Source of the DNA: Serratia liquefaciens | Lineage (GTDB): Bacteria; Pseudomonadota; Gammaproteobacteria; Enterobacterales; Enterobacteriaceae | Length of the DNA: 64,000 bases | Reading direction: 5' to 3' | NCBI GenBank assembly: GCA_012719855.1 | Contig: JAAXZN010000061.1 | Location: forward strand, 1 to 64,000 | Shown: positions 1-64,000 of the stretch, one piece after another | Position numbering within the stretch: the stretch's first letter is position 1 | Layout: each line of letters starts with the position of its first letter | Position numbers and translations under genes: made by a program | Notes under the pieces: generated by a model | The model's input: the letters and a program-made list of their open reading frames with translations, nothing else | The model's database searches: none | What the model was told of the DNA's origin: nothing

Positions 1-79
1 GAAGCTGGAGAGGGGGGCGCTTGAAGGTTTGATTGTCGCAGGGCAATTAGCGCTGCCCCGCAACAGGAGTAGAAAAGGA
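1..79. other. window edge, no gene assigned
   Basis: The first 79 bases lie downstream of the hutG stop. A plus-strand frame is open from base 2 to about base 130 and could be the tail of a gene entering from outside, but nothing in its translation is recognisable. I assign no feature. Confidence 0.3.
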
Positions 80-883
80 TTAACGCAGCTGGTCGCCGCC
101 GGACAGCAGGCTGTCGATCATCTGTTTTAGCAGGCGCTGCAGGGAGGCGGCACGCTCGGGAGCAAAGGCATACGGATACTGTTCTGACATGTAGTTCACC
201 TGCGCCAGTTCCAGTTGAATGGCATGCTGCTGTTCTTGCGGGCGGCCGTAGGCGCGGGTGATGTAACCGCCTTTGAAGCGGCCGTTAAGCACGTGCGTGA
301 ACTGTTGTTGCTGTTCACAGCAGGCGACCAGACGATCGCTCAGCGCCGGGGCGCAGCTTTCGCCGCCGTTGGTCCCCAGGTTGAGATCCGGCAGCTTGCC
401 GTCGAACAAGCGCGGGATAACGGAGGCGATAGAATGGGCGTCGAACAACAGGGCGTAACCGTGCTTGGCTTTCAGGCGCGCCAGTTCGTCTTGCAGCTGT
501 TGGTGGTAGGGCTGCCAGATCTGCGCCAGATAGCCGGCGCGCTCCTGGTCAGAGGGGGCTTTCCCCGGCAAGAAGCTCGGGCGACCGTCAAACAGCACGT
601 CAGGGTACAGACCGGTGGTGGCGGTGGTGTAGAGCGGTTTGTCGTCCGCCGGGCGGTTCAGGTCGATAACGAAGCGCGAGTAATTGCCGATCAGCACGCT
701 GGCACCCATGGCGCGCGCGAAATCGTACAGCTGCGGGATATGCCAGTCGGTGTCCGGCAGCGGTCGCGCCTCTTCGGTCAAACCGGCCTCGACGGCCGGC
801 GTCAATCGGGTACCGGCGTGGGGAATACTGATCAGCAGCGGCAGGCTGCCGGCGTGGAAATCAAAAGCATCGCGAATGGTCAT
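80..883 (-). CDS. hutG: N-formylglutamate deformylase HutG
   Basis: 267 aa. It hydrolyses N-formyl-L-glutamate to formate and glutamate, the last step of the five-step histidine pathway. The protein carries the family features SIPHAG near the N-terminus (residues 19-24), a DLNRP segment and LFDAHS, as in FGase/HutG amidohydrolases, and has the usual length. Its start overlaps the hutI stop by 4 bases, so the two are translationally coupled. The nearby hutF makes its substrate, which fits this HutG type rather than formimidoylglutamase. Cytoplasmic. Confidence 0.93.
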
Positions 884-2103
884 TGACGTACTTCTCCTCG
901 GAAAATTACCGTACAGGGCAGTTGACCGCCCAACCAGTAAGCCAGTTCAGCCGGACGGGACAGCGGCCAGTGCACAAAATCCGCCAGTTTGCCGGCTTCC
1001 AGCGTTCCCTGGCTTGCCTGCAGGCCCAGCGCCTTGGCCGCATGCACCGTGACGCCCGCCAACGCTTCTTCCGGCGTCAGGCGGAACAGCGTGCAGGCCA
1101 TGTTAATCATCAAACGCAAGGACAGTGCCGGCGAGGTCCCCGGGTTCGCATCGCTGGCGATCGCCATGGCTACGCCGTGTTTGCGGAACAGGTCTACCGG
1201 TGGGCATTGGGTTTCACGCAGCAGGTAATAAGCGCCCGGCAGCAGCACCGCAACGGTGCCTGCATCGCCCATCGCTCGCGCATCCTGTTCGGTAGCATAT
1301 TCAAGATGGTCGGCGGAAAGGGCATGGTGCTGCGCGGCTAATTCACTCCCGCCCAGGGCTGAAAGTTGTTCCGCGTGCAGCTTCACGGGCAGACCCGCTT
1401 TTTCCGCTGCGGCGAACACTCGCGCCACCTGCGCCGGAGAGAACGCCAGATGCTCGCAGAAGGCGTCAACCGCATCGGCCAGTCCGGCAGCGGCGGCCTG
1501 AGGAATAATGGTGTTGCACACCAGATCGATATAGTCGTCGGCGCGATGGGCATATTCCGGCGGCAGCGCGTGCGCCGCCAGGCAGGTGGTTTTTACTTCA
1601 ACCGGCAACAGTTCGCCCAGCTTGCGCGCCACGCGCAGCATTTTCAGCTCGCTTTCCGGCGTCAGCCCGTAGCCGGACTTGATCTCCACGCAGGTCACGC
1701 CTTCCGCCAGCAGCGGTCGCAGCCGGAACAGCGCCTGCTCCAGCAGCTGTTCTTCGTCGGCGTCACGGGTAGCCTTGACGGTGGAAATGATGCCGCCGCC
1801 CTGAGCGGCGATATCGGCATAGCTGACCCCGTTCAGGCGTTGTTCGAACTCGCCGCTGCGGTTACCGCCGAATACCAGATGGGTATGGCAGTCGACAAAG
1901 CCCGGCGTGATGATGCCACCGTCGAATTTCACCGTTTCATCTGCTATCAGGGTTGCCGGTAACGCCGCATGTTCGCCCAGCCAGACAATCTTGCCGTCAC
2001 GCACGGCGATCGCGCCGTTGGCGATAGTGTGATATTTGCCGTCGCGCATGGTGACGACATCGGCCCCGTGCCACAGGCTGTCGCAATGAATCTCAGAGGT
2101 CAT
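880..2103 (-). CDS. hutI: imidazolonepropionase HutI
   Basis: 407 aa from the chosen start. It opens the imidazolone ring to give N-formimidoyl-L-glutamate. It is an amidohydrolase-superfamily enzyme: [10 protein letters not shown] gives the metal ligands His73 and His75, followed by the family motifs KSGYGLT, KLHAEQ and [10 protein letters not shown]. An in-frame start exists upstream at 2160, but that would put coding sequence over the operator at 2139-2150; the ATG at 2103 has a GGAG about 8 bases upstream and gives the normal N-terminus. Transcribed with hutG, downstream of hutC, and probably repressed by HutC. Confidence 0.95.
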
Positions 2104-2138
2104 GGCTTTTCTCCGCCGGAGCCGTGGCTCCCACATGG

Positions 2139-2150
2139 TTGTATATACAA
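2139..2150. promoter_or_regulatory. HutC operator upstream of hutI
   Basis: Perfect 12-base palindrome TTGTATATACAA, 36 bases upstream of the hutI start. TGTATATACA is the core reported for HutC sites in other proteobacteria. The same 10-base core recurs at 3084-3093 next to hutC and hutF, which supports a shared repressor site induced by urocanate. Confidence 0.85.
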
Positions 2151-2233
2151 TTAAAAACAACCTAGCGCATTCATCGGGTTGTCACAAGGGGCGGGATAAA
2201 AATTTGTTATCGGGATGTGATCGTTGTGGAAGA

Positions 2234-2256
2234 GCGGGTGCCAAAACGGCACCCGC
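2234..2256 (-). terminator. hairpin after hutC
   Basis: Inverted repeat GCGGGTGCC / GGCACCCGC with a 5-base loop begins 7 bases past the hutC stop. There is no T-run after it, so it may be an attenuating or mRNA-stabilising hairpin rather than a full intrinsic terminator. Confidence 0.4.
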
Positions 2257-2262
2257 AGGGGA

Positions 2263-3018
2263 TCAGACTTCGCTGGTGAAACGGCCGAACAGTTGATAAC
2301 GGCTGCCGGGGTACAGCAGGCGTGCCGAAGTGACGACGGTTTTGCCGGACCAGGTGCGGCGGTGGATCAACAGGCCCGGTTCGTGGTCTTCCAACTGCAG
2401 CAGCTCGCGCTCCTGGCGGGTCGGCACTACCGCTTCGACGATGTGTTCACCTGCGGTCAGCGGCGCGGCCTGCGTCAGATAGATATAGGGCGTAACGCGG
2501 TCGAAATCCTGTTTCATGTAATCGGGGGCGATCAGGGGGTTCACGCAGCGGTCTTCCACCTGTACCGGCAGGTCGTTTTCGTAATGCACAATCTGCGAAT
2601 AGAAAAGCTGCTGGCCCGGTTGAATGCCCAGCGCCAATGCTTCTTCCTCGCTGGCCGGCCGCGCCTTCAACTGCAGGATCTTGCTGCTGTGGCGATGCCC
2701 ACGGGCGGCGATTTCGTCGGCGATATTATGCACTTCCAGCAGCGCGGTGTGCGCCTTGGCTTCGGCGACGAAGGTGCCCACCCCCTGCATGCGGATCAGA
2801 TAGCCTTCGGTGGTCAGCTCGCGCAGCGCGCGATTGATGGTCATGCGGCTGACGCCCAGTTCGGCGACCAGCTCACTTTCCGAGGGAACGCGTTGGTGCG
2901 GCAGCCAATGGCCCGCCCGGATTTGGTTCACGATCGCCTGCTTGACCCGTTGATAAATGGGGGCGGGGGTATCGCTCATTGCAGCAGCCAGTTGCAGCAC
3001 GGTCTGTTGATCAACCAC
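2263..3018 (-). CDS. hutC: GntR-family histidine utilisation repressor HutC
   Basis: 251 aa. N-terminal GntR winged helix (about residues 18-85, with PSESELVAELGVSRMTINRAL) and a C-terminal UTRA ligand-binding domain (about 105-245), the HutC subfamily layout; urocanate is the known inducer. It starts at a GTG with GAGG 8 bases upstream; an internal ATG at 2979 would remove only a non-conserved 13-residue leader. It sits between hutF (divergent) and hutI (downstream, same strand), and both of its flanks carry the TGTATATACA operator, so autoregulation is likely. Confidence 0.93.
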   Translation of the reverse strand: MVDQQTVLQLAAAMSDTPAPIYQRVKQAIVNQIRAGHWLPHQRVPSESELVAELGVSRMTINRALRELTTEGYLIRMQGVGTFVAEAKAHTALLEVHNIADEIAARGHRHSSKILQLKARPASEEEALALGIQPGQQLFYSQIVHYENDLPVQVEDRCVNPLIAPDYMKQDFDRVTPYIYLTQAAPLTAGEHIVEAVVPTRQERELLQLEDHEPGLLIHRRTWSGKTVVTSARLLYPGSRYQLFGRFTSEV

Positions 3019-3083
3019 GGCGTTAACCTCGTCAAATAAAAAAATAATAACATCAGTTTACTGTTGATGTCGGCGTATGTATA

Positions 3084-3093
3084 TGTATATACA
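3084..3093. promoter_or_regulatory. HutC operator in the hutC-hutF divergent promoter
   Basis: TGTATATACA core, preceded by an overlapping GTATGTATAT stretch, between the divergent hutC and hutF genes. It matches the site upstream of hutI at 2139-2150, so one repressor could control both arms. Confidence 0.8.
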
Positions 3094-3194
3094 ACTAGGG
3101 GCCGGTCCGCCACAGCAATGCGCTGGGCCCGTGTATTTTCGGATGCGCGATTATCGCGTGTTATTAACCGTTACACTAACAGTGGAATACTGCC

Positions 3195-4565
3195 ATGCCT
3201 GCATATTTTGCCTCACGCGCTCTGCTTCCTGAAGGTTGGGCGCATAACGTCCGGTTGGACGTGGATGCGCAAGGTTACCTGACTCAGGTGACCGCCGACG
3301 CCGATCCCGAAGGTTGCACCCGTCTGCACGGCGATGCGGTGCCGGGCATGCCAAACCTTCACTCTCACGCCTTCCAGCGTGCGATGGCCGGACTGGCGGA
3401 GGTGGCGGGCAATCCGCAGGACAGTTTCTGGACCTGGCGTGACCTGATGTATCGCCTGGTGCAGCGTTTGACGCCGGAGCAGGTGGAGGTGATTGCCCGC
3501 CAACTCTATATCGAAATGCTGAAAGGGGGCTATACCCAGGTCGCCGAGTTCCACTATCTGCATCACGGCGCCGACGGTCTCCCTTATGCCGATCGCGGCG
3601 AAATGACCGGCCGACTCAGTCAGGCGGCGGCCCAGGCGGGGATCGGCATGACCCTGCTGCCGGTGCTGTACAGCTATGCGGGATTTGGCGGCCAGCCCGC
3701 TCAGCCGGGGCAAAAGCGTTTTATTCAGAATGCGGACAGCTATCTGGAACAACAGCAGACGATCGCCCGTCAGTTGGCGGACCAACCGTTACAGAATCAG
3801 GGCCTGTGCTTCCACTCGCTGCGTGCGGTGGAACTGGGCCAGATGCAGCAGATCCTGGCGGCGTCGGACAGTACGCTGCCGGTGCATATTCATATTGCCG
3901 AGCAGCAGAAAGAGGTCAACGACTGTCTGGCCTGGAGCGGACGACGCCCCGTCGCCTGGCTGTACGAGCATCTGCCGGTGGATCAGCGCTGGTGTCTGGT
4001 TCACGCCACGCATCTTGATCGCGATGAACTGGAGCTGTTGGCGCACAGCAAAGCGGTAGCGGGCCTGTGCCTGACTACCGAAGCCAACCTGGGCGACGGC
4101 ATCTTCCCCGGCGACGCCTATCTGCAGCATCAGGGGCGTTGGGGCATTGGTTCTGACAGCCACGTATCGCTCAATGTGGTGGAGGAGCTGCGCTGGTTCG
4201 AATACGGCCAGCGTCTGCGCGATCAGCGTCGTAACCGGTTGACCACGCCGGAGCAACCGGCGGTGGCTGACGTTCTCTACCAACAGGCCTTGCAGGGCGG
4301 GGCACAGGCCTGCGGTACGCCGATCGGACGGTTGCAAAGCGGCTACCGTGCCGACTGGCTGGTGCTGGACGGCGACGATCCTTACCTGGCTGCGGCGCCG
4401 GACGCCTCGATCCTCAACCGCTGGCTGTTCGCCGGCGGCAAAGAGCAAATCCGCGATGTCTTTGTCGGTGGTCGGCAGGTGATCGAACAAGGACGCCATG
4501 CACTGCAGCAACAGAGCAGCGCGGCTTTCTTGCAGGTGTTGAAAACCTTCCAGCAGGAGGCGTGA
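3195..4565 (+). CDS. hutF: formimidoylglutamate deiminase HutF
   Basis: 456 aa. It converts N-formimidoyl-L-glutamate to N-formyl-L-glutamate and ammonia, feeding HutG. It is an amidohydrolase-superfamily deaminase: PNLHSHAFQR gives His56 and His58, HIHIAEQQKEV carries the central metal and substrate residues, and SDSHVSLN contains the catalytic Asp. The length is normal for HutF. It overlaps hutD by 4 bases. Its presence shows that this organism uses the deiminase (five-step) branch, not HutG-type formimidoylglutamase. Confidence 0.95.
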   Translation: MPAYFASRALLPEGWAHNVRLDVDAQGYLTQVTADADPEGCTRLHGDAVPGMPNLHSHAFQRAMAGLAEVAGNPQDSFWTWRDLMYRLVQRLTPEQVEVIARQLYIEMLKGGYTQVAEFHYLHHGADGLPYADRGEMTGRLSQAAAQAGIGMTLLPVLYSYAGFGGQPAQPGQKRFIQNADSYLEQQQTIARQLADQPLQNQGLCFHSLRAVELGQMQQILAASDSTLPVHIHIAEQQKEVNDCLAWSGRRPVAWLYEHLPVDQRWCLVHATHLDRDELELLAHSKAVAGLCLTTEANLGDGIFPGDAYLQHQGRWGIGSDSHVSLNVVEELRWFEYGQRLRDQRRNRLTTPEQPAVADVLYQQALQGGAQACGTPIGRLQSGYRADWLVLDGDDPYLAAAPDASILNRWLFAGGKEQIRDVFVGGRQVIEQGRHALQQQSSAAFLQVLKTFQQEA

Positions 4566-5128
4566 TGAGCCTGACGCGTTTTGATTTTGCTTCCCTGCCG
4601 GTCACGCCGTGGCGTAATGGCGGTGGGGAAACCCGAGAGATCGCCAGTTGGCCTGCGGGCACCCAGGATTTCGACTGGCGTGCCAGTATCGCCACCATCG
4701 CGCAAGACGGCCCGTTTTCGGCCTTCAACGGGATAGATCGTTCGATCACGCTGTTGGAAGGCGATGGCGTGCATCTGTTCAGCGCCGGGCACGTTGATCA
4801 TCATTTATCGCAGGCTGGTGAACCGTTCGCCTTCTCCGGGGATGTGGCGTTGAGCGCGACCCTGTTGGGCGGCAGCAGCCAGGACTTCAATATCATGACC
4901 CGGCGCGGCCGCTGGGCAGCCGACGTGCAGCGAGTGACTGAGACCATCGAGCTGCCGTCATCGCATGCCGGTGTGCTGTACGTGCTGCAGGGACGCTGGT
5001 TGCTGGCGGATGGCGTGATCCTGACCGCACGTCAGGGCGGGTGGTGGCCGGCGGGAGAGTTCAGTGGGGCGCTGACGCCGCTGACCGAGGATAGCGTCAT
5101 TCTGTGGGCCGACATCACACCCGGCTAA
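4562..5128 (+). CDS. hutD: HutD family protein
   Basis: 188 aa, start ATGA overlapping the hutF stop. Matches the HutD family: PVTPWRNGGGETREIA near the N-terminus, then a bicupin-like beta-rich body including FDWRASIATIAQDGPFSAF. In Pseudomonas, HutD is thought to limit over-activity of the hut operon, possibly by binding a pathway intermediate such as formylglutamate; no enzymatic reaction is assigned. Co-transcribed with hutF. Confidence 0.88.
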   Translation: MMSLTRFDFASLPVTPWRNGGGETREIASWPAGTQDFDWRASIATIAQDGPFSAFNGIDRSITLLEGDGVHLFSAGHVDHHLSQAGEPFAFSGDVALSATLLGGSSQDFNIMTRRGRWAADVQRVTETIELPSSHAGVLYVLQGRWLLADGVILTARQGGWWPAGEFSGALTPLTEDSVILWADITPG

Positions 5129-5153
5129 ACCGGGCTAGAGTCCAGCGCTAAGT

Positions 5154-5193
5154 TGTGGGATGATCTGCACTTCTATCCCACACTTATCCCACA
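5154..5193. repeat. TGTGGGAT / ATCCCACA repeats before the LacI gene
   Basis: One TGTGGGAT (5154-5161) and two ATCCCACA copies (5175-5182 and 5186-5193) lie just upstream of the LacI-family start at 5207. The inverted and direct arrangement looks like a regulator-binding region, but it does not resemble the GTTAACGTTAAC boxes before cscB. The binding protein is unknown. Confidence 0.4.
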
Positions 5194-5206
5194 TTGAGAA
5201 GGGCGC

Positions 5207-6208
5207 ATGGCCTCGCTGAAAGACGTTGCAAAACTTGCCGGGGTATCCTTGATGACGGTATCCCGCGCCATCAACGAGCCCGATAAGCTGCGGCCGGATA
5301 CCTACCAACGCGTCAAGCGGGCGATTGACCAACTGGAATACGTGCCCGATCTCGCGGCGCGGCGCATTCGCGGTGACAGTAACCGGGTCCAGACCCTCGG
5401 CGTGCTGGCGCTGGATACCGCGACCACCCCATTCTCGGTGGAAATGATCCTGTCGATCGAAAAAACGGCGCGTGAACACGGCTGGAACAGCTTCGTGGTC
5501 AATCTGTTTGCCGACGACAGTGCGGAACATACCGTGGATTTGCTGCTGGCACACCGACCGGACGGGGTGATCTTCACCACCATGGGGTTACGCCAGGTGG
5601 CGATACCGGCCAAGTTGCTGGATAAAAAACTGGTGCTGGCCAACTGCATCAGCCAGGAACACTCGGTAGCCAGTTACATTCCCGATGACGAGCAGGGCCA
5701 GTATGACGCCATGCGCGCGTTGATTGCCAAAGGCTATCGCGCACCGCTGTGTATTCACCTGCCGGAAACGACCCTGGCGGCCGGGTTGCGCCGTCGCGGG
5801 CTGGAACGTGCCTGGGGTGAAGCGGGCGGAGACGTCGATCAACTACGACAATATCATCTCGATCTGACCGAGGGCGATGAGCATTACCGTGACAGCGTGG
5901 CATTGCTGGAACGTCACTTCTCGCCGGGGCAGCGCGACTGCGATGTGGTGGTGTGTGGTAACGATCGGGTGGCGTTTTTGGTGTATCAGGTGTTGCTGGC
6001 GCAGGGCTGGAAAATCCCGCAACAGGTCGGGGTGCTGGGCTACGACAATATGGTCGGTATTGACCAGCTGTTCCTGCCACCGCTGACTACGGTGCAGTTA
6101 CCGCATTACGAATTGGGTCGGCAGGCGGCGCTGCATTTGATTCATCAATTGGATCACCATGACAGGGTGAAAGTGGCCTGCCCGTTGTTACTACGCGGAT
6201 CGCTGTAA
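5207..6208 (+). CDS. cscR: LacI-family regulator, probably of the sucrose genes
   Basis: 333 aa. The LacI helix-turn-helix spans about residues 2-25 (SLKDVAKLAGVSLMTVSRAI), followed by a hinge and a periplasmic-binding-protein-like effector domain with the typical VCGNDRVAF and GVLGYDNM motifs. It lies tail-to-tail with the invertase gene, 57 bases apart. The most likely targets are the twin GTTAACGTTAAC sites before the symporter gene. The link to sucrose is by context; the sequence alone does not fix the effector. Confidence 0.8.
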   Translation: MASLKDVAKLAGVSLMTVSRAINEPDKLRPDTYQRVKRAIDQLEYVPDLAARRIRGDSNRVQTLGVLALDTATTPFSVEMILSIEKTAREHGWNSFVVNLFADDSAEHTVDLLLAHRPDGVIFTTMGLRQVAIPAKLLDKKLVLANCISQEHSVASYIPDDEQGQYDAMRALIAKGYRAPLCIHLPETTLAAGLRRRGLERAWGEAGGDVDQLRQYHLDLTEGDEHYRDSVALLERHFSPGQRDCDVVVCGNDRVAFLVYQVLLAQGWKIPQQVGVLGYDNMVGIDQLFLPPLTTVQLPHYELGRQAALHLIHQLDHHDRVKVACPLLLRGSL

Positions 6209-6264
6209 CCCAACAGGGCACAGTTCATTCATCGCTGCGCCCTGCACATTGAGTTCGTCTCAGA

Positions 6265-7707
6265 TCACTCCCAGATGCTTTCCAGTTCCCAGGCCTGTGC
6301 CGCGCCAAACTGCGCCAATCCGCTTTCGGCGAACAGGGTGACGTCGCGCTGCCCGTCGGTCGGGTAGATACGGCTAGTCAGGCTGGCCTCGCCCTGATTG
6401 ACGAACACTTCCAGCGATGAGCGGTCGATAAAGACGCGCAGCGACAAAATGTCAGCCTCCGGCAGTGGCACGCTGCGGCAGCCGCACAGGCCCGGATCTT
6501 CACTGAAACGTTCCAATACCAATCGATGCGTTTGATTATCGACGTACAGCCGTGCGGCGGTTCCGATGGCGATGCCGTAGCGCTCGGCATCGCTGGTGGC
6601 CACGTTCAGCGTCAGCGCCAGTTCCTGCACCCCGTCAACCAGCGTCTGGCGTTGATTACGCGCAGACACGGCGTCAAACGACTGTGGCTGGCTGCGTAAC
6701 GCGCTCAGCTCACGAGCCGGATTCATCAATACGTTGCCTTCGCACGACAAGGTCAATTCGCGGGGCAGGGTGAGCGCTCCGGCCCAACCGTGGGGCTTGC
6801 TCGGCATCGGCGATTCCCACATGTCCATCCAGGCGAACAGCATGCGGCGACCGTCGGCGGCGGTGAAGGTTTGCGGTGCGTAGAAATCGTGCCCGCTATC
6901 CAGCTCGCAGAAGGACTGGGTGACGCTGAAATCTTCATCAGGCCGCCAGTGTCCGAGCAGATACCCGCTCTGGAAGCGGTTGCGATTGCGGTAGCCCTGG
7001 GCCGTCAGCCCCTGCGGCGAGAACAGCAGAACCTGTTTTTCACCGAGCGGGAAGAAATCCGGGCATTCCCACATATAACCCTGGTGCGGCGATTGCGCCC
7101 CTGCCAGGACGCGATCGAACTGCCAGTCGCGCAGGTCATTCGAACGGTAAAGTCGCGCCTGGCCCAGCCCGTTTTCTTTGGCGCCTACCACCATCCACCA
7201 GCGGTCGGCTGCACGCCAAACTTTCGGGTCACGAAAGTGCTGAATGCCTTCCGGCGGCAGCAAAACCGGCCCGTGCTTGACGAAATGCACGCCATCTTCG
7301 CTGGTTGCCAGACACTGCACTTCGCGTACCTGGTCGTCGTCGCCTTCTTTGCCCAACCAGACGTGGCCGGTGTAGAGCAGCGTCAATACGCCGTTGTCAT
7401 CCACCGCGCAGCCGGAAAAACAGCCGTCTTTGTCGTAGCTGTCGCCGGGAGCCAGGGCGATCGGCTGATGCTGCCAATGTGCCAGATCCTTGCTGGTGGC
7501 ATGGCCCCAATGCATGGGGCCCCAGTTTTGGTCATAGGGATGATGTTGGTAGAACGCATGGTAGACGCCGTTAATGTACACCAGACCGTTGGGGTCGTTG
7601 ATCCAACCGGCGGCCGCCGCCAGATGAAATTGCGGGTAGTAATCGTCCTGACGTTGCGCGCGCAGCGCTTCGACCGCGTGATCGGCCTGAGCTAAAGCAT
7701 TTTTCAT
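6265..7707 (-). CDS. cscA: intracellular invertase (GH32), sucrose hydrolase
   Basis: 480 aa. Glycoside hydrolase family 32: WINDPNG carries the nucleophile Asp, FRDPK is the transition-state stabiliser, ECPD carries the acid/base Glu, and a C-terminal beta-sandwich follows. No signal peptide, so it works on imported sucrose. The neighbouring transporter is a proton symporter and not a PTS permease, so the substrate should be free sucrose (CscA type) rather than sucrose-6-phosphate. The start overlaps the symporter stop by 4 bases. Confidence 0.9.
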   Translation of the reverse strand: MKNALAQADHAVEALRAQRQDDYYPQFHLAAAAGWINDPNGLVYINGVYHAFYQHHPYDQNWGPMHWGHATSKDLAHWQHQPIALAPGDSYDKDGCFSGCAVDDNGVLTLLYTGHVWLGKEGDDDQVREVQCLATSEDGVHFVKHGPVLLPPEGIQHFRDPKVWRAADRWWMVVGAKENGLGQARLYRSNDLRDWQFDRVLAGAQSPHQGYMWECPDFFPLGEKQVLLFSPQGLTAQGYRNRNRFQSGYLLGHWRPDEDFSVTQSFCELDSGHDFYAPQTFTAADGRRMLFAWMDMWESPMPSKPHGWAGALTLPRELTLSCEGNVLMNPARELSALRSQPQSFDAVSARNQRQTLVDGVQELALTLNVATSDAERYGIAIGTAARLYVDNQTHRLVLERFSEDPGLCGCRSVPLPEADILSLRVFIDRSSLEVFVNQGEASLTSRIYPTDGQRDVTLFAESGLAQFGAAQAWELESIWE

Positions 7708-8963
7708 TGGGTTGGCTCACTTGATTTTATCGTTGATTGAAATGGAGGTGCGCAGGCGACGGTTTCACCACGCAGCAGGAAGCAGGAAAACAGCGTGGTG
7801 CCGGCCACGGCGCAGCCCATCAGCAAATAGGTGTCGGCAAAGCCGATGCGGTCGTAGCCGTAACCGGCCAGCGGCGCCAGGATGCCGGCGACGATTTGGC
7901 TGATAAACTGGAAGCCCACCAGATACAGCGTCGAGGACAGGCGGCTGTCAAAGCGGGTGGTGATGTACTTGAACATCGCCACCAGCAGGATAGGCAGCTC
8001 CACGGCGTGCAACAGTTTCATGGCGGAAATCATCAGGGCGCCGCTGGCGAAGCCGGAACCGAACATGCGCAGCGCCATCACGCTGCTGGCCAGCAGCAAA
8101 CTCTGTTTGATACCGATGCGATTGACCAGCAGGGGGGCCAGGAACATGCCGCCGGCCTCAAGAAATACCTGCAAGGAGTTGAGGAAACCGTACATGCGGT
8201 TGCCTTCTTCGTGGGTGGCGAACTGCGAGGCAAAATACACCGGGAATTGCTGGTCAAACACGCCGTAGATGCTGGTACCGAGAACGAAAACCACCAGTGC
8301 CCAGAAACCCGGCAGGCGCAGCAGGGCCAGCGCGTCCTGTAGCTTCAGATTTTCCGGTTTGCCATATTCCAGACCGGCCATGGCGTTGGGTTTCAGTTCG
8401 CGCACCTGCCACAGCAGCAGCAGAAACACCGCCGCTGAGGCCGAAGCGATCCAGAAGTTAATATTGGGATTGATGTTGTAGTTGAAACCGGCGAAGAAGG
8501 TGGCGCTGGCCCAGCCCAGTGACCCCCACATGCGAGCCCGGCCAAACTCAAAGCCGACGATCCGGCTGACCCTTTCGGTATAGGACTCCAGCGCGCCAAT
8601 GCCGGCATTGAACGCCAGGCTGACAAATACGCCGCCCACCAGCGCACCGGCCACCAGGTTGGTTTGCAGCAGCGGGGCGTAGACGTAGATAAAGAACGGG
8701 CCGGTCAGCAGCAGCAGCACGCCGACAAACAGCAGCAGGTGTTTACGCAGCCCGAGTTTGTCCTGAATAAAGCCGTACAGGGGCTGTGCGCACAGCGCCA
8801 TGATGGACATTGCCGAGAAGATCAGGCCGGTTTCCGTACCTTTCAGGCCGATCTTCTGGTTCAGCCAGATGGAGATCAGAGAAAAACTGGATGACCAGGT
8901 GAAGAAGAAGAAAAACAACAGGCCGCTGAGAAGCACATAATATTTTTTTGTTTCGCGGTTCAT
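7704..8963 (-). CDS. cscB: sugar:H+ symporter of the LacY/CscB family
   Basis: 419 aa, 12 predicted membrane segments. Oligosaccharide:H+ symporter family: YGFIQDKLGLRKHLL between helices 2 and 3, PFFIYVYAPLLQTNLVAGALVGG, and FDSRLSSTLYLVGFQ in the C-terminal half, as in LacY, CscB and MelY. Sucrose is inferred from the co-transcribed invertase; raffinose or another fructoside is possible, since some segments look closer to MelY/LacY. The ATG at 8963 with an upstream AGGG is preferred over one 69 bases upstream, because the latter would cover an operator. Confidence 0.85.
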   Translation of the reverse strand: MNRETKKYYVLLSGLLFFFFFTWSSSFSLISIWLNQKIGLKGTETGLIFSAMSIMALCAQPLYGFIQDKLGLRKHLLLFVGVLLLLTGPFFIYVYAPLLQTNLVAGALVGGVFVSLAFNAGIGALESYTERVSRIVGFEFGRARMWGSLGWASATFFAGFNYNINPNINFWIASASAAVFLLLLWQVRELKPNAMAGLEYGKPENLKLQDALALLRLPGFWALVVFVLGTSIYGVFDQQFPVYFASQFATHEEGNRMYGFLNSLQVFLEAGGMFLAPLLVNRIGIKQSLLLASSVMALRMFGSGFASGALMISAMKLLHAVELPILLVAMFKYITTRFDSRLSSTLYLVGFQFISQIVAGILAPLAGYGYDRIGFADTYLLMGCAVAGTTLFSCFLLRGETVACAPPFQSTIKSSEPTQ

Positions 8964-8997
8964 GGGGAATGCCCTGATGGATGAAATTGGCTCTATT

Positions 8998-9009
8998 GTT
9001 AACGTTAAC
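8998..9009. promoter_or_regulatory. LacI-type operator, promoter-proximal
   Basis: Perfect palindrome GTTAACGTTAAC 35 bases upstream of the cscB start. An identical copy sits at 9062-9073, centre-to-centre 64 bases, about six helical turns, so looping repression is plausible. Confidence 0.75.
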
Positions 9010-9042
9010 TTTAAACCAAATAAAGCCGCCAAAGCGACGGAT

Positions 9043-9058
9043 TGCGATGTTAATCACA
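9043..9058 (-). promoter_or_regulatory. CRP-like site between the two operators
   Basis: On the minus strand TGTGA-N6-TCGCA matches the CRP consensus TGTGA-N6-TCACA at 9 of 10 core positions. Its position between the twin operators upstream of cscB fits catabolite control of sugar uptake. Confidence 0.6.
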
Positions 9059-9061
9059 AAA

Positions 9062-9073
9062 GTTAACGTTAAC
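9062..9073. promoter_or_regulatory. LacI-type operator, distal copy
   Basis: Second exact GTTAACGTTAAC palindrome upstream of cscB, identical to 8998-9009. Confidence 0.72.
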
Positions 9074-9111
9074 ATTTTGCGGGTGTGATCCAAATCACCC
9101 GTTAATAAAAC

Positions 9112-9288
9112 AGGGGCGCAGTGCGCCCCTGAGACTGCTGACAAACATATAATGTTTGGCGGCAGGCGTTAGAAATTTTGAAAATAATCAGGAAAATCTA
9201 TTTATTGATTTTCGGCTGATATCACAAAGGGGGAAAAACCACGCTTTTATCCCCCTTTGTCAATAATCTGAGGGGCGCAGTGCGCCCC
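9112..9288. repeat. cluster of intergenic hairpins
   Basis: The gene-free stretch between the csc promoter and the next gene holds four inverted repeats: AGGGGCGC/GCGCCCCT (9112-9130), CAAACAT/ATGTTTG (9142-9158), CAAAGGGGG/CCCCCTTTG (9225-9259, arms extended by A4/T4), and GGGGCGCAGTGCGCCCC again (9272-9288). The first and last share an 18-base core. None has a strong T-run; they may terminate or stabilise the mRNA of the upstream minus-strand symporter gene. Confidence 0.55.
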
Positions 9289-9294
9289 GCAGGG

Positions 9295-10611
9295 TTAACG
9301 TTCGTTAAGTGAACGCAGATGGTCGTCGCGCCGCAGGGTCATCAGCGCGAACAGGCTGACTACCGAGGTGGCAACCACGTAGTAGGCTGGGATATCGAGG
9401 TTGCCGGTCTGTTTGATCAGACCGGTGATGATTAGCCCGGCAGAGCCGGAAAACACCGCGTTAGAAAGCGAATAGGCCAGCCCCAGGCCGGTATAACGCA
9501 CCTGCGTCGGGAACATCTCCGCCAGCATCGCCGGACCGGGGCCGGCCAGCAAACCGACGACCGCACCGGCGATCATCACCGCGATGCCTTTGACCAACAG
9601 CGAACTTTGAGGGTCCTGCAGCAGGTGCAGCAGCGGGAAGGTGAACAGGATCACCGCCACTACCGCCGTCAGCATCACCGTTTTGCGTCCCAGCTTATCG
9701 CTGAGGATGCCGGCGGGCAGAATGGTCAGGGCGAAACCGACGTTAGCCAGTACCGTCGCCACCAGCGCCTGCTGGAAGGTGGCGTGCAGCGAGGTTTGCA
9801 GGTAAGACGGCATCACCACCAGAAAGGTGTAGCCGGCAGCGGACCAGCCCATCATGCGTCCAATGCCGATCGCGATGGTTTTCACCACGCCGCTTAACTT
9901 CAGCTCGGCGGCTTGCACCTTGGTGCCGAGGTTTTGCTGCGCCTGGGTAAAGGTCGGTGTTTCTTGCAGTTTCAAGCGCAGCCACAGCGCTACCGCGCCC
10001 ATCGGCAACGCCAGCAGGAAGGGGATACGCCAGCCCCAGTCATGCAACTGCTCAGGGGTTAAAAGCGCAGCCAACAGCGCCACCAGTCCGGCCCCCGCCA
10101 ACAGCCCGAAGGCCACGGTCAGCGATTGCCAGGCCCCGAACAGGCCACGTTTTCCCTTTGGCGCGAACTCGGTCATCAGCGAGACCGCACCGCCGAATTC
10201 CCCGCCGGCAAACAGCCCCTGGAACATGCGCAACAGGGTCAGCAGCAGTGGGGCGGCGACGCCGATGGAGGCATAGGTCGGCATCACGCCGATCAGGGCG
10301 GTGGCCACCGTCATCAGCAACAAGACTGCGATCAGCGTCGGCCGGCGGCCAATGCGATCGCCTATGCGGCCGAAAATCACGGCGCCTATTGGGCGACAGA
10401 AAAAGGCCAGCGCAAAGGCGGCATAGGTGAGGATCAGGCTGGTAATTTCACTTTCACCCTGCAGGGTGAAAAAATTGGCGGCGATCACGGTAGCGAGAAA
10501 ACCGTAAACGCCGAATTCATACCACTCAATAAAGTTGCCGACCGATCCGGCCAGCAAGGCCTGACGCGACTGACGTGCGTCGATAACCGCTGTTTGTGTG
10601 TCCATCCCCAT
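9295..10611 (-). CDS. MFS metabolite:H+ symporter (MHS/ProP-like)
   Basis: 438 aa, 12 predicted membrane segments. MHS family signatures: GNFIEWYEFGVYGF at the N-terminus, RPIGAVIFGRIGDRIGRRPTL in loop 2-3, GGEFGGA in helix 5, and DWGWRIPFLLA. Relatives import organic acids, shikimate, citrate, betaine or alpha-ketoglutarate; the substrate cannot be read from the sequence. Start is either the ATG at 10611 or the one at 10605; both are compatible with the weak ribosome site. Monocistronic, with hairpins on its 3' side. Confidence 0.82.
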   Translation of the reverse strand: MGMDTQTAVIDARQSRQALLAGSVGNFIEWYEFGVYGFLATVIAANFFTLQGESEITSLILTYAAFALAFFCRPIGAVIFGRIGDRIGRRPTLIAVLLLMTVATALIGVMPTYASIGVAAPLLLTLLRMFQGLFAGGEFGGAVSLMTEFAPKGKRGLFGAWQSLTVAFGLLAGAGLVALLAALLTPEQLHDWGWRIPFLLALPMGAVALWLRLKLQETPTFTQAQQNLGTKVQAAELKLSGVVKTIAIGIGRMMGWSAAGYTFLVVMPSYLQTSLHATFQQALVATVLANVGFALTILPAGILSDKLGRKTVMLTAVVAVILFTFPLLHLLQDPQSSLLVKGIAVMIAGAVVGLLAGPGPAMLAEMFPTQVRYTGLGLAYSLSNAVFSGSAGLIITGLIKQTGNLDIPAYYVVATSVVSLFALMTLRRDDHLRSLNER

Positions 10612-10695
10612 TCCCGTGCGTTTGAATTATTGTCATTCAGTTCTAAATTCTTACGGCAAAACAATCAATTATTTTAAACGGGAAGTGTGAAGGCC

Positions 10696-11082
10696 TCAGA
10701 CGATGTCGTCGATTTTCCACCAGTCGGGGCAGCCATCGGCAAAGGAGTGCGCGGTGGGGCGCAGCGCCGCCAGGTCGCCACGATCAAAACTGCCGGTGAC
10801 CAGCGCGACGGTCGGTTCGTCATCGACAGCGCCCAGAGTACTGCCGCAACGTGGGCAAAAGGCGCGGCTGGAATAGTCGGAAGAACGGTACAGGGCAGGC
10901 ATGCCGCCGGCACCGATCCAACTGACGGCCTCACGCGGAAACTCAACCCAGCACAACGTTGGTGCGCCGGAGTGACGCTGGCAGAACTCGCATGAGCAAC
11001 TGTGAGGATTACCGGTCTGGCCAACGGCCTGAAAACGGATATGCCCGCAAAGACAGCCACCTGAATACCGCCGTTTTTCCAT
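10696..11082 (-). CDS. GFA-family zinc protein
   Basis: 128 aa. The Cys pattern of the GFA / CENP-V fold is complete: Cys10-x-Cys12 with Cys76-x-x-Cys79 (structural zinc) and Cys29-x-Cys31-x-x-Cys34 (catalytic zinc in GFA). Start at 11082 follows AGGTGA at good spacing; the open frame upstream has no conserved content. Family members add glutathione to formaldehyde or act in unknown small-molecule chemistry. It lies 79 bases downstream of the PhlG-like gene on the same strand and could be co-transcribed. Confidence 0.8.
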   Translation of the reverse strand: MEKRRYSGGCLCGHIRFQAVGQTGNPHSCSCEFCQRHSGAPTLCWVEFPREAVSWIGAGGMPALYRSSDYSSRAFCPRCGSTLGAVDDEPTVALVTGSFDRGDLAALRPTAHSFADGCPDWWKIDDIV

Positions 11083-11161
11083 CGCTTCACCTGTCGTTTG
11101 TCGTTGTAGCCTGAGCTTACTATAAAGGCCCTGGCGGAAAATAAAACGCCGGGGCGAATGA

Positions 11162-11860
11162 TTACCAGAGTAAGGGAGCGGTCTCATGGCCGTTTTCGGC
11201 GTAGTACAGCGAAGGCAGGAATTGCGCCAGATAGCTGAATTCATTGTAGCAATGGCGCATCAGGTTAAAGCCAACCTCGTCCGGCAATTCTTCATGGGCG
11301 TTGGCGCAGGATTTCCCCAACAGAAAACGGCTGCGTAGCACGCAACCATAGGGGGTATCGCGGGCCAGATGCAGCATTTCGCCGTCGAGCGGATCGCCGT
11401 TGTCGTCCAGCGCCACCTGCTCGCCAAAGCCGATCCGTGCGCATACGGCAGCGGATAACGCCTGAGCGTCCCGCGCCTGTTGCAAAGCTTGTGCGGCAAA
11501 AAAGTCTTCTGCCGCGTGAAATTTGAGCCGGGCCGGTACCGGCGGCAACTCGGCTAACCATTCCACCGCATCGATGCTGGCACCCACGTAGCTTTGGCCT
11601 TTTCTCCAGTGCTGGTCCCAGCCGCGGTGCTCGACATGATCGTGCGGGTGCCACCAACGGATGTGCTGGGTGGTCTCGAAAAAGGTAAACCACCAATCCA
11701 GCATGCGGCCCTTGCAGCCATGCAGATCGGTACGGATTGCCACGGTTAACCAGCCGTCGCTGTTGCGCGTCAGCCCCATCTCCAGCCGCAGCGGTTCAGG
11801 TTTGAGCAACTCGTTGATATCATTTACGCCCCAGGGCAGCATCAGTGATTGATGTGTCAT
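11162..11860 (-). CDS. PhlG-like (DAPG/phloretin hydrolase family) protein
   Basis: 232 aa. Resembles the 2,4-diacetylphloroglucinol hydrolase (PhlG) / phloretin hydrolase family, zinc enzymes that cleave a C-C bond next to an aromatic ring. Visible support: HIRWWHPHDHVEH (residues 67-78) and RHCYNEFSYLAQFLP with His203-x3-Glu207, equivalent to the HxxxE zinc ligands of PhlG. The ATG at 11860 has AGGA 8 bases upstream, whereas the first in-frame ATG (11869) abuts the same AGG. It is divergent from a TetR gene, typical of a substrate-inducible enzyme. The true substrate is unknown. Confidence 0.72.
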   Translation of the reverse strand: MTHQSLMLPWGVNDINELLKPEPLRLEMGLTRNSDGWLTVAIRTDLHGCKGRMLDWWFTFFETTQHIRWWHPHDHVEHRGWDQHWRKGQSYVGASIDAVEWLAELPPVPARLKFHAAEDFFAAQALQQARDAQALSAAVCARIGFGEQVALDDNGDPLDGEMLHLARDTPYGCVLRSRFLLGKSCANAHEELPDEVGFNLMRHCYNEFSYLAQFLPSLYYAENGHETAPLLW

Positions 11861-11881
11861 CACGCTCATCCTTTTTTATTT

Positions 11882-11900
11882 GGAAACGATATTTGTTTCC
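11882..11900. promoter_or_regulatory. TetR-type operator
   Basis: Palindrome GGAAAC-N7-GTTTCC, flanked by TTATTT and AAATAA, in the 93-base gap between the divergent PhlG-like and TetR genes. Position and symmetry fit a TetR operator controlling both. Confidence 0.7.
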
Positions 11901-11953
11901 TAAATAAGGCTATGCCGCTATGCTGACTCTGTCAACGACTTCGAGGAACTGTG

Positions 11954-12610
11954 ATGGCAAATAAAGTGGAAGCCGAACCACGTACGCGTGGAAGGCCCTC
12001 GGCTCCGGAAGGGGAGTTACGCGCGGCGGCAGTGGAGGCCACTCTGGCGCTGTTGCTGACGCAGGGCTATGCCGCCACCACCGTGGACGCGGTGGCGAAG
12101 CGGGCGGGCATGGCTAAGAAAACTCTGTATCGTTTTGCCGAGAACCGTGATGCGCTGGTGACGCAGGCGATTGCGAGCTGGACCGACGCTTTTGCACCGG
12201 TGTTTGAACTGGACGCGCAGCGGGCGAAAGAGTTGCCGACGCTGTTGTCGCAGGGCTTGCAGGCCATTGCGCGACAGGTGCTGAGCGAGCAGGCGGTGGG
12301 TATGTTTCGCCTGCTGCAGAGTGAATTTCCGGGGCGTGAAGATTTACTGACGGCTTATCAGCGCAACGGCATTGAACGGGGCAGGACGATTGTGGCTGAC
12401 TGGCTGCAGCGCCAGCAACGGCGTGGTTGGCTGCGTGAACTGGATTGCGCGCAAACCAGCGATCTGCTGCTGGCGATGGTGATAGCAGAACCTTTGCGCC
12501 AGATGGCGCTTGGTCTGTTGCCGCCGGGCAGCGATATCGACACTCGCATAGCGGCGGCGTTGGCACTGGTGTTGCCGGGGTTGATCAGGGCGCCGTCGTC
12601 CGCGCCCTGA
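11954..12610 (+). CDS. TetR/AcrR-family regulator
   Basis: 218 aa. N-terminal TetR helix-turn-helix (about residues 20-65, GYAATTVDAVAKRAGMAKKTLYRF) and an all-helical ligand domain with the AefR-like C-terminal feature. ATG 11954 is preferred over the adjacent GTG 11951 because GAGGA lies 6 bases upstream of the ATG. Divergent from the PhlG-like gene with a palindrome in between; probably represses it until an aromatic ligand binds. Confidence 0.82.
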   Translation: MANKVEAEPRTRGRPSAPEGELRAAAVEATLALLLTQGYAATTVDAVAKRAGMAKKTLYRFAENRDALVTQAIASWTDAFAPVFELDAQRAKELPTLLSQGLQAIARQVLSEQAVGMFRLLQSEFPGREDLLTAYQRNGIERGRTIVADWLQRQQRRGWLRELDCAQTSDLLLAMVIAEPLRQMALGLLPPGSDIDTRIAAALALVLPGLIRAPSSAP

Positions 12611-12627
12611 GGCTGATCGTGGTCAAG

Positions 12628-14277
12628 TCACTCTTTACCGTACCGGCGCAGCACCTGTTCTGCCGCGGCGAAGTCTGGCGCCAGCGGGCGGTCAACCTCG
12701 ATAAACGGCACCTGCTTGCGCACCGCCGTATAGAGTGCTGCGGTGGGGGCGGATAGCGTAAAACCGTTGTGCCGCTGCTGGCGCAAATCCACCGCCTGCG
12801 CGTCGTGCACCAACAAGATCCCCAGCAATTGATAGCTGTTGTCCACCTGCTGCTGAACGCGAGCCACCACCGAAGGCGCATTGGTGGCGATGTCTTCAAT
12901 ATCGCCGGCGACCGGGAAGTAATCGAGCGATACCGGCATGGCGAGCTCTTTGTTCCGCATCGCCAGCATCATGACCGGCTTTTCCATCGCGCCAAAGGCG
13001 TGCACGGTGTGGTCGGTGCCGAGAAAACGACTCAGGCCGGTAAACGCCGGGTTATTCAGTTTGACCACCTGTTGAGCGCTGGCCAGCGAATTATGCGCCA
13101 GCGCCAATCCCAATTGCTCAAAGGCCAGCACCCAGGGCAGCGGCTCAAAGTTGGCGCTCGGCAGCACGGCACCTTGCAGACTGCCTTTGCTGACGTAACC
13201 TACCGCCTCCTGCGGCCGCTGCGACGGTGCCGTAACGTCGAGTGCCACTCCAGGATTGTCGTCGGAGCTGTTTAACTGCACCAGCAACTGGTCATAAGCC
13301 TGCTGATAGCTGCGCTGGAGCTCCGCCAGCAGATAAACCCCGGAGCGAAAACTCAGCGGATCCTGCAGGGGACGGCTGTCATCGTGCTGCCACAGGCTGG
13401 AGCCGGTCAGCAACTCGCGCAGGTTTTTCCCCATGGTCGCCACTTCCGGGTAAGGGCGTAGCGCCAGGGTATTGGCGAGGAACGGCGAGAGGTTGCCGTT
13501 CAGCGCCTGCAGGCTGAGCGCATAGGTCAAGGTATTGACCTGCATCAGGTGGGCCAGCGAATCCAGTGCCAGTGCAGCGCTGGCGGCGGAATAGGCATTG
13601 GAACTGAGGATCGCCAGCGCATCTTTGGCATAAGGGGCAATGGCCGGTGTTTGGCTGCCTTGCAGCGCCGCTTTGGCCGCCACTTTGTTGCCCTGGTAAT
13701 ACACGTCACCTTCGCCGAGCATTGCCAGTCCAAAGTGGCTGATCACCGTGATATCCCCTTCGCCCACCGACCCGTCTGCCGGGATCACCGGGGTGATGCC
13801 TTTGTTGAGAAAAGCGACATAGGCGTCGACAATCGCCGGTTGGACACCACCGCCACCACTCAACAGGGCATTGAGCCGGGTGACCATGGTGGCGCGCGCG
13901 ACGCGGACGCTCATGGCTTCGCCAATACCGCCAGAGTGGGCATGCAGCAGGCCGACGTTAAATTTTTTCGAGGCGTCGATCACCTCCTGCGTCAGTTTGC
14001 CGTGGACGTCGACCATGGGCCGGTCCTTGTTTAATCCGACGCCCACCGTCAGCCCATAGATTTTCAGCCCGCTCTGCGCAGCTTCGATCAGCACCTGATG
14101 TGACCGTGTCACGCGATCCATGGCGACGGGCGCGACGCTCACCGCTTCGCCATCGGCGACCTGCGCAATCAGGTGCGGGGTAATAGAGTGTCCATCGAGC
14201 GTGACGGTAGCCAAGCCCAATGGGTTGTAACCGAACGTCAGCGCGGCCAACAGCGATAAAGCGAATTTTCCTGGCAT
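12628..14277 (-). CDS. ergothionase candidate: MIO-less, exported ammonia-lyase homologue
   Basis: 549 aa, HAL/PAL fold. Residues 1-23 look like a Sec signal peptide (Lys4, hydrophobic core, likely cut after GLA), unlike cytoplasmic HutH. The lyase body starts at TVTLDGHS; the Tyr loop is kept (Tyr74, YGLTVG). Where true lyases have GSVGASGD, this protein reads GSVGEGD (169-175): the Ala-Ser-Gly triad that forms the MIO cofactor is gone. Ergothionase, which eliminates trimethylamine from ergothioneine, is the known MIO-free member of the family. Last gene of an operon with a transporter, a urocanase homologue and DUF917. A HutH role is unlikely. Confidence 0.78.
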   Translation of the reverse strand: MPGKFALSLLAALTFGYNPLGLATVTLDGHSITPHLIAQVADGEAVSVAPVAMDRVTRSHQVLIEAAQSGLKIYGLTVGVGLNKDRPMVDVHGKLTQEVIDASKKFNVGLLHAHSGGIGEAMSVRVARATMVTRLNALLSGGGGVQPAIVDAYVAFLNKGITPVIPADGSVGEGDITVISHFGLAMLGEGDVYYQGNKVAAKAALQGSQTPAIAPYAKDALAILSSNAYSAASAALALDSLAHLMQVNTLTYALSLQALNGNLSPFLANTLALRPYPEVATMGKNLRELLTGSSLWQHDDSRPLQDPLSFRSGVYLLAELQRSYQQAYDQLLVQLNSSDDNPGVALDVTAPSQRPQEAVGYVSKGSLQGAVLPSANFEPLPWVLAFEQLGLALAHNSLASAQQVVKLNNPAFTGLSRFLGTDHTVHAFGAMEKPVMMLAMRNKELAMPVSLDYFPVAGDIEDIATNAPSVVARVQQQVDNSYQLLGILLVHDAQAVDLRQQRHNGFTLSAPTAALYTAVRKQVPFIEVDRPLAPDFAAAEQVLRRYGKE

Positions 14278-14328
14278 GATAAGTAAACCCTTATTATTGA
14301 TTTTTATGATGTTGTAACGTTATTCGGT

Positions 14329-15669
14329 TCAGGGCTGCTGCGCCGGACGGCGGCCGATAAAATACAGGGTGATCAGCGCCAGCAAGCTGGCGATCATCAC
14401 GTACCAGGCCGGCGCAAAGCGGGTGCCGGTATTCTGGGTCAACCAGGTAAGGATCGCCGGTGCAAAGCCGCCGAATACCGTCACAGCCAGGTTATAGGAC
14501 ACCGACATGCCGCTGGCCCGGACCTGGGTGGGAAACAGGTCGGACAGTGCCGCAGGGGCCACACCGACGAACAGCGACACCAGCATGCAAAACAGGGTCT
14601 GTACCAGGATCAGCATCGCGGTGGTGTGGTAAGCGTCGAGCAGCAATAACAAGGGGTAGCTGGCAACCAGCAACAAGGCGGCACCGGCCTGCAGGATTTT
14701 CAGGGTACCGATGCGATCGGACCAGGCACCTGCCGCTACGCAGCAAACCACCATAAAGCAGTTACCGATCAGCGCCGCCAAAAACGCCTGATGGCTCTCG
14801 AAATGCAGCACGCGCTGAACGTAAATCGGCATATAGATAATCAGCGCGTAGACGCTGACCGCCCACAGAATAGACAGCCCGGTGCCCAGCAGCACGGCCT
14901 GACGATGGGTTCGGAACAGCTGTCTCAGCGGCTTTTCCGGAGCGCATTGCTCCCGCTGACGCCGGGCCTGCTCTTCGGCAAACAGCGGCGTTTCTTCCAG
15001 GGTTTTACGCATCCACAGGCCAATCGGAGCGATCGACAAGCCGATGATGAACGGAATACGCCAGCCCCAGTCGCCTACCTGTTCGTGACTGAGCGTCAGG
15101 GTGACCGCGGTGGCGACCAGAGCGCCCAGGATATTGGAGATCCCCATGCTGGCCTGCAGCCAGGAGGCGTATTGGCCTTTCTGGTGCGCGGGGGCGTGTT
15201 CGATTAAAAATGCGGCCGCGCCGCCCACCTCTCCCCCGGCGGAAAACCCTTGCAGCACCCGGCCGCACAGGATCAATAAAGGGGCGCCTATGCCAATAGC
15301 GCTGTAGGGCGGTGCAAAGGCAATGATCGCCGTGCCGACCGCCATGGTCATGATGGTTAGGGTCAGGGCGGCCTTGCGGCCAACCCGATCGCCATAAGCG
15401 CCGATCACCAGGGCGCCGAGTGGGCGAATGACGAAACCGAGACCGAAGGCCAGAAAGGCTTCAAAGAGTTGGGTGCCGGGATCGTTGGGGTGGAAAAAGT
15501 TCTGCGCGATGTACACCGCGAAGAAGGCGTACACCGAGAAGTCATACCATTCCAGCGCGTTGCCGATAGAAGCGGCGGCAATCGCTTTGCGCCCACGGCT
15601 TTTGCGCGGCGTAACGGCGGCGTCGGCAGCCAGCAGGGGGGAGATGGGCGGAACCGTGCTTTTATTCAT
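14329..15669 (-). CDS. MFS MHS-family transporter, probably for ergothioneine or thiourocanate
   Basis: 446 aa, 12 predicted membrane segments. MHS family: GNALEWYDFSVYAFFAVYIAQNFF, RPLGALVIGAYGDRVGRKAAL, GGEVGGA and DWGWRIPFIIG. Its start overlaps the stop of the urocanase homologue by 4 bases and the lyase follows 51 bases downstream, so it belongs to this catabolic operon. If the lyase is periplasmic as its signal peptide suggests, the imported substrate could be thiourocanate rather than ergothioneine; this is inference. Confidence 0.8.
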   Translation of the reverse strand: MNKSTVPPISPLLAADAAVTPRKSRGRKAIAAASIGNALEWYDFSVYAFFAVYIAQNFFHPNDPGTQLFEAFLAFGLGFVIRPLGALVIGAYGDRVGRKAALTLTIMTMAVGTAIIAFAPPYSAIGIGAPLLILCGRVLQGFSAGGEVGGAAAFLIEHAPAHQKGQYASWLQASMGISNILGALVATAVTLTLSHEQVGDWGWRIPFIIGLSIAPIGLWMRKTLEETPLFAEEQARRQREQCAPEKPLRQLFRTHRQAVLLGTGLSILWAVSVYALIIYMPIYVQRVLHFESHQAFLAALIGNCFMVVCCVAAGAWSDRIGTLKILQAGAALLLVASYPLLLLLDAYHTTAMLILVQTLFCMLVSLFVGVAPAALSDLFPTQVRASGMSVSYNLAVTVFGGFAPAILTWLTQNTGTRFAPAWYVMIASLLALITLYFIGRRPAQQP

Positions 15670-17324
15670 CGTTGTTCTCCGCGAGGCAGTGAGATATAGG
15701 GCAGGGATTTTTCGGCAATCTCATCGAGCGACTCCTGATAACCGGCGTCGGCGTATCGCATCACGCCGGTACTGGTGTCGTTGGTCATCGACAATTGCAG
15801 GCGTTGCTGCGCCGCGGCGCTGCCATCGGCGATGGTGGTGACGCCTGAGCTGGTCATATAGCCGCTGTAACCGCCGCCGCCGGAGTGGATCGCCACCAAA
15901 TCCGCCATGGAGGCGCAGTTGACCAGCGCATTGAGCAGCGGCCAGTCGGCGATCGCATCGGAGCCGTCCTTCATCTTTTCGGTCATGATATTCGGGTGAG
16001 CCATCGCCCCGGCGTCGAGATGATCGCGGGTGAAGGCGATAGGCCCGGAAAGACGGCCGTCCGCTACCATGCGGTTCACTTCCAGCGCCAGCTCGGTGCG
16101 TTCCCCGTGACCGAGCCAGGCGATGCGCGCCGGCAGGCCTTCAAAGGGCACATGTTGGCGCGCCAGGGTGATCCAGTTGCTGACGATGCGGTTATCGGCA
16201 AAGCGTTGCAGCAGGTAGTCGTCGATCACCCGAATATCGTTGCTGTCGTTGGACAGGGCAATCCAGCGGAATGGGCCGATGGCGCGACAAAACAGCGGCC
16301 GCAGGAAGGCCTCGGTGAATATGGGGATCTCGAATGCGCGTGCCACGCCGCCCTGGTGGGCGTGGGTGCGGATAAGATTGCCGTTATCGAACACCACCGC
16401 GCCGCGATCCATAAAGCCGATCATGGCTTCTACGTGTTGCACGATAGAGCGGCGGCTGGCGTCCATCAGCGCATTGATATCCGCCTCGCGTTGCGCCGCC
16501 ACCTGCTCAAGGCTGTAGCCGGCGGGGACATAGCCGTACACCAGGTCGTGCGCCGCCGTTTGGTCGGTAACGATGTCAGGAATCACGCCGCGAGACAAAA
16601 TCGCCGGGTAGACTTCGGCAGCATTGCCCAGCAGTGCGACCGACAGCGCCTCTTTGCGCTGTTGTGCGGCGGCGATCATCGCCAGTGCCTGGTCGAGATC
16701 TTTCGCCTGGTGCTGTAAAAAGCCGTTTTTCAGCCGTTTGTCGATACTGGCCTGATTGACCTCGACGGTCAGAATCGCAGCCTTGGCCAGGGTGCCCGCC
16801 AGCGGTTGCGCACCGCCCATGCCGCCCAGCCCGGCGGTGAGGATAAAGCGGCCGCGCAGATCGCCAGCGAAATGCCGTTCGGCGATGCGCGAGAAGATTT
16901 CATAAGTCCCCTGGATCACCCCCTGCGAACCGATATATTGCCAGTCGCCGGCGGTCAGCCCGCCCCAGCAGATCAGGTTTTCTTTTTCCCAGCGGTAGAA
17001 GTTCTCCGCCTTCGCCCACTGACCGACCATATTGCAGTTGGCCATGATCACCAGGGGGGCATTAGCGTGGGTCTGCAGCACGCCGATTGGCTTGCCGGAT
17101 TGCACCAGCAGCGTTTGGTCTTCACGCATGGTTTTTAACGCATGAACAATGGCATCGTGTGACGGCCAGTCGCGCGCCGCACGTCCCAATGCCGCATATA
17201 CCACCAGTTCGTCGGGGTTTTCGCCAACGGCCAGCACGTTTTCCAATAGACGCAACAGCGCTTCTTGCCGCCAGCCCAGGCAGCGCAGCTCGGTGCCCGA
17301 GGTCACTTCAAAGGTTCTTTTCAT
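15666..17324 (-). CDS. urocanase homologue, probable thiourocanate hydratase
   Basis: 552 aa, full-length urocanase family with the NAD-binding TAGLGGMGGAQPLA and VTDQTAAHD motifs. Two diagnostic segments deviate: the urocanase signature FQGLPARICW reads FEGLPARIAW (394-403), replacing the conserved Cys by Ala402, and the usual HHGGGVGMG segment reads HSGGGGYSG (480-488). These changes, and the coupling to a DUF917 gene and an MIO-less lyase, fit thiourocanate hydratase, which hydrates thiourocanate to a thiohydantoin propionate. ATGA overlaps join it to both neighbours. It would be annotated as hutU by homology alone. Confidence 0.78.
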   Translation of the reverse strand: MKRTFEVTSGTELRCLGWRQEALLRLLENVLAVGENPDELVVYAALGRAARDWPSHDAIVHALKTMREDQTLLVQSGKPIGVLQTHANAPLVIMANCNMVGQWAKAENFYRWEKENLICWGGLTAGDWQYIGSQGVIQGTYEIFSRIAERHFAGDLRGRFILTAGLGGMGGAQPLAGTLAKAAILTVEVNQASIDKRLKNGFLQHQAKDLDQALAMIAAAQQRKEALSVALLGNAAEVYPAILSRGVIPDIVTDQTAAHDLVYGYVPAGYSLEQVAAQREADINALMDASRRSIVQHVEAMIGFMDRGAVVFDNGNLIRTHAHQGGVARAFEIPIFTEAFLRPLFCRAIGPFRWIALSNDSNDIRVIDDYLLQRFADNRIVSNWITLARQHVPFEGLPARIAWLGHGERTELALEVNRMVADGRLSGPIAFTRDHLDAGAMAHPNIMTEKMKDGSDAIADWPLLNALVNCASMADLVAIHSGGGGYSGYMTSSGVTTIADGSAAAQQRLQLSMTNDTSTGVMRYADAGYQESLDEIAEKSLPYISLPRGEQR

Positions 17325-18412
17325 GCGGCATCTCCCGTCGGCAGGTAGCTGCGTAAGTCAATCCCGAGGGTTTTCTCTACCGGGGGATAGACCGCCGGAT
17401 CGGTGACCGACGAGGAAAGCGGGAACTGCGAATGATGCATATGGAAAATCACCACTTCCATGCCTGGCTTTAACTGCCCGGCGCTGATCGGGTTGCCGGC
17501 CTTATCTAGTGTGGTGATCACATCCGGATAACTGGCGAGACGCTCGCCGTGGGCGTCTTCCACCGCCATATGTTCATTCATGATATGGATACGGCGCAGG
17601 TCCTTGCCCTGGCCGACAGTCACGATGCCGACGTCAAACGCCTCTTCGGTATAACGCAGGCTGTTGGCGGCCACCTTACCGCTGCCGATAATATTGCCGC
17701 CGGTGTGGCGACAGATAGCCTCGACAATGCCGTTGCCGTTTGCCGCCAGAATGCTTTCACCCAAGGCAATCGCCTGGCTGATGCCCCCCAACGCAGCGTG
17801 TTGGCGCACGTAGGCGGCGGGGATCGGGTTGCGACAGCTGGCGATAAAGCCGCCGGACATGTCTGCCGCTTTGCGCAGCACCGGCGACACCTTGGCCGTG
17901 GCGCCTTTCACCACCAGTTCGATATAGGCGTTGTTGGCTCGATTGCCGCCGACGGCAGCCTGGATCATCGGTTCAGGGCTGGAAGCCAGGCCGATGGAGC
18001 CCATGTCGCCGGTCGGGTGGGCGCGCAGATCGCCGACCGCATCGACGACCTTGCAACCGAGGATCGCGGCAGGCAACCAGCCGTTGAGGGTGCTGGACAT
18101 ACCGTTCTGTCCGACCATCAATCCGGCGATAGGGGCGCCCAGTTCCTGCTGCACCAACTGCACGGCCTTAACGTAGTCGACGCCGAGCATTTGCCAGTCG
18201 GTCAGGCCGCCGGGGGCGCCAATCGCTGCCGCGGTAGCGATCCAGTCGTTATCGTTCAATTCCTCGAGGCTGACCAGTTCCGGCCGGCCAATGGTTACCG
18301 CCAGTCGCCCAAGCTCCAGGCCGTGGGCAACCCAACCGCCACCGCCGCAGGCAAATACCGAACCGCCTTTTACCGCGGCCTCCACATCGCTAAGTGTTAA
18401 AACACGCCCCAT
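17321..18412 (-). CDS. DUF917 protein, probable thiohydantoin desulfurase
   Basis: 363 aa. DUF917 family: FACGGGGWVAHG near the N-terminus, a DAVGDLRAHPTGDMG segment at the usual Asp-rich site, and GFIASCRNPIPAAYV. In the reconstituted bacterial ergothioneine pathway a new enzyme type removes sulfur from the thiohydantoin intermediate; the position of this gene between the hydratase and the hydantoinase genes makes it the candidate. That the published desulfurase is a DUF917 protein is from my memory and is not shown by the sequence. Start at 18412 follows CAGGAG. First gene of the operon. Confidence 0.7.
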   Translation of the reverse strand: MGRVLTLSDVEAAVKGGSVFACGGGGWVAHGLELGRLAVTIGRPELVSLEELNDNDWIATAAAIGAPGGLTDWQMLGVDYVKAVQLVQQELGAPIAGLMVGQNGMSSTLNGWLPAAILGCKVVDAVGDLRAHPTGDMGSIGLASSPEPMIQAAVGGNRANNAYIELVVKGATAKVSPVLRKAADMSGGFIASCRNPIPAAYVRQHAALGGISQAIALGESILAANGNGIVEAICRHTGGNIIGSGKVAANSLRYTEEAFDVGIVTVGQGKDLRRIHIMNEHMAVEDAHGERLASYPDVITTLDKAGNPISAGQLKPGMEVVIFHMHHSQFPLSSSVTDPAVYPPVEKTLGIDLRSYLPTGDAA

Positions 18413-18537
18413 GGTCTGTGCTCCTGAAAGTATCGGTGAGATTGCGCTTGAATGAATAATCTGTGAATAGTTGCGCTACCGGAATTCGATACTAGGGGGC
18501 GGTTAACCAAAATGTCGCATTACTTTTTATCACCTGC

Positions 18538-18556
18538 GTATAACACAATGTTAACC
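18538..18556. promoter_or_regulatory. candidate LysR site upstream of the DUF917 operon
   Basis: The minus strand reads GGTTAACATTGTGTTATAC, containing the palindrome TAACA-N3-TGTTA. The near-identical GGTTAACATTTTGTTATGC lies at 19526-19544. A further GGTTAAC half site is at 18501-18507, closer to the DUF917 start. Confidence 0.65.
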
Positions 18557-18614
18557 CATGCTTCAGGCGCAAAAAATGAGCCGCCATCATCCTGGGGAGC
18601 GGCGATGAAATGCG

Positions 18615-19511
18615 TTAGCGCGACCAGTGGATCTGCACGGATTCGAGGGTGGCAATAAACGCCTGAGCCAGCCGTGACAGGGGCTCGTACATGCCGTGTA
18701 CGATGCTGATGGGGGTTTTGGCGGTGGGTTCAATGGGCCGGAAAACCACCTTGGTCCACACCGGGCCGTTGGCGGTAATTTCATCGATCAGCGCAATGCC
18801 AACCCCGGCCTGTACCAGCGCGCAGGCGACGTGGATCTGCTGCACCTCGACGGTAGGGCGCAGAATGATGTCGGCGTCGCTTAACAGTTTTCGCACCAGT
18901 TGGCCGATCGGGATCTCGGCGCCGTAACCAATAAAAGGCTGGTCGATCAGATCCTCGATCCCTATCACATTTTTGGCGGTTAATGGGTGCGAGGCAGGCA
19001 ACGCTACCACCAGCCGGTTTTCATACAGCTGGCGCGAATGCACGTTGGGATGGCCTTCGTGCAGAAAAGCGACCCCCAGTTCCACCTGCTGCGTCAGCAC
19101 CGCCTGCAGCAGCACGTCCGGGATCATGGTGTGCAGGATCACCCGCGCTTCGGGCAATTGTGCGTGGAATTTGGCGATGGCGCTGGGGATCAGTCCTTGC
19201 CCCAGGCTTGGGCTGCAGGCGATACGCAGATGGCCCATACGGTTTTGGATTAGATCCTCTGCCACTTCGTTAACCCGCTGAACGCCCTGATAGACCGAAT
19301 TGACCTCGACAAACAGGTGGCGAGCCTCCGGGGTCGGGTACAGTCGCCCCTTGATGCGTTCAAACAGCGTCAGACCCAACCGCTGTTCGGTGTAGCCGAT
19401 CAGCCGGGATACCGCCGGTTGTGAAACGTGCAGCAGCTTGGCGGCACCGCTGATCGATCCGGTCAGCATGATGGCGCGGAACACTTCGATTTGCTTGAGG
19501 TTTAAACGCAC
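18615..19511 (-). CDS. LysR-family regulator of the ergothioneine-type cluster
   Basis: 298 aa. LysR winged helix at residues 1-60 (LKQIEVFRAIMLTGSISGAAKLLHVSQPAVSRLI) and a substrate-binding domain from about 90. It sits between the two arms of the cluster: the DUF917-hydratase-transporter-lyase operon downstream on the same strand and the hydantoinase-carbamoylase pair divergent. Matching TAACA-N3-TGTTA palindromes lie upstream of each arm, the one at 19526-19544 also covering its own promoter, so it probably controls both arms and itself. The inducer is unknown. Confidence 0.85.
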   Translation of the reverse strand: MRLNLKQIEVFRAIMLTGSISGAAKLLHVSQPAVSRLIGYTEQRLGLTLFERIKGRLYPTPEARHLFVEVNSVYQGVQRVNEVAEDLIQNRMGHLRIACSPSLGQGLIPSAIAKFHAQLPEARVILHTMIPDVLLQAVLTQQVELGVAFLHEGHPNVHSRQLYENRLVVALPASHPLTAKNVIGIEDLIDQPFIGYGAEIPIGQLVRKLLSDADIILRPTVEVQQIHVACALVQAGVGIALIDEITANGPVWTKVVFRPIEPTAKTPISIVHGMYEPLSRLAQAFIATLESVQIHWSR

Positions 19512-19525
19512 AGCCCCTCCACAAT

Positions 19526-19544
19526 GGTTAACATTTTGTTATGC
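19526..19544. promoter_or_regulatory. candidate LysR site in the divergent promoter
   Basis: GGTTAACATTTTGTTATGC, containing TAACA-N3-TGTTA, starts 15 bases upstream of the lysR start and lies about 145 bases upstream of the hydantoinase start. Differs at only two positions from the inverted copy at 18538-18556. Confidence 0.65.
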
Positions 19545-19687
19545 ACGAGTGATAAACAAGCATAAGACAGAATAGACAGCCTCACCCTACACTGGCCTGA
19601 CTGTCGGCACAATCGACCGATTGATAACCTGAGATATATGCATTTTTATGCATTTATTCTATGCAATGGAATAAGAGAGGTGGCGCT

Positions 19688-21067
19688 ATGAATCTGAGTC
19701 AACGGCCAGAACTGGTGGTCAAGGGCAATCTGGTGGATGCCGAGCGGGTGACTCCGGAAGGCTGGCTGGCCATCGCCGGCGGTAAAATCATCGGCAGCGG
19801 CAGCGGTCAGGCACCGGAGGCCCCGCAGGTGATCGACGCCGGCGGCAAGTGGATCCTGCCGGGGGTGATTGACGGTCAGGTGCATTCCGGCAGCCAGGCG
19901 AATCAGGAAGGATTGGGCTGGGCGTCGCGGGCGGCGGCGGCGGGCGGTATCACCGTGATGGTCGATATGCCTTATGACGATCCGGAGCCGGTGGCGTGCC
20001 GCGCTCTGCTGGAAGCAAAAATTGCCGAGGTGGAGCGTGACTGCCACGTCGATGTAGCGCTGTTTGGCACCCTGAACGCAACCTACGGATTCGATGCCGC
20101 TGCCGGACTGATCGAAGGCGGGGTATGTGCCTTTAAGTTTTCCACCTTCGAAGCTACGCCGGGCCGGTTTCCTCGGGTAGACGAAGACGACCTGATGCAT
20201 GCCTTTGAGCTTATTGCGCCGACCGGACTGGCCTGTGCGGTACACAACCAGATGCAGGAGCTGACGCGTAAAAATATCCAGCGAATGGTCGAGGCCGGCG
20301 ACACCGGCTGGGATGCATTTATGCGTGCTCATACGCCGCTGATTGAAAATCTGGCAACGGCGCTAATTTATGAAATGGGGGCGGAAACCGGGGCTCGCGC
20401 CCATGCGGTGCATGTTTCCACTTCACGCGGTTTCGAGCTGTATCGGATGTATCGGCAGGCAGGCTACCCGGTCAGCATTGAAACCTGCGTACAGTATTTG
20501 ATGCTCAACCATGAACAGCATACCCGCCAGTTTGGCGCCAAGACCAAACACTACCCGCCGATCCGTCCTAAAGCGGAAACCGAACTGTTGTGGAGCCATA
20601 TTGCCCAGGGCGACTGCACCTTCGTTTCTTCCGATCACGTCAGCTGGAGCCTGGAGCGCAAAGGGGACGACAACGTGTTCAAAAACGCCTCCGGCGGCCC
20701 CGGACTGGAGACGTTGTTACCGGCGTTGTGGACCGGCTGCGAGCAGCACGGCATTGCGCCGACCACCGCCGCACAGTTGCTGTGTCGCAACCCTGCACGG
20801 CATTTTCTGCTCGACGATCGCAAAGGGGGCTTTGACATAGGTATGGACGCCGATTTCGTGGTATTGCGGCCCGAGCGCTACAGATTCGATCCCGCTAACA
20901 GTTTGTCGGCGGTGAAATGGAGCGCCTTCGAAGGCATGGAGTTCAGCGTACGGGTGGAAGCCACCTATTGTCGCGGCCAGGCCGTCTTTGCCGAGGGCCG
21001 CATTCTCAATTCGCCGGGGGCGGGACAGTTTCTGCGCCCGCACGCCGCCGATGGAGCAGGCCAATGA
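19688..21067 (+). CDS. hydantoinase-like cyclic amidohydrolase
   Basis: 459 aa. Dihydropyrimidinase/allantoinase-type fold: Lys150 (CAFKF) is the likely carboxylated metal bridge, with His186 (AVHNQ), His242 (HAVHVS) and Asp316 (SSDH). The usual HxH at the first strand reads Gln64-Val-His66 (DGQVH), so one metal ligand is replaced; it may use one metal or a different geometry. In an ergothioneine pathway it would open hydantoin-5-propionate to N-carbamoyl-glutamate. Start 19688 has AGAGAGG 7 bases upstream and is preferred over an ATG 27 bases earlier. Its stop overlaps the next start (ATGA). Confidence 0.75.
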   Translation: MNLSQRPELVVKGNLVDAERVTPEGWLAIAGGKIIGSGSGQAPEAPQVIDAGGKWILPGVIDGQVHSGSQANQEGLGWASRAAAAGGITVMVDMPYDDPEPVACRALLEAKIAEVERDCHVDVALFGTLNATYGFDAAAGLIEGGVCAFKFSTFEATPGRFPRVDEDDLMHAFELIAPTGLACAVHNQMQELTRKNIQRMVEAGDTGWDAFMRAHTPLIENLATALIYEMGAETGARAHAVHVSTSRGFELYRMYRQAGYPVSIETCVQYLMLNHEQHTRQFGAKTKHYPPIRPKAETELLWSHIAQGDCTFVSSDHVSWSLERKGDDNVFKNASGGPGLETLLPALWTGCEQHGIAPTTAAQLLCRNPARHFLLDDRKGGFDIGMDADFVVLRPERYRFDPANSLSAVKWSAFEGMEFSVRVEATYCRGQAVFAEGRILNSPGAGQFLRPHAADGAGQ

Positions 21068-22314
21068 TCGAGTTAATCAACAGTGAACGCTTATGGGCGC
21101 GAGTCAATCATCTGGCGCAAATGACCTTGCCGGATGTGCCATGGACGCGGCGGGCCTTTACGCCACTGTTCAGCGAGGCGCGAACCTGGCTGGCGGAACA
21201 AATGAAGCAGGCTGGGCTGACGGTGACGCTGGACGAAGGCGGCAATCTGATCGGTCGGCGCGCCGGGCTGCGCAACGATCTGCCACCGCTGGTGACCGGC
21301 TCGCATTGCGATACCGTGGTGGGCGGCGGCCGCTATGACGGCATTATCGGCGTGCTGGCGGGGATTGAGATGGCCCATAGTCTGCACCAGCAGGGGATAG
21401 TTTTGCAGCACTCGTTTGAGGTTATCGACTTTCTGTCCGAAGAACCCAGCGACTACGGTATTTCCTGCGTGGGCAGCCGGGCGATGAGCGGTGAATTGGA
21501 CGGCAACATGCTGGCGTCCAGAAACGCGCAAGGCGAAACGCTGGCACAGGCGATGACGCGTATTGGCGCTCAGCCGGAAAAACTGACCCGGCCACTGCGC
21601 CTGCCGGGCGGTACCGCCGCTTACGTCGAGCTGCACATTGAACAAGGGCCAGTGCTGGAGCGCCAGAACCTGCCGATTGGTGTGGTGACGCATATCGTCG
21701 GCATCCGTCGGGTGTTGGTGACGGTGCTTGGGCAGCCGGATCACTCTGGTACCACGCCGATGGATATTCGTCGTGATGCTTTGGTCGGGGCAGCGCATGT
21801 GATTGAGCAGGCGCATGCGATGGCGTTACAGCAAAGCGGTAATCCGCATTATGTGGTGGCGACCGTAGGGCGCATCGCCATGACGCCAAATGTCCCCAAT
21901 GCGGTGCCAGGGCAGGTAGAGCTGATGCTGGAGGTGCGCAGTGACAGTCAGCCACTGTTGGACACTTTCCCGGAAGCGCTGTTGGAAAACTGTCGGCCAC
22001 GTTTGCAGAGTCTGGATTTACAGACGCAATTGCAACATGTCAGCCGCGCACGGCCTACTGCCTGCGCGGAAACGGTGATGCAGGCGATTGAGGGGGCCGC
22101 GCAATCGCTGGGGTTGGCCGGCCGCCGGCTGCCGAGCGGTGCCGGGCATGATGCGGTTTATATGGCGTCGACCGGGCCGGTGGGGATGGTGTTTATTCCC
22201 TGTCTGAATGGGCGTAGCCATTGCCCTGAGGAGTCGATTATCGAGCACCAGTTGGCCGACGGGGCCAGGGTGTTGGCGCAGGCATTGCTCAACCTGGATA
22301 AACAATTGGCATAA
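21064..22314 (+). CDS. M20-family N-carbamoyl amino acid hydrolase
   Basis: 416 aa. Allantoate amidohydrolase / L-N-carbamoylase branch of M20: His81 and Asp92 (GSHCDTVVGGGRYDG), Glu126-Glu127, His191 (LHIEQGP), His227 (QPDHSGTTPMD) in the dimerisation domain, and His362 (GHDAVYM) give a complete binuclear site. Translationally coupled to the hydantoinase-like gene. Expected role: N-carbamoyl-glutamate to glutamate, CO2 and ammonia. A start at 20917 would overlap the upstream gene by 150 bases and is rejected. Confidence 0.82.
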   Translation: MIELINSERLWARVNHLAQMTLPDVPWTRRAFTPLFSEARTWLAEQMKQAGLTVTLDEGGNLIGRRAGLRNDLPPLVTGSHCDTVVGGGRYDGIIGVLAGIEMAHSLHQQGIVLQHSFEVIDFLSEEPSDYGISCVGSRAMSGELDGNMLASRNAQGETLAQAMTRIGAQPEKLTRPLRLPGGTAAYVELHIEQGPVLERQNLPIGVVTHIVGIRRVLVTVLGQPDHSGTTPMDIRRDALVGAAHVIEQAHAMALQQSGNPHYVVATVGRIAMTPNVPNAVPGQVELMLEVRSDSQPLLDTFPEALLENCRPRLQSLDLQTQLQHVSRARPTACAETVMQAIEGAAQSLGLAGRRLPSGAGHDAVYMASTGPVGMVFIPCLNGRSHCPEESIIEHQLADGARVLAQALLNLDKQLA

Positions 22315-22336
22315 AAAAGGGGCCTGCAGGCCCCTT
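22313..22336 (-). terminator. intrinsic terminator after pckA
   Basis: AAGGGGCC-TGCA-GGCCCCTT stem followed on the minus strand by TTTTTT. It lies between the convergent carbamoylase and pckA genes; the T-run favours termination of pckA, and the stem could also slow the plus-strand transcript. Confidence 0.85.
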
Positions 22337-22362
22337 GTAAGGTTAATAAGGCGCGCCGGCGA

Positions 22363-23982
22363 TCAGAGTTTAGGTCCGGCGCTCACCAGTTTTTCCCCTG
22401 CCGCAGTCACGGTGTATTTGGCAAAGTTATCGATAAAGCGCTGGGCCAGATCCTGCGCCTTTTCCTGCCACAATGATTCATCGGCGTAGGTTTTACGCGG
22501 ATCGAGGATCGAAGGATCCACCCCCGGCAATGCCTTTGGTACCGCCAGGCCAAAGATTGGCAGGGTGAAGATATCGGCGTGCTCGATCTCCCCGTTCAAA
22601 ATGGCGTCGATGATGCCGCGGGTGTCCTTAATGGAAATACGCTTGCCGCTGCCGTTCCAGCCGGTATTCACCAGATAGGCCTGTGCACCGGCCGCTTCCA
22701 TACGTTTGACCAGCACTTCTGCGTACTGCGTCGGGTGCAGCGTCAGGAACGCCGCGCCGAAACAGGCGGAGAAGGTCGGGGTTGGGGTGGTGATGCCGCG
22801 CTCGGTGCCGGCCAGCTTGGCGGTGAAGCCGGACAGGAAGTGATATTGGGTTTGTTCCGGCGTCAGACGCGACACCGGTGGCAGTACGCCGAAGGCATCC
22901 GCCGTCAGGAAGATGATCTTCCTGGCATGCCCCGCTTTGGACACGGGTTTGACGATATTTTCGATGTGGTAAATCGGGTAAGAGACGCGGGTATTTTCCG
23001 TCTTGCCGGCATCGTCGAAATCAATGCTGCCATCGGCCAGCACCTGCACGTTTTCCAACAGCGCGTCCCGGCGGATAGCCTGATAAATCTCTGGCTCCGC
23101 CTGAGGAGACAACTTGATGGTCTTGGCGTAGCAGCCACCTTCGAAGTTGAACACGCCGTCGTCGTCCCAGCCGTGCTCGTCATCGCCGATCAGTTGGCGT
23201 TTAGGATCGGTGGAGAGGGTGGTTTTGCCGGTGCCGGACAGGCCGAAGAACACCGCCACGTCGCCCTGTTCGCCTACGTTGGCTGAACAGTGCATCGAGG
23301 CAATACCCTGCAGCGGCAGCAGGTAGTTCATGATTGAGAACAGGCCTTTTTTCATTTCGCCGCCGTACCAGGTCCCGCCGATCAGCTGCATGCGTTCGGT
23401 CAGGTTAAAGGCGACGAAGTTTTCCGAATGCAGCCCCTGCTGCTTCCAGTCAGGATTGGTGCATTTGGCGCCGTTCATCACCACAAAGTCCGGCTCGAAA
23501 TTCCGCAGCTCTTCATCCGACGGGCGGATAAACATGTTTTTGACAAAGTGCGCCTGCCAGGCCACCTCGGTGATGAAACGCACCTTCAGGCGGGTGTCTG
23601 CGTTGGCGCCACAGAAGGCATCCACCACAAACAGACGCTTGCCGGAAAGTTGGTTACCCACCAGCGTTTTCAGATGCTGCCACACTTCCGGCGACAGCGG
23701 CTGGTTGTCGTTTTTGCCGGTGCCGCTATCGGACCACCAAACGGTATCGCGCGTGGTGTCGTCACGCACGATGTATTTGTCTTTCGGAGAACGGCCAGTG
23801 AATTCGCCGGTATCGACGTTGACCGCGCCCAGCGTGGTTAACGTACCGCGCTCCAGCGCCGGCAGGTCGGCACGGGTTTCCTCGATAAACAGTTGTTCAT
23901 AGCTTGGATTATGGACGATCTCGGTAGCCTGATGGATACCGTAGCGGGCCAGTGTTTGTGGGGTAATCGCGATTGAAGACAT
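22363..23982 (-). CDS. pckA: phosphoenolpyruvate carboxykinase (ATP)
   Basis: 539 aa, the normal length. Converts oxaloacetate and ATP to PEP, CO2 and ADP, the first committed gluconeogenic step. Motifs: [11 protein letters not shown] (62-72) with the oxaloacetate-binding Arg64, HCSANVG with the metal-binding His231, the kinase-1a loop [11 protein letters not shown] (247-257), and [17 protein letters not shown]. Cytoplasmic. Monocistronic with its own terminator. Confidence 0.98.
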
Positions 23983-24446
23983 ATCCTACTTCCTTATTAG
24001 TTCTATGCCCTTCGTCTTTCTGACCGCGGCCTTTGAAAGCGATAGGGCATATATTATGTGCCTGCTTTCCGCACGGTGCCGCGTGCAGAGCAAGGCTCGG
24101 GTACAAGCTGACCGGATTCAGCTATTTGCCGCTCCGGTTCTCATTAATAAACGCACGGATTTTTACTTCCATCTATAGCATAGCAGTGAATTAGCGCCTG
24201 ATTAATTTAATTACAAAACGCTGACGATAATTAATTAAAACCAACATTGGTGGGGGCTCACAATATTGAATTAATAAGAGGTAATTTAGTTTTGTATTTT
24301 TATTTTTTATCATATCGTCAGTGCTGTCCACTATTTTATTTATTATAAAAAGCCCATTCCGAAACGTACCTTTTAAAGTTTATAAATTATTTTATATGTC
24401 ATTAGACGATCCGCTCCACACTGAACGCTTGTCAGCAGGGTGAATA
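23983..24446. other. pckA-citS-like divergent intergenic region
   Basis: 464 bases with no credible gene. The half next to the transporter is strongly AT-rich (about 24180-24400, with runs such as TATTTTTATTTTTTATC), consistent with promoters and nucleoid-protein binding. I see no convincing operator palindrome or RNA gene. Confidence 0.5.
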
Positions 24447-25790
24447 ATGAAACAGATAAATGCAGAAATGACCTGTGAGAAAGAGATACCGCAACCTGAT
24501 TCATCAGGATTGATTAACCACCTGCGAAAAATGGATATCGGCGCCGTGCCGGTCGCGCTGTTTATCACCATTTGCGCGATTGTCGCCGTATCGGCCTACG
24601 CCAACTTCCTGCCAAAGAACATGATTGGCGGCCTGGCGGTGATCATGACGCTGGGCTTTGCGCTGGCGCATTTAGGTAAAAACATTCCGGTACTGCGTGA
24701 TATTGGCGGCCCGGCCATTCTGTGCCTGATGGTGCCTTCGGTGCTGGTGTACTTTAATTTCTTCCAGCCCAACGTGATGGGTACTGTTCATCTGCTGATG
24801 AAAGACGCGAATCTGCTGTACTTTGTGATAGCCAGTCTGGTGGTCGGCAGTATTCTTGGCATGAACCGGGTGATTCTGATCCAGGGCATGATCCGTATGT
24901 TCGTCCCGCTGGTGGTGGGCACGGTGACGGCGGTGGCAACCGGATTGCTGGTGGGCAAGCTGTTTGGTTTTACCTTCTACCACACCTTTTTCTTTATCAT
25001 CGTGCCGATCATCGGTGGCGGTATCGGCGAGGGCATTTTGCCGCTGTCGTTGGCGTATTCCGCCATTCTGGGTTCGACCCCCGACGTGTACGTCGCACAA
25101 CTGGCGCCCGCTGCGGTGTTGGGCAATATCTTTGCCATTGTGGCGGCCGGGGTGCTGGCGCGGCTTGGCATGAAGCGCAAGGCTCTGAGCGGTGACGGCA
25201 TGCTGATCCGTTCGGCGGAGGAAAACGCGGTGTTCGATATCAAGGAAACCAGCGGCAACGTCGATTTCCAACTGATGGGCGGCGGGCTATTGGTGATCTG
25301 CGCCTTCTTTATCGTCGGCGGCCTGTTCGAACATATCGTTCATATTCCCGGTCCGGTGCTGATGATTCTGTTTGCGGTGTTGTGCAAATATTGTCGGGTG
25401 ATCCCGACCTCGATGGAAACCGGCGCGCACAGCTTTTACAAGTTTGTTTCTACCGCGCTGGTGTGGCCGCTGATGATTGGCCTCGGCATGTTGTATGTTC
25501 CCCTGGAAAGCGTAGTGGCGGTGTTTTCGGTCGGCTATGTGGTGGTCTGCGGTTCGGTGGTGTTGTCGATGGGGCTGGTGAGTTTCCTGATTGCGCCTTA
25601 CCTGAAAATGTTCCCGGTTGAAGCGGCGATTGTCACCTGCTGCCACAGTGGATTGGGCGGCACCGGCGACGTGGCTATCCTCTCTGCGTCCAACCGAATG
25701 GGGTTGATGCCATTTGCGCAAATCGCCACGCGCATCGGCGGTGCCTCCACCGTAATTGGCGCCACGCTGTTATTGGGTTGGTTAATTTGA
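24447..25790 (+). CDS. 2-hydroxycarboxylate transporter (CitS type)
   Basis: 447 aa, 2HCT family, close to CitS in length. The two reentrant-loop GGxG motifs are present: IIGGGIGEGILPL in the N-terminal half and SGLGGTGDVAIL in the C-terminal half, with multiple membrane helices and a charged N-terminal tail of about 30 residues. Family members move citrate or malate with Na+ or H+, or exchange malate/lactate or citrate/lactate. No citrate lyase or malolactic enzyme gene is nearby, so the substrate is open. Single gene with its own terminator. Confidence 0.88.
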   Translation: MKQINAEMTCEKEIPQPDSSGLINHLRKMDIGAVPVALFITICAIVAVSAYANFLPKNMIGGLAVIMTLGFALAHLGKNIPVLRDIGGPAILCLMVPSVLVYFNFFQPNVMGTVHLLMKDANLLYFVIASLVVGSILGMNRVILIQGMIRMFVPLVVGTVTAVATGLLVGKLFGFTFYHTFFFIIVPIIGGGIGEGILPLSLAYSAILGSTPDVYVAQLAPAAVLGNIFAIVAAGVLARLGMKRKALSGDGMLIRSAEENAVFDIKETSGNVDFQLMGGGLLVICAFFIVGGLFEHIVHIPGPVLMILFAVLCKYCRVIPTSMETGAHSFYKFVSTALVWPLMIGLGMLYVPLESVVAVFSVGYVVVCGSVVLSMGLVSFLIAPYLKMFPVEAAIVTCCHSGLGGTGDVAILSASNRMGLMPFAQIATRIGGASTVIGATLLLGWLI

Positions 25791-25812
25791 ATCCGGGCTA
25801 AATTAAGGATTG

Positions 25813-25837
25813 CCGGGGTGGATTGCCCCGGTTTTTT
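25813..25837 (+). terminator. intrinsic terminator after the 2HCT gene
   Basis: CCGGGG-N7-CCCCGG stem followed by six T residues, 22 bases past the stop. Confidence 0.9.
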
Positions 25838-26097
25838 ATTTTCGCCTACCGCTAATAATAAGCACTCAAATGGAATGAAGATTGGCGAGGATATTTTTAA
25901 TCGGATAGTTCTGTATTTTTATAAAAAGCGTCTATTCTTTTCTCTAAGGGATTATCGTTCTCATTTAGAGTGCTCATGGAGGGCGCCAACCGCATTACCG
26001 AGAACCCCGTATTTATTCAGCACCGGAACACGGCCATTAAGGCCATCCGACAGTGATCGTATCGACTCACTGAAATGACGAATATGGAGATACTCTA
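25838..26097. other. serralysin upstream region
   Basis: 260 bases without a gene. AT-rich around 25890-25950 and then mixed; it should hold the serralysin promoter. A GGAG lies 8 bases before the ATG at 26098. I see no clear operator. Confidence 0.45.
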
Positions 26098-27528
26098 ATG
26101 TCATCAAGCAATCAACGCGTTAACGCCTCCGCAGAAGCTGCCACCGTATTGGCCCTTCAGGGGGCTTATAAACCTGACAGCGATCCTGGACTTAACGTCA
26201 TTCACCCCTCGAAAAGTTTTGAAGATGCCGGATTGGCATTGATCCGCGGTGACAACGGTTGGCATGCCAAAGGCGTGACCGATACCCCGGTTAATCTGAG
26301 TTACAGCTTCTGGGAACAGGCACCCGGTAATATGTCCAGCATGGCGATCGGCGGCTTTAGCAGCTTTAGTGAGCTGCAACGGGAACAGACAAAACTTTCA
26401 CTGCAATCCTGGTCGGACGTGGCCAATATCACTTTCACCGAAACCAGCGATACCCAAAGCGCCAATATCACCTTTGGCCTGTTCGATGTCAGTGCTCGCG
26501 GCTCTTACGCCTTTGCTTATTACCCTGATTCCTCGCCCTCGGTGGCCGGCCAAACCTGGTATAACGCCACCAGCTACGTGTTTGCCAATGACCTGCTCAA
26601 TGAAAACGAATACGGTCGCCAGACGTTGACCCATGAGATTGGTCATGCGCTCGGGCTGGAGCACCCGGGGGATTACAATGCAGGACCAGGCGTTAACCCG
26701 ACCTACAACAATGACGCGACCTATTTTGAGGACAGTCGCGCCCACACCGTGATGAGCTATTTTGGTGAAAGCAACACCGGCCAGGATTTCCAGGGCGCTT
26801 ATTCTTCCGCACCGTTGTTAAATGACATCACGGCGATCCAGCAGTTTTATGGCGCCAATATGGCCACCCGTAGCGGAGATACGGTTTACGGCTTTAATTC
26901 CAATACCGATCGTGATTTCCTCACCGCCACCCACGCACAGGATAAAATTGTGTTCAGCGCCTGGGATGCCGGCGGTACGGACACCTTTGATTTCTCGGGC
27001 TTTAGCCAGGATCAACGGATTAACCTCAACGAGAAGTCCTTCTCCGACGTGGGGGGATTAAAGGGGAACGTATCGATTGCCGCCGGCGTGACCATCGAAA
27101 ATGCGTTTGGGGGATCCGGCAACGATGTGATCATCGGCAACGCCACCAACAACATTTTGATCGGCGGTGCGGGGGATGACATCTTGTACGGCGGCGGTGA
27201 AGCGGATCATCTGTTTGGTAATGAGGGCAAGGATACCTTCGTTTATTTCGGCGCCAACGAATCACGTGCTGATGCGCCGGATTGGATCGTGGATTTTGTC
27301 AGCGGTGAAGACAAAATCGATCTGACGTTGTTCAACACCGGCAGCAGCAATGGCATCGAGTTCGTTAGTCAGTTCAGCGGTAAGGCAGGTGAAGCCATGT
27401 TAACTTACGATCAGCTCAATCACGTCAGCGATGTGGCAAGCAATCTGGGAGGTGGGTTCGACAGCAGCGACTTCCTGGTGAAAGTGATTGGCCAGCCGCT
27501 GGTGGAAAGTGATTTCGTGCTGGTTTGA
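26098..27528 (+). CDS. serralysin-family secreted metalloprotease
   Basis: 476 aa, M10B. Zinc motif HEIGHALGLEH (His179, Glu180, His183, His189) followed by PGDYNAG, with the Met-turn VMSYF (Met219). RTX calcium-binding repeats of GGxGxD type span about residues 340-385 (GGSGNDVIIG, GGAGDDILYG). There is no Sec signal; the C-terminus ends in a short hydrophobic tail after acidic residues (DFVLV), the signal form used by type I secretion. Propeptide residues about 1-15 are expected. The exporter and inhibitor genes usually found with prtA-type proteases are not adjacent. Confidence 0.95.
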   Translation: MSSSNQRVNASAEAATVLALQGAYKPDSDPGLNVIHPSKSFEDAGLALIRGDNGWHAKGVTDTPVNLSYSFWEQAPGNMSSMAIGGFSSFSELQREQTKLSLQSWSDVANITFTETSDTQSANITFGLFDVSARGSYAFAYYPDSSPSVAGQTWYNATSYVFANDLLNENEYGRQTLTHEIGHALGLEHPGDYNAGPGVNPTYNNDATYFEDSRAHTVMSYFGESNTGQDFQGAYSSAPLLNDITAIQQFYGANMATRSGDTVYGFNSNTDRDFLTATHAQDKIVFSAWDAGGTDTFDFSGFSQDQRINLNEKSFSDVGGLKGNVSIAAGVTIENAFGGSGNDVIIGNATNNILIGGAGDDILYGGGEADHLFGNEGKDTFVYFGANESRADAPDWIVDFVSGEDKIDLTLFNTGSSNGIEFVSQFSGKAGEAMLTYDQLNHVSDVASNLGGGFDSSDFLVKVIGQPLVESDFVLV

Positions 27529-27678
27529 CGGCTGCAGGCAACAAAAATAGTGCTTTATTGGGAAAAACACGACAATTCCTATTAATTTCGTCATGTTAGC
27601 CTGACATAGTAGCGCACAGAAGGCCGGGCTTGCATACCTCGGGCTTCTGCCGAATCGCCAACCATTCCGGTTGGCGAT

Positions 27679-27888
27679 TCATTTTCCATCTTTCAGCATG
27701 TTGATTGCCGCGCCAATCAAGATCCGGCGTTCAATGTCGTTGCTTTCGGCCAGTTGTTGCGCCAGGTGTTTTGCCAGCGTTTCGACCGATAAAACCTCGC
27801 CGCGATGACGCAACTGCATCACGCTGTCGCCGATCAAGCGCGCCACTTCATCCCACACGGTTTTTATCTCCTGCTCCGAGTACATCAT
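27679..27888 (-). CDS. small helical protein of unknown function
   Basis: 69 aa, not securely recognised. Predicted all-helical and soluble, with charged amphipathic helices. The pattern (VARLIGDSVMQL, then VETLAKHLAQQL, then a C-terminal helix) loosely recalls the YmgB/AriR biofilm-modulator fold, but I cannot confirm this. A hairpin GAATCGCCAACC/GGTTGGCGATTC overlaps its stop codon (27652-27680). Confidence 0.6.
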   Translation of the reverse strand: MMYSEQEIKTVWDEVARLIGDSVMQLRHRGEVLSVETLAKHLAQQLAESNDIERRILIGAAINMLKDGK

Positions 27889-28053
27889 GGGTTACCTCGG
27901 CTGGGTGATTTTTGGTCAATGTAGCAGTTGAGGTCAGGGGGCGCCACCGTGCCGATCGCACAATGCCAAAACCGGATGCATAAAAAACAAGCCATCAGTA
28001 TTTCTTCTGGTTTTTTCGTCCAATACTGACGGTGTCGAATATCTGGAGGGTGA

Positions 28054-28221
28054 ATGATGAAACTGGTCGATAAACTGGCTGAGTACCATCGCCGGAGCCG
28101 GCGGGCTGAAGCGCAGCATTGGTTATATCGTTTATGGCTGCCGCAGGGGGAGGCGAGGATTGCCTGTTTACGCGAGTTGTTGGAGCCTGAGGCTAAGCAA
28201 CCCGCGAAGCGGGAACACTGA
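28054..28221 (+). CDS. small basic ORF, unknown function
   Basis: 55 aa with a strong ribosome site (GGAGGG, 3 bases before the first ATG and 6 before the second at 28057). The product starts MMKLVDKLAEYHRRSRR and is rich in Arg, with a helical middle (HWLYRLWLPQGEARIACLRELL). No family recognised. The good ribosome site argues it is translated. Confidence 0.5.
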   Translation: MMKLVDKLAEYHRRSRRAEAQHWLYRLWLPQGEARIACLRELLEPEAKQPAKREH

Positions 28222-28254
28222 AAGGAGGGGCGTCAGTATCCGGCCGGACTGGCG

Positions 28255-28392
28255 TTACTCTAGAATATCTTCAATCTCTTCAAGCACCTGATGGCCCAGC
28301 TCGGTGGTGATCATCAAAATGCCGCAGACCAAAATAACCAGCGCCAGCATCAGTAAGGCGATTTGTACGCCGTTGCCATTTCGTTTTGCCAT
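28255..28392 (-). CDS. single-helix membrane micro-protein A
   Basis: 45 aa: a short basic head (MAKRNGNG), one hydrophobic helix (about residues 10-29) and an acidic tail (EEIEDILE). Upstream AGGA on the minus strand. Third of three consecutive micro-protein genes on this strand, 18 bases after yniD. Function unknown; orientation is probably N-in by the positive-inside rule. Confidence 0.6.
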   Translation of the reverse strand: MAKRNGNGVQIALLMLALVILVCGILMITTELGHQVLEEIEDILE

Positions 28393-28410
28393 AGGTCCTG
28401 TTCCTTGCCG

Positions 28411-28518
28411 TTAGCCAAAAACTATCGCCGCCCAGCGCAATAACAGGAGGGCGAGACAGATCAGTAACAATATCAAAAACATCTTCCAATGTTTGCTGCG
28501 CATACGTTTGGTGGCCAA
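28411..28518 (-). CDS. yniD: small membrane protein YniD
   Basis: 35 aa, starting at a TTG with CAGGAGG 5 bases upstream. The sequence closely follows E. coli YniD from memory: TKR then KHWKM at the start of a single hydrophobic helix, ending LLLRWAA. Same length as the E. coli protein. A TTG start and short size explain why it is easily missed. Function unknown. Confidence 0.75.
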   Translation of the reverse strand: MATKRMRSKHWKMFLILLLICLALLLLRWAAIVFG

Positions 28519-28539
28519 TCTGACCTCCTGTTTTGTTGA

Positions 28540-28647
28540 TCAGCTGAAATACCAGCCGCCGATAACAAAGATAACAATCACGGCGACCGCCAGAACTTTT
28601 AACAGGTCGCTGAAGGTGTCATCGGGGTCTTTGTCGTCATTCTTCAT
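28540..28647 (-). CDS. single-helix membrane micro-protein B
   Basis: 35 aa: an acidic head (MKNDDKDPDDTFSDLLK) and one hydrophobic helix ending IGGWYFS. Opposite charge layout to its two neighbours. First of three micro-protein genes on the minus strand, 21 bases before yniD. Not recognised. Confidence 0.6.
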   Translation of the reverse strand: MKNDDKDPDDTFSDLLKVLAVAVIVIFVIGGWYFS

Positions 28648-28846
28648 TTTACCGCCTGGCCGAGAGCCATTGAGTGAATTGCGTCCACAGTATGCCTGTT
28701 GTCCCGGCATAGGCACAGGGATTTACCCCAAACAGCCGGTAAAAGAGCCCGATAAGGCGGCTGTGGGGCGAATTCGGCAGTGCAGGCAGCGGCGGATACG
28801 TTGTACTATTCTGTCTGCACAAGGATTCATTTAAAAAGGTATGGCA

Positions 28847-29239
28847 ATGGCGATCGAAATTCCGAAGAAATACGAAAACACCGAGCGTTGGGCGTTCGGC
28901 AAGACCGAGCAGCAGGCAGACGACGTGGCCAAGCTGATCCTCAACGGCACCAAGACGGCAACCTGCTCCAATCTTGACGGCGAAGGCATCCCGCTGGCCG
29001 GTGACGTATTCGTGGTGGTGGATGGTAAAGGTCAGCCGGTTTGCGCGGTGGAACTGACGTCGGTAGAGATGAAAACCTACGATCAGGTTGATGAGGCCCA
29101 TGCTTTTGCCGAAGGGGAAGGTGACCGTTCGCTGGCCTACTGGCGTAAAGAGCTGCAGAGCTTCTTTGAAGAATATGAGCTGTTCTCACCGGACATGACG
29201 CTGGTGCTGATGAATTTCAAAGTGACAGAGACTTTCTGA
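28847..29239 (+). CDS. ASCH-domain protein
   Basis: 130 aa. Single ASCH domain (about residues 15-125): AKLILNGTKTATCSN with the conserved Lys-Thr-Ala-Thr turn, then VFVVVDGKGQPVCAVELTSVEMKTYDQVDEAHAFAEGEGDRSLAYWR. ASCH proteins bind RNA or modified nucleosides; some hydrolyse N4-acylcytidines (YqfB). ATG 28847 with AAAAAGG 7 bases upstream is preferred over 28841. The next gene starts 1 base after its stop. Confidence 0.85.
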   Translation: MAIEIPKKYENTERWAFGKTEQQADDVAKLILNGTKTATCSNLDGEGIPLAGDVFVVVDGKGQPVCAVELTSVEMKTYDQVDEAHAFAEGEGDRSLAYWRKELQSFFEEYELFSPDMTLVLMNFKVTETF

Positions 29240-29240
29240 T

Positions 29241-29843
29241 TTGACGTCCCCCGTTCCTTACTTCTGCCAATGGGCGACGCCTGAGCTGGCGACCGACCTG
29301 ATTGCCGGTCGTGCGACGCTGGCGGATGACGCCAACTGGGCGCTCAGCGGCGCGCGCGATCGGGCGGAATATCTCGAATGGGCTAACCATATCTGCGGCA
29401 TGGCCTGCCTGAAAATGGTGTTGAGCCACCGCGACGGCGATGCGCCGCCGCTGTTGGAACTGGCGCGCCGCAGTTTGCCTTATGGGGCTTATGTGCGTGA
29501 CGGTGAACGTATCAAGGGGCTGATTTATGCACCCTTTGTCGACTTTGTGCGTGAGCAGTTTGCTCTGGAGGCGGAGGTTCAGGTGGGTATCGAGGCAGAG
29601 GCGCTGCCGCAGCTGTTGGCGCAGCGACGCTATTTTATGGCCTCGGTACATCCCGGCATTCGCCAGCCCGAACAGACACCACCACAGCGGGGTGGTCATC
29701 TGGTGTTGATTACCGCCGCTGAGGCGCAGAGCGTGACCTTCCACAATCCGTCTGGCGATCGGCCGCAAACGCGGCAACAGGTGACTTTACCGTTGGGCAG
29801 TTTTGCCCGTTTCTTCGCCGGGCGCGGTATCGCAATCGCATAA
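29241..29843 (+). CDS. papain-like (C39-type) peptidase-fold protein
   Basis: 200 aa from a TTG one base after the ASCH stop, suggesting translational coupling. It looks like a bacteriocin-peptidase (C39-like) fold: HICGMACLKMVL carries the candidate nucleophile Cys, and GGHLVLITAAEAQSVTFHNPSG the His and Asn. No signal peptide, no transporter domain. Substrate unknown. The TTG start is the weakest part of this call since no strong ribosome site is visible. Confidence 0.62.
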   Translation: MTSPVPYFCQWATPELATDLIAGRATLADDANWALSGARDRAEYLEWANHICGMACLKMVLSHRDGDAPPLLELARRSLPYGAYVRDGERIKGLIYAPFVDFVREQFALEAEVQVGIEAEALPQLLAQRRYFMASVHPGIRQPEQTPPQRGGHLVLITAAEAQSVTFHNPSGDRPQTRQQVTLPLGSFARFFAGRGIAIA

Positions 29844-29846
29844 AAA

Positions 29847-29880
29847 AACGCGCGTTGTTCCCAGCGAAACAGCGCGCGTT
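29847..29880 (-). terminator. terminator between the C39-like gene and yebV
   Basis: AACGCGCG / CGCGCGTT stem with an 18-base loop; on the minus strand it is followed by seven T residues, so it should terminate the yebV transcript. It may work for the plus strand too. Confidence 0.75.
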
Positions 29881-29897
29881 CTTCCGTATTCCTTCAT

Positions 29898-30137
29898 TCA
29901 ATCCAATCGCATCACCCAGGCATCGGTCTGCCGATCGTAATGTTGCTTATACAGCAGCGATTGCTTGCCATCGAGTATCGCCGGGATGCTGGTGTGCTCA
30001 TCCCAACCGTCCAACTGCATGCACAGATCGGGATCCGACTTGCAAGGGATCGCCAGCGTGCTGACCTGCTCCGGCGAGGAGGACAAATGCGCATCATCGA
30101 CCTCGAAACTGCCTATTTTCACCACGGTTTTGCCCAT
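29898..30137 (-). CDS. yebV: DUF1480 protein YebV
   Basis: 79 aa. Clear YebV: KIGSFEVDDA, then IPCKSDPDLCMQLDGWDEHTSIPA, and DAWVMRLD at the C-terminus, very close to E. coli YebV. Function unknown. In E. coli it lies directly after yebU (rsmF); here the csu operon separates the two. Confidence 0.92.
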   Translation of the reverse strand: MGKTVVKIGSFEVDDAHLSSSPEQVSTLAIPCKSDPDLCMQLDGWDEHTSIPAILDGKQSLLYKQHYDRQTDAWVMRLD

Positions 30138-30272
30138 TGGAACTCCTTGCTTGGTGTGCTGGTATGAGGTATGACCAGTTGGTCATCTTAATCAGCATAG
30201 CCAAGTGAGCAAAAAATGCCACATAAAAAATACAAACTGGCAACATGAGCATTCAGCGGCTAGCGCAGGGGC

Positions 30273-31205
30273 TTAATACTCCACGACAAAACTCAGGTTG
30301 TCCTGGTAGGTGCCCACCGGCACTTCGGTTTGTGCCGGGTTGATTTGCGCCAGATAGGGAATACTTTGCGCCAGCCCTGTGCCGGAGCCGGCCTGCTTGT
30401 TAGTGCTGTTCCACACCGTGGTGGTGTTGGGCAGGTAAATTTGATACTGCAGATAGTTACTGGTGCCACTTTTCATTCGCCGCCATCCGGTGACGGGGTT
30501 ATTGCCATCGGTAAAGTAGGTATTGTAACCCTCGGTTTTAGTGCAGGTGAGGGTGATGCTTTGGTTCACCGGATTAAACTGACCCACCAATGCCATGCTG
30601 CCGAAATTGACGTTTTGCGCGGTGCCCAGCAAACAATCCTTGGTGATCGTCAGGCTTATGTTCACGGTGCTGGGCTTATTGGTGCCGTCCCACCAGACGC
30701 AGATTCCGAGCAGGCCCAGGCCGCAGATATGGTAGTTCCACACCAGGTTGACGGTATCGGTATAGGTCCCTGCGCGCACGTTAGCCCCGGCGGTGGTTTT
30801 GATATACAGCGGGAAGTTGACGTTGGGCGAGATCAGGATCAGCGTTAACAGGTTCAGTGAACTGTAATCGATGGTTTGTCCGACGCTGTAGGGATACTGG
30901 TAATTCGCATCGGGGTAAATCAAATAAGGGATCTGATCGCCGGAACCGTCGATATTGGCCAGCGCCATATTGTGGGTGGTCGAGTTGATTTTAACCGTCA
31001 CGGTGTTTTGCGTCAGCAGCGACAGGCCAAGGCCGGTGCAGTTGAGTCCGGCGGTACCTTGAGCGCTGAGCGAACCGTTGTAGACGGCAAAAGAGCTGCT
31101 GCCGGGCAGGGTCACGGTACCATTGGTGGTGGTACAGTCGGCGAGCGCCTGGCGGCCTGCGAGCAAGAGCAGCGCCAGCAATAACGCCTTGGTTCCACGG
31201 ATCAT
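30273..31205 (-). CDS. csuE: Csu-type pilus tip adhesin CsuE
   Basis: 310 aa: a signal peptide (about 1-22, ending QALA), then two SCPU domains, N-terminal about 23-170 and C-terminal about 190-310 starting CLLGTAQNVNFGSM. The N-terminal domain of CsuE forms the hydrophobic tip for attachment to plastics in Acinetobacter. Start 31205 has GGAGA 6 bases upstream; the ATG 12 bases earlier has none. Last gene of the csu operon. Confidence 0.86.
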   Translation of the reverse strand: MIRGTKALLLALLLLAGRQALADCTTTNGTVTLPGSSSFAVYNGSLSAQGTAGLNCTGLGLSLLTQNTVTVKINSTTHNMALANIDGSGDQIPYLIYPDANYQYPYSVGQTIDYSSLNLLTLILISPNVNFPLYIKTTAGANVRAGTYTDTVNLVWNYHICGLGLLGICVWWDGTNKPSTVNISLTITKDCLLGTAQNVNFGSMALVGQFNPVNQSITLTCTKTEGYNTYFTDGNNPVTGWRRMKSGTSNYLQYQIYLPNTTTVWNSTNKQAGSGTGLAQSIPYLAQINPAQTEVPVGTYQDNLSFVVEY

Positions 31206-31223
31206 ATTTGTCTCCATAATGAG

Positions 31224-33713
31224 TTACTGGCAAACGATCGGCCCGATACTTTGAATACCCTGGGTTTTCGTCAGGTTGAATTGCGCCTGGCAAGGGGCAC
31301 TGCCGTCTGCCGGGATCACGCTCAGCCGGTTTTGCAATTGCACCGGATCCACATAGACCATGCCATCCCAGCCGACGTAGCTTTGCTGTTTGCTGCCGAT
31401 TACGGCCACTTCACTGCCATTAGCCAGTGGTTTGCCCTGGGCGTCGACCAGTTTGACGTCGGCGGCGGAAATGTGCTGGATGGGAAAATCGACCAGAAAA
31501 CCGCTGTGATCGCGGATCGCCACGGTTTTCTCTACCGTGGGAACCGCCACGTCCGCAGGCAGGTTGAGCGGATCGATTTGGAATTTGGCGTGATAATAGG
31601 AAGTGACGGTTGGCACCAGTAAATAGCCTTTGGCGTTGGTCACCCCGATTAACTGATTTTCATAGCGGACCGGGATGTCCGGGTAGCCCTCGGTAGAGAT
31701 CAGGGCGAAGGCGTCATTGATGGTGTTGGTGGCATAAAGATCGCCTTTCATCGCCACCAGCGAGCCGCTCACTTCGCCCCAGCGGGTATAATCATTGCTG
31801 TTACCGTACATCCCCCCGCGGGCTTCGAGCAGGCGGGTACGCCAGGTGATATCGGCCTGGCTATAGCTGTCGCTGCTCTGCCCGTCCGCGTAAGCCAGGT
31901 TCCAGCCCAAACCACCGTCGGTCGGCGCGGCGCGGCTGTAGCTGACGCGCTGGTTCCAGCGATTGTTGTTGTCACGAGAGGCGCTGACGCTGGCGGTACC
32001 CCAACTGTCGAAGGGGATGGACAGTTGCAGTTGGGCGCTGTAGCCGCTGCTGCCGATTTCACGGTTTACTGACGCATACAGACTGGTATTGCGCCACAGC
32101 GAGATGCTGTAGGAGAAGTTGACCAGACGGGTACGTTGGCCAATGGCGTCACGCACATCGAAATAGCCGGCGCCAATGCTACCGAATCGGTTCAGACCGA
32201 TACTGCCGGTAAGCTGATCGGTGCGGCGGCTCAGACGATAGTCGCTTTTATACACCGAAATATCACCGAAACCGGCACTGCGCAGGATGCGCTGAGCATT
32301 CAGACTGTAATAGCGGTTGCTGTAGGTGTAACCGATGCTGCTTTGATCGCCATGATTGGTGCTGTATTGATAAACCGGCTGTGGATCGGGCTGAGGGATA
32401 GGTTGACCGGTCAGCGGATCGTAGTAGTTGGGTTGTTGTGAGGGTTGATAATCGTTAAAGGCATTATCGCTGGCCTGACTGTAGCTGTACGAGGCATTGA
32501 AAACGCCCCATTGACCAAGGCGAACATTCGCGCCTGCACCACCCACCGCCAATTCCGCTGCGCCTTCGGCACGACCCTCCAGAGTTAACCAATCAGTGAC
32601 GCCGTAACGTCCGCTGCCACTGGTCACCCACTGGCCGTAATCACCGGAGCTAATGCCATAATTGCGCCGCAGGGCACCGGCGGACAGGCTGAAGTCACTC
32701 ATGCCGGCCTGCAACAGATTACTGGCGACATAAAACGGCACCACGGTACTGACTTGTCGGCCCAGTGCATCGGTGGTGACGACGGTGGCCTGGCCCGCGC
32801 CGTTAATGTAGGGCACGGTATCCAGGGTGAAAGGACCGGGGTTAACGCTGGTGCTGCTGTTTTTATAGCTGTTGATATACAGATCGACGCTGCTGGGCAG
32901 TGCCGCCTGACCAGAAAACTGCGGTAGCGGATAGGTTATCAAGTCTGGCCGGGAGGCAAAATTACGCGCCAACTGGACGCCACCGATACGTACCGAACTG
33001 CTCCAGGTCAGGGCTCCGGTGGCGAGATCGCCGGCGGTATAGCTAAGCAGGCGGTCATCATCATTGTAGCGCCACTGACTGTCGTAGCGGATATAGCGGT
33101 TGTCCTGATCAGCGTTGGCGGAGGTGTTAAAGCTGCTGCGGAAAATACCGGTGTTGGACACCACGCCAAAGCCATCGAACAGCCGTTGTTCGGTCCAGGC
33201 AGAAAGGTAACCCGGCTGGCCGTTGGCGCTGCTTTGGCTGGCGTAAAGATCGTAATTGAACAGCAGGCCGAGGCTGCTCTGCGCCGGCAGGCGATCCAGT
33301 GGATTCTGAGCGTTGAATTTCTGCTTGGGGAGCCAGTCGTTGGGCACGTTGATCATCAACTGTTGGGTTTCACCGCTGTAGGTGACGTCCACTTTTTCTA
33401 ATTGGTCGACTGCGATTTCTTGTGCCTGTTTATCCGCTACCGGCAGACCGGCGTCGAGCAATTGCTGCGGTGTGAGGTAATAGTGGCCGCCGCGGTAGAT
33501 CACCGGCACCACTTTTCCGGTCTGACGACCATTGACCACCGGCTCCAGATACAGGGTGGTATCCGGCATGCTGATGGCGCTGGGCGGCGGCGGCAAATCA
33601 TCGGCGCAAGCGTACGGTAGCCACGGCGTGGCCACTGCGCAAAGTACGGCGAATGCTAACGGCTTCAGCCCGAACCCGTTACGCCTGGGGGACGGCATCC
33701 TGGTTAACGGCAC
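31224..33713 (-). CDS. csuD: Csu pilus outer-membrane usher CsuD
   Basis: 829 aa. Archaic chaperone-usher pathway usher: signal peptide to about residue 38, N-terminal domain (LYLEPVVNGRQTGKVVPV), 24-stranded pore with plug, and C-terminal domains ending in IGPIVCQ. It forms the pore that assembles the pilus. The likely start is a GTG (33713), 7 bases after the chaperone stop; the ATG at 33698 would shorten the leader by five residues. Confidence 0.9.
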   Translation of the reverse strand: MPLTRMPSPRRNGFGLKPLAFAVLCAVATPWLPYACADDLPPPPSAISMPDTTLYLEPVVNGRQTGKVVPVIYRGGHYYLTPQQLLDAGLPVADKQAQEIAVDQLEKVDVTYSGETQQLMINVPNDWLPKQKFNAQNPLDRLPAQSSLGLLFNYDLYASQSSANGQPGYLSAWTEQRLFDGFGVVSNTGIFRSSFNTSANADQDNRYIRYDSQWRYNDDDRLLSYTAGDLATGALTWSSSVRIGGVQLARNFASRPDLITYPLPQFSGQAALPSSVDLYINSYKNSSTSVNPGPFTLDTVPYINGAGQATVVTTDALGRQVSTVVPFYVASNLLQAGMSDFSLSAGALRRNYGISSGDYGQWVTSGSGRYGVTDWLTLEGRAEGAAELAVGGAGANVRLGQWGVFNASYSYSQASDNAFNDYQPSQQPNYYDPLTGQPIPQPDPQPVYQYSTNHGDQSSIGYTYSNRYYSLNAQRILRSAGFGDISVYKSDYRLSRRTDQLTGSIGLNRFGSIGAGYFDVRDAIGQRTRLVNFSYSISLWRNTSLYASVNREIGSSGYSAQLQLSIPFDSWGTASVSASRDNNNRWNQRVSYSRAAPTDGGLGWNLAYADGQSSDSYSQADITWRTRLLEARGGMYGNSNDYTRWGEVSGSLVAMKGDLYATNTINDAFALISTEGYPDIPVRYENQLIGVTNAKGYLLVPTVTSYYHAKFQIDPLNLPADVAVPTVEKTVAIRDHSGFLVDFPIQHISAADVKLVDAQGKPLANGSEVAVIGSKQQSYVGWDGMVYVDPVQLQNRLSVIPADGSAPCQAQFNLTKTQGIQSIGPIVCQ

Positions 33714-33720
33714 ATCAAGC

Positions 33721-34485
33721 TCAATAAGCAGTTAAGGTTATCGGCTGCTTGTTATCGTTGACCGTGGCTTGCAGTTGACCGCTGCTGAAACTGCCCGATG
33801 CCGGCAGGGCAAAGCGCATTTGCGAGCCGGGCAACACATACCCCATCAGACCGGCATTAAGCGTCTTTCCCTGCATCGTCACTTTGGAGATGCGTGCATG
33901 TACGATGCCCTGGTTGCGCACCTCCAGCCAACGCTGGCTGCTCTGTTGCAACAGGCGATAGCTGAGCTGCGGCTGGCTGGCGGTGGCGTAATCGCGCGGT
34001 TTTTCTGAATCTTGCTTGGTCCAGACTCCTTTGCCGCTGACAAACAAGGGCACTGAATAACGCATCTGGAATTTCAGCCCCATCTGCGCACCTTCTGGCG
34101 CGGACTGACTGCCTGAATCTTTTACCGGGACCTCATCAATCAGAATACGGTAGGCGCGCTCCTGCCCGGCGGGCGGCGGGGTTTGTTTAACCAATCGGAT
34201 CAGTTGGCGTTTACCTGGTGCAATTAAGGCAACCGGTGGGCTGGCGATCACTTCGCTTTGGTTGCTGTAGTCGTCTTTGCCGGCGGTCTGTTTCCAGCCG
34301 AGCACGCGCACTTGCATATAAACCGGCTTGCTGTCCCGATTTTCCAACCACAGCGCCGTCGCGGGTTGTTGATCTTCAATCACTGGATCGATGGGCCAAA
34401 TCAGGATCGACGCGGCGGCCAGTGCCTGTTGTTGGCCGACAATCAGCAGCGCTGCCGTCAGTGGCAGTCGGAAGGGTATGCGCAT
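33721..34485 (-). CDS. csuC: Csu periplasmic pilus chaperone CsuC
   Basis: 254 aa. PapD-like fold with a signal peptide (about 1-25): WPIDPVIEDQQPATALWLENRDSKPVYMQVRV, and the subunit-anchoring segment APGKRQLIRLVKQTPPPAGQERAYRILIDEVP. Carries archaic subunits to the usher. ATG 34485 with AGGA upstream is chosen over an upstream TTG. Confidence 0.9.
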   Translation of the reverse strand: MRIPFRLPLTAALLIVGQQQALAAASILIWPIDPVIEDQQPATALWLENRDSKPVYMQVRVLGWKQTAGKDDYSNQSEVIASPPVALIAPGKRQLIRLVKQTPPPAGQERAYRILIDEVPVKDSGSQSAPEGAQMGLKFQMRYSVPLFVSGKGVWTKQDSEKPRDYATASQPQLSYRLLQQSSQRWLEVRNQGIVHARISKVTMQGKTLNAGLMGYVLPGSQMRFALPASGSFSSGQLQATVNDNKQPITLTAY

Positions 34486-34507
34486 GGCTAAATCCTTATT
34501 CAAAATA

Positions 34508-35056
34508 CTAATAAGTGACCGTCAGTAAGACCGTATCGCTGTATGTGCCACTGGTGGGCAGGGTACTGGTCGAGAACAGACGGGCATAAACTTTTATTTC
34601 CTGGGTGCTACCGGTCGCAGCGACGATCTCTGTGGTGCCGCCGTTACTGCCATCGCCCCAAATGGTGGAATAATTACTGTCCTGGTAAAGCTGGTAAATC
34701 AGGGTCTCGGGGGTCAGGGTATTTTTCAATTTGCGTCCGGCGGAGATAGAACCGGTGACGTTGTTGCCGATGCCAAGCGCCAGCGTGACGCTCAGGCCAG
34801 GGTTGCAGCGAAACAGCACGGAGCCGGCCCCCGAACTGGAAACTATGCTGATATTGCTGGCTAACGAGGAGATCTGTCCAAAATTGAGGTTGCCGAAGGT
34901 GGTGACATCGCTGCTGCCGCTGCCCAAAATACAGCCTTTCACTACCGTCGCGTTGACGGTAAGCGCCTGGGTTTTTTGCTGATCGTTGACACCCGTGTCG
35001 CCCAGTACCGGCGGCGTTATCATCCAGAGCAGTAAACCACCGCTTAAAATACGCAT
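34508..35056 (-). CDS. csuB: Csu minor pilin CsuB
   Basis: 182 aa, signal peptide then one SCPU domain (ALTVNATVVKGCILGSG, TFGNLNFGQIS, and the C-terminal YSDTVLLTVTY donor/closing strand). Third gene of the operon; starts 5 bases after the previous stop. ATG 35056 is chosen; an in-frame TTG lies 12 bases upstream. Confidence 0.84.
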   Translation of the reverse strand: MRILSGGLLLWMITPPVLGDTGVNDQQKTQALTVNATVVKGCILGSGSSDVTTFGNLNFGQISSLASNISIVSSSGAGSVLFRCNPGLSVTLALGIGNNVTGSISAGRKLKNTLTPETLIYQLYQDSNYSTIWGDGSNGGTTEIVAATGSTQEIKVYARLFSTSTLPTSGTYSDTVLLTVTY

Positions 35057-35061
35057 TACCC

Positions 35062-35565
35062 TTACCAATTGATGGTGACCTGCACGGTGTCGGTGTAGCT
35101 GCCGATCGGCGGAGTGGATTGCACCGGGATCATGCCATACACCGGTAGCCAGTTATCCTGACCGTTGGCGGTTTGCGATACCCCGGTCAGATTGTCCCAA
35201 ATGGTGCTGTGGGCGCTGCTGGTATACAGGTTGTAGTTCACCTGTTGGCCTGCGGCACTTTTCAGGTAACGGGCCGCGGTGTTACCGCTTTGTCCGCCGC
35301 CCAGCAGGACGTTGTAACTGGTGCCGTTGTTGCATTTGACACGAATGGCGCCCGCGTTTTGTTGGCCGGCTATGCTGACGTTGGTCGTGAGGAAATAGAC
35401 CGTACCAAAGTCCAGCGAACCAAAGCTGACATTGCCGCCCGAGTTGCTGCCTGCTTCACAGGCATTCAACAAGGTGGCGCTGACGCCGATGGTGGCGGTT
35501 TTGCTATCGGCATTCACCGCCAGGCTCAGCGTCAGCAACCCACAAACAAAAAGGGCCTGCCGCAC
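35062..35565 (-). CDS. csuA: Csu minor pilin CsuA
   Basis: 167 aa, signal peptide (about 1-19, cut near VNA) and one SCPU domain with the first Cys in ATLLNACEAG and a C-terminal YTDTVQVTINW strand. Starts 2 bases after the major pilin stop. Second gene of the operon. Confidence 0.85.
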   Translation of the reverse strand: MRQALFVCGLLTLSLAVNADSKTATIGVSATLLNACEAGSNSGGNVSFGSLDFGTVYFLTTNVSIAGQQNAGAIRVKCNNGTSYNVLLGGGQSGNTAARYLKSAAGQQVNYNLYTSSAHSTIWDNLTGVSQTANGQDNWLPVYGMIPVQSTPPIGSYTDTVQVTINW

Positions 35566-35567
35566 TG

Positions 35568-36107
35568 TTACCAGGTTACCGTCATCGTCACGGTATCGTT
35601 GTAGGTATCAGGATCTGGCGTGGTGGCTGCCGCCGGGACGCGACCATAGACAATTAATGGAACCGCTGCGCCGGTACCGGTACCGGTCAGGGCATTGGCA
35701 CCGCTTGACCATGCGGTAGCGCGGGCCTGATCCTGATAGAGGTTGTACTTGATCAACGCACCCGCCGTACTGGCCATTTGGCGCTGGTTACCGGCACCCA
35801 CGTGCAGACCGTTGTTCAACGCCACGGTGTAGGCGGTGCCTGTGGTACAGGTCAGCGACAGGGTGCCTGCACCGCCGGAACCGGTTGCGCTGGCGTCAAT
35901 AATGTTGGACAGGGAAGAGTAAGTCCCGAAGCTAATTGCGCCAAAGTCGTTGACGCTACCCGCGCTGTTTCCGCCGCCGACCACGCAACCGGCGCCGATG
36001 GTTAAGGTTACCCCCAGGTTGCCCTGAATGGTGCCTGCTGCGTTGGCTGCGCCACTTGCACACAGCAAGGTGGCTGCCGAGGTCAATGCCATCAGAATTT
36101 TCTTCAT
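35568..36107 (-). CDS. csuAB: Csu major pilin CsuA/B
   Basis: 179 aa, signal peptide (1-23, ending ANA) and one SCPU domain: LTIGAGCVVGGGNSAGSVNDFGAISFG, and C-terminal YNDTVTMTVTW. First gene of the csu operon and the most pilin-like, so the rod subunit. Low in charged residues, with many Gly, Ala and Thr, as in archaic pilins. Confidence 0.88.
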   Translation of the reverse strand: MKKILMALTSAATLLCASGAANAAGTIQGNLGVTLTIGAGCVVGGGNSAGSVNDFGAISFGTYSSLSNIIDASATGSGGAGTLSLTCTTGTAYTVALNNGLHVGAGNQRQMASTAGALIKYNLYQDQARATAWSSGANALTGTGTGAAVPLIVYGRVPAAATTPDPDTYNDTVTMTVTW

Positions 36108-36313
36108 GTCTTTTTCCTTGCTGTGTAAAGGTGAGCCCCAAAAGACGCCATCCAGAAAAGGATAAACGCATTAATTTATTTACAGTTTAATTAATAGAAT
36201 AAGAACCGGAAATTGTCTTGGTAGGGGCGCGAAAATTTTCTTTGTTTTTGAAAGAGGTCGCTATCTTCCAAAGGGCGGGGGTGATAATACCGATAGGATA
36301 AAATGATTAGAAT

Positions 36314-36375
36314 AATAATATTCGCCTGTCGGAATATTATTAGCGGTATTAACTGGCCGAGCGTTTCCCGGCCAG
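36314..36375. repeat. two inverted repeats between rsmF and csuA/B
   Basis: AATAATATTC / GAATATTATT with an 8-base loop (36314-36341), then CTGGCCG / CGGCCAG with a 9-base loop (36353-36375) just past the rsmF stop. The second could slow the rsmF transcript; the first lies in the AT-rich upstream region of csuA/B and could be a regulator site. The 288-base gap holds no gene. Confidence 0.5.
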
Positions 36376-36395
36376 CATTGCGTCAATTTCTGGAA

Positions 36396-37832
36396 TTACT
36401 GATGAAAATCCAACGCGCCATCGCGAACCAGTTCACGTGGCAGGTTGTTTTTTATCCGGCTGCCGATCCGTTTGGCGATCCCCAACGGTTGCTGCTTATA
36501 GGTCACAATGCATTCATCGGTCAGCGGCGGCACGTCCGGGTAAAGGTCGCGACCGTGGTACCACTCCTGCGCCAGTGCGGCATCCAGTTCAAAGCATTGC
36601 TTGCCGTCGGCAGCCGCCAGCGCGATGACAGCTTCGTGCTGCCAGCGGTAGCCTTTGGTGAACCGTTCGGCCAGCTTCAGCCCGATGCGGGAGAAGCGCA
36701 CTTTGTTAACCAACGCTTCCAGCTCGGCAGGGAACAGCCAAATCTCTTTATCACGTGCCCACAGGCGGCTGGTTTCATCCCAGACCAACCCGGAAGCGGC
36801 GGCGGCCTGGGCGACTTCCGCCGAGTCCTTACCGGAAAGCGGCGCGAACGGGAATTTGCCCAGCTTATAGTTTGGTTTCGCCAACGCGGGCACGGAGTGA
36901 TGTTTGCGCAGGCGGGCCACGAAGAAACCTTCGCTGTCGTAGATCTGCGGGAACACGTGCAGGAAGCCTTCGGCGGTCAGGGCTCGTTTTGCTCCTGGGA
37001 ACAGTTCACCCAATGGCTCGATACTGACCGCGTCGCCATAGGTCGTCAGCAACCCATTGACGATCTGCTGATTTTCCTGCGCGTTGAGCGTGCAGGTGGA
37101 GTAGACCATGACGCCACCCGGCGCCAGAGCATGGAAGGCGCTGTCGATCAGCTCGCGCTGAGTCTCGGCGATGGAGGCTACGCTCTCCGGCGACCAGTTG
37201 CTCATGGCGTCCGGATCTTTACGTACTACGCCTTCGCCGGAGCAGGGCGCATCCAGCAGGATGGCATCGAAGCTTTCCGGTAGTGCGGCGCCGAATACCC
37301 GCCCGTCAAAGTGGGTGAGAGCCGTGTTTTTAACGCCACAGCGGCTGATGTTGGCATGCAGCACCTTGACCCGGCTGGCGGAGTATTCATTCGCCACAAT
37401 ACCGCCCTGATTGTTCATCAAGGCCGCAATCTGAGTGGTTTTGGAGCCCGGTGCGGCGGCAACGTCCAGCACCCGACGCGGCGTTTCCCCTGCGGCGAAC
37501 AGTGCGCTGACCGGCAGCATCGAGCTGGCTTCCTGAATATAAAACAGGCCGCTCAAGTGTTCCGCCGCGCTACCCAGCCGCAGCTCCTCGTCCTTGCGTT
37601 CGATCCAAAAGCCTTCCGCACACCAGGGGACCGGCTCCAATTGCCAGTCGTAATCCTGCACCAGCGTCAAAAAGTCGGCAATGCTGATCTTCAGCGTATT
37701 GACTCGCAGGCTGCGGCGCAGCGGGCGTTGGCAGGCGGCAATAAAATCGCCCATCGACAGGTCGGCGGGCATGATGGCGCGCGTCGCGTCGAGAAAGGCG
37801 GGCGGCAAATAAACGGAGGCAGGTTTGGCCAC
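36396..37832 (-). CDS. rsmF: 16S rRNA m5C1407 methyltransferase RsmF
   Basis: 478 aa. NOL1/NOP2/Sun family: [14 protein letters not shown] motif, DAPCSGEG and YSTCTLN with the two catalytic cysteines, and a C-terminal RNA-binding region as in YebU. The frame is open well upstream, but homology begins at the GTG at 37832 ([12 protein letters not shown] next to it); this gives the E. coli length. Follows letB on the same strand. Confidence 0.93.
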
Positions 37833-37935
37833 GGGGTGAGCTCTCTGGCAGCTGTCAAAATAAGGGCGGGAGTTTACCACAAAGCTGGAAACAGTAGGGG
37901 CCCAGCATTGCTGAGCCCCTGAGAAGGCTAGAAAT

Positions 37936-40566
37936 TTACTCTTTAGGGATGGCGGTGCCCCAGTCTCTCCAGTCCTTGGGTTCCTCCGCATTCAGCATAA
38001 AGTGCTTGTGCGGTGTGGCCTTAGGCGCCAGCGGAATGCTTGGCGGGGTGGCGAAAGCAATGCCGCCGCGAATGAACTGCTGGAAGGTGCCGCTCTTGAT
38101 CACGCCGCCGGTCAGGCCGAACTGCAGGTTATAGCCGGAGGCCTGCCAGAACACGCTGTTGTTGCGAACCAGATATTGATATTTCTTGCTGATGCGCAGC
38201 GCCACGTGGATGCGATCGGACATGGCCCCCAGGTAGAAACCGGTGACGGTGCCCACTTCCACGCCGCGGAACAGCACCGGGGTACCAATCTGCAGCGAGC
38301 CAGTTTCGGCCGCGTCAAGGATCACGCTCAGACCGTCCAGATAGCGCGAGTCGGTGATGCTGGCTTCCTGCAGCTCAAAACTGCGCAGTTCACGGCCGCG
38401 ACCGGGTTCTACGTTGATATAAGGCTGCAACAGGGTGTCGAGGTTGCTGACCCCGGCGGCGGAAATCTCCGGTGAGACAATCGAGAACCGACTGCCCAGG
38501 CGCGCGAAGGTCTGGACATATTCCGGATACAACACCGCCTTGGCCAACACTTCATTTCGCTCTGGCGCCAGCTTCAACGAATCCACCTGACCGATATCGA
38601 TACCGAGATAGCGCAGCGGCATACCCGGCGACAGTTTGCTGGCGTCGTAGGTTTTCAGGATGATCTGGCTACCTACTGCACGGGCCGCGGTTTCCGTGGC
38701 GTACAGCACGCGTTTGGCGCCTTTGTCGAGCGTCACACCCTGCAGGTTGTCGAAGCTGATGGCGCCTTTCAACGCGCGGTTAAGCGGGGATGCCTGAACC
38801 GTCAGGCCGTTACCGTTCAACTGCACTTTGGCCCCGCCTTCGGCCCAGAAGATACTTTCGCTGGTCAGCAGCTTGCGGTATTCCGGGCTGATGTAGACAT
38901 CGACCTCAAACTCGTTGGCTTTCGGCCGCACGTTAACAATTTCACCCACCTGGAATTTACGGTACAGCACCACCGATCCGGCCTGTACGTCCGGCAGGCT
39001 AACGGCGTTCAGCGTCAGGGTAGGGGTTGGGTTGTTGCCGACGATGCCGGCTTCGGCTTTTTCGCTGTTGCCATACAGTGGGTACTGGCCGACAGGATCG
39101 CCTTTGCTGCCGGGAATGATGCGCACGCCGCCGTCCAGCCATTCCTGTGCGCTGGCACCCAGCACTTCCATGCCATCCAGCCCCAGCTTGACGTCGACGC
39201 GGCTGTTGACCACGAACTTGCTGTCTTTATGCAGCAGGCGGCGATATTGGGCTTCGACGGCGGCGGTGAACACCACGCCGCTGTCGGTCAATGCGCGGCT
39301 CATTATCTGGCCGACCTTGACGCCGTGAACCACCAAGGGTTGGCCGACGTCGATGCCGTAGCTTTGCGGCGCGTTAAGCGTTACGGTCAGCACGCCCGGC
39401 TGTTGCAGCAGGGTTTCGCTGCTGTCCAGCACGTTGAAATGCTGCTGTGGCTCGCCTTCGCCCGGCACCAGCTCCAGCGTATTGCCGGTCAGTAACTGGC
39501 TGAGTTTAGCGTCGTTCAGGCTCAGACGCGGGCTGCGCATGACGATCCGCGTACCGCTGCGCATTAAATCCACCACCGACGGATCGATAGTCAGCTCGCC
39601 GGTGACCTTGCTGTCTTGTTCCAGCGTCAGCTTGGTCAGGGTTCCCACCTGCAGTCCCTGGTAAATCAGCGGCGTGTGATTTTCACTCAGGCTATTACCG
39701 CTAGGCAGATCGAGCGTAATATTTACGCCGCGCTGGCTGTGCGCCAGATCCGGGTACAGGGTATAGCTTTGATCGGCCTTGGCCTGCTGGCCGTCGAGCG
39801 GGGAATCAAAGGCGATAGCGCCGTTGACCAGCGCGGGCAGGCTTTCCATCTGCACCGAGGCGCCCGACAGGCTGAAATCGCCCTTAAAGCCCGAGACGTT
39901 CCAAAAACGGCTGCTGCTCTTCACCAGATTGGCAAAGCGGCGATCGATCAGCACATCAATAGTGACGCCTTTATTCCCTTCGGAGATGGTGTAGTCATAC
40001 ACTTTACCGACCGGAATTTTACGGTAATAGACCAGCGAGCCGCTGTTGAGCGAACCCAGATCGTCGGCGTGCAGGTGAATCATCAGCTCGCCGGTGTTCA
40101 ATCGGTATTTGGGCTGGGTATCGAGGGCGGTGAAGTGGGTTTGCGGCTGCCCGCTGCCCGGCATCATGCCTATATAGTTACCACCGACCAGAGCATCGAG
40201 GCCGGATACGCCCGCCAATGAGGCTTTTGGCGTGACCAGCCAAAACTGGGTGCCGTCGCGCAGCGAGTCTTCCAAATCGCTCTTGATGCTGGCTTCGACC
40301 ACGATGCTGCGCAGATCCTTGCTCAGGCTGATGCTTTGTACGGTGCCGACCTCTACCCCTTGATAGCGCACCGGGGTACGGCCGGCGACGATGCCTGCCG
40401 CAGACTGAAAATCAATAGTCACCGTGGTGCCGCGTTCCTGGAAATTGCTATAGACCAGCCACCCCGCAATCAGCAGGGCTATAAATGGCAGTAACCAGAA
40501 TGGCGAAATGCGGCGCTTGTTTTTGACCCGCGCTTCAGTCGGTGTATTCGGCGTTTCCTGTTGCAT
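37936..40566 (-). CDS. letB: MCE-domain lipid transport tunnel LetB (YebT)
   Basis: 876 aa. One N-terminal membrane helix (about 20-42, [20 protein letters not shown]) and seven MCE domains, the first at about 45-130 ([28 protein letters not shown]). Hexamers of LetB span the periplasm and carry lipids between the membranes. Very close to E. coli YebT throughout. ATG 40566 with GGGA 6 bases upstream is preferred over 40572. Overlaps the letA end by 32 bases. Confidence 0.95.
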
Positions 40567-41785
40567 GTGCATCCCAAATCAATCGGCTATCCAGCCACTC
40601 TACGGCAAGAATAGTTAAAATAACCGCAGACCCAAAGTAAAAGGCTGCCGGTCCCATAGTAAAAGATAACAACTGGTCGCGGTTCACCAGCGACATCATC
40701 AGTGCAATAACGAATAAATCGAGCATCGACCAGCGGCCGATCCAGGTCACCAGCCGCAGCAGGCGGATCCGCGTTTTCAGGCTGTGCGAGGTCTTGAAGT
40801 GAATGCTGAACAGCAAGGTGATCAGCACAATGACCTTGGTAAAGGGCACCAGCACGCTGGCGATAAAGACGATGGCGGCGATAGGCGCATTGCCGGAGGT
40901 TGCAAGCGAGACCACCCCAGAGAAGATGGTGTCTTCCATCCGCGCGCCGTTGGCGTAAATAATCGATATCGGCAGCAGGTTGGCCGGGATCAGCAAAATC
41001 ATCGCCGCAATCAGCGCCGCCCAGGTTTTTTGCAGGCTGTAGGGCTGGCGGTGGCACATGGGCACATGGCAACGCGGGCAGCGTCCGCGCTCGTCGGGGT
41101 AACCGGTGAAGTGGCACGACAGGCAGATGTGCAACGCCGTCGGCGGGCCTTCCGGCTGCTCTTGCGGGTAATAGCGTTCCCACAGCTGTTCCAGGTTAAC
41201 GTGGATCAGCGTCAGGATGCTGAGCAGGGTGAGCGACAGGTAGGCTATCAATGCGCTGCCGGCCTGGATATCGGCGTACTCTTTGACCTTGATGGTCGCC
41301 ACGGCCATGCCAATCAGATAAATATCGAGCATGACCCACTCTTTTAGCCGTTCCAGCATCAGCAGCACCGGGCGCAGGTTCATGCCCAGCGCATGGCCGA
41401 AACGCAGGTACAAAATCGACAGCGCCAACGTCAGTGGAGCACCAATGGTGCAGAACGCCACCATGCTGGCGGTGATAGGATCGCCCTGGCGGCTCATCTG
41501 CCAGATGCCCTCGAGCAGGCTGGCGTCGATGCGAACCCCCAGCAAACGGATGCTGATCAGTGGTTCGCTGAAGGCAAAGGGCATCAGCAGCAGCATGGTC
41601 ACCGCCATGGCGGTCAGGCGGGTCATCGACCAGTCGCGTCCGCTGACCACCTTGGCATCACAACGCGGGCAGTAGGCCGCCTGTTTGGCGCTCAGCGGTG
41701 GCAGTACAAACAGCAGGTCGCATTCGCAACAGCGCTGGTGGCGTGCTTTGGAAAGTGGGCCGGTGATCGCGTGTATTTTCATCAT
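40535..41785 (-). CDS. letA: lipid transport membrane partner LetA (YebS)
   Basis: 416 aa, PqiA family. Two zinc-ribbon segments (CCECDLLF...CPRC near residue 20-45, and [19 protein letters not shown] mid-protein), each followed by a set of four membrane helices. Works with LetB in the inner membrane to load or unload lipids. The frame is open for 58 codons upstream, but homology starts at the tandem ATGs 41785/41782. First gene of letA-letB-rsmF. Confidence 0.93.
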
Positions 41786-42027
41786 GACAAAAGCTGCCCT
41801 AAAGCTCGCCGCAACTGTTAGCGTAGCTGAAAAATAAATCTGTCCGTGCCTTATAAGGTCAGGCGCCGGGCGGCAAAACAGGGTTTCTGACCGGCAAACA
41901 TACCTTGCCCGGTAGGGTTTTGTGAAGCAACAGATGATTAACCTTGTGGCTATAGGCATTTAATGCTTATTTTATAGGGCTTAAGACTTGGGCTTCTGGC
42001 CATCTTCACGGTATTAATGGTTAACAC

Positions 42028-42525
42028 ATGACAAAAGAACAATTCTACGCGGAATTAAAACGTGATCTGTGCGCGCTGCTTGACGGAGAAACCAACTTTA
42101 TCGCCGCGTTGTCCAACGCCAGTGCGTTGATCAACGAGCGTCTCGACGACGTCAACTGGGCCGGTTTCTACCTGATGGAAGGCACCCAATTGGTGCTCGG
42201 GCCGTTTCAGGGGAAAATCGCCTGCGTGCGCATTCCGGTAGGCAAGGGCGTGTGCGGTACCGCGGTGGCGGAAAACCGCGTGCAGCGCGTTGGCGATGTC
42301 CACGCGTTCCCGGGTCATATCGCCTGTGACGCGGCCAGTAATGCAGAAATTGTGCTGCCGCTGAACGTAGGCGGTCAGATTATCGGCGTTCTCGATATCG
42401 ACAGCACAGTTTATCAACGTTTCGACGAACAGGACGAAAGGGGCCTGGAAGCAGTGGTGGCGGGGCTTTGTGCGCAGCTGGAACAGTGTGATAGTGCGAA
42501 ATATGTCACTGTGGCAGCAAGTTGA
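42028..42525 (+). CDS. msrC: free methionine-(R)-sulfoxide reductase MsrC
   Basis: 165 aa, single GAF domain. The three active-site cysteines are all present: Cys66 (KIACVR), Cys76 (GKGVCGTA) and Cys100 (GHIACDAASNAEI). Reduces free Met-R-sulfoxide with thioredoxin. Divergent from letA, upstream of proQ. Confidence 0.95.
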   Translation: MTKEQFYAELKRDLCALLDGETNFIAALSNASALINERLDDVNWAGFYLMEGTQLVLGPFQGKIACVRIPVGKGVCGTAVAENRVQRVGDVHAFPGHIACDAASNAEIVLPLNVGGQIIGVLDIDSTVYQRFDEQDERGLEAVVAGLCAQLEQCDSAKYVTVAAS

Positions 42526-42620
42526 TCTACGGTTAACGTGGCATTTACCGATGGCGTCATTATAATGACGCCTGTTCATGCCTGCGCTGGTTGGCAAACC
42601 CGTTGTAATCAGGAAATTTC

Positions 42621-43331
42621 ATGGAAAATCAACCTAAGTTGAACTCTAGTAAAGAAGTCATTGCTTTTCTTGCCGAGCGTTTTCCGCTCTGCTTTAGCGC
42701 CGAGGGCGAAGCTCGCCCGTTGAAAATCGGTATTTTTCAGGATCTGGTCGAGCGTGTTCAAGGGGAAGAGAATCTCAGCAAAACGCAATTGCGTTCTGCC
42801 CTGCGCCTGTACACCTCTAGCTGGCGTTACCTGTACGGCGTCAAAGTTGGCGCACAGCGCGTCGATTTAGACGGCAACCCGTGCGGTGAACTCGAACAGC
42901 AGCATGTCGATCATGCCCGCCAACAGCTTGAAGAAGCGAAAGCGCGCGTTCAGGCACAGCGTGCCGAACAAAACGCCAAAAAACGTGAAGCTGCCGGCGA
43001 ATCAGCCGATGCACAACCGCGTCGTCCACGTCCAGCCGGTAAAAAACCTGCTGCACGTCGCGAAGGCGGAGCCGCACCGGAGAACCGCCAGCCCCGCCCA
43101 CAACCTCGCCCACAGCCCGCTCGCCAACCTCGTGAAGTCAAAGAGGAAAGCCAGCAGCGCCATGTGCCAGTCACGGATATCTCTAAACTGCAAATTGGCC
43201 AAGAAATCAAAGTCAGAGCAGGCAAGAGCGCGATGGATGCTACCGTACTCGAAATCGCTAAAGATGGCGTACGTGTGCAGCTCTCTTCCGGTCTGGCGAT
43301 GATTGTGCGCGCAGAACACTTGCAGTTCTGA
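42621..43331 (+). CDS. proQ: RNA chaperone ProQ
   Basis: 236 aa. N-terminal FinO/ProQ RNA-binding domain (about 1-120, with [22 protein letters not shown]), a basic, Pro/Arg/Gln-rich linker (about 125-180), and a Tudor-like C-terminal domain ([31 protein letters not shown]). Global sRNA-binding protein. Its stop is 19 bases before prc, so the two are probably co-transcribed as in E. coli. Confidence 0.96.
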
Positions 43332-43350
43332 TACGGAGGCCAACCAAGGC

Positions 43351-45387
43351 ATGAACAAATTTGTCAGATTAACAGCAGTCGCGGGTCTGTTGTGGGCGGG
43401 CGTCAGTTACGGAGCGGACACAGCCAACATCCGCATCGATCAACTGCCCCTGCTTAAGCAGGAACCGCAACATGCAACGGTGAGTGAGCGCGTAACTTCG
43501 CGCTTCACTCGCTCTCATTACCGCCAGTTTGCCCTCGATGCGGACTTTTCAGGCAAGATCTTCGATCGTTACCTGAATATGCTGGACTACAACCATAACG
43601 TGTTGCTGGCCTCCGACGTGGCGCAATTCGCCGACAAGCGCAACCAGCTTGGCGAAGAGCTGAAAAGCGGTAAGCTGGATACGCCATACGCGCTGTACAA
43701 TCTGGCCCAAAAACGCCGTTTTGAGCGTTACACCTATGCCTTGTCGCTGCTGGAAAAGCCAATGAGCTTCACCGGCAACGACACTATCGATCTCGCCCGC
43801 AGCAAAGCGCCGTGGCCGAAAGACAAGGCCGAACTGGACAGCCTGTGGGATGCCAAAGTCAAATATGACGAGCTGAACCTCAAGCTGACCGGCAAGACCG
43901 ATAAAGAAATTCGCGAAACGCTGACCAAACGCTACCAGTTCGCTATCAAGCGCCTGACGCAAAGCAACAGCGAAGACGTATTCCAACTGGCGATGAATGC
44001 CTTTGCGCATGAAATCGACCCGCACACCAATTACCTGTCCCCGCGCAATACCGAACAGTTCAACACCGAAATGAGCCTGTCGCTGGAAGGCATCGGTGCG
44101 GTGTTGCAGATGGATGACGATTACACCCTGATCAACTCCATGGTGCCGGGCGGCCCGGCGGCGAAGAGCAAGGCGATCACCGTGGGTGACCGCATTGTCG
44201 GCGTTGGCCAGGCAGGCAAACCTATGGTTGATGTCATCGGCTGGCGTCTGGACGATGTGGTTTCGCTGATCAAAGGGCCGAAGGGCAGCAAGGTGCGCCT
44301 GGATATCCTGCCTGCGGGCAAGGGCACCAAAACCCGTGTGGTGACGCTGACCCGCGAGCGCATTCGTCTGGAAGATCGCGCGGTGAAAATGACCATCAAG
44401 ACCGTCGGCAAAGAGAAAGTCGCGGTGATGGACATTCCCGGCTTCTACGTTGGTCTGACCGACGATGTGAAAGTTCAGTTGCAGAAGATGGCCAAGCAGA
44501 ACGTCAAAAGCCTGATCATCGACCTGCGTACCAACGGCGGCGGCGCGCTGACCGAAGCGGTGTCGCTGTCCGGTCTGTTCATTCCGAGCGGCCCGGTGGT
44601 GCAGGTGCGTGACAACAACGGCAAAGTGCGTGAAGACGCGGACACCGACGGCGTGACCTACTACAAAGGGCCGCTGGTGGTGCTGGTTGACCGCTTCAGC
44701 GCCTCGGCTTCCGAGATCTTTGCTGCCGCGATGCAGGACTACGGCCGCGCGCTGATCGTCGGTGAACCGACCTTCGGTAAAGGGACCGTGCAGCAGTACC
44801 GCTCGCTGAACCGCATTTACGATCAGATGCTGCGTCCGGAATGGCCGGCGTTGGGCTCGGTGCAATACACCATTCAGAAGTTCTACCGCGTGAATGGCGG
44901 CAGTACCCAGCGTAAAGGCGTAACCCCGGATATTCTGATGCCGAGCGGCATTGATCCGGCGGAAACCGGTGAAGCCTTTGAAGATAACGCGATGCCGTGG
45001 GACAGCATCAACGCGGCGACCTACACCAAAACCGGCGATCTGAAGCCTTTCGATCCTGAATTGCTGAAAGATCACGAGCAGCGTATCGCCAAGGATCCTG
45101 AGTTCCAGTACATCGCGCAGGATATCGCGCATTACAAGGCGCTGAAGGACAAGCGCAACATCGTTTCACTCAATCTTGCCCAGCGCGAGAAAGAGAACCA
45201 CGATGATGACGCTACCCGTCTGCAGCGCATTAATGACCGCCTGCAGCGCGCCGGCAAAAAGCCGTTGAAGAAGCTGGAGGATTTGCCGAAGGATTACCAG
45301 GAGCCCGACCCATACCTGGATGAAACCGTGCATATCGCTCTGGATCTGGCGCACCTTGAACAGGCGCAGCCAGCGGCGGCGAAGTAA
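43351..45387 (+). CDS. prc: periplasmic tail-specific protease Prc
   Basis: 678 aa. Signal peptide (about 1-22), N-terminal helical region, a PDZ domain (about 230-320, LSLEGIGAVLQMDDDYTLINSMVPGGPAAKS), then the S41 protease core with the catalytic Ser452 (FSASASE) and Lys477 (FGKGTVQ), spaced 25 as in E. coli Prc. Cleaves C-terminal tails including penicillin-binding protein 3 and MepS with NlpI. ATG 43351 begins the signal peptide; a start at 43303 would lie inside proQ. Confidence 0.97.
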   Translation: MNKFVRLTAVAGLLWAGVSYGADTANIRIDQLPLLKQEPQHATVSERVTSRFTRSHYRQFALDADFSGKIFDRYLNMLDYNHNVLLASDVAQFADKRNQLGEELKSGKLDTPYALYNLAQKRRFERYTYALSLLEKPMSFTGNDTIDLARSKAPWPKDKAELDSLWDAKVKYDELNLKLTGKTDKEIRETLTKRYQFAIKRLTQSNSEDVFQLAMNAFAHEIDPHTNYLSPRNTEQFNTEMSLSLEGIGAVLQMDDDYTLINSMVPGGPAAKSKAITVGDRIVGVGQAGKPMVDVIGWRLDDVVSLIKGPKGSKVRLDILPAGKGTKTRVVTLTRERIRLEDRAVKMTIKTVGKEKVAVMDIPGFYVGLTDDVKVQLQKMAKQNVKSLIIDLRTNGGGALTEAVSLSGLFIPSGPVVQVRDNNGKVREDADTDGVTYYKGPLVVLVDRFSASASEIFAAAMQDYGRALIVGEPTFGKGTVQQYRSLNRIYDQMLRPEWPALGSVQYTIQKFYRVNGGSTQRKGVTPDILMPSGIDPAETGEAFEDNAMPWDSINAATYTKTGDLKPFDPELLKDHEQRIAKDPEFQYIAQDIAHYKALKDKRNIVSLNLAQREKENHDDDATRLQRINDRLQRAGKKPLKKLEDLPKDYQEPDPYLDETVHIALDLAHLEQAQPAAAK

Positions 45388-45411
45388 CGTCGGCGAGCAT
45401 CAAAAAAGGAA

Positions 45412-45436
45412 AACGCACCTTCGGGTGCGTTTTTTT
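45412..45436 (+). terminator. intrinsic terminator after prc
   Basis: AACGCACC-TTCG-GGTGCGTT stem with a stable UUCG tetraloop, followed by a T-run. Confidence 0.93.
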
Positions 45437-45486
45437 ATGGGGGCGGCCAGGGCCCAAGTCGAAATTAAACGTTTTGTGAGGTCACG

Positions 45487-45870
45487 ATGAGCGACTTGAG
45501 CCCGCCAATGCGCGCCGTACTCCGCTTTGAAGCCGTGCTGGTGTTGATACTGTCCGTGGTGATATACCACGGACAACACTACAGTTGGGGGCTGTTTGCC
45601 GCCTGTATCCTGATCCCCGACATCTCTTTTCTGGCCTATGCATTGGGTAAAAAAGCGGGGGCCATCGGCTATAACATTGCCCACTCTTATATTGGACCGG
45701 CGTTGTGCGGCCTGGTATTTGCAGGAACCCAACAGCCACACTGGTTGATGGCGGCGTTGACTTGGGGCGCGCATATCGGCTTTGACCGCGCCTTGGGTTA
45801 CGGACTGAAATACGTTAGCGGCTTTGCCGATACCCATCTGGGCAGGCTGGGACGTAAACCACAGCGTTGA
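45487..45870 (+). CDS. DUF4260 membrane protein
   Basis: 127 aa, about four membrane helices. DUF4260 features: FEAVLVLILSVVIY, then ILIPDISFLAYALGKKAGAIGYNIAHSYIGP, and AHIGFDRALGYGLKY. No known function. Monocistronic between the prc terminator and a hairpin shared with the convergent metallophore operon. Confidence 0.82.
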   Translation: MSDLSPPMRAVLRFEAVLVLILSVVIYHGQHYSWGLFAACILIPDISFLAYALGKKAGAIGYNIAHSYIGPALCGLVFAGTQQPHWLMAALTWGAHIGFDRALGYGLKYVSGFADTHLGRLGRKPQR

Positions 45871-45903
45871 AACACCGGCCCCACGAAGTGTGAGGCCGGT
45901 GTT
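45871..45903. terminator. hairpin between the convergent DUF4260 and EamA genes
   Basis: AACACCGGCC / GGCCGGTGTT with a 13-base loop, beginning right after the DUF4260 stop and touching the EamA stop. It lacks a T-run, but its position suits a bidirectional terminator. Confidence 0.55.
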
Positions 45904-46748
45904 CAGACCGCCTTCTTGCGGTTGCGTAAGCCCAGTTGAATACAGGACACCACCACCAGCAGGCAACCCAGCATCGACAGCAGTAGCGGTACCTCATGCC
46001 AGAACAGCCAGCCCCAGGCGATATTGAAAACGATGCCAATGTAGCGCACCACCGACACCACAATCAGGTTATCTGAAGAGAAAGCCTGGGTTAAGACGAC
46101 CTGCCCCAGCAATGACACCAGCGCAATGGCAATCAGTATTGCGAGCTGATAGCCATTGGGCCAAACAAACTCTCTCCACATCAGCGGGATGGAGATCAGC
46201 GTTGCGATAAACAGGAAATAGAACACGATCTCAAAGTTGTGGTGCCGTTGACTGAGTTTATTGACCGACAAATAGGCAATGGCAGCAAAGACCGCACTCA
46301 TGACCCCAACCAGCGACGCCAGAGTATAGGTGGAGAAATTCCACGGTCTGATCAGCAAGATTGCGCCAACCACCACCAGCGTCAGCCAGAAGGCGGTACT
46401 TAAGCTGACCCGTTCGCCAAGCACCAGCAGTGACAGCAGGATTGAAAAAAACGGCGATAAATAGGCCAGCATGCTGGCGTCGGCCAACGTCAGATGAGCA
46501 ATGCTGTAAAAATAGCAGATCAGATACAGCGCCCCCATGGTCCCGCGTAAAACCAACAGAGGCCGATCTTGGCGGCTAAAGCTGACGCCGTGTCGGTACA
46601 TCAACAGCGCTATCAAAAGACAGCCAATGCTGCTGCGAAAGAACACGATCTCGCCGGTGGGGATCTCATCGGCGATGGTTTTGACCAGCGCATTCATGAT
46701 GCTAAAAATCAATGAAGCGAAAATCGCCAATAGTGCGCCCCGGTTCAT
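45903..46748 (-). CDS. EamA/DMT exporter of the metallophore operon
   Basis: 281 aa, about ten membrane helices in two EamA repeats (FSIMNALVKTIADEIPTGEIVFFRSSIG begins the first). The start overlaps the opine dehydrogenase stop by 4 bases (AGGA 7 bases upstream). In Pseudomonas the pseudopaline operon also carries an EamA exporter (CntI) for the finished metallophore, which supports that role here. Confidence 0.82.
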   Translation of the reverse strand: MNRGALLAIFASLIFSIMNALVKTIADEIPTGEIVFFRSSIGCLLIALLMYRHGVSFSRQDRPLLVLRGTMGALYLICYFYSIAHLTLADASMLAYLSPFFSILLSLLVLGERVSLSTAFWLTLVVVGAILLIRPWNFSTYTLASLVGVMSAVFAAIAYLSVNKLSQRHHNFEIVFYFLFIATLISIPLMWREFVWPNGYQLAILIAIALVSLLGQVVLTQAFSSDNLIVVSVVRYIGIVFNIAWGWLFWHEVPLLLSMLGCLLVVVSCIQLGLRNRKKAV

Positions 46749-48052
46749 TGCTGTTCCTGCCATTGCTGATATGTGATTTGCGCCTGTATGGCGCAATGGT
46801 CGCCCAGTAATGAGCTATGGCAATTCTCGGTACCGACCTGGTCAATAAATGCCTGTAGCGCCTGTTGGAAACGCACCAATAGCCGTTGGGCGGTTGGCAT
46901 GGTCACGCCAAGATGATCGGCCAGTAGCCCCAGAGTACGCAGTTTATGCACGTCCTCGAGGGGCACGCGCGGCAAATGCCATAACCCGTTCGCATCCTGG
47001 AATACGCCGGCGACCCTTACGGCTGAAAAGTCATAAAATCGGCCCTGTGCGTCGGGTTCGGAATAGGGATCAACCAGCAGGGCGGTGTAGCGGACAAACA
47101 GCGCGTACTGTTGTTCCAGAGGAGCAAGCTGCGGGAATTCGTCTATCCAGCGACGATTTACCATGCTGGCGGGGACCGGGTAATTGTCGTCATTCAGAAA
47201 GCGCAGCAGATTGATCTCGTCAACGCCCAGCCGGTTGAGCAGTTTTTTATAGTCTTCTGCCAGGCCGAGCATGTCGGCGATGACGCCGGGGCAAATCGGC
47301 CCTTCGGGTTGGGTTTTATACAGATACTGTGCGCGCTGTTGCGGTTGAAAAATCACCTGCAGCGTGGTGTCGGCCAGCGCCAGCGGAGGATGGACATAGT
47401 TGGTGATGCTAAAGCGCTCGGCCTCGAGCAGATTACGGCAGCGAAGGGTCGCGATATTGTGGCGCGACAACACGGATGTCAGCCATTCGAGTTCGCTGAA
47501 GCCATGCTGTGCGCCCGTTGCGGCGACATAGACACGCTGTTTAAAGGCTTTGGTATAGACGCTGTAGGGGGTTGCCGCATCATGGTACTTGGTGTCAGCG
47601 TAATAACTCGACAGGCTGATGATATCCACAGAAGGGTAGCCCGCGGCGGTTAGCAGGCTTTGCACCATCAGCCCGGAACCGATGGACGGCGATAGCAAAA
47701 CCACCGAATGCAGCTGCGGTAGCGCTCCCCAGGGCACCTGTTTCAGCACGTCGTAATACTGATCGGCCGGGACAGCGAGTACCAGCCGTTGCCAATTGCC
47801 CCCTGCCTGGCTCAGGTTGTCGATATAGCTGTCGATATGCACCCGACATTTCCCCTGGGTTTTCTGCGCTTTGCCGGTGGCCTCCACCAGCAGGTCAGGC
47901 GTCTGCGCCAGATGCAGACGCAGACGCTCGCCTTTGATGCTGGGGCGGTTATAGAGCCCGATGCTGACGTGGCCTGCAGCTTTGATGTCGGCAGCCAATT
48001 GAAATGCCGCCGGCCCGGCGCCTAAAATCAGGGTTGAGAAAATATTATTCAT
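46745..48052 (-). CDS. opine metallophore dehydrogenase, CntM-like
   Basis: 435 aa. Staphylopine/pseudopaline/yersinopine dehydrogenase family: an N-terminal Rossmann fold with LILGAGPAAFQLA (about 8-20), then SLSSYYADTKYHDAATP and YVHPPLAL typical of the family. It would reductively join the CntL product to an alpha-keto acid (pyruvate or alpha-ketoglutarate) with NADPH; which one is not visible. Overlaps CntL by 8 bases. No histidine racemase (CntK) is present, so an L-His backbone is expected, as in pseudopaline. Confidence 0.85.
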   Translation of the reverse strand: MNNIFSTLILGAGPAAFQLAADIKAAGHVSIGLYNRPSIKGERLRLHLAQTPDLLVEATGKAQKTQGKCRVHIDSYIDNLSQAGGNWQRLVLAVPADQYYDVLKQVPWGALPQLHSVVLLSPSIGSGLMVQSLLTAAGYPSVDIISLSSYYADTKYHDAATPYSVYTKAFKQRVYVAATGAQHGFSELEWLTSVLSRHNIATLRCRNLLEAERFSITNYVHPPLALADTTLQVIFQPQQRAQYLYKTQPEGPICPGVIADMLGLAEDYKKLLNRLGVDEINLLRFLNDDNYPVPASMVNRRWIDEFPQLAPLEQQYALFVRYTALLVDPYSEPDAQGRFYDFSAVRVAGVFQDANGLWHLPRVPLEDVHKLRTLGLLADHLGVTMPTAQRLLVRFQQALQAFIDQVGTENCHSSLLGDHCAIQAQITYQQWQEQQ

Positions 48053-48839
48053 GGCGGTGGGACTCCAGGATCATGAGGTCATAAAGCGGGGTGGTGACCG
48101 GTTTGCCGACTGCGCGCCAGTGAGTCCCGGCAATCTGATGGTGGTAAGGGTAGTTGAAAATCGATTTAAGGCCGTTGCCGTAGCGCATCAGCAGTTTGCC
48201 GTCTTTAGCCAGGCAACGGCTCAGTTGGGGCAAGAGCGTCTGCTTATCCGCTACCAGTGACGCGACAATGATGTGGTCAACGCGGTGCCCCAGCACCTCG
48301 AGGCTGTCGATACACTGAATCTGCTGTTCGAGGCCGAGATGGCGAATCAAACGCCGCGCCAGTTGTTGTGCGGCGGGATCGCAGTCGTAGCAAAAGACGG
48401 TGGCGGCCAGTTTGGTGACCAGCGCCACTGCGGTGGTCGGCAAGGCGCCGCTGCCGACCAGCAACACCTGTTCACCGGGTTTTATGCCGGCCTGAGCAAT
48501 CTCCAACTGGAGGGCCCGATCAAAGCTGCTCAGATAGGCATTGGATTGTGCCGGTTGGCTGCACAAGGCGCATACCCGATGCTTTTCGTAGTCGCACAAC
48601 GCGGCATTGGCGACATCGCGCAGCTGGGCGATTTGTGCCGTGACAGCTTCGTCACTCTCCAATCGTGGCCGATAAGGCTGTAGTTGCGGCTGATGATTGA
48701 ACGCCTGCAAACGGCTGAATCGACATTCCAGCAGGCTAAAATGCGTCTGATCCTGCCGGGCGAACTGATGTAGCCTGCTGATTTCCTGTTGTAACCCGGC
48801 CAGTTGCGCCAGCGCTTCCGCTTTCATCAGGGTGTACAT
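48045..48839 (-). CDS. nicotianamine synthase-like aminobutanoyltransferase, CntL-like
   Basis: 264 aa. Nicotianamine synthase-like fold: a helical N-terminal part and a Rossmann methyltransferase-like domain with LLVGSGALPTTAVAL (about 125-139) binding SAM, followed by CYDCDPAA. CntL transfers an aminobutanoyl group from SAM to histidine. Start 48839 has GGAG 7 bases upstream and overlaps the ATPase end by 13 bases. Confidence 0.85.
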   Translation of the reverse strand: MYTLMKAEALAQLAGLQQEISRLHQFARQDQTHFSLLECRFSRLQAFNHQPQLQPYRPRLESDEAVTAQIAQLRDVANAALCDYEKHRVCALCSQPAQSNAYLSSFDRALQLEIAQAGIKPGEQVLLVGSGALPTTAVALVTKLAATVFCYDCDPAAQQLARRLIRHLGLEQQIQCIDSLEVLGHRVDHIIVASLVADKQTLLPQLSRCLAKDGKLLMRYGNGLKSIFNYPYHHQIAGTHWRAVGKPVTTPLYDLMILESHRHE

Positions 48840-49612
48840 GTGTTTTCTCCATGAGTGGGCAGCAGTTGGGTTGGCAGCAGATAGCGATAGCCCAGAGGGC
48901 TCACGCCGCTTTCAATACCCACGCCGAATGCCTGGGACATCATCGGATGTTCCATCATCTGCTGTGCCGCGCCATGACAGGCGACGCGGCCGTCTTGTAT
49001 CAGGGTGAGCGTCTGGCAAAATCGCAGGGCCAGGCCCAGATCGTGAATAACCATCAGCGTGGTGCACTGATGGCGTTGGCTGTAATCGGCAATTTTGTGT
49101 AACACGCGCAGCTGGTGGCTGATGTCCAGGGCGCTGGTGGGTTCGTCCAGCAGAATGATCTGCGGGCGCGAGACGAAAGCCTGCGCCAGCATGACCAACT
49201 GGCGTTGACCGCCGCTAAGCCGGTTGAATGGCTGGGCGGCGAGATCGGCGATACCGCATTCCGCGAGGGCCTGTTCAACCGCCTCTGCCTTGGCAGCGCT
49301 GACGCGCCAGCGCAGCTGCCGTACCTTGCCGAGCAACACCATTTCAAAGACGGTCAATGCGGAATCGCTGCGGTTGAGCTGCGGAACGTAGGCGACCGGC
49401 GTCGTTTTCGGGTTTAGCGCTTGTTGCCGATATTCAACTTTTCCGCTGGCCGGCAGCATGTGGTTAATGGCCTTTAACAACGTGGATTTTCCGGCGCCGT
49501 TGGGGCCAATAATGCCGCTGAGCTGTGCAGCGGGCCAGGTCACGGAAATATCGCTGAGCAATTGGCGCCAGTGCAGCCTGACGCCGAGGCCGGTGAGAGT
49601 CAGCTGCGTCAT
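48827..49612 (-). CDS. ABC importer ATPase (FecE/BtuD type)
   Basis: 261 aa. Walker A GPNGAGKST (36-44), signature LSGGQRQ, Walker B IILLDEP, and the switch His in VIHDLG. Iron-siderophore/B12 importer ATPase type. ATG 49612 overlaps the permease stop by 4 bases; the longer frame upstream lies inside the permease gene and is rejected. Confidence 0.92.
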   Translation of the reverse strand: MTQLTLTGLGVRLHWRQLLSDISVTWPAAQLSGIIGPNGAGKSTLLKAINHMLPASGKVEYRQQALNPKTTPVAYVPQLNRSDSALTVFEMVLLGKVRQLRWRVSAAKAEAVEQALAECGIADLAAQPFNRLSGGQRQLVMLAQAFVSRPQIILLDEPTSALDISHQLRVLHKIADYSQRHQCTTLMVIHDLGLALRFCQTLTLIQDGRVACHGAAQQMMEHPMMSQAFGVGIESGVSPLGYRYLLPTQLLPTHGENTCTP

Positions 49613-50667
49613 GGGCGTTTTACCTGTTTGGTGACAAAGTAGAACAGTACCGGCACGCCGATCAGCGCAATGATGATACCGATCGGCACTACGCCATTGG
49701 GCAGGATCAGCTTGGAGATGATCGAGGCACACACCAGCAGCAGGCTGCCACACAGGGCGGAAATGCAGATCAGATAGCGTTGGTCTTCGCCTACCAGCAG
49801 GCGGGCGAAGTGGGGAGCCACCAGTCCGACAAAACCTATGGTGCCGACGAACGACACCGAGGCGGCGGTCAGCAGCGTGGCCAGCAAAAAGATCAGCTTG
49901 CGCAAGGCTCCCACGTTAATCCCCAACCCCTGCGCCTGCTCTTCACCGGCGGAAAGGGCAGTGAGTCGCCAGGCCTGCTGCAGGCAGATCGCCAGCGCGC
50001 AGCCCAACACACAGCTGGTTATCAGTACGCCGTGCAGGGTGGCTTTCAACAGGCTGCCGAAAAGCCAGAACACGATTTGCTGCATGGCCTCGGGAGAAGC
50101 AAGAAACAGCATCAAGGATTGCAGCGACTGGAAGAAGAACAGCACCACGATACCGCTTAGCACCAGGATCTGCGGCGTCATGCCCTGCCGCTTTCCCATC
50201 AGGTAGATCGGGATACAGGCCAGCAGTGCCATCAACGAGGCCAATATCGGCGTTCCCAGCGCCAGAGTGCCGCCTATGCTGAAGCCGGTGAGGATCGACA
50301 GCGCGGCGCCAAACCCGGCCGCCGCAGAAATGCCCAACGTATAGGGGCTGGCGAGCGGGTTGGCCAGCACGGTTTGCATCAGCAGGCCCGCCAGCGCCAG
50401 GCTGGCACCGACCACCACGGCAGTCAGGGTCATCGGCAGTCGAATGGACCAGAAAATGACTTGATGCAACGCGTCTTGTGGCTGCGAAGAGGGTAAAAAC
50501 AGCCGCAAGACGTCGAATGGGGTTAGGTCAGCGGCGCCGATGACCAAATCGATAAGAACAGCGGCCAACAGCGCGCCGATCAGTGCCAGGGTCAGCAGCC
50601 AGCGGCGCAGCAACAACTGCCGTAACAGTTGTTGCCCCGGGACGATAGCGGGAGAAAGGGAGGACAT
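49609..50667 (-). CDS. ABC importer permease (FecCD type)
   Basis: 352 aa, about ten membrane helices. FecCD family: IRLPMTLTAVVVGASLALAGLLMQTVLANPLASPYTLGISAAAGFGAA and GFVGLVAPHFARLL with the coupling helix. A single permease gene, so it should act as a homodimer. Starts 2 bases after the binding-protein stop. Confidence 0.92.
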   Translation of the reverse strand: MSSLSPAIVPGQQLLRQLLLRRWLLTLALIGALLAAVLIDLVIGAADLTPFDVLRLFLPSSQPQDALHQVIFWSIRLPMTLTAVVVGASLALAGLLMQTVLANPLASPYTLGISAAAGFGAALSILTGFSIGGTLALGTPILASLMALLACIPIYLMGKRQGMTPQILVLSGIVVLFFFQSLQSLMLFLASPEAMQQIVFWLFGSLLKATLHGVLITSCVLGCALAICLQQAWRLTALSAGEEQAQGLGINVGALRKLIFLLATLLTAASVSFVGTIGFVGLVAPHFARLLVGEDQRYLICISALCGSLLLVCASIISKLILPNGVVPIGIIIALIGVPVLFYFVTKQVKRP

Positions 50668-50669
50668 GG

Positions 50670-51761
50670 TTATTCCCCCTGCCAGTGCAGCAGAAAGACG
50701 CCCTCTGCGGCTATCGGCAAATACTCCTGATAGAAACGCTGCAGATTTAGCTGCGGATCGACATCCTCAAACGCGGAAGGATAGAGTGCCTTCGCCAGGA
50801 ATTGCACAAAGATGGCGTCATAGAGTGTGCGTGCACCCCCATGATAAAGCGCGTAAATACGCTGGTTTTTGACCGCCGGCAACTGCGACCAACCCGGCCG
50901 ATGGGCATATTGTGTCAGGCGTTGCTGCACCTGAGCCGGCGCAACGCCAAAGCCCATCGTCACCACATTGGGCATATTAGCCCAGTCGCCGCCGGCGAGG
51001 AAAATGACTTCGGGCCGCTTGGACAACACATACTCAGATCGCAGAGGAGAAGGACTGGTGACCACACCGGCGGCGATGTTGTCGGCACCGGCCAATTGCA
51101 GCAACGGTCCCCAGACCGAAGCCCCATAGCTGCTGCTGTACTCTCCGGGGCCTTTGTCACCGAGCTCAATATAGGTGGTCGGCGGTGGAAGATTGGCCTG
51201 GCGAATGCGTTTTTGAGTGTCTTCCAGACTCTGGCGGTAAGCGCTGACCAGCCGTTCGGCTCGCTCGGCATGACCCAATGCCTGGCCCATCGCCCGAATG
51301 CTGGTGAATTTGACCTCTTCACCTTGATTGAAATCGATAACGATGTAGGGGATGCCAAGCTGTTGCAGCACCGGCAAGTAGTTCGAGAATCCTTCGAGTT
51401 GCCATTTTGCCAAGATCAACAAGTCTGGTCGGGTGGTCAGCAGGCGCTCAAAATCAAAGCTCTGATTGTAGAGTGAACCGACATCTACCAGCTCGCCGAG
51501 CCGAGGCAGGGCTGATAAATAGCGGGGCCATTGGCTGGTACGCAAGGTCCAGTCGCTTTTGGAGAAGGCGACCACCTGCTGAAGACTGTCGGGGCCGTTA
51601 ACCGCCAGGAAATCCTCGTAGTAAAAACCGATATAGACGCGCTGAGCGGGAGCAGTCAGCGTAACCTGCCGTCCCTCAACGTCCGTCAGGTGGATCTCGG
51701 CCAGCGCGTTGTGGCAGAGAAATAGCCACGCGCATAACCCCCAGAAGATACGCAACATCAT
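50670..51761 (-). CDS. periplasmic binding protein of the metallophore ABC importer
   Basis: 363 aa with a signal peptide (about 1-21, ending ALA). Cluster A-2 type (FecB/BtuF-like): IHLTDVEGRQVTLTAPAQRV, then RPDLLIL, and EVIFLAGGD. First gene of the six-gene operon. ATG 51761 has AGGA at good spacing; the ATG at 51770 abuts the AGG. Expected to bind the metal-opine complex or its metal; which is not visible. Confidence 0.88.
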   Translation of the reverse strand: MMLRIFWGLCAWLFLCHNALAEIHLTDVEGRQVTLTAPAQRVYIGFYYEDFLAVNGPDSLQQVVAFSKSDWTLRTSQWPRYLSALPRLGELVDVGSLYNQSFDFERLLTTRPDLLILAKWQLEGFSNYLPVLQQLGIPYIVIDFNQGEEVKFTSIRAMGQALGHAERAERLVSAYRQSLEDTQKRIRQANLPPPTTYIELGDKGPGEYSSSYGASVWGPLLQLAGADNIAAGVVTSPSPLRSEYVLSKRPEVIFLAGGDWANMPNVVTMGFGVAPAQVQQRLTQYAHRPGWSQLPAVKNQRIYALYHGGARTLYDAIFVQFLAKALYPSAFEDVDPQLNLQRFYQEYLPIAAEGVFLLHWQGE

Positions 51762-51791
51762 GAGTGACATCCTTTTACGTTAAATTGTTAT

Positions 51792-51804
51792 GTTATATTG
51801 TAAC
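51792..51804. promoter_or_regulatory. Zur-box-like operator before the metallophore operon
   Basis: GTTATATTGTAAC matches the Zur core GTTATRWYATAAC at 12 of 13 positions and sits 31 bases upstream of the operon start, in the expected promoter zone. An overlapping Fur-like sequence (TGATAATTGTTACAA on the minus strand, 51798-51812) matches the Fur consensus less well, so zinc control is favoured but iron control is not excluded. Confidence 0.65.
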
Positions 51805-52044
51805 AATTATCATTAAGATTCAAACCTTCTGTCTGTATGGAATAGGCCAGGCGTCGGCGAGAATGGCGGTGCTTGGTGGCGAAAGCCCTACCGGCTGGGG
51901 CTGGCGGAAATTTTGCTTCCCGCACAGGGGACGAAATTTTGTTCGGTTGAACGTATTGGGTCGCAGATAAAATTCCTATAAAAACTCGCCGCTTTGCGCA
52001 ACAATCGTTTACAATTTGAAAGGTATTGCTTGAGCGCCGTTTTT

Positions 52045-52059
52045 GTAAAGTTTCGTATT
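52045..52059 (+). promoter_or_regulatory. possible CpxR site upstream of htpX
   Basis: GTAAA-N5-GTATT resembles the CpxR tandem GTAAA-N5-GTAAA with an imperfect second half. htpX is a known Cpx target in E. coli, which is the main reason to list it. Confidence 0.4.
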
Positions 52060-52166
52060 TTTAGTAGGTTAATGGCGCACAACTCTTGAAACTGTGACGA
52101 ATGCCCATACGATCTAGGGTATCCGAGGCAGCGTTTTGTTAACATTTATGAGGAAGTAAACATTTT

Positions 52167-53045
52167 ATGATGCGTATAGCTCTGTTCCTGCTCACCAACC
52201 TGGCGGTGATGTTGGTTTTCGGGCTGGTGCTCAGCCTGACAGGAATCCAATCCAGTAGCGTTCAGGGCCTGATGATCATGGCCGGGCTGTTTGGTTTCGG
52301 CGGTTCTTTTGTCTCACTGCTGATGTCCAAATGGATGGCGCTGCGCTCCGTTGGCGGGGAAGTGATTGAACAGCCGCGTAATGAAACCGAAAACTGGCTG
52401 CTGGAAACGGTACGCCGTCAGTCGCAGCAGGCAGGCATTGCCATGCCGCAGGTCGCTATTTATCACGCACCGGACATTAACGCCTTCGCCACCGGCGCGC
52501 GTCGTAACGCTTCGTTGGTCGCCGTCAGTACCGGTCTGCTGCAAAGCATGAGCCGTGACGAAGCGGAGGCGGTTATCGCCCACGAAATCAGCCACGTCGC
52601 CAACGGTGACATGGTCACCATGACGCTGATTCAGGGTATCGTGAACACCTTCGTGATCTTTATCTCGCGCCTGATTGCGCAGGTGGCCGCCGGCTTCCTG
52701 GGTAACCGTGACGGTGAAGGGGAAGGTAACGGCAACCCGATGATCTACTTTGCCGTGTCGATGGTGTTGGAACTGGTGTTCGGTATTCTGGCCAGCATCA
52801 TCACCATGTGGTTCTCGCGTCACCGTGAGTTTTACGCTGACGCAGGCTCCGCCAAACTGGTGGGCCGCGAGAAGATGATCGCGGCGCTGCAACGGCTGAA
52901 GACCAGCTATGAACCGCAGGAAGCGGGCAGCATGATGGCGTTTTGTATTAACGGCAAATCCAAGTCGTTCAGCGAACTCTTCATGTCTCACCCGCCGCTC
53001 GATAAACGTATCGAAGCGCTGCGTTCAGGCCAGTACCTGAAGTAA
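52167..53045 (+). CDS. htpX: membrane metalloprotease HtpX
   Basis: 292 aa, M48B. Two N-terminal membrane helices (about 4-22 and 36-54), zinc motif HEISH (His139, Glu140, His143), two more hydrophobic segments, and the third zinc ligand in the REFYAD segment. Inner-membrane quality control protease with FtsH. Very close to the E. coli protein. Confidence 0.97.
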
Positions 53046-53060
53046 CCTAAAGAACGTAAA

Positions 53061-53086
53061 AAACCCCGGCTTGCCGGGGTTTTTTA
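53061..53086 (+). terminator. intrinsic terminator after htpX
   Basis: AACCCCGG-CTTG-CCGGGGTT stem followed by a T-run. It marks the last native feature before the foreign-looking segment. Confidence 0.92.
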
Positions 53087-53207
53087 TTTCAGGCGTCGCC
53101 GGGCTGATGGAGAAGCTTTCATACCAGCAGACAGAGGCGAACGCCTGCGCAGGCCACGCAGTTTGTCGGGTAGGGTTGATTCGAGCCCCCGAGCCGATGG
53201 TTAACCA

Positions 53208-54095
53208 TCAGGCCTTAAAAAGCGCCGCGCCCATGAAGTCGATGAACGCGCGCAGCTTCGGTGCCAGGTGCTTGCTCGACGGCCAGAGCATGCGGAAGGT
53301 GCCCTGATGCTGGTTGAAGTCGTCCAGTACGGTCACCAGCTCGCCCGCCATGATCGCGTCGCACACCATGAAGTCCGGCAGGCAGGCGATCCCGAGGCCA
53401 TCGCGGGCGACGTGAACCAGGGCCTCGGTGGTATTGCACACCATTGAGGCCGGAAGGACAGGTTCCGCTTCGCCCTCCGGCACGCGCAAGGGCCATGGCT
53501 CGAACTTGCCGGTGCTAGGGAACTTGTGTTGCAGACAGGAATGGCCCGCCAGGTCGGACGGCACGCGTGGCGTGCCGCGTGCGGCGAAGTACCGGGGCGC
53601 ACCGATCAGCAGCAGCTTAAAGGTGCCCAGCGGACGCGACATCAGCCGGGAGTCCGCCGGTTCCCCGGTGCGAATGACGGCATCGAATCCATCCTCGATC
53701 ACATCGACCATCCGATCCGAGAAGTCCACATCCAGCTCGATGGCCGGGTAGCGGTGCATGTAGGCCGTCAGCGCCGGCATGACCAGGCCGCTGACCAGCG
53801 GCAGGCTCACGCGCAGCTTGCCTCGGGGCGCCTGCTGGGTTTCCGACAGTTCCAGCTCTGCAGCCTCGACCTCAGAGAGGATACGCCGGCAACGCTCAAG
53901 GAACAGAGCGCCTTCGGCCGTTAGTGTAATGCTGCGCGTGCTGCGATGGAACAGGCGCACCCCCAGCCGTTCTTCAAGTCGCGCCACGCTTTTACCTACG
54001 GCGGAAGACGAGATGCCGAGCACCCGCCCAGCCTCAGAAAAGCTGCGGGCTTCGGCCGCCTGCACGAAGAATTCGATGCCGTTGAGGAAATCCAT
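53208..54095 (-). CDS. LysR-family regulator of the adjacent MFS pump
   Basis: 295 aa. LysR winged helix (FLNGIEFFVQAAEARSFSEAGRVLGISSSAVGKSVARLEERLGVRLFHR) and a substrate domain of the CrgA-like subgroup. It is divergent from the DHA2 pump gene, the usual layout for a LysR-controlled transporter. ATG 54095 is preferred because subgroup members start MDxL; an ATG 12 bases upstream is possible. Confidence 0.85.
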   Translation of the reverse strand: MDFLNGIEFFVQAAEARSFSEAGRVLGISSSAVGKSVARLEERLGVRLFHRSTRSITLTAEGALFLERCRRILSEVEAAELELSETQQAPRGKLRVSLPLVSGLVMPALTAYMHRYPAIELDVDFSDRMVDVIEDGFDAVIRTGEPADSRLMSRPLGTFKLLLIGAPRYFAARGTPRVPSDLAGHSCLQHKFPSTGKFEPWPLRVPEGEAEPVLPASMVCNTTEALVHVARDGLGIACLPDFMVCDAIMAGELVTVLDDFNQHQGTFRMLWPSSKHLAPKLRAFIDFMGAALFKA

Positions 54096-54270
54096 TGCGC
54101 CGCCCATTTAAGAATATTTGTCCGATATGTTCGGAACCTTAGCCTATTTTTCTTAATCGTGCGAACGCCTATGCTGGCGGCTGCACAGGTTGGATGTGGC
54201 GGTCTTGGCTTTCGAGCCATGGCTTTGACGCCTGCCTGCCCCTTCACGGATTCTTTAGCGGAGCTTTTCC

Positions 54271-55803
54271 ATGACACACGCCTCGGCCGCCATTGGCGGC
54301 ACTAACGGCCGCGACTGGCTGCAACTGCTGGCCGCCTGCCTCACCGGCATCCTGATCCCGTTGTGCTTCACCGGGCCGGCCGTCGTGCTGCCGTCCATCA
54401 GCCAGGAACTGGGCGGGACAGCGGTGCAATTGAACTGGGTGGTTAATGGCTACATCCTGACCTACGGCAGCGCCATGATGGCGGCCGGCAGTCTGACCGA
54501 CACCTATGGGCGTAAGCGCGTGTGGCTGGTTGGGCTGGCGCTGTTTGCGCTGGTGACGTTCGCCATTCCGCTGGCACCCTCGGTCGGCTGGATCGACGGC
54601 CTGCGCCTGGCTCAAGGACTGGGTGGCGCAGCCGCCTTTGCCGGCGCCATGTCCTCGCTGGCGCAGACCTTTCACGGCCCGATCCGCACGCGGGTATTCA
54701 GCCTGCTTGGCACCACGTTCGGAATCGGCCTGGCCTTCGGGCCGCTGGCAGCGGGCTGGCTGGTGGAAATCGCCGGCTGGCGCTGGGTGTTTCTGGCGAC
54801 GGCGCTGATCGGTGTAGCTGGCTTCGGGCTGGTATGGGCCAGCGCCACGGAGTCCCGCGACCCGCAGGCCACCGGCCTGGATTGGCCGGGCGCCATCAGC
54901 TTCACCGCCGCGCTCACCTTGTTCACCTACGGCATCCTGCTGGCGCCGGAGGATGGCTGGCATAGTGCCACGGTCATAGGCTCGCTGCTGGCGGCGGTAG
55001 TGCTGTTCGTGGCCTTCGTGCGGATCGAGCAGCGTGTCGCCCGCCCGATGCTTGACCTATCGTTGTTCGGCCGTGCGCGTTTCGTCGGCGTGCAGGTGCT
55101 GGGCGCGTCGCCGGCCTTCTTTTTCGTCACGTTGATCGTGATGCTGCCGGGCCGCTTTATCGGTATCGACGGGCTGGGCGCACTCGATGCGGGGAAAATG
55201 ATGATTGCTCTGGCTGCGCCGCTGCTGGTGGTGCCGTTCCTTGCCGCGCTGCTGTCGCGCTGGTTCACCTCCGGCATTTTGTCCGGCGTCGGGCTGCTGA
55301 TGGTGGCGGTCGGGCTGATCTGGCTGGGCCAGGTGCTGGCGGGGGGGGCTGGTCCCGCGTTGGTGGTGCCGCTGGCGCTTATCGGCATCGGCATTGGCCT
55401 GCCGTGGGGGTTGATGGACGGCATGGCCGTGAGCGTGGTGGAGAAAGAGCGCGCGGGTATGGCGACCGGGATCTTCAACTGCGTGCGCGTCTCGGCTGAC
55501 GGCATCGCCATTGCAGTGGCGGGTGCGCTGTTGGCGTTCCTGATCCAGACTGGGTTGCTCGGCTCCTTGGGCGTGGCTGCTCCAACCGTTGTGATTGAGG
55601 CCGCCAACCGTGCCGCACTGGGCGATTTGGCGCAGGCGTCCGCGCTGGTACCCGGTGAACGCGCCTTGCTGTTGGCAACCTACGACCACGCATTCCGCTG
55701 GGTTTTGTACGTTCTGGCTATCTCGTCGGCACTGACGGCATTGCTGGTGTTTGCCTTGCTCGGCCGTTCGCGTGCCCATGAAGACTCGGGAGCGACGGCA
55801 TGA
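54271..55803 (+). CDS. MFS drug:H+ antiporter (DHA2, 14 helices)
   Basis: 510 aa, 14 predicted membrane segments. DHA2 features: VVLPSISQELGGTAVQLNWVVNGYILTYG in helix 1-2 and GSLTDTYGRKRVWLVG in loop 2-3. Probable efflux of an organic compound. Overlaps the next reading frame by 4 bases. Part of the insertion; substrate unknown. Confidence 0.85.
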   Translation: MTHASAAIGGTNGRDWLQLLAACLTGILIPLCFTGPAVVLPSISQELGGTAVQLNWVVNGYILTYGSAMMAAGSLTDTYGRKRVWLVGLALFALVTFAIPLAPSVGWIDGLRLAQGLGGAAAFAGAMSSLAQTFHGPIRTRVFSLLGTTFGIGLAFGPLAAGWLVEIAGWRWVFLATALIGVAGFGLVWASATESRDPQATGLDWPGAISFTAALTLFTYGILLAPEDGWHSATVIGSLLAAVVLFVAFVRIEQRVARPMLDLSLFGRARFVGVQVLGASPAFFFVTLIVMLPGRFIGIDGLGALDAGKMMIALAAPLLVVPFLAALLSRWFTSGILSGVGLLMVAVGLIWLGQVLAGGAGPALVVPLALIGIGIGLPWGLMDGMAVSVVEKERAGMATGIFNCVRVSADGIAIAVAGALLAFLIQTGLLGSLGVAAPTVVIEAANRAALGDLAQASALVPGERALLLATYDHAFRWVLYVLAISSALTALLVFALLGRSRAHEDSGATA

Positions 55804-56054
55804 GCCAGGCTGACGCACTCGGTTTCGCTGCCATCTGGCTACGCGACGTGCCATTCTTTGACACCGGTACTGGCAGGAATGCGCTGATCGTCCTTTGGAA
55901 GCGGCAACTGGCGCAAGGGGGGCTCCTCGTCGTGTTGAATCTGAAGCTGTTGCGGCGTCCCTCCGCTGAAGTCCTGGCGGAATACCTGCTGCCGGAGTTT
56001 CCCGTCGGGGTGGACGATGCAGCGATGCAGGACGCCGGAGAGGCCCAGCCATGA
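55800..56054 (+). pseudogene. truncated luciferase-like monooxygenase remnant
   Basis: 84 codons. The N-terminal part (ADALGFAAIWLRDVPFFD) matches the start of flavin-dependent luciferase-like oxidoreductases; the later part (LVVLNLKLLRRPSAEVLAEYLLPEFP) resembles the C-terminal end of the same family. The roughly 200-residue barrel core is missing, so this looks like an internal deletion that kept the frame. It keeps ATGA overlaps with both pump genes, hinting that an intact gene once formed a three-gene operon. Confidence 0.55.
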
Positions 56055-57250
56055 ACGGCCGCTCATCGACGGTTCCCATGTGGAGCGCGGCATGGCTGGT
56101 GACTGCCGTGTTCATGCTGTCCAACTCGCCGACGCCGCTGTACGTCTACTGGCAGCAGCAACTCGGATTCTCCACCGGTATGCTGACGGTGATCTTCGCC
56201 CTCTACATCGCCGGGTTGCTGGGCTCCTTGCTGGTCGCCGGGCAGTTGTCCGACCGCTATGGCCGCAGGCCGATCCTGCTGCCAGGCCTGCTGGCCGCGC
56301 TGACGGCCTGCCTGCTGTTCGCCGGTGCGCAGTCAGTGCTGGCTCTGGGTATTGCCCGACTGCTGACGGGCATCGCAGTGGGCGTTATGGTATCGGCTGG
56401 CATGGCGGCAGTCGGTGACCTGGGCGGTAGAGATCGCAGGCGCCAGGCGGCGTTGCTGGCTTCGGTGTCGATGGTGTTTGGAGCCGGACTGGGGCCGCTG
56501 CTCGCGGGTGGCTTGGCGCAAACGCGGGCGCATCCGATCCTGCCGGTGTTCGGCACCGAGCTGGCCGTTCTCGGCAGTGCGCTGGTCGTTGCCTGCTTGC
56601 TGCCCTTGGGCCGTCCGGTTCGATCCAGCGGCCAGCCATTGCAGCTTCGGCTGCCCACGGTGCCCGCCGCCAATCGGCGGCATCTGGCCTGTGGCATCGC
56701 CACCTTCGGGCCGGCTATCACTGCAACCTCGTTCGTGCTGGCGCTGGGGCCATCGCTGCTTTCCCGGCTGCTCGACGTGCGTAGCCCCACGATCGCCGGC
56801 GGTATGGCCTGCGCCATGTTCCTGACCGCCACCGGCGTGCAGTTCGCGGTGCGCCACTGGCCGATACGCTCGATCTTCCTGGCCAGCACCACGGTCACGG
56901 TACTGGCGATGGCGAGTCTGGGCATCGCCGTGCATACCTCGCTCACACCGATGCTGGTGGCGGCGGCGCTGCTGGCGGGGGCCGGACAGGGCCTGGGCCA
57001 GTTGGGCGGCCTGACCCTGATTGGCCTGCATGTGCCCGACGGGCGACGCGCCGAAGCGAATGCAGTGCTCAACATCGGCGGCTACATCCCGGCGGGGCTG
57101 CTGCCGGTGGCGGCCGGCTATCTGATCGACCGGCTTGGGCTGGCGGGCGGCGCCACGCTGTTCGCTATCGTGCTGGCCCTGATCGCAGGCGTGGGTGGGT
57201 TGTTCGTGTTCAAGGCGTTGGCGGTTCTTGGCGAACCTCGCACAACGTAA
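56051..57250 (+). CDS. MFS transporter (12 helices)
   Basis: 399 aa, about 12 membrane segments. SNSPTPLYVYWQQQLGFSTGMLTVIFALYIAGLL and GQLSDRYGRRPILLPG in loop 2-3 are typical MFS. A probable exporter, co-transcribed with the DHA2 pump and the remnant (4-base overlap). Substrate unknown. Confidence 0.82.
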   Translation: MNGRSSTVPMWSAAWLVTAVFMLSNSPTPLYVYWQQQLGFSTGMLTVIFALYIAGLLGSLLVAGQLSDRYGRRPILLPGLLAALTACLLFAGAQSVLALGIARLLTGIAVGVMVSAGMAAVGDLGGRDRRRQAALLASVSMVFGAGLGPLLAGGLAQTRAHPILPVFGTELAVLGSALVVACLLPLGRPVRSSGQPLQLRLPTVPAANRRHLACGIATFGPAITATSFVLALGPSLLSRLLDVRSPTIAGGMACAMFLTATGVQFAVRHWPIRSIFLASTTVTVLAMASLGIAVHTSLTPMLVAAALLAGAGQGLGQLGGLTLIGLHVPDGRRAEANAVLNIGGYIPAGLLPVAAGYLIDRLGLAGGATLFAIVLALIAGVGGLFVFKALAVLGEPRTT

Positions 57251-57264
57251 CCCTCCAAGAGGGA

Positions 57265-57310
57265 ATGACGATGGAGCTGCGGCATCTCCGTTGCTTGCCG
57301 TAGCCTAAGA
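57265..57310 (+). pseudogene. LysR N-terminal stub
   Basis: MTMELRHLRCLP then a stop. MELRHLRCF is the usual opening of a LysR protein; a small deletion after Cys shifts the frame, with the expected next residues (AVA) visible in another frame. Only the start of the gene remains. Confidence 0.55.
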
Positions 57311-57317
57311 ACCGCGC

Positions 57318-57465
57318 GTCTGTTTCGACGGCGCGCCCATGCTGCTGATTCTCGATGAAGCGTGGCTATTCCTTGATGAGCCGTTTTTCGCGGCCCGCAT
57401 CCGGCAATGGCTCAAGACGCTCAGGAAGAAACGTCAACGTCATCTTCGTTACGCCATCACTGGTG
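57318..57465 (+). pseudogene. trbE: fragment of conjugation ATPase gene trbE
   Basis: In frame from 57318, GAPMLLILDEAWLFLDEPFF and then ARIRQWLKTLRKK match the Walker B region of TrbE/VirB4 ATPases. After LRKK the frame shifts by one base; the other frame continues NVNVIFVTPSL, the expected next strand. About 50 codons of a roughly 800-codon gene remain. It shows that an integrative conjugative element or conjugative plasmid once sat here. Confidence 0.75.
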
Positions 57466-57483
57466 ATAATATTTTTATGCCAG

Positions 57484-58878
57484 CTATTTGGCTTGCTCAG
57501 GGTTTTCTGCCGCTTGCGCTCGCGGTTGGGTAATGCGCAGGCTACTGACTGCCGCCGCCAGCGTGGCAAAGGTACCGGCCAGGATCAGCGAGGCGTGGGT
57601 GCCTGAGGTGGGGAATAAATTGAACATCAGCGCCACCAGAGCGGCACCGGAAGTCTGCCCCAATAAGCGAGCGGTACCCAACATGCCGCTGGCACCGCCG
57701 CTGCGGTTGCGCGGGGCGGAGGAAATAATGGTGTGGTTATTGGGCGATTGAAACAGCCCGAAGCCGGCACCGCACAGCACCATGCGCCAAATGATATCCA
57801 GATCGGAAGGGTTAGACGGCAGCAACGCCAGCAAGAATAACCCCAAAGCAAATACCGCCAGGCCGATACACCCCAATAATCCGGCGTGGATCCGCTCCAC
57901 CAGCCGCCCGGCCAACGGTGCCATGACGATAATCGCCAGCGGCCAGGGGGTCAGCAACAGTCCGGTGGCAACCTCATCGCGTCCCAGCGCCCCTTGCAGA
58001 AAGAAAGGTAGCGAAACCATCGCCAGCATTTGTGCGGTAAAGGAACAAATCGAGGTGCCCATCGACAGGGCGAAAATCGGGATGCGCAGCAGGTCGACCG
58101 GCAGCAGCGGAAATTCCTGGCGCAGCTGGCGGCGGACAAAGAAGAAACCAATGACCAGCAGCGCGGCGATTTCACTGAAAATCAGCGTCAGGCTCTGGCC
58201 CTGAGCAAAACCGCTGATGGCGGTGATCAGCAAGCCGAACGTCAGCGCATTCATCACCGCACTGGTCGGATCAAAACGTTGATTGGCGCTTTTCTGGCTG
58301 TTGGCGGGAAGGTATTTCATCCCCAGCAGCAGCGCCACAATGCCGATCGGCAAGTTGATGGCAAACAGCCATTGCCAGGAGGCCACCGATAGTATTGCCG
58401 CTGCCACCGTGGGCCCGGCGGCCGAAGAAAAGGCGACAATCAGCGAGTTGATGCCAATACCGCGCCCGAGAAAACGCTGCGGATAGATAATGCGGATCAG
58501 CGCGGTGTTGACGCTCATGATGGCGGCAGCGCCAAACCCCTGAAGCACGCGAGCAATAGTCAGTGTCGTCAGCGAATCTGACAGCGCGCAAAACAGTGAG
58601 GTCACGCTGAAGACCAGCAGACCGGCCTGATAGATACGGCGGTAGCCAATCAGATCGCCGAGCGACGCCAGCGACAGCAGGGAAATGGTGATGGCTAACT
58701 GATAGGCGTTCACCACCCAGATGGAGCTGGCCGGGCTGGCGTTCAGATCGCGGGCGATAGTCGGCAGCGCCACGTTGGCGATTGCGCCGTCGAGCACGGA
58801 AACGGTAATGCCGAGGGCAATGGCGAGGATTGCCCCATAGCGCTGCGGGACGGGGAGGCCGTCGGTACAAGAACGCAT
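57484..58878 (-). CDS. yebQ: MFS transporter YebQ (DHA2)
   Basis: 464 aa, 14 predicted membrane segments. Very close to E. coli YebQ: GLPVPQRYGAILAIALGI, SSIWVVNAYQLAI, and QSPNNHTIISSAPR. Putative drug exporter; kdgR upstream is divergent as in E. coli. ATG 58878 with GAGA upstream gives the conserved N-terminus; longer frames upstream are unsupported. Confidence 0.92.
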   Translation of the reverse strand: MRSCTDGLPVPQRYGAILAIALGITVSVLDGAIANVALPTIARDLNASPASSIWVVNAYQLAITISLLSLASLGDLIGYRRIYQAGLLVFSVTSLFCALSDSLTTLTIARVLQGFGAAAIMSVNTALIRIIYPQRFLGRGIGINSLIVAFSSAAGPTVAAAILSVASWQWLFAINLPIGIVALLLGMKYLPANSQKSANQRFDPTSAVMNALTFGLLITAISGFAQGQSLTLIFSEIAALLVIGFFFVRRQLRQEFPLLPVDLLRIPIFALSMGTSICSFTAQMLAMVSLPFFLQGALGRDEVATGLLLTPWPLAIIVMAPLAGRLVERIHAGLLGCIGLAVFALGLFLLALLPSNPSDLDIIWRMVLCGAGFGLFQSPNNHTIISSAPRNRSGGASGMLGTARLLGQTSGAALVALMFNLFPTSGTHASLILAGTFATLAAAVSSLRITQPRAQAAENPEQAK

Positions 58879-59088
58879 GTTGATCTCGAAGGTATTAATC
58901 CGGGGGAGTATTACCATGCTAATCATGTTCGTCTGCGATTGCATCCACAGTTTTCCGCTCAATTGTAATAACCGATGAGATCCTGCGGGCATTCAGCCCA
59001 GCCGCGATTGCGTGGCTTCTGCGGGACCGCGTATACTGAAACCCTTGTTCAAATTTCTTAAAACGCAAAGCTGGCTAGGATAGTGACT

Positions 59089-59880
59089 ATGGTGAACGCA
59101 GATCCAGACAAACAACCGGATGCGGTTTCCTCGGTGCTGAAGGTATTCGGCATCTTGCAGGCGCTGGGCGAGGAACGCGAGATCGGCATTACTGAGCTTT
59201 CCCAGCGGGTGATGATGTCCAAAAGTACCGTATACCGTTTTCTTCAGACCATGAAGTCGCTGGGCTATGTGTCGCAGGAAGGGGAATCGGAAAAATATGC
59301 GCTGACGCTCAAGCTGTTTGAACTGGGTGCCAAGTCGTTGCAGAACGTCGATCTGATCCGTATTGCCGATGTTCAAATGCGCGAGTTGTCGAATCACACC
59401 CGGGAGGCCATTCACCTTGGGGCGCTGGACGAAGACAGCATTGTCTATATCCACAAAATCGATGCGCAATATAATCTGCGTATGTATTCGCGCATCGGCC
59501 GGCGTAACCCGTTGCACAGTACCGCTATCGGTAAAGTGTTGCTGGCCTGGCGCGATCGGGCGGAAGTGGAGCAAATTCTTTCGCAGATCGCGTTTACGCG
59601 CAGCACGCAAAACACCCTGACCGATGCCACAACGCTGTTGTCGCTGTTGGATCAAGTGCGCGAGCAAGGGGTGGGTGAGGACATCGAAGAGCAGGAAGAA
59701 GGGCTACGCTGTATTGCGGTGCCGGTATTTGACCGCTTTGGCGTAGTGACCGCCGGCCTGAGCATTTCGTTCCCGTCGATTCGTTACTCTGATGATGCCA
59801 GGGCAGATTACGTCAGACGCCTGCACACTGCCGCACGCAACATTTCCGAGCAAATGGGCTATCACGACTACCCGTTCTGA
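59089..59880 (+). CDS. kdgR: IclR-family regulator KdgR
   Basis: 263 aa. IclR winged helix (about 14-75, SSVLKVFGILQALGEEREIGITELSQRVMMSKSTVYRFLQTM) and an effector domain. Very close to E. coli KdgR, which represses pectin/KDG catabolism genes and is released by 2-keto-3-deoxygluconate. ATG 59089 has AGGA 8 bases upstream and is preferred over the GTG at 59083. Confidence 0.95.
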   Translation: MVNADPDKQPDAVSSVLKVFGILQALGEEREIGITELSQRVMMSKSTVYRFLQTMKSLGYVSQEGESEKYALTLKLFELGAKSLQNVDLIRIADVQMRELSNHTREAIHLGALDEDSIVYIHKIDAQYNLRMYSRIGRRNPLHSTAIGKVLLAWRDRAEVEQILSQIAFTRSTQNTLTDATTLLSLLDQVREQGVGEDIEEQEEGLRCIAVPVFDRFGVVTAGLSISFPSIRYSDDARADYVRRLHTAARNISEQMGYHDYPF

Positions 59881-59900
59881 TCCCGTCAGTTGATCAAATC

Positions 59901-59935
59901 AAGGGCGCAGCCATTCACCGGCGGCGCCCTTTTTT
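59901..59935 (+). terminator. intrinsic terminator after kdgR
   Basis: AAGGGCGC / GCGCCCTT with a 15-base loop, followed by a T-run; sits between the convergent kdgR and phnR genes. Confidence 0.85.
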
Positions 59936-59954
59936 GTTTGGCACAGGGCAGAGA

Positions 59955-60674
59955 TCACAGCGTATCGACCTCAATGCGCAGGCTGTCATGCCGCCAGTAT
60001 TCGATGTCAAAATCGAGAATTTGGCCGTGCTGATCGTAATTCAACCGGCGGAGCAGCAGCGCTGGCAAGCCAACCATCGCGCCCAACGCAGTGGCGGCGG
60101 CGTATGGCAGGGCGGTTGGGTAAAACGACAGGTGCATCCGGTGATAAATCAAATTGTACCGTTGCTGATAAATCTCGGTCAGGCTGCCGTTAAGATCCTG
60201 GCTGAGCAATTCAGGCACCCGCTGCGGCAGGCAGTGGTTCTCGCAATAGCAAATAGCCCGATCGTCGGCATAGCGCACGCGGCGCAGCAGATAAATTGGG
60301 TCAGTCGGCTCCAGCGCTAACGGTTGCATCACGTCGAGCGGCGCCGCGGTTTTTTCGGCGGACAACAGCTCAGTGCGCGGCGTGGGCCCCTGCTCCTGGC
60401 ACAATCGGTGGAAGTGGGTGTGCTGCGTTGGATCCAGCCACAGCCTCTCCGGCGTAACAAACCAACCCCGGCGATCGGCGCGATAGATGGCACCGGTGGC
60501 TTCCAACTGCGCCAGGCTTTCCCGCACGGTGACGCGGGTAGTAGAGAAAATGGCGCACAGTTCACGTTCGGAAGGCAGCTTATCACCCGCCTGCAGCGCG
60601 CCGCGAGTGATGCGCGCCTGTAGCTGTTCCTTGATTTGCAGGTAGTGGGGTAACTCACCCAGATGTTCTTTCAT
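59955..60674 (-). CDS. phnR: GntR/HutC-family regulator PhnR of aminoethylphosphonate use
   Basis: 239 aa. GntR winged helix (about 8-75, [33 protein letters not shown]) and a UTRA domain (about 95-235). Divergent from phnW with a TGGTATAGACCA palindrome between them. PhnR/PhnF-type regulators control phosphonate genes from such sites; 2-AEP or a breakdown product is the likely effector. Confidence 0.86.
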
Positions 60675-60792
60675 TTCATCTCGCTATGGCATTTCGGCAC
60701 GTGCTCATTATACATGCCCAGATGAATTTTTTGTTTCACCTGCGGTTGGCGTTTGACCCGAGGACCAGATTGCCATCAGTATAATACCCATC

Positions 60793-60804
60793 TGGTATAG
60801 ACCA
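60793..60804. promoter_or_regulatory. PhnR operator
   Basis: TGGTATAGACCA, an inverted repeat (TGGT-N4-ACCA with a central TA), 15 bases before the phnW start and between divergent phnR and phnW. The same sequence type is reported, from memory, for the related regulator PhnF. Confidence 0.75.
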
Positions 60805-60818
60805 ATTAGGTGAATGAC

Positions 60819-61922
60819 ATGTCTGAGCGCGATTATTTGCTGTTAACCCCTGGCCCGTTGACCACTTCAAAAACGGTGAAGGAAGCGATGCTGTTCGATA
60901 GCTGCACCTGGGATGAAGATTACAACCTGGGCGTGGTGCAGAGTATTCGGCGCAAGCTGGAAGCGCTGGCCACCCGGTCAACCGGTTACAGCTCGGTGCT
61001 GTTGCAAGGCAGCGGCAGCTTTGCGGTCGAGGCGGTATTGGGCACGGCGATCGGCCCGCAGGACAAGCTGCTGATCGTCAATAACGGCGCCTATGGCGCT
61101 CGGATGATCGAAATGGCCCGGCTGATGGATATCAATCACCACGCATTTAACTGCGGTGAAGTGAACGAGCCGGATATCGAGGCGATGGAAACGGTACTGA
61201 AAGGCGATGCGGGCATCAGCCATATCGCCATGGTGCATTGCGAAACCACGACTGGGATGCTCAATCCGCTGGAGCGAGTCTCGGGCCTGGCGGCGCGAAA
61301 TGGCAAAACCCTGATCGTGGATGCGATGAGCAGTTTCGGCGGCATTCCGCTGGATGTCGATGCGCTGGGCATCGATTATCTGATCAGCTCGGCGAATAAA
61401 TGCATTCAGGGCGTGCCAGGCTTCGCCTTTGTGATTGCTCGCCGCAATGAGCTGGATAAGTGCGCAGGCCGCTCGCGTTCGCTGTCGTTGGATCTGTATG
61501 CCCAGTGGCGCTGTATGGAAGATAACGCCGGTAAATGGCGCTTTACCTCGCCAACGCATACGGTACTGGCTTTTGCGCAAGCACTGTGTGAACTGGAGCA
61601 GGAAGGGGGCATCGATGCCCGCCACGCCCGATACCGGGCAAACCAGCAGCGGCTGGTGGCTGGAATGCGCGTGCTGGGGTTCGAGACCCTGCTGAAGGAT
61701 GATTTGCACTCGCCGATCATCACCGCGTTCTATTCGCCGAAGGCTGAGACTTACCGCTTTACGGAGTTCTATCAGCGTCTGAAACAGCAGGGCTTTGTCA
61801 TCTACCCGGGTAAGGTGTCGCAGAGCGACTGCTTCCGCATTGGCAATATCGGCGAAGTTTACCCGCAGGATGTCGAACGTTTGCTGGCCGCGGTCGGGCA
61901 GGCAATGTACTGGGAGCAATAA
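60819..61922 (+). CDS. phnW: 2-aminoethylphosphonate:pyruvate aminotransferase PhnW
   Basis: 367 aa. Class V PLP enzyme: [10 protein letters not shown] at the N-terminus, VDAMSSFGG with the PLP-binding Asp168, and SSANKCIQG with the Schiff-base Lys194. Transfers the amino group of 2-AEP to pyruvate, giving phosphonoacetaldehyde and alanine. ATG 60819 has AGG 8 bases upstream; the in-frame GTG at 60810 overlaps that site. phnX follows 8 bases after the stop. Confidence 0.96.
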
Positions 61923-61930
61923 GGATTAGC

Positions 61931-62740
61931 ATGAGTCAGATTAACGCAGTGATACTCGACTGGGCCGGCACCACGGTAGATTTCGGCTCCTTTGCGCCGA
62001 CGCAGATTTTTGTTGAGGCCTTTAAGCAGACTTTTGATATCGACATCAGCCTGGCGGAGGCGCGCATCCCGATGGGGTTGGGCAAATGGCAGCACATAGA
62101 GGCCTTGGGTAAACTGCCCGAGGTGGATACACGCTGGCAGCAGCAGTTGGGCCGCTCCATGAGCCATCAGGACATTGACGCGCTGTATCGGACTTTTATG
62201 CCGTTGCAAATCGCCAAGGTGGTCGACTTTGCCGACCCTATTGAGGGCGTTCCGCAGGTGATTGCTGCACTGCGTGAGCAGGGCATCAAGATAGGTTCCT
62301 GTTCAGGGTATCCACGGGCGGTGATGGAAGTGCTGGCGCCGGCAGCGGCGTTGCGGGGTTACGCGCCGGATCACTGGGTTGCAACTGACGATTTGGCCGC
62401 CGGTGGGCGTCCAGGCCCGTGGATGGCGCTGCAAAACGTGATTGCACTGGGTATCGATGCGGTGGCGCACTGTGTGAAGGTAGATGATGCGGTGCCGGGC
62501 ATCAGCGAAGGATTGAATGCAGGCATGTGGAGCGTCGGGCTGGCGCTGTCCGGTAACGAGTTAGGTGCTACCTGGCAAGAATATCAACAAATGAGCGAGT
62601 CGGAAGTCGACAAGCGGCGCGCTTTGGCAACCGATAAACTGTATGCCGCCGGTGCGCACTACGTGATTGATACATTGGCACAGCTGCCGGATGTGATTGC
62701 TGAAATCAATCAGCGGCTGGCGGCGGGCGAACGACCCTGA
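61931..62740 (+). CDS. phnX: phosphonoacetaldehyde hydrolase PhnX (phosphonatase)
   Basis: 269 aa, HAD superfamily. Nucleophile Asp10 in [11 protein letters not shown] and Lys52 (MGLGKWQHI), which forms the Schiff base with the substrate. Gives acetaldehyde and phosphate. With PhnW it makes the complete 2-AEP degradation route; no dedicated 2-AEP transporter is in the window. Confidence 0.96.
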
Positions 62741-62760
62741 GCGGATTGCGGATATAAAAA

Positions 62761-62790
62761 ACCGGGGCCTTTAGCAGCCCCGGTCTTTTT
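62761..62790. terminator. bidirectional terminator, phnX and tcyP
   Basis: ACCGGGGC / GCCCCGGT with T-rich flanks on both strands, between convergent phnX and tcyP. Confidence 0.88.
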
Positions 62791-62804
62791 ATTGCCGACG
62801 AGGT

Positions 62805-64000
62805 TTACTGGTGAGCCAGTTCCACTTCGTCTTCACTGTCCATAATGGACTTGTCCGTTTGCTTCATCAGTTGGCTGGTGATGGTACCTGCCGCCATAGA
62901 GCCGTTGACGTTCAGCGCAGTACGGCCCATGTCGATCAGCGGTTCAACGGAGATCAGCAGGGCAACCAGCGTCACTGGCAAACCCATTGCCGGCAGCACG
63001 ATCAGCGCAGCGAAAGTCGCGCCGCCACCTACGCCGGCGACACCGGCAGAGCTGATGGTGACGATACCGACCAGGGTAGCGATCCACACCGGGTCCAGCG
63101 GGTTAATCCCGACGGTAGGTGCCACCATGACCGCCAGCATCGCTGGGTACAAGCCTGCACAGCCGTTCTGGCCAATGGTGGCGCCGAACGAGGCCGAGAA
63201 GCTGGCAATGGATTCCGGTACGCCCAGACGACGGGTCTGCGCTTCCACGTTCAGCGGAATGCTGGCGGCGCTGGAGCGGCTGGTGAAGGCGAAAGTGATG
63301 ACCGGCCATACCTTGCGGAAGAACTTCAGCGGATTAACGCCGGTGAAGGCCAGCAGGGCAGCGTGCACAGCAAACATGATCGCCAGACCCAGATAAGAGG
63401 CGACCACGAAGCTACCCAGTTTGATGATGTCGTGAACGTTAGAGCCGGCAACCACTTTGGTCATCAGCGCCAGAACGCCGTACGGAGTCAGTTTCATCAC
63501 CAGACGCACCAGCTTCATCACCCAGGCCTGCAGGGTGTCGATAGCGACCAGCACGCGTTCACCCTTAGGCTTATCGTCTTTCAGCAACTGCAGCGACGCT
63601 ACGCCAAGGAAGGTCGCGAAGATCACCACGCTGATGATCGACGTCGGGCTGGCACCGGTCAGATCGGCGAACGGGTTTTTAGGAATGAAGGACAGTACCA
63701 TCTGCGGCACGGTCAGGTCTGCCAGCTTGCCCACATAGTTGCTTTGGATCGCTGACAGACGCGCGCTTTCCTGCGCACCCTGTACCAGACCTTCCGCCGT
63801 CAGCCCAAACAGGTTGGTCACCAGTACGCCGACCAGCGCTGAAATCAGCGTGGTGAACAGCAGGGTGCCGATAGTCAGAAAGCTGATTTTCCCGAGGGAA
63901 GAGGCGTTGTGCAGCTTGGCGACCGCGCTCAGAATCGAGGCGAAGACCAGCGGCATGACAATCATTTGCAGCAGTTGCACATAGCCGTTACCGACGATGT
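62805..64000 (-). CDS. tcyP: L-cystine symporter TcyP (YdjN), 5' end outside the window
   Basis: At least 398 aa present; the start is beyond base 64000. Dicarboxylate/cation symporter (SDF) family and very close to E. coli YdjN/Tcy[39 protein letters not shown] with the Ser-rich hairpin, and [24 protein letters not shown]. Na+-coupled uptake of L-cystine in the inner membrane. The C-terminus ends in acidic EDEVELAHQ. The missing part is about 65 residues. Confidence 0.94.

Follow-up and report, generated by a model that had tools for sequence, protein, structure and literature searches.

A predicted ergothioneine-to-glutamate gene cluster in Serratia liquefaciens with an export-type signal on its lyase

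Ergothioneine, a dietary antioxidant from mushrooms, is a possible source of trimethylamine when bacteria break it down, and a five-step bacterial catabolism was reportedly described by Beliaeva, Leisinger and Seebeck in 2021. A 2026 report (PMC13405746) places ergothionase (T. denticola; Burkholderia sp. HME13, BAM63550) in the aromatic-lyase family without the MIO cofactor, argues that it is confined to a few genera, and finds from annotations no functional homologue in E. coli; that survey was based on BLAST with similarity solely to HAL/PAL/TAL proteins, and its authors concede that divergent homologues could have escaped it. According to a 2020 review (PMC7653990), cells bearing ergothionase are inferred to need an ergothioneine transporter.

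A sequence-only reading of 64,000 nucleotides of S. liquefaciens DNA (the window) had proposed a complete ergothioneine-to-glutamate cluster at 12628–22314. This proposal is upheld: an ORF check found all seven reading frames intact, and their families and order fit (Table 1). The minus strand encodes a lyase, an MFS carrier, a thiourocanate hydratase, a DUF917 desulfurase and a LysR regulator, the plus strand a hydantoinase and a carbamoylase. Pfam recognised Lyase_aromatic, MFS_1/Sugar_tr, three urocanase domains, the N and C parts of S-Me-THD (which we take to be the renamed DUF917), LysR, amidohydrolase and peptidase M20; a transporter and a regulator complete the set, as had been claimed. 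NCBIfam release 20 profiles with curated cut-offs were used for the enzyme calls. The hydratase, the desulfurase, ErtD and ErtE each passed the cut-off of their ergothioneine-pathway model; the lyase, the exception among the five enzymes, passed none, there being no NCBIfam ergothioneine model for its step. The locus shares with the five-step pathway all five kinds of enzyme, encoded adjacently and with four above cut-off, and differs from it in the enterobacterial host, the export signal on the lyase, the MFS carrier, and a LysR gene with two boxes unique in the genome. Taken together, the enzyme identities, gene order and regulator boxes support its placement as a predicted enterobacterial addition to the known pathway.

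Table 1. Features of the locus and of the neighbouring hut-type genes (positions in the window)
Feature	Coordinates	Strand	Basis
Regulator, taken for a putative HutC	2263..3018		
hutF	3195..4565		passes its cut-off
HutD/Ves-like protein	4562..5128		below its cut-off
ertA, predicted ergothionase-type MIO-less trimethylamine lyase	12628..14277	-	PF00221 375 bits; 6s7j; tree
Predicted ertA signal-peptide codons 2-23 (MPGKFALSLLAALTFGYNPLGLA, then TVTLDG)	14209..14274	-	hydropathy, model alignment, pN/pS
MFS 2A0106-type metabolite:H+ symporter	14329..15669	-	TIGR00883 391 bits, below cut-off 443
ertB, predicted thiourocanate hydratase	15666..17324	-	NF058530 1015 bits, cut-off 930; PDB 7ned
ertC, predicted thiohydantoin desulfurase (DUF917 / S-Me-THD)	17321..18412	-	NF058529 602 bits, cut-off 440
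Conserved LysR-type box upstream of ertC	18526..18555	-	box comparison and genome scan
LysR-family regulator	18615..19511	-	PF03466 and PF00126
Second conserved LysR-type box, upstream of ertD	19527..19556	+	box comparison and genome scan
ertD, predicted hydantoin-5-propionate amidohydrolase	19688..21067	+	NF058538 673 bits, cut-off 600
ertE, predicted N-carbamyl-L-glutamate amidohydrolase	21064..22314	+	NF058540 629 bits, cut-off 520

The LysR-type box is present in both ert intergenic regions, marking two ert promoters; a scan of the 5.46 Mb draft genome that allowed as many as 3 mismatches turned up no third copy. The probable ErtD start, at 19688, is inside its listed ORF, which opens at 19661. 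For ErtE the most likely start is the ATG at 21064, which overlaps the ErtD stop, not the opening of the listed ORF at 20917; profile NF058540 aligns from residue 53 of that longer frame. The same seven genes are found in this order in five further Serratia loci (LysR identity 97–98%), in Raoultella sp. BIGb0138 (87%) and in Burkholderia arboris (70%), and the Paracoccus denitrificans order is D-E-C-B-MFS-A.

The lyase bears the signatures YGLTVGVGLNKD and GSVGEGDIT, the latter where HutH-type enzymes have GSVGASGDLAP, and it lacks the Ala-Ser-Gly triad from which MIO forms. Its best solved relative is the T. denticola ergothionase (6s7j, E 1e-74), with which it has GVGxNKD and S[VI]GEGDIT in common; the next PDB match, 7tqr, is a probable histidine ammonia-lyase (E 2e-43). 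Residue 42 of ErtA aligns with residue 21 of the 6s7j chain, which therefore has about 21 fewer residues ahead. HutH sequences form their own branch in the tree (support 100/99) and ErtA falls outside it, though the tree does not fix the place of 6s7j and joins the 28 secreted lyases as a single group with support of only 75/95. As the earlier reading had suggested, ErtA is a predicted MIO-less ergothionase, by PDB E-value nearer to the known enzyme than to HutH.

Since ErtA and ErtB belong to the same superfamilies as HutH and HutU, the two genes could be ordinary copies of these at a second histidine-utilisation locus. Generic annotation would agree, hutF lies about 7–8 kb off, and the hydratase scores 688 bits on the hutU model, whose permissive cut-off is 375. 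However, ErtA scores 238 bits on the hutH model against a cut-off of 539, and the hydratase fits the thiourocanate model far better than the hutU model, by 327 bits, with 7ned its best PDB match (E 1e-239). The genome's own hutH and hutU are located on another contig (C66); the claim that the real hut genes lie 7 kb away thus held for hutF but not for these two. Likewise, the expectation that annotation would miss the system stands for the lyase only, the other four enzymes being named by current NCBIfam. Ordinary hut paralogy, the least probable of the alternatives, was rejected on the MIO triad, the cut-offs and the tree. Degradation of S-methyl-ergothioneine or ergothioneine sulfonate by a variant route is only slightly less improbable. 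Such pathways exist, with S-methyl models in NCBIfam, and a 2022 title by Yan points to them. Here, however, the S-methyl hydratase model gave 747 bits (cut-off 880) and the S-methyl desulfurase model 281 (cut-off 450), which led us to reject the S-methyl pathway; nor does any additional frame for a reductase or glutathione transferase lie between the seven genes, in contrast to the Agrobacterium and Lichenihabitans loci.

From the enzyme families, the gene order, the two unique regulator boxes and the export-type N-termini of the lyase group, we infer, with a probability of roughly 0.7, a dedicated, LysR-controlled operon pair whose pathway is divided between two compartments and would supply nitrogen, carbon and sulfur by degrading ergothioneine to glutamate. 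ErtA would reach the periplasm through Sec and there cleave ergothioneine, without MIO, into thiourocanate and trimethylamine, the latter being released outside the cytoplasm. Thiourocanate would enter the cytoplasm by the MFS symporter and be hydrated by ErtB; ErtC would replace its sulfur with oxygen, yielding hydantoin-5-propionate and sulfide; ErtD would open the hydantoin ring; and ErtE would remove the carbamoyl group to leave glutamate.

What is new here is a predicted N-terminal export signal on ErtA and its relatives that is absent from HutH. ErtA begins with a 23-residue signal-like segment, and its alignment to the hutH model TIGR01225 begins at residue 25, just past it. Export was judged from hydropathy and motif position against comparison rows: the segment has a best nine-residue hydropathy of 2.51, Lys at position 4 and Ala at -1, as Sec export calls for, and the Serratia signal is weaker than that of relatives, with a single basic residue and an LGLA cleavage site. 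With lyase starts chosen by script as the ATG with the best ribosome-binding match, a conserved Tyr-Gly motif falls at residue 72–84 in 27 of the 28 group lyases, the window's included; the 28th, from Polaromonas, has an annotated start. The motif sits at 49–60 in 10 of the 11 comparison rows. In the eleventh, from Rhizobium (L105), it stands at 82, counted from a script-chosen start, with a hydropathy of only 1.27; two further rows (L157 and L158) also begin with a hydrophobic stretch (2.20 and 2.21) but have no basic residue ahead of it. The sequence-only reading had overlooked the export signal.

Alternatively, the same pathway could be wholly cytoplasmic, the ErtA N-terminus being no working signal, or translation starting later, and the MFS protein importing ergothioneine. 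We consider this unlikely, although it is the strongest of the alternatives. TTG codons lie close to the signal end in the window's ertA, and ert clusters elsewhere are served by unsignalled lyases. Against this, the signal-like segment recurs in 27 of the 28 group lyases, and the lyases of B. arboris and Paraburkholderia contain no ATG, GTG or TTG from the signal to the enzyme domain. Within Serratia, AAGGG is conserved upstream of the ertA start and the segment is under purifying selection, its pN/pS of 0.44 comparing with 0.11 and 0.07 elsewhere in the gene; it evolves in the manner of a signal peptide. Relatives are moreover paired with a Tat-signalled flavoprotein (see below). ErtA thus seems to leave the cytoplasm, and ergothioneine is probably split before uptake, which would change both the location of the first step and the molecule imported.

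The cargo of the carrier would be thiourocanate, or else ergothioneine. Its best models, TIGR00883 and TcuC (351 bits, cut-off 445), are both below cut-off, as is the betaine carrier ProP (304 bits), a match in favour of cytoplasmic cleavage. Every ert locus observed with a secreted lyase, nine counting the window's, has an orthologue, whereas the unsignalled ert lyase of Ochrobactrum has a betaine-type OpuAC binding protein nearby, a contrast drawn mainly from this one locus, no carrier having been recognised at the Shinella and Rhizobium SL42 loci. The Deinococcus locus has a different ABC type, SBP_bac_8.

Since some lyases of the ErtA group occur with HutU and others lack ert genes in their surroundings, this enzyme by itself cannot fix ergothioneine over hercynine, another histidine betaine. 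Hercynine as the true substrate, with ergothioneine secondary, would suit the relatives found beside true HutU instead of ErtB, at 60% identity in Paraburkholderia and 44% in E. coli. It is nevertheless improbable for the window, where the four downstream enzymes are all thio-specific or hydantoin-branch forms; a urocanate product would not need ErtB–E, as hutU is encoded on another contig of this genome.

A lyase 44–47% identical to ErtA occurs in 13 Enterobacteriaceae genomes, spanning seven genera in our sample, and in all 13 a urocanate-reductase-like flavoprotein with a Tat signal comes after it, together with two haem proteins that carry four and seven CXXCH motifs. The flavoprotein belongs to these relatives' loci, outside the window's. 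For one of the thirteen (L140) the nearest solved relative is the urocanate reductase UrdA (6t85), whose proton donor is Arg411 according to PMC7921117; by eye, the pairwise alignment retains Arg411, while Gly and Gln stand in place of Tyr373 and Asp388. A search of the E. coli collection with the L140 gene found nothing. The E. coli lyase (WP_001361287), an export-signalled relative encoded in a hut operon, was detected in 142 of the 5426 genomes of that species and is a candidate for the E. coli ergothionase of Wolff (1962). The window's hydratase–desulfurase DNA matched 83 of the 5426, none over 80% of the query, and among the matches listed (20 of the 83) all fell in genes named hutU, at 67–69% identity.

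These observations lead us to suggest, tentatively and at slightly less than even odds, a large Gram-negative family of secreted MIO-less betaine lyases that would cleave ergothioneine (or hercynine) before it reaches the cytoplasm, with the E. coli member as the missing gene of Wolff's enzyme. Each branch would handle the product differently. In the ert branch (Serratia/Burkholderia) it would be imported and turned into glutamate; in the branch with hut genes but no HutH (E. coli/Paraburkholderia) it would be imported into the urocanate pathway; and in the flavoprotein branch it would serve as a periplasmic electron acceptor for the Tat-exported flavoprotein and its own cytochromes, which, if true, would be anaerobic respiration on ergothioneine.

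Among the titles and abstract openings listed by a literature search, with subscription papers mostly outside its reach, there was no report of a Serratia ergothioneine gene cluster, a periplasmic ergothionase or a lyase–urocanate-reductase operon. Annotation misleads here, since MIO-less, export-signalled relatives carry HAL/PAL/TAL names, including those in E. coli. With a secreted lyase an ergothioneine transporter would no longer be needed, and thiourocanate would come within reach of neighbours. The signature of export signal, GVGxNKD and no ASG triad offers a cheap tool for recounting such bacteria.

The ert cluster adjoins pckA, which was found in all 19 ert-negative Serratia searched; where its surroundings were fetched (10 of the 19), no ert gene matched beside it in any. 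This pattern points to insertion or clean loss of the cluster, either direction being possible. In three of these genomes (L165, L166 and L170) only about 30–65 bases separate the pckA match from that of the next gene.

All seven reading frames of the proposed ergothioneine-to-glutamate cluster exist at the coordinates assigned by the sequence-only reading, and a Pfam domain search bore out the domain content claimed for their products. The hydratase (ErtB), DUF917 protein (ErtC), hydantoinase (ErtD) and carbamoylase (ErtE) each score above the curated equivalog cut-off for the ergothioneine-pathway enzyme in NCBIfam release 20, in agreement with the roles proposed for them, and the solved structure closest to the hydratase is 7ned (E 1e-239). 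The chemistry of these four steps follows the NCBIfam names and what Beliaeva (in 2021) and Muramatsu reportedly described; all enzyme activities of the cluster are predictions from sequence. The lyase (ErtA) exceeds no cut-off in that release, reaching 238 bits on the hutH model against 539 required. Its closest solved structure is the Treponema denticola ergothionase 6s7j (E 1e-74), followed by 7tqr, a probable histidine ammonia-lyase (E 2e-43).

Family scores of the ert enzymes and putative regulator boxes in the window
Feature	Positions	Strand	Score or pattern
ertB hydratase			NCBIfam ergothioneine-pathway equivalog 1015 bits, cut-off 930
ertC DUF917 protein			NCBIfam ergothioneine-pathway equivalog 602 bits, cut-off 440
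ertD hydantoinase			NCBIfam ergothioneine-pathway equivalog 673 bits, cut-off 600
ertE carbamoylase			NCBIfam ergothioneine-pathway equivalog 629 bits, cut-off 520
LysR-type box upstream of ertC	18526-18555	minus	GTTAACATTnTGTTATrCnCrnGTGATAAA
LysR-type box upstream of ertD	19527-19556	plus	GTTAACATTnTGTTATrCnCrnGTGATAAA

The claim that the lyase is not a genuine HutH is supported: it carries GSVGEGDIT at the position of the MIO loop, lacks the Ala-Ser-Gly triad and falls outside the HutH group in a 40-row tree, for which the tool warned of long branches. There the four HutH-type rows form a separate group (support 100/99), and the window lyase belongs to a 26-row group (98/97) from which they are absent. 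All 28 rows with an export signal group together at 75/95; T. denticola and two long secreted rows, Polaromonas and G556, have no fixed place, and the lyase of a Deinococcus ert locus falls on the HutH side (96/94, with the long-branch warning). A whole-genome search found three aromatic lyases and two urocanases in the window's genome. On another contig, C66, a lyase with an intact MIO loop (GSVGASGDLAP) adjoins a urocanase that, at 700 bits, is below the thiourocanate hydratase cut-off of 930. Beside this hutH/hutU pair lies a second HutH paralogue (L171:6692-8242; loop GSVGYLTHMAHV, no Ala-Ser-Gly triad), adjoining a PLP enzyme and an ABC transporter with parts that by eye resemble quaternary-amine carriers. 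Four ert-negative Serratia (G001, G003, G012 and G029) have a second urocanase-like gene, also below the thiourocanate cut-off (664-677 bits).

The window's gene order, ertE-ertD divergent from lysR-ertC-ertB-MFS-ertA, recurred when Serratia loci were compared, in S. proteamaculans (twice), S. grimesii, S. quinivorans and Serratia sp. PL17. It is also found in Burkholderia arboris (68-77% identity) and Raoultella sp. BIGb0138; the order in Paracoccus denitrificans is ertD-ertE-ertC-ertB-MFS-ertA. The Raoultella lyase (L011:10001-11646) is split over two frames, the other six genes being in one piece each, and is either a pseudogene or a sequencing error. A thiourocanate hydratase above cut-off was present in 8 of 30 Serratia genomes (the window's own and the five named loci included), in 2 of 392 family-drawn genomes, both Serratia, and in 1 of 369 class-drawn genomes, the window's own; the cluster is thus a sporadic trait. 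We take it to be chromosomal because another genome of the species carries it on a 5.35 Mb contig. Of 19 ert-negative Serratia searched, the pckA region was fetched from ten; in every one of these, genes other than those of the cluster come after pckA, in three of them beyond a gap of ~30-65 bases. The window further holds a DAPG hydrolase (PhlG) domain protein and a divergent TetR regulator (11162-12610), with the ert cluster on one side and a second 2A0106 carrier on the other; S. proteamaculans CCUG 14510 shows no match at the corresponding place.

Two putative LysR boxes precede ertC and ertD. By eye, the TTAACA...TGTTAT half is conserved at both sites in Raoultella, the second half well conserved at ertD only, and versions are recognisable in B. 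arboris. The pattern was derived from the two ert sites themselves, so their recovery is no proof; it had no match in shuffled windows. No third box was found at up to 3 mismatches across the 5.46 Mb draft genome, suggesting that the two form a private regulon to which the LysR protein may bind.

The lyase appears to be exported. Residues 1-23 of the window protein (MPGKFALSLLAALTFGYNPLGLA) immediately precede the start of the hutH model alignment at residue 25, and the conserved Tyr-Gly motif, which we take to contain the catalytic Tyr of HutH, is found at residue 73 as numbered by the script. In 27 of the 28 group lyases, window included, the motif lies at 72-84 and a hydrophobic stretch is present (best 9-residue mean at least 2.07; in L149 the listed stretch spans the presumed cleavage site, the value inside the signal still being 2.12). 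The exception, Polaromonas, was read from the start annotated for it; a start further upstream would supply the stretch. Left out of the count were the Raoultella lyase and L153, both split, and L155, which is N in part, each with a similar N-terminus. Eleven rows were used for comparison: four lyases from other ert loci, three relatives at 35-36% identity, three HutH and one HutH paralogue. In ten of these the motif lies at 49-60; the outlier, Rhizobium (motif at 82, hydropathy 1.27), has a script-chosen start, and two rows (L157 and L158) have hydrophobic starts of 2.2 without a preceding basic residue. The B. arboris and Paraburkholderia lyases contain no ATG, GTG or TTG between signal and enzyme domain. 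Moreover, pN/pS across six Serratia genes is 0.44 for codons 2-23, against 0.11 for codons 24-120 and 0.07 for codons 121-547, which argues for translation of the segment under the loose constraint typical of signal peptides. ErtA is therefore predicted to be periplasmic.

A survey with the mature window lyase (E 1e-60 or better) found matches in 20 of 384 family genomes and in 3 of 339 class-drawn genomes, one being the window's own. The twenty comprise two ert Serratia, thirteen genomes in seven genera at 44-47% identity, three at 35-36%, and two from a single genus (one lyase at 57%, the other matching in two pieces at 53 and 63%), where no partner gene that was looked for turned up. In all thirteen Enterobacteriaceae genomes at 44-47% (L140-L152), an unvarying set of three genes comes after the secreted MIO-less lyase, encoding a urocanate-reductase-like flavoprotein with a twin-arginine motif (RRxF[LI]), a small cytochrome with four CXXCH haem motifs and a large cytochrome b561 protein with seven. 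Pfam searches of single members returned FAD_binding_2, Cytochrom_c3_2, and cytochrome b561 with c7/c3 domains. The one flavoprotein searched, from L140, has its closest solved structure in urocanate reductase 6t85 (E 3e-77), with fumarate reductases ranking behind it. Of the urocanate reductase residues named in PMC7921117, Arg411 is conserved in a pairwise alignment read by eye, Gly replaces Tyr373 and Gln replaces Asp388, so the substrate need not be urocanate itself. We read these loci as encoding a putative periplasmic respiratory chain whose enoate electron acceptor would come from the lyase; that the genes are paired in this way also speaks for a periplasmic lyase.

With a periplasmic ErtA, trimethylamine would be set free outside the cytoplasm and thiourocanate would then need import into the cell. 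The cluster encodes a single carrier, an MFS protein from the metabolite:H+ symporter group, with the tricarballylate carrier model (351 bits) ahead of ProP (304) and all models below cut-off; thiourocanate is its putative cargo. An orthologue (65-95% identity) accompanies the secreted lyase in all nine ert loci having one, window included. In a small and uneven plasmid comparison (of 43 records with a desulfurase relative, 13 were fetched in addition to B. arboris and P. denitrificans, 15 in all), four records combine an unsignalled ert-type lyase with a full ertB-ertE set. Near the Ochrobactrum set lie a permease and a binding protein of the glycine-betaine type (PF04069, E 4.5e-57), Deinococcus has an ABC carrier of SBP_bac_8 type, and no carrier was found in the stretches fetched from Shinella and Rhizobium SL42. 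Five records (L101, L102, L106, L108 and L111) have ertB-ertE with no lyase in the fetched stretch, though one could lie elsewhere in the genome. Nearby are TRAP carriers (Thalassospira, Paracoccus aminophilus), amino-acid type ABC genes (Neorhizobium, and Rhizobium CC-CFT758, whose desulfurase match is split over three frames) or other ABC genes (Agrobacterium); these clusters possibly draw on thiourocanate (or something derived from it) that others produce. Of the remainder, the Lichenihabitans lyase carries the MIO triad, Microvirga has ertC-ertE only, and Niallia and Salinigranum have the desulfurase match alone.

A relative in E. coli, WP_001361287, is 44% identical to the window lyase and has a signal-like N-terminus as well as the motifs GVGLNKD and GSIGAADI. 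In 142 of 5426 E. coli genomes a match covers 80% or more of its gene, on the chromosome throughout the best 30 of these. In strain 2016C-3878 (L114:5702-14619) the order is hutU-permease-hutD-hutI-hutG-lyase, with an NCS1-type permease and no HutH in the operon. Because the neighbouring HutU is a true urocanase (934 bits) and HutH is absent, the likeliest route for this lyase would be urocanate from hercynine, with ergothioneine as a possible alternative substrate. According to PMC13405746, Wolff's 1962 'Ergothionase from Escherichia coli' is questionable, its gene being unnamed and annotated homologues lacking; the gene for WP_001361287 is a candidate for it.
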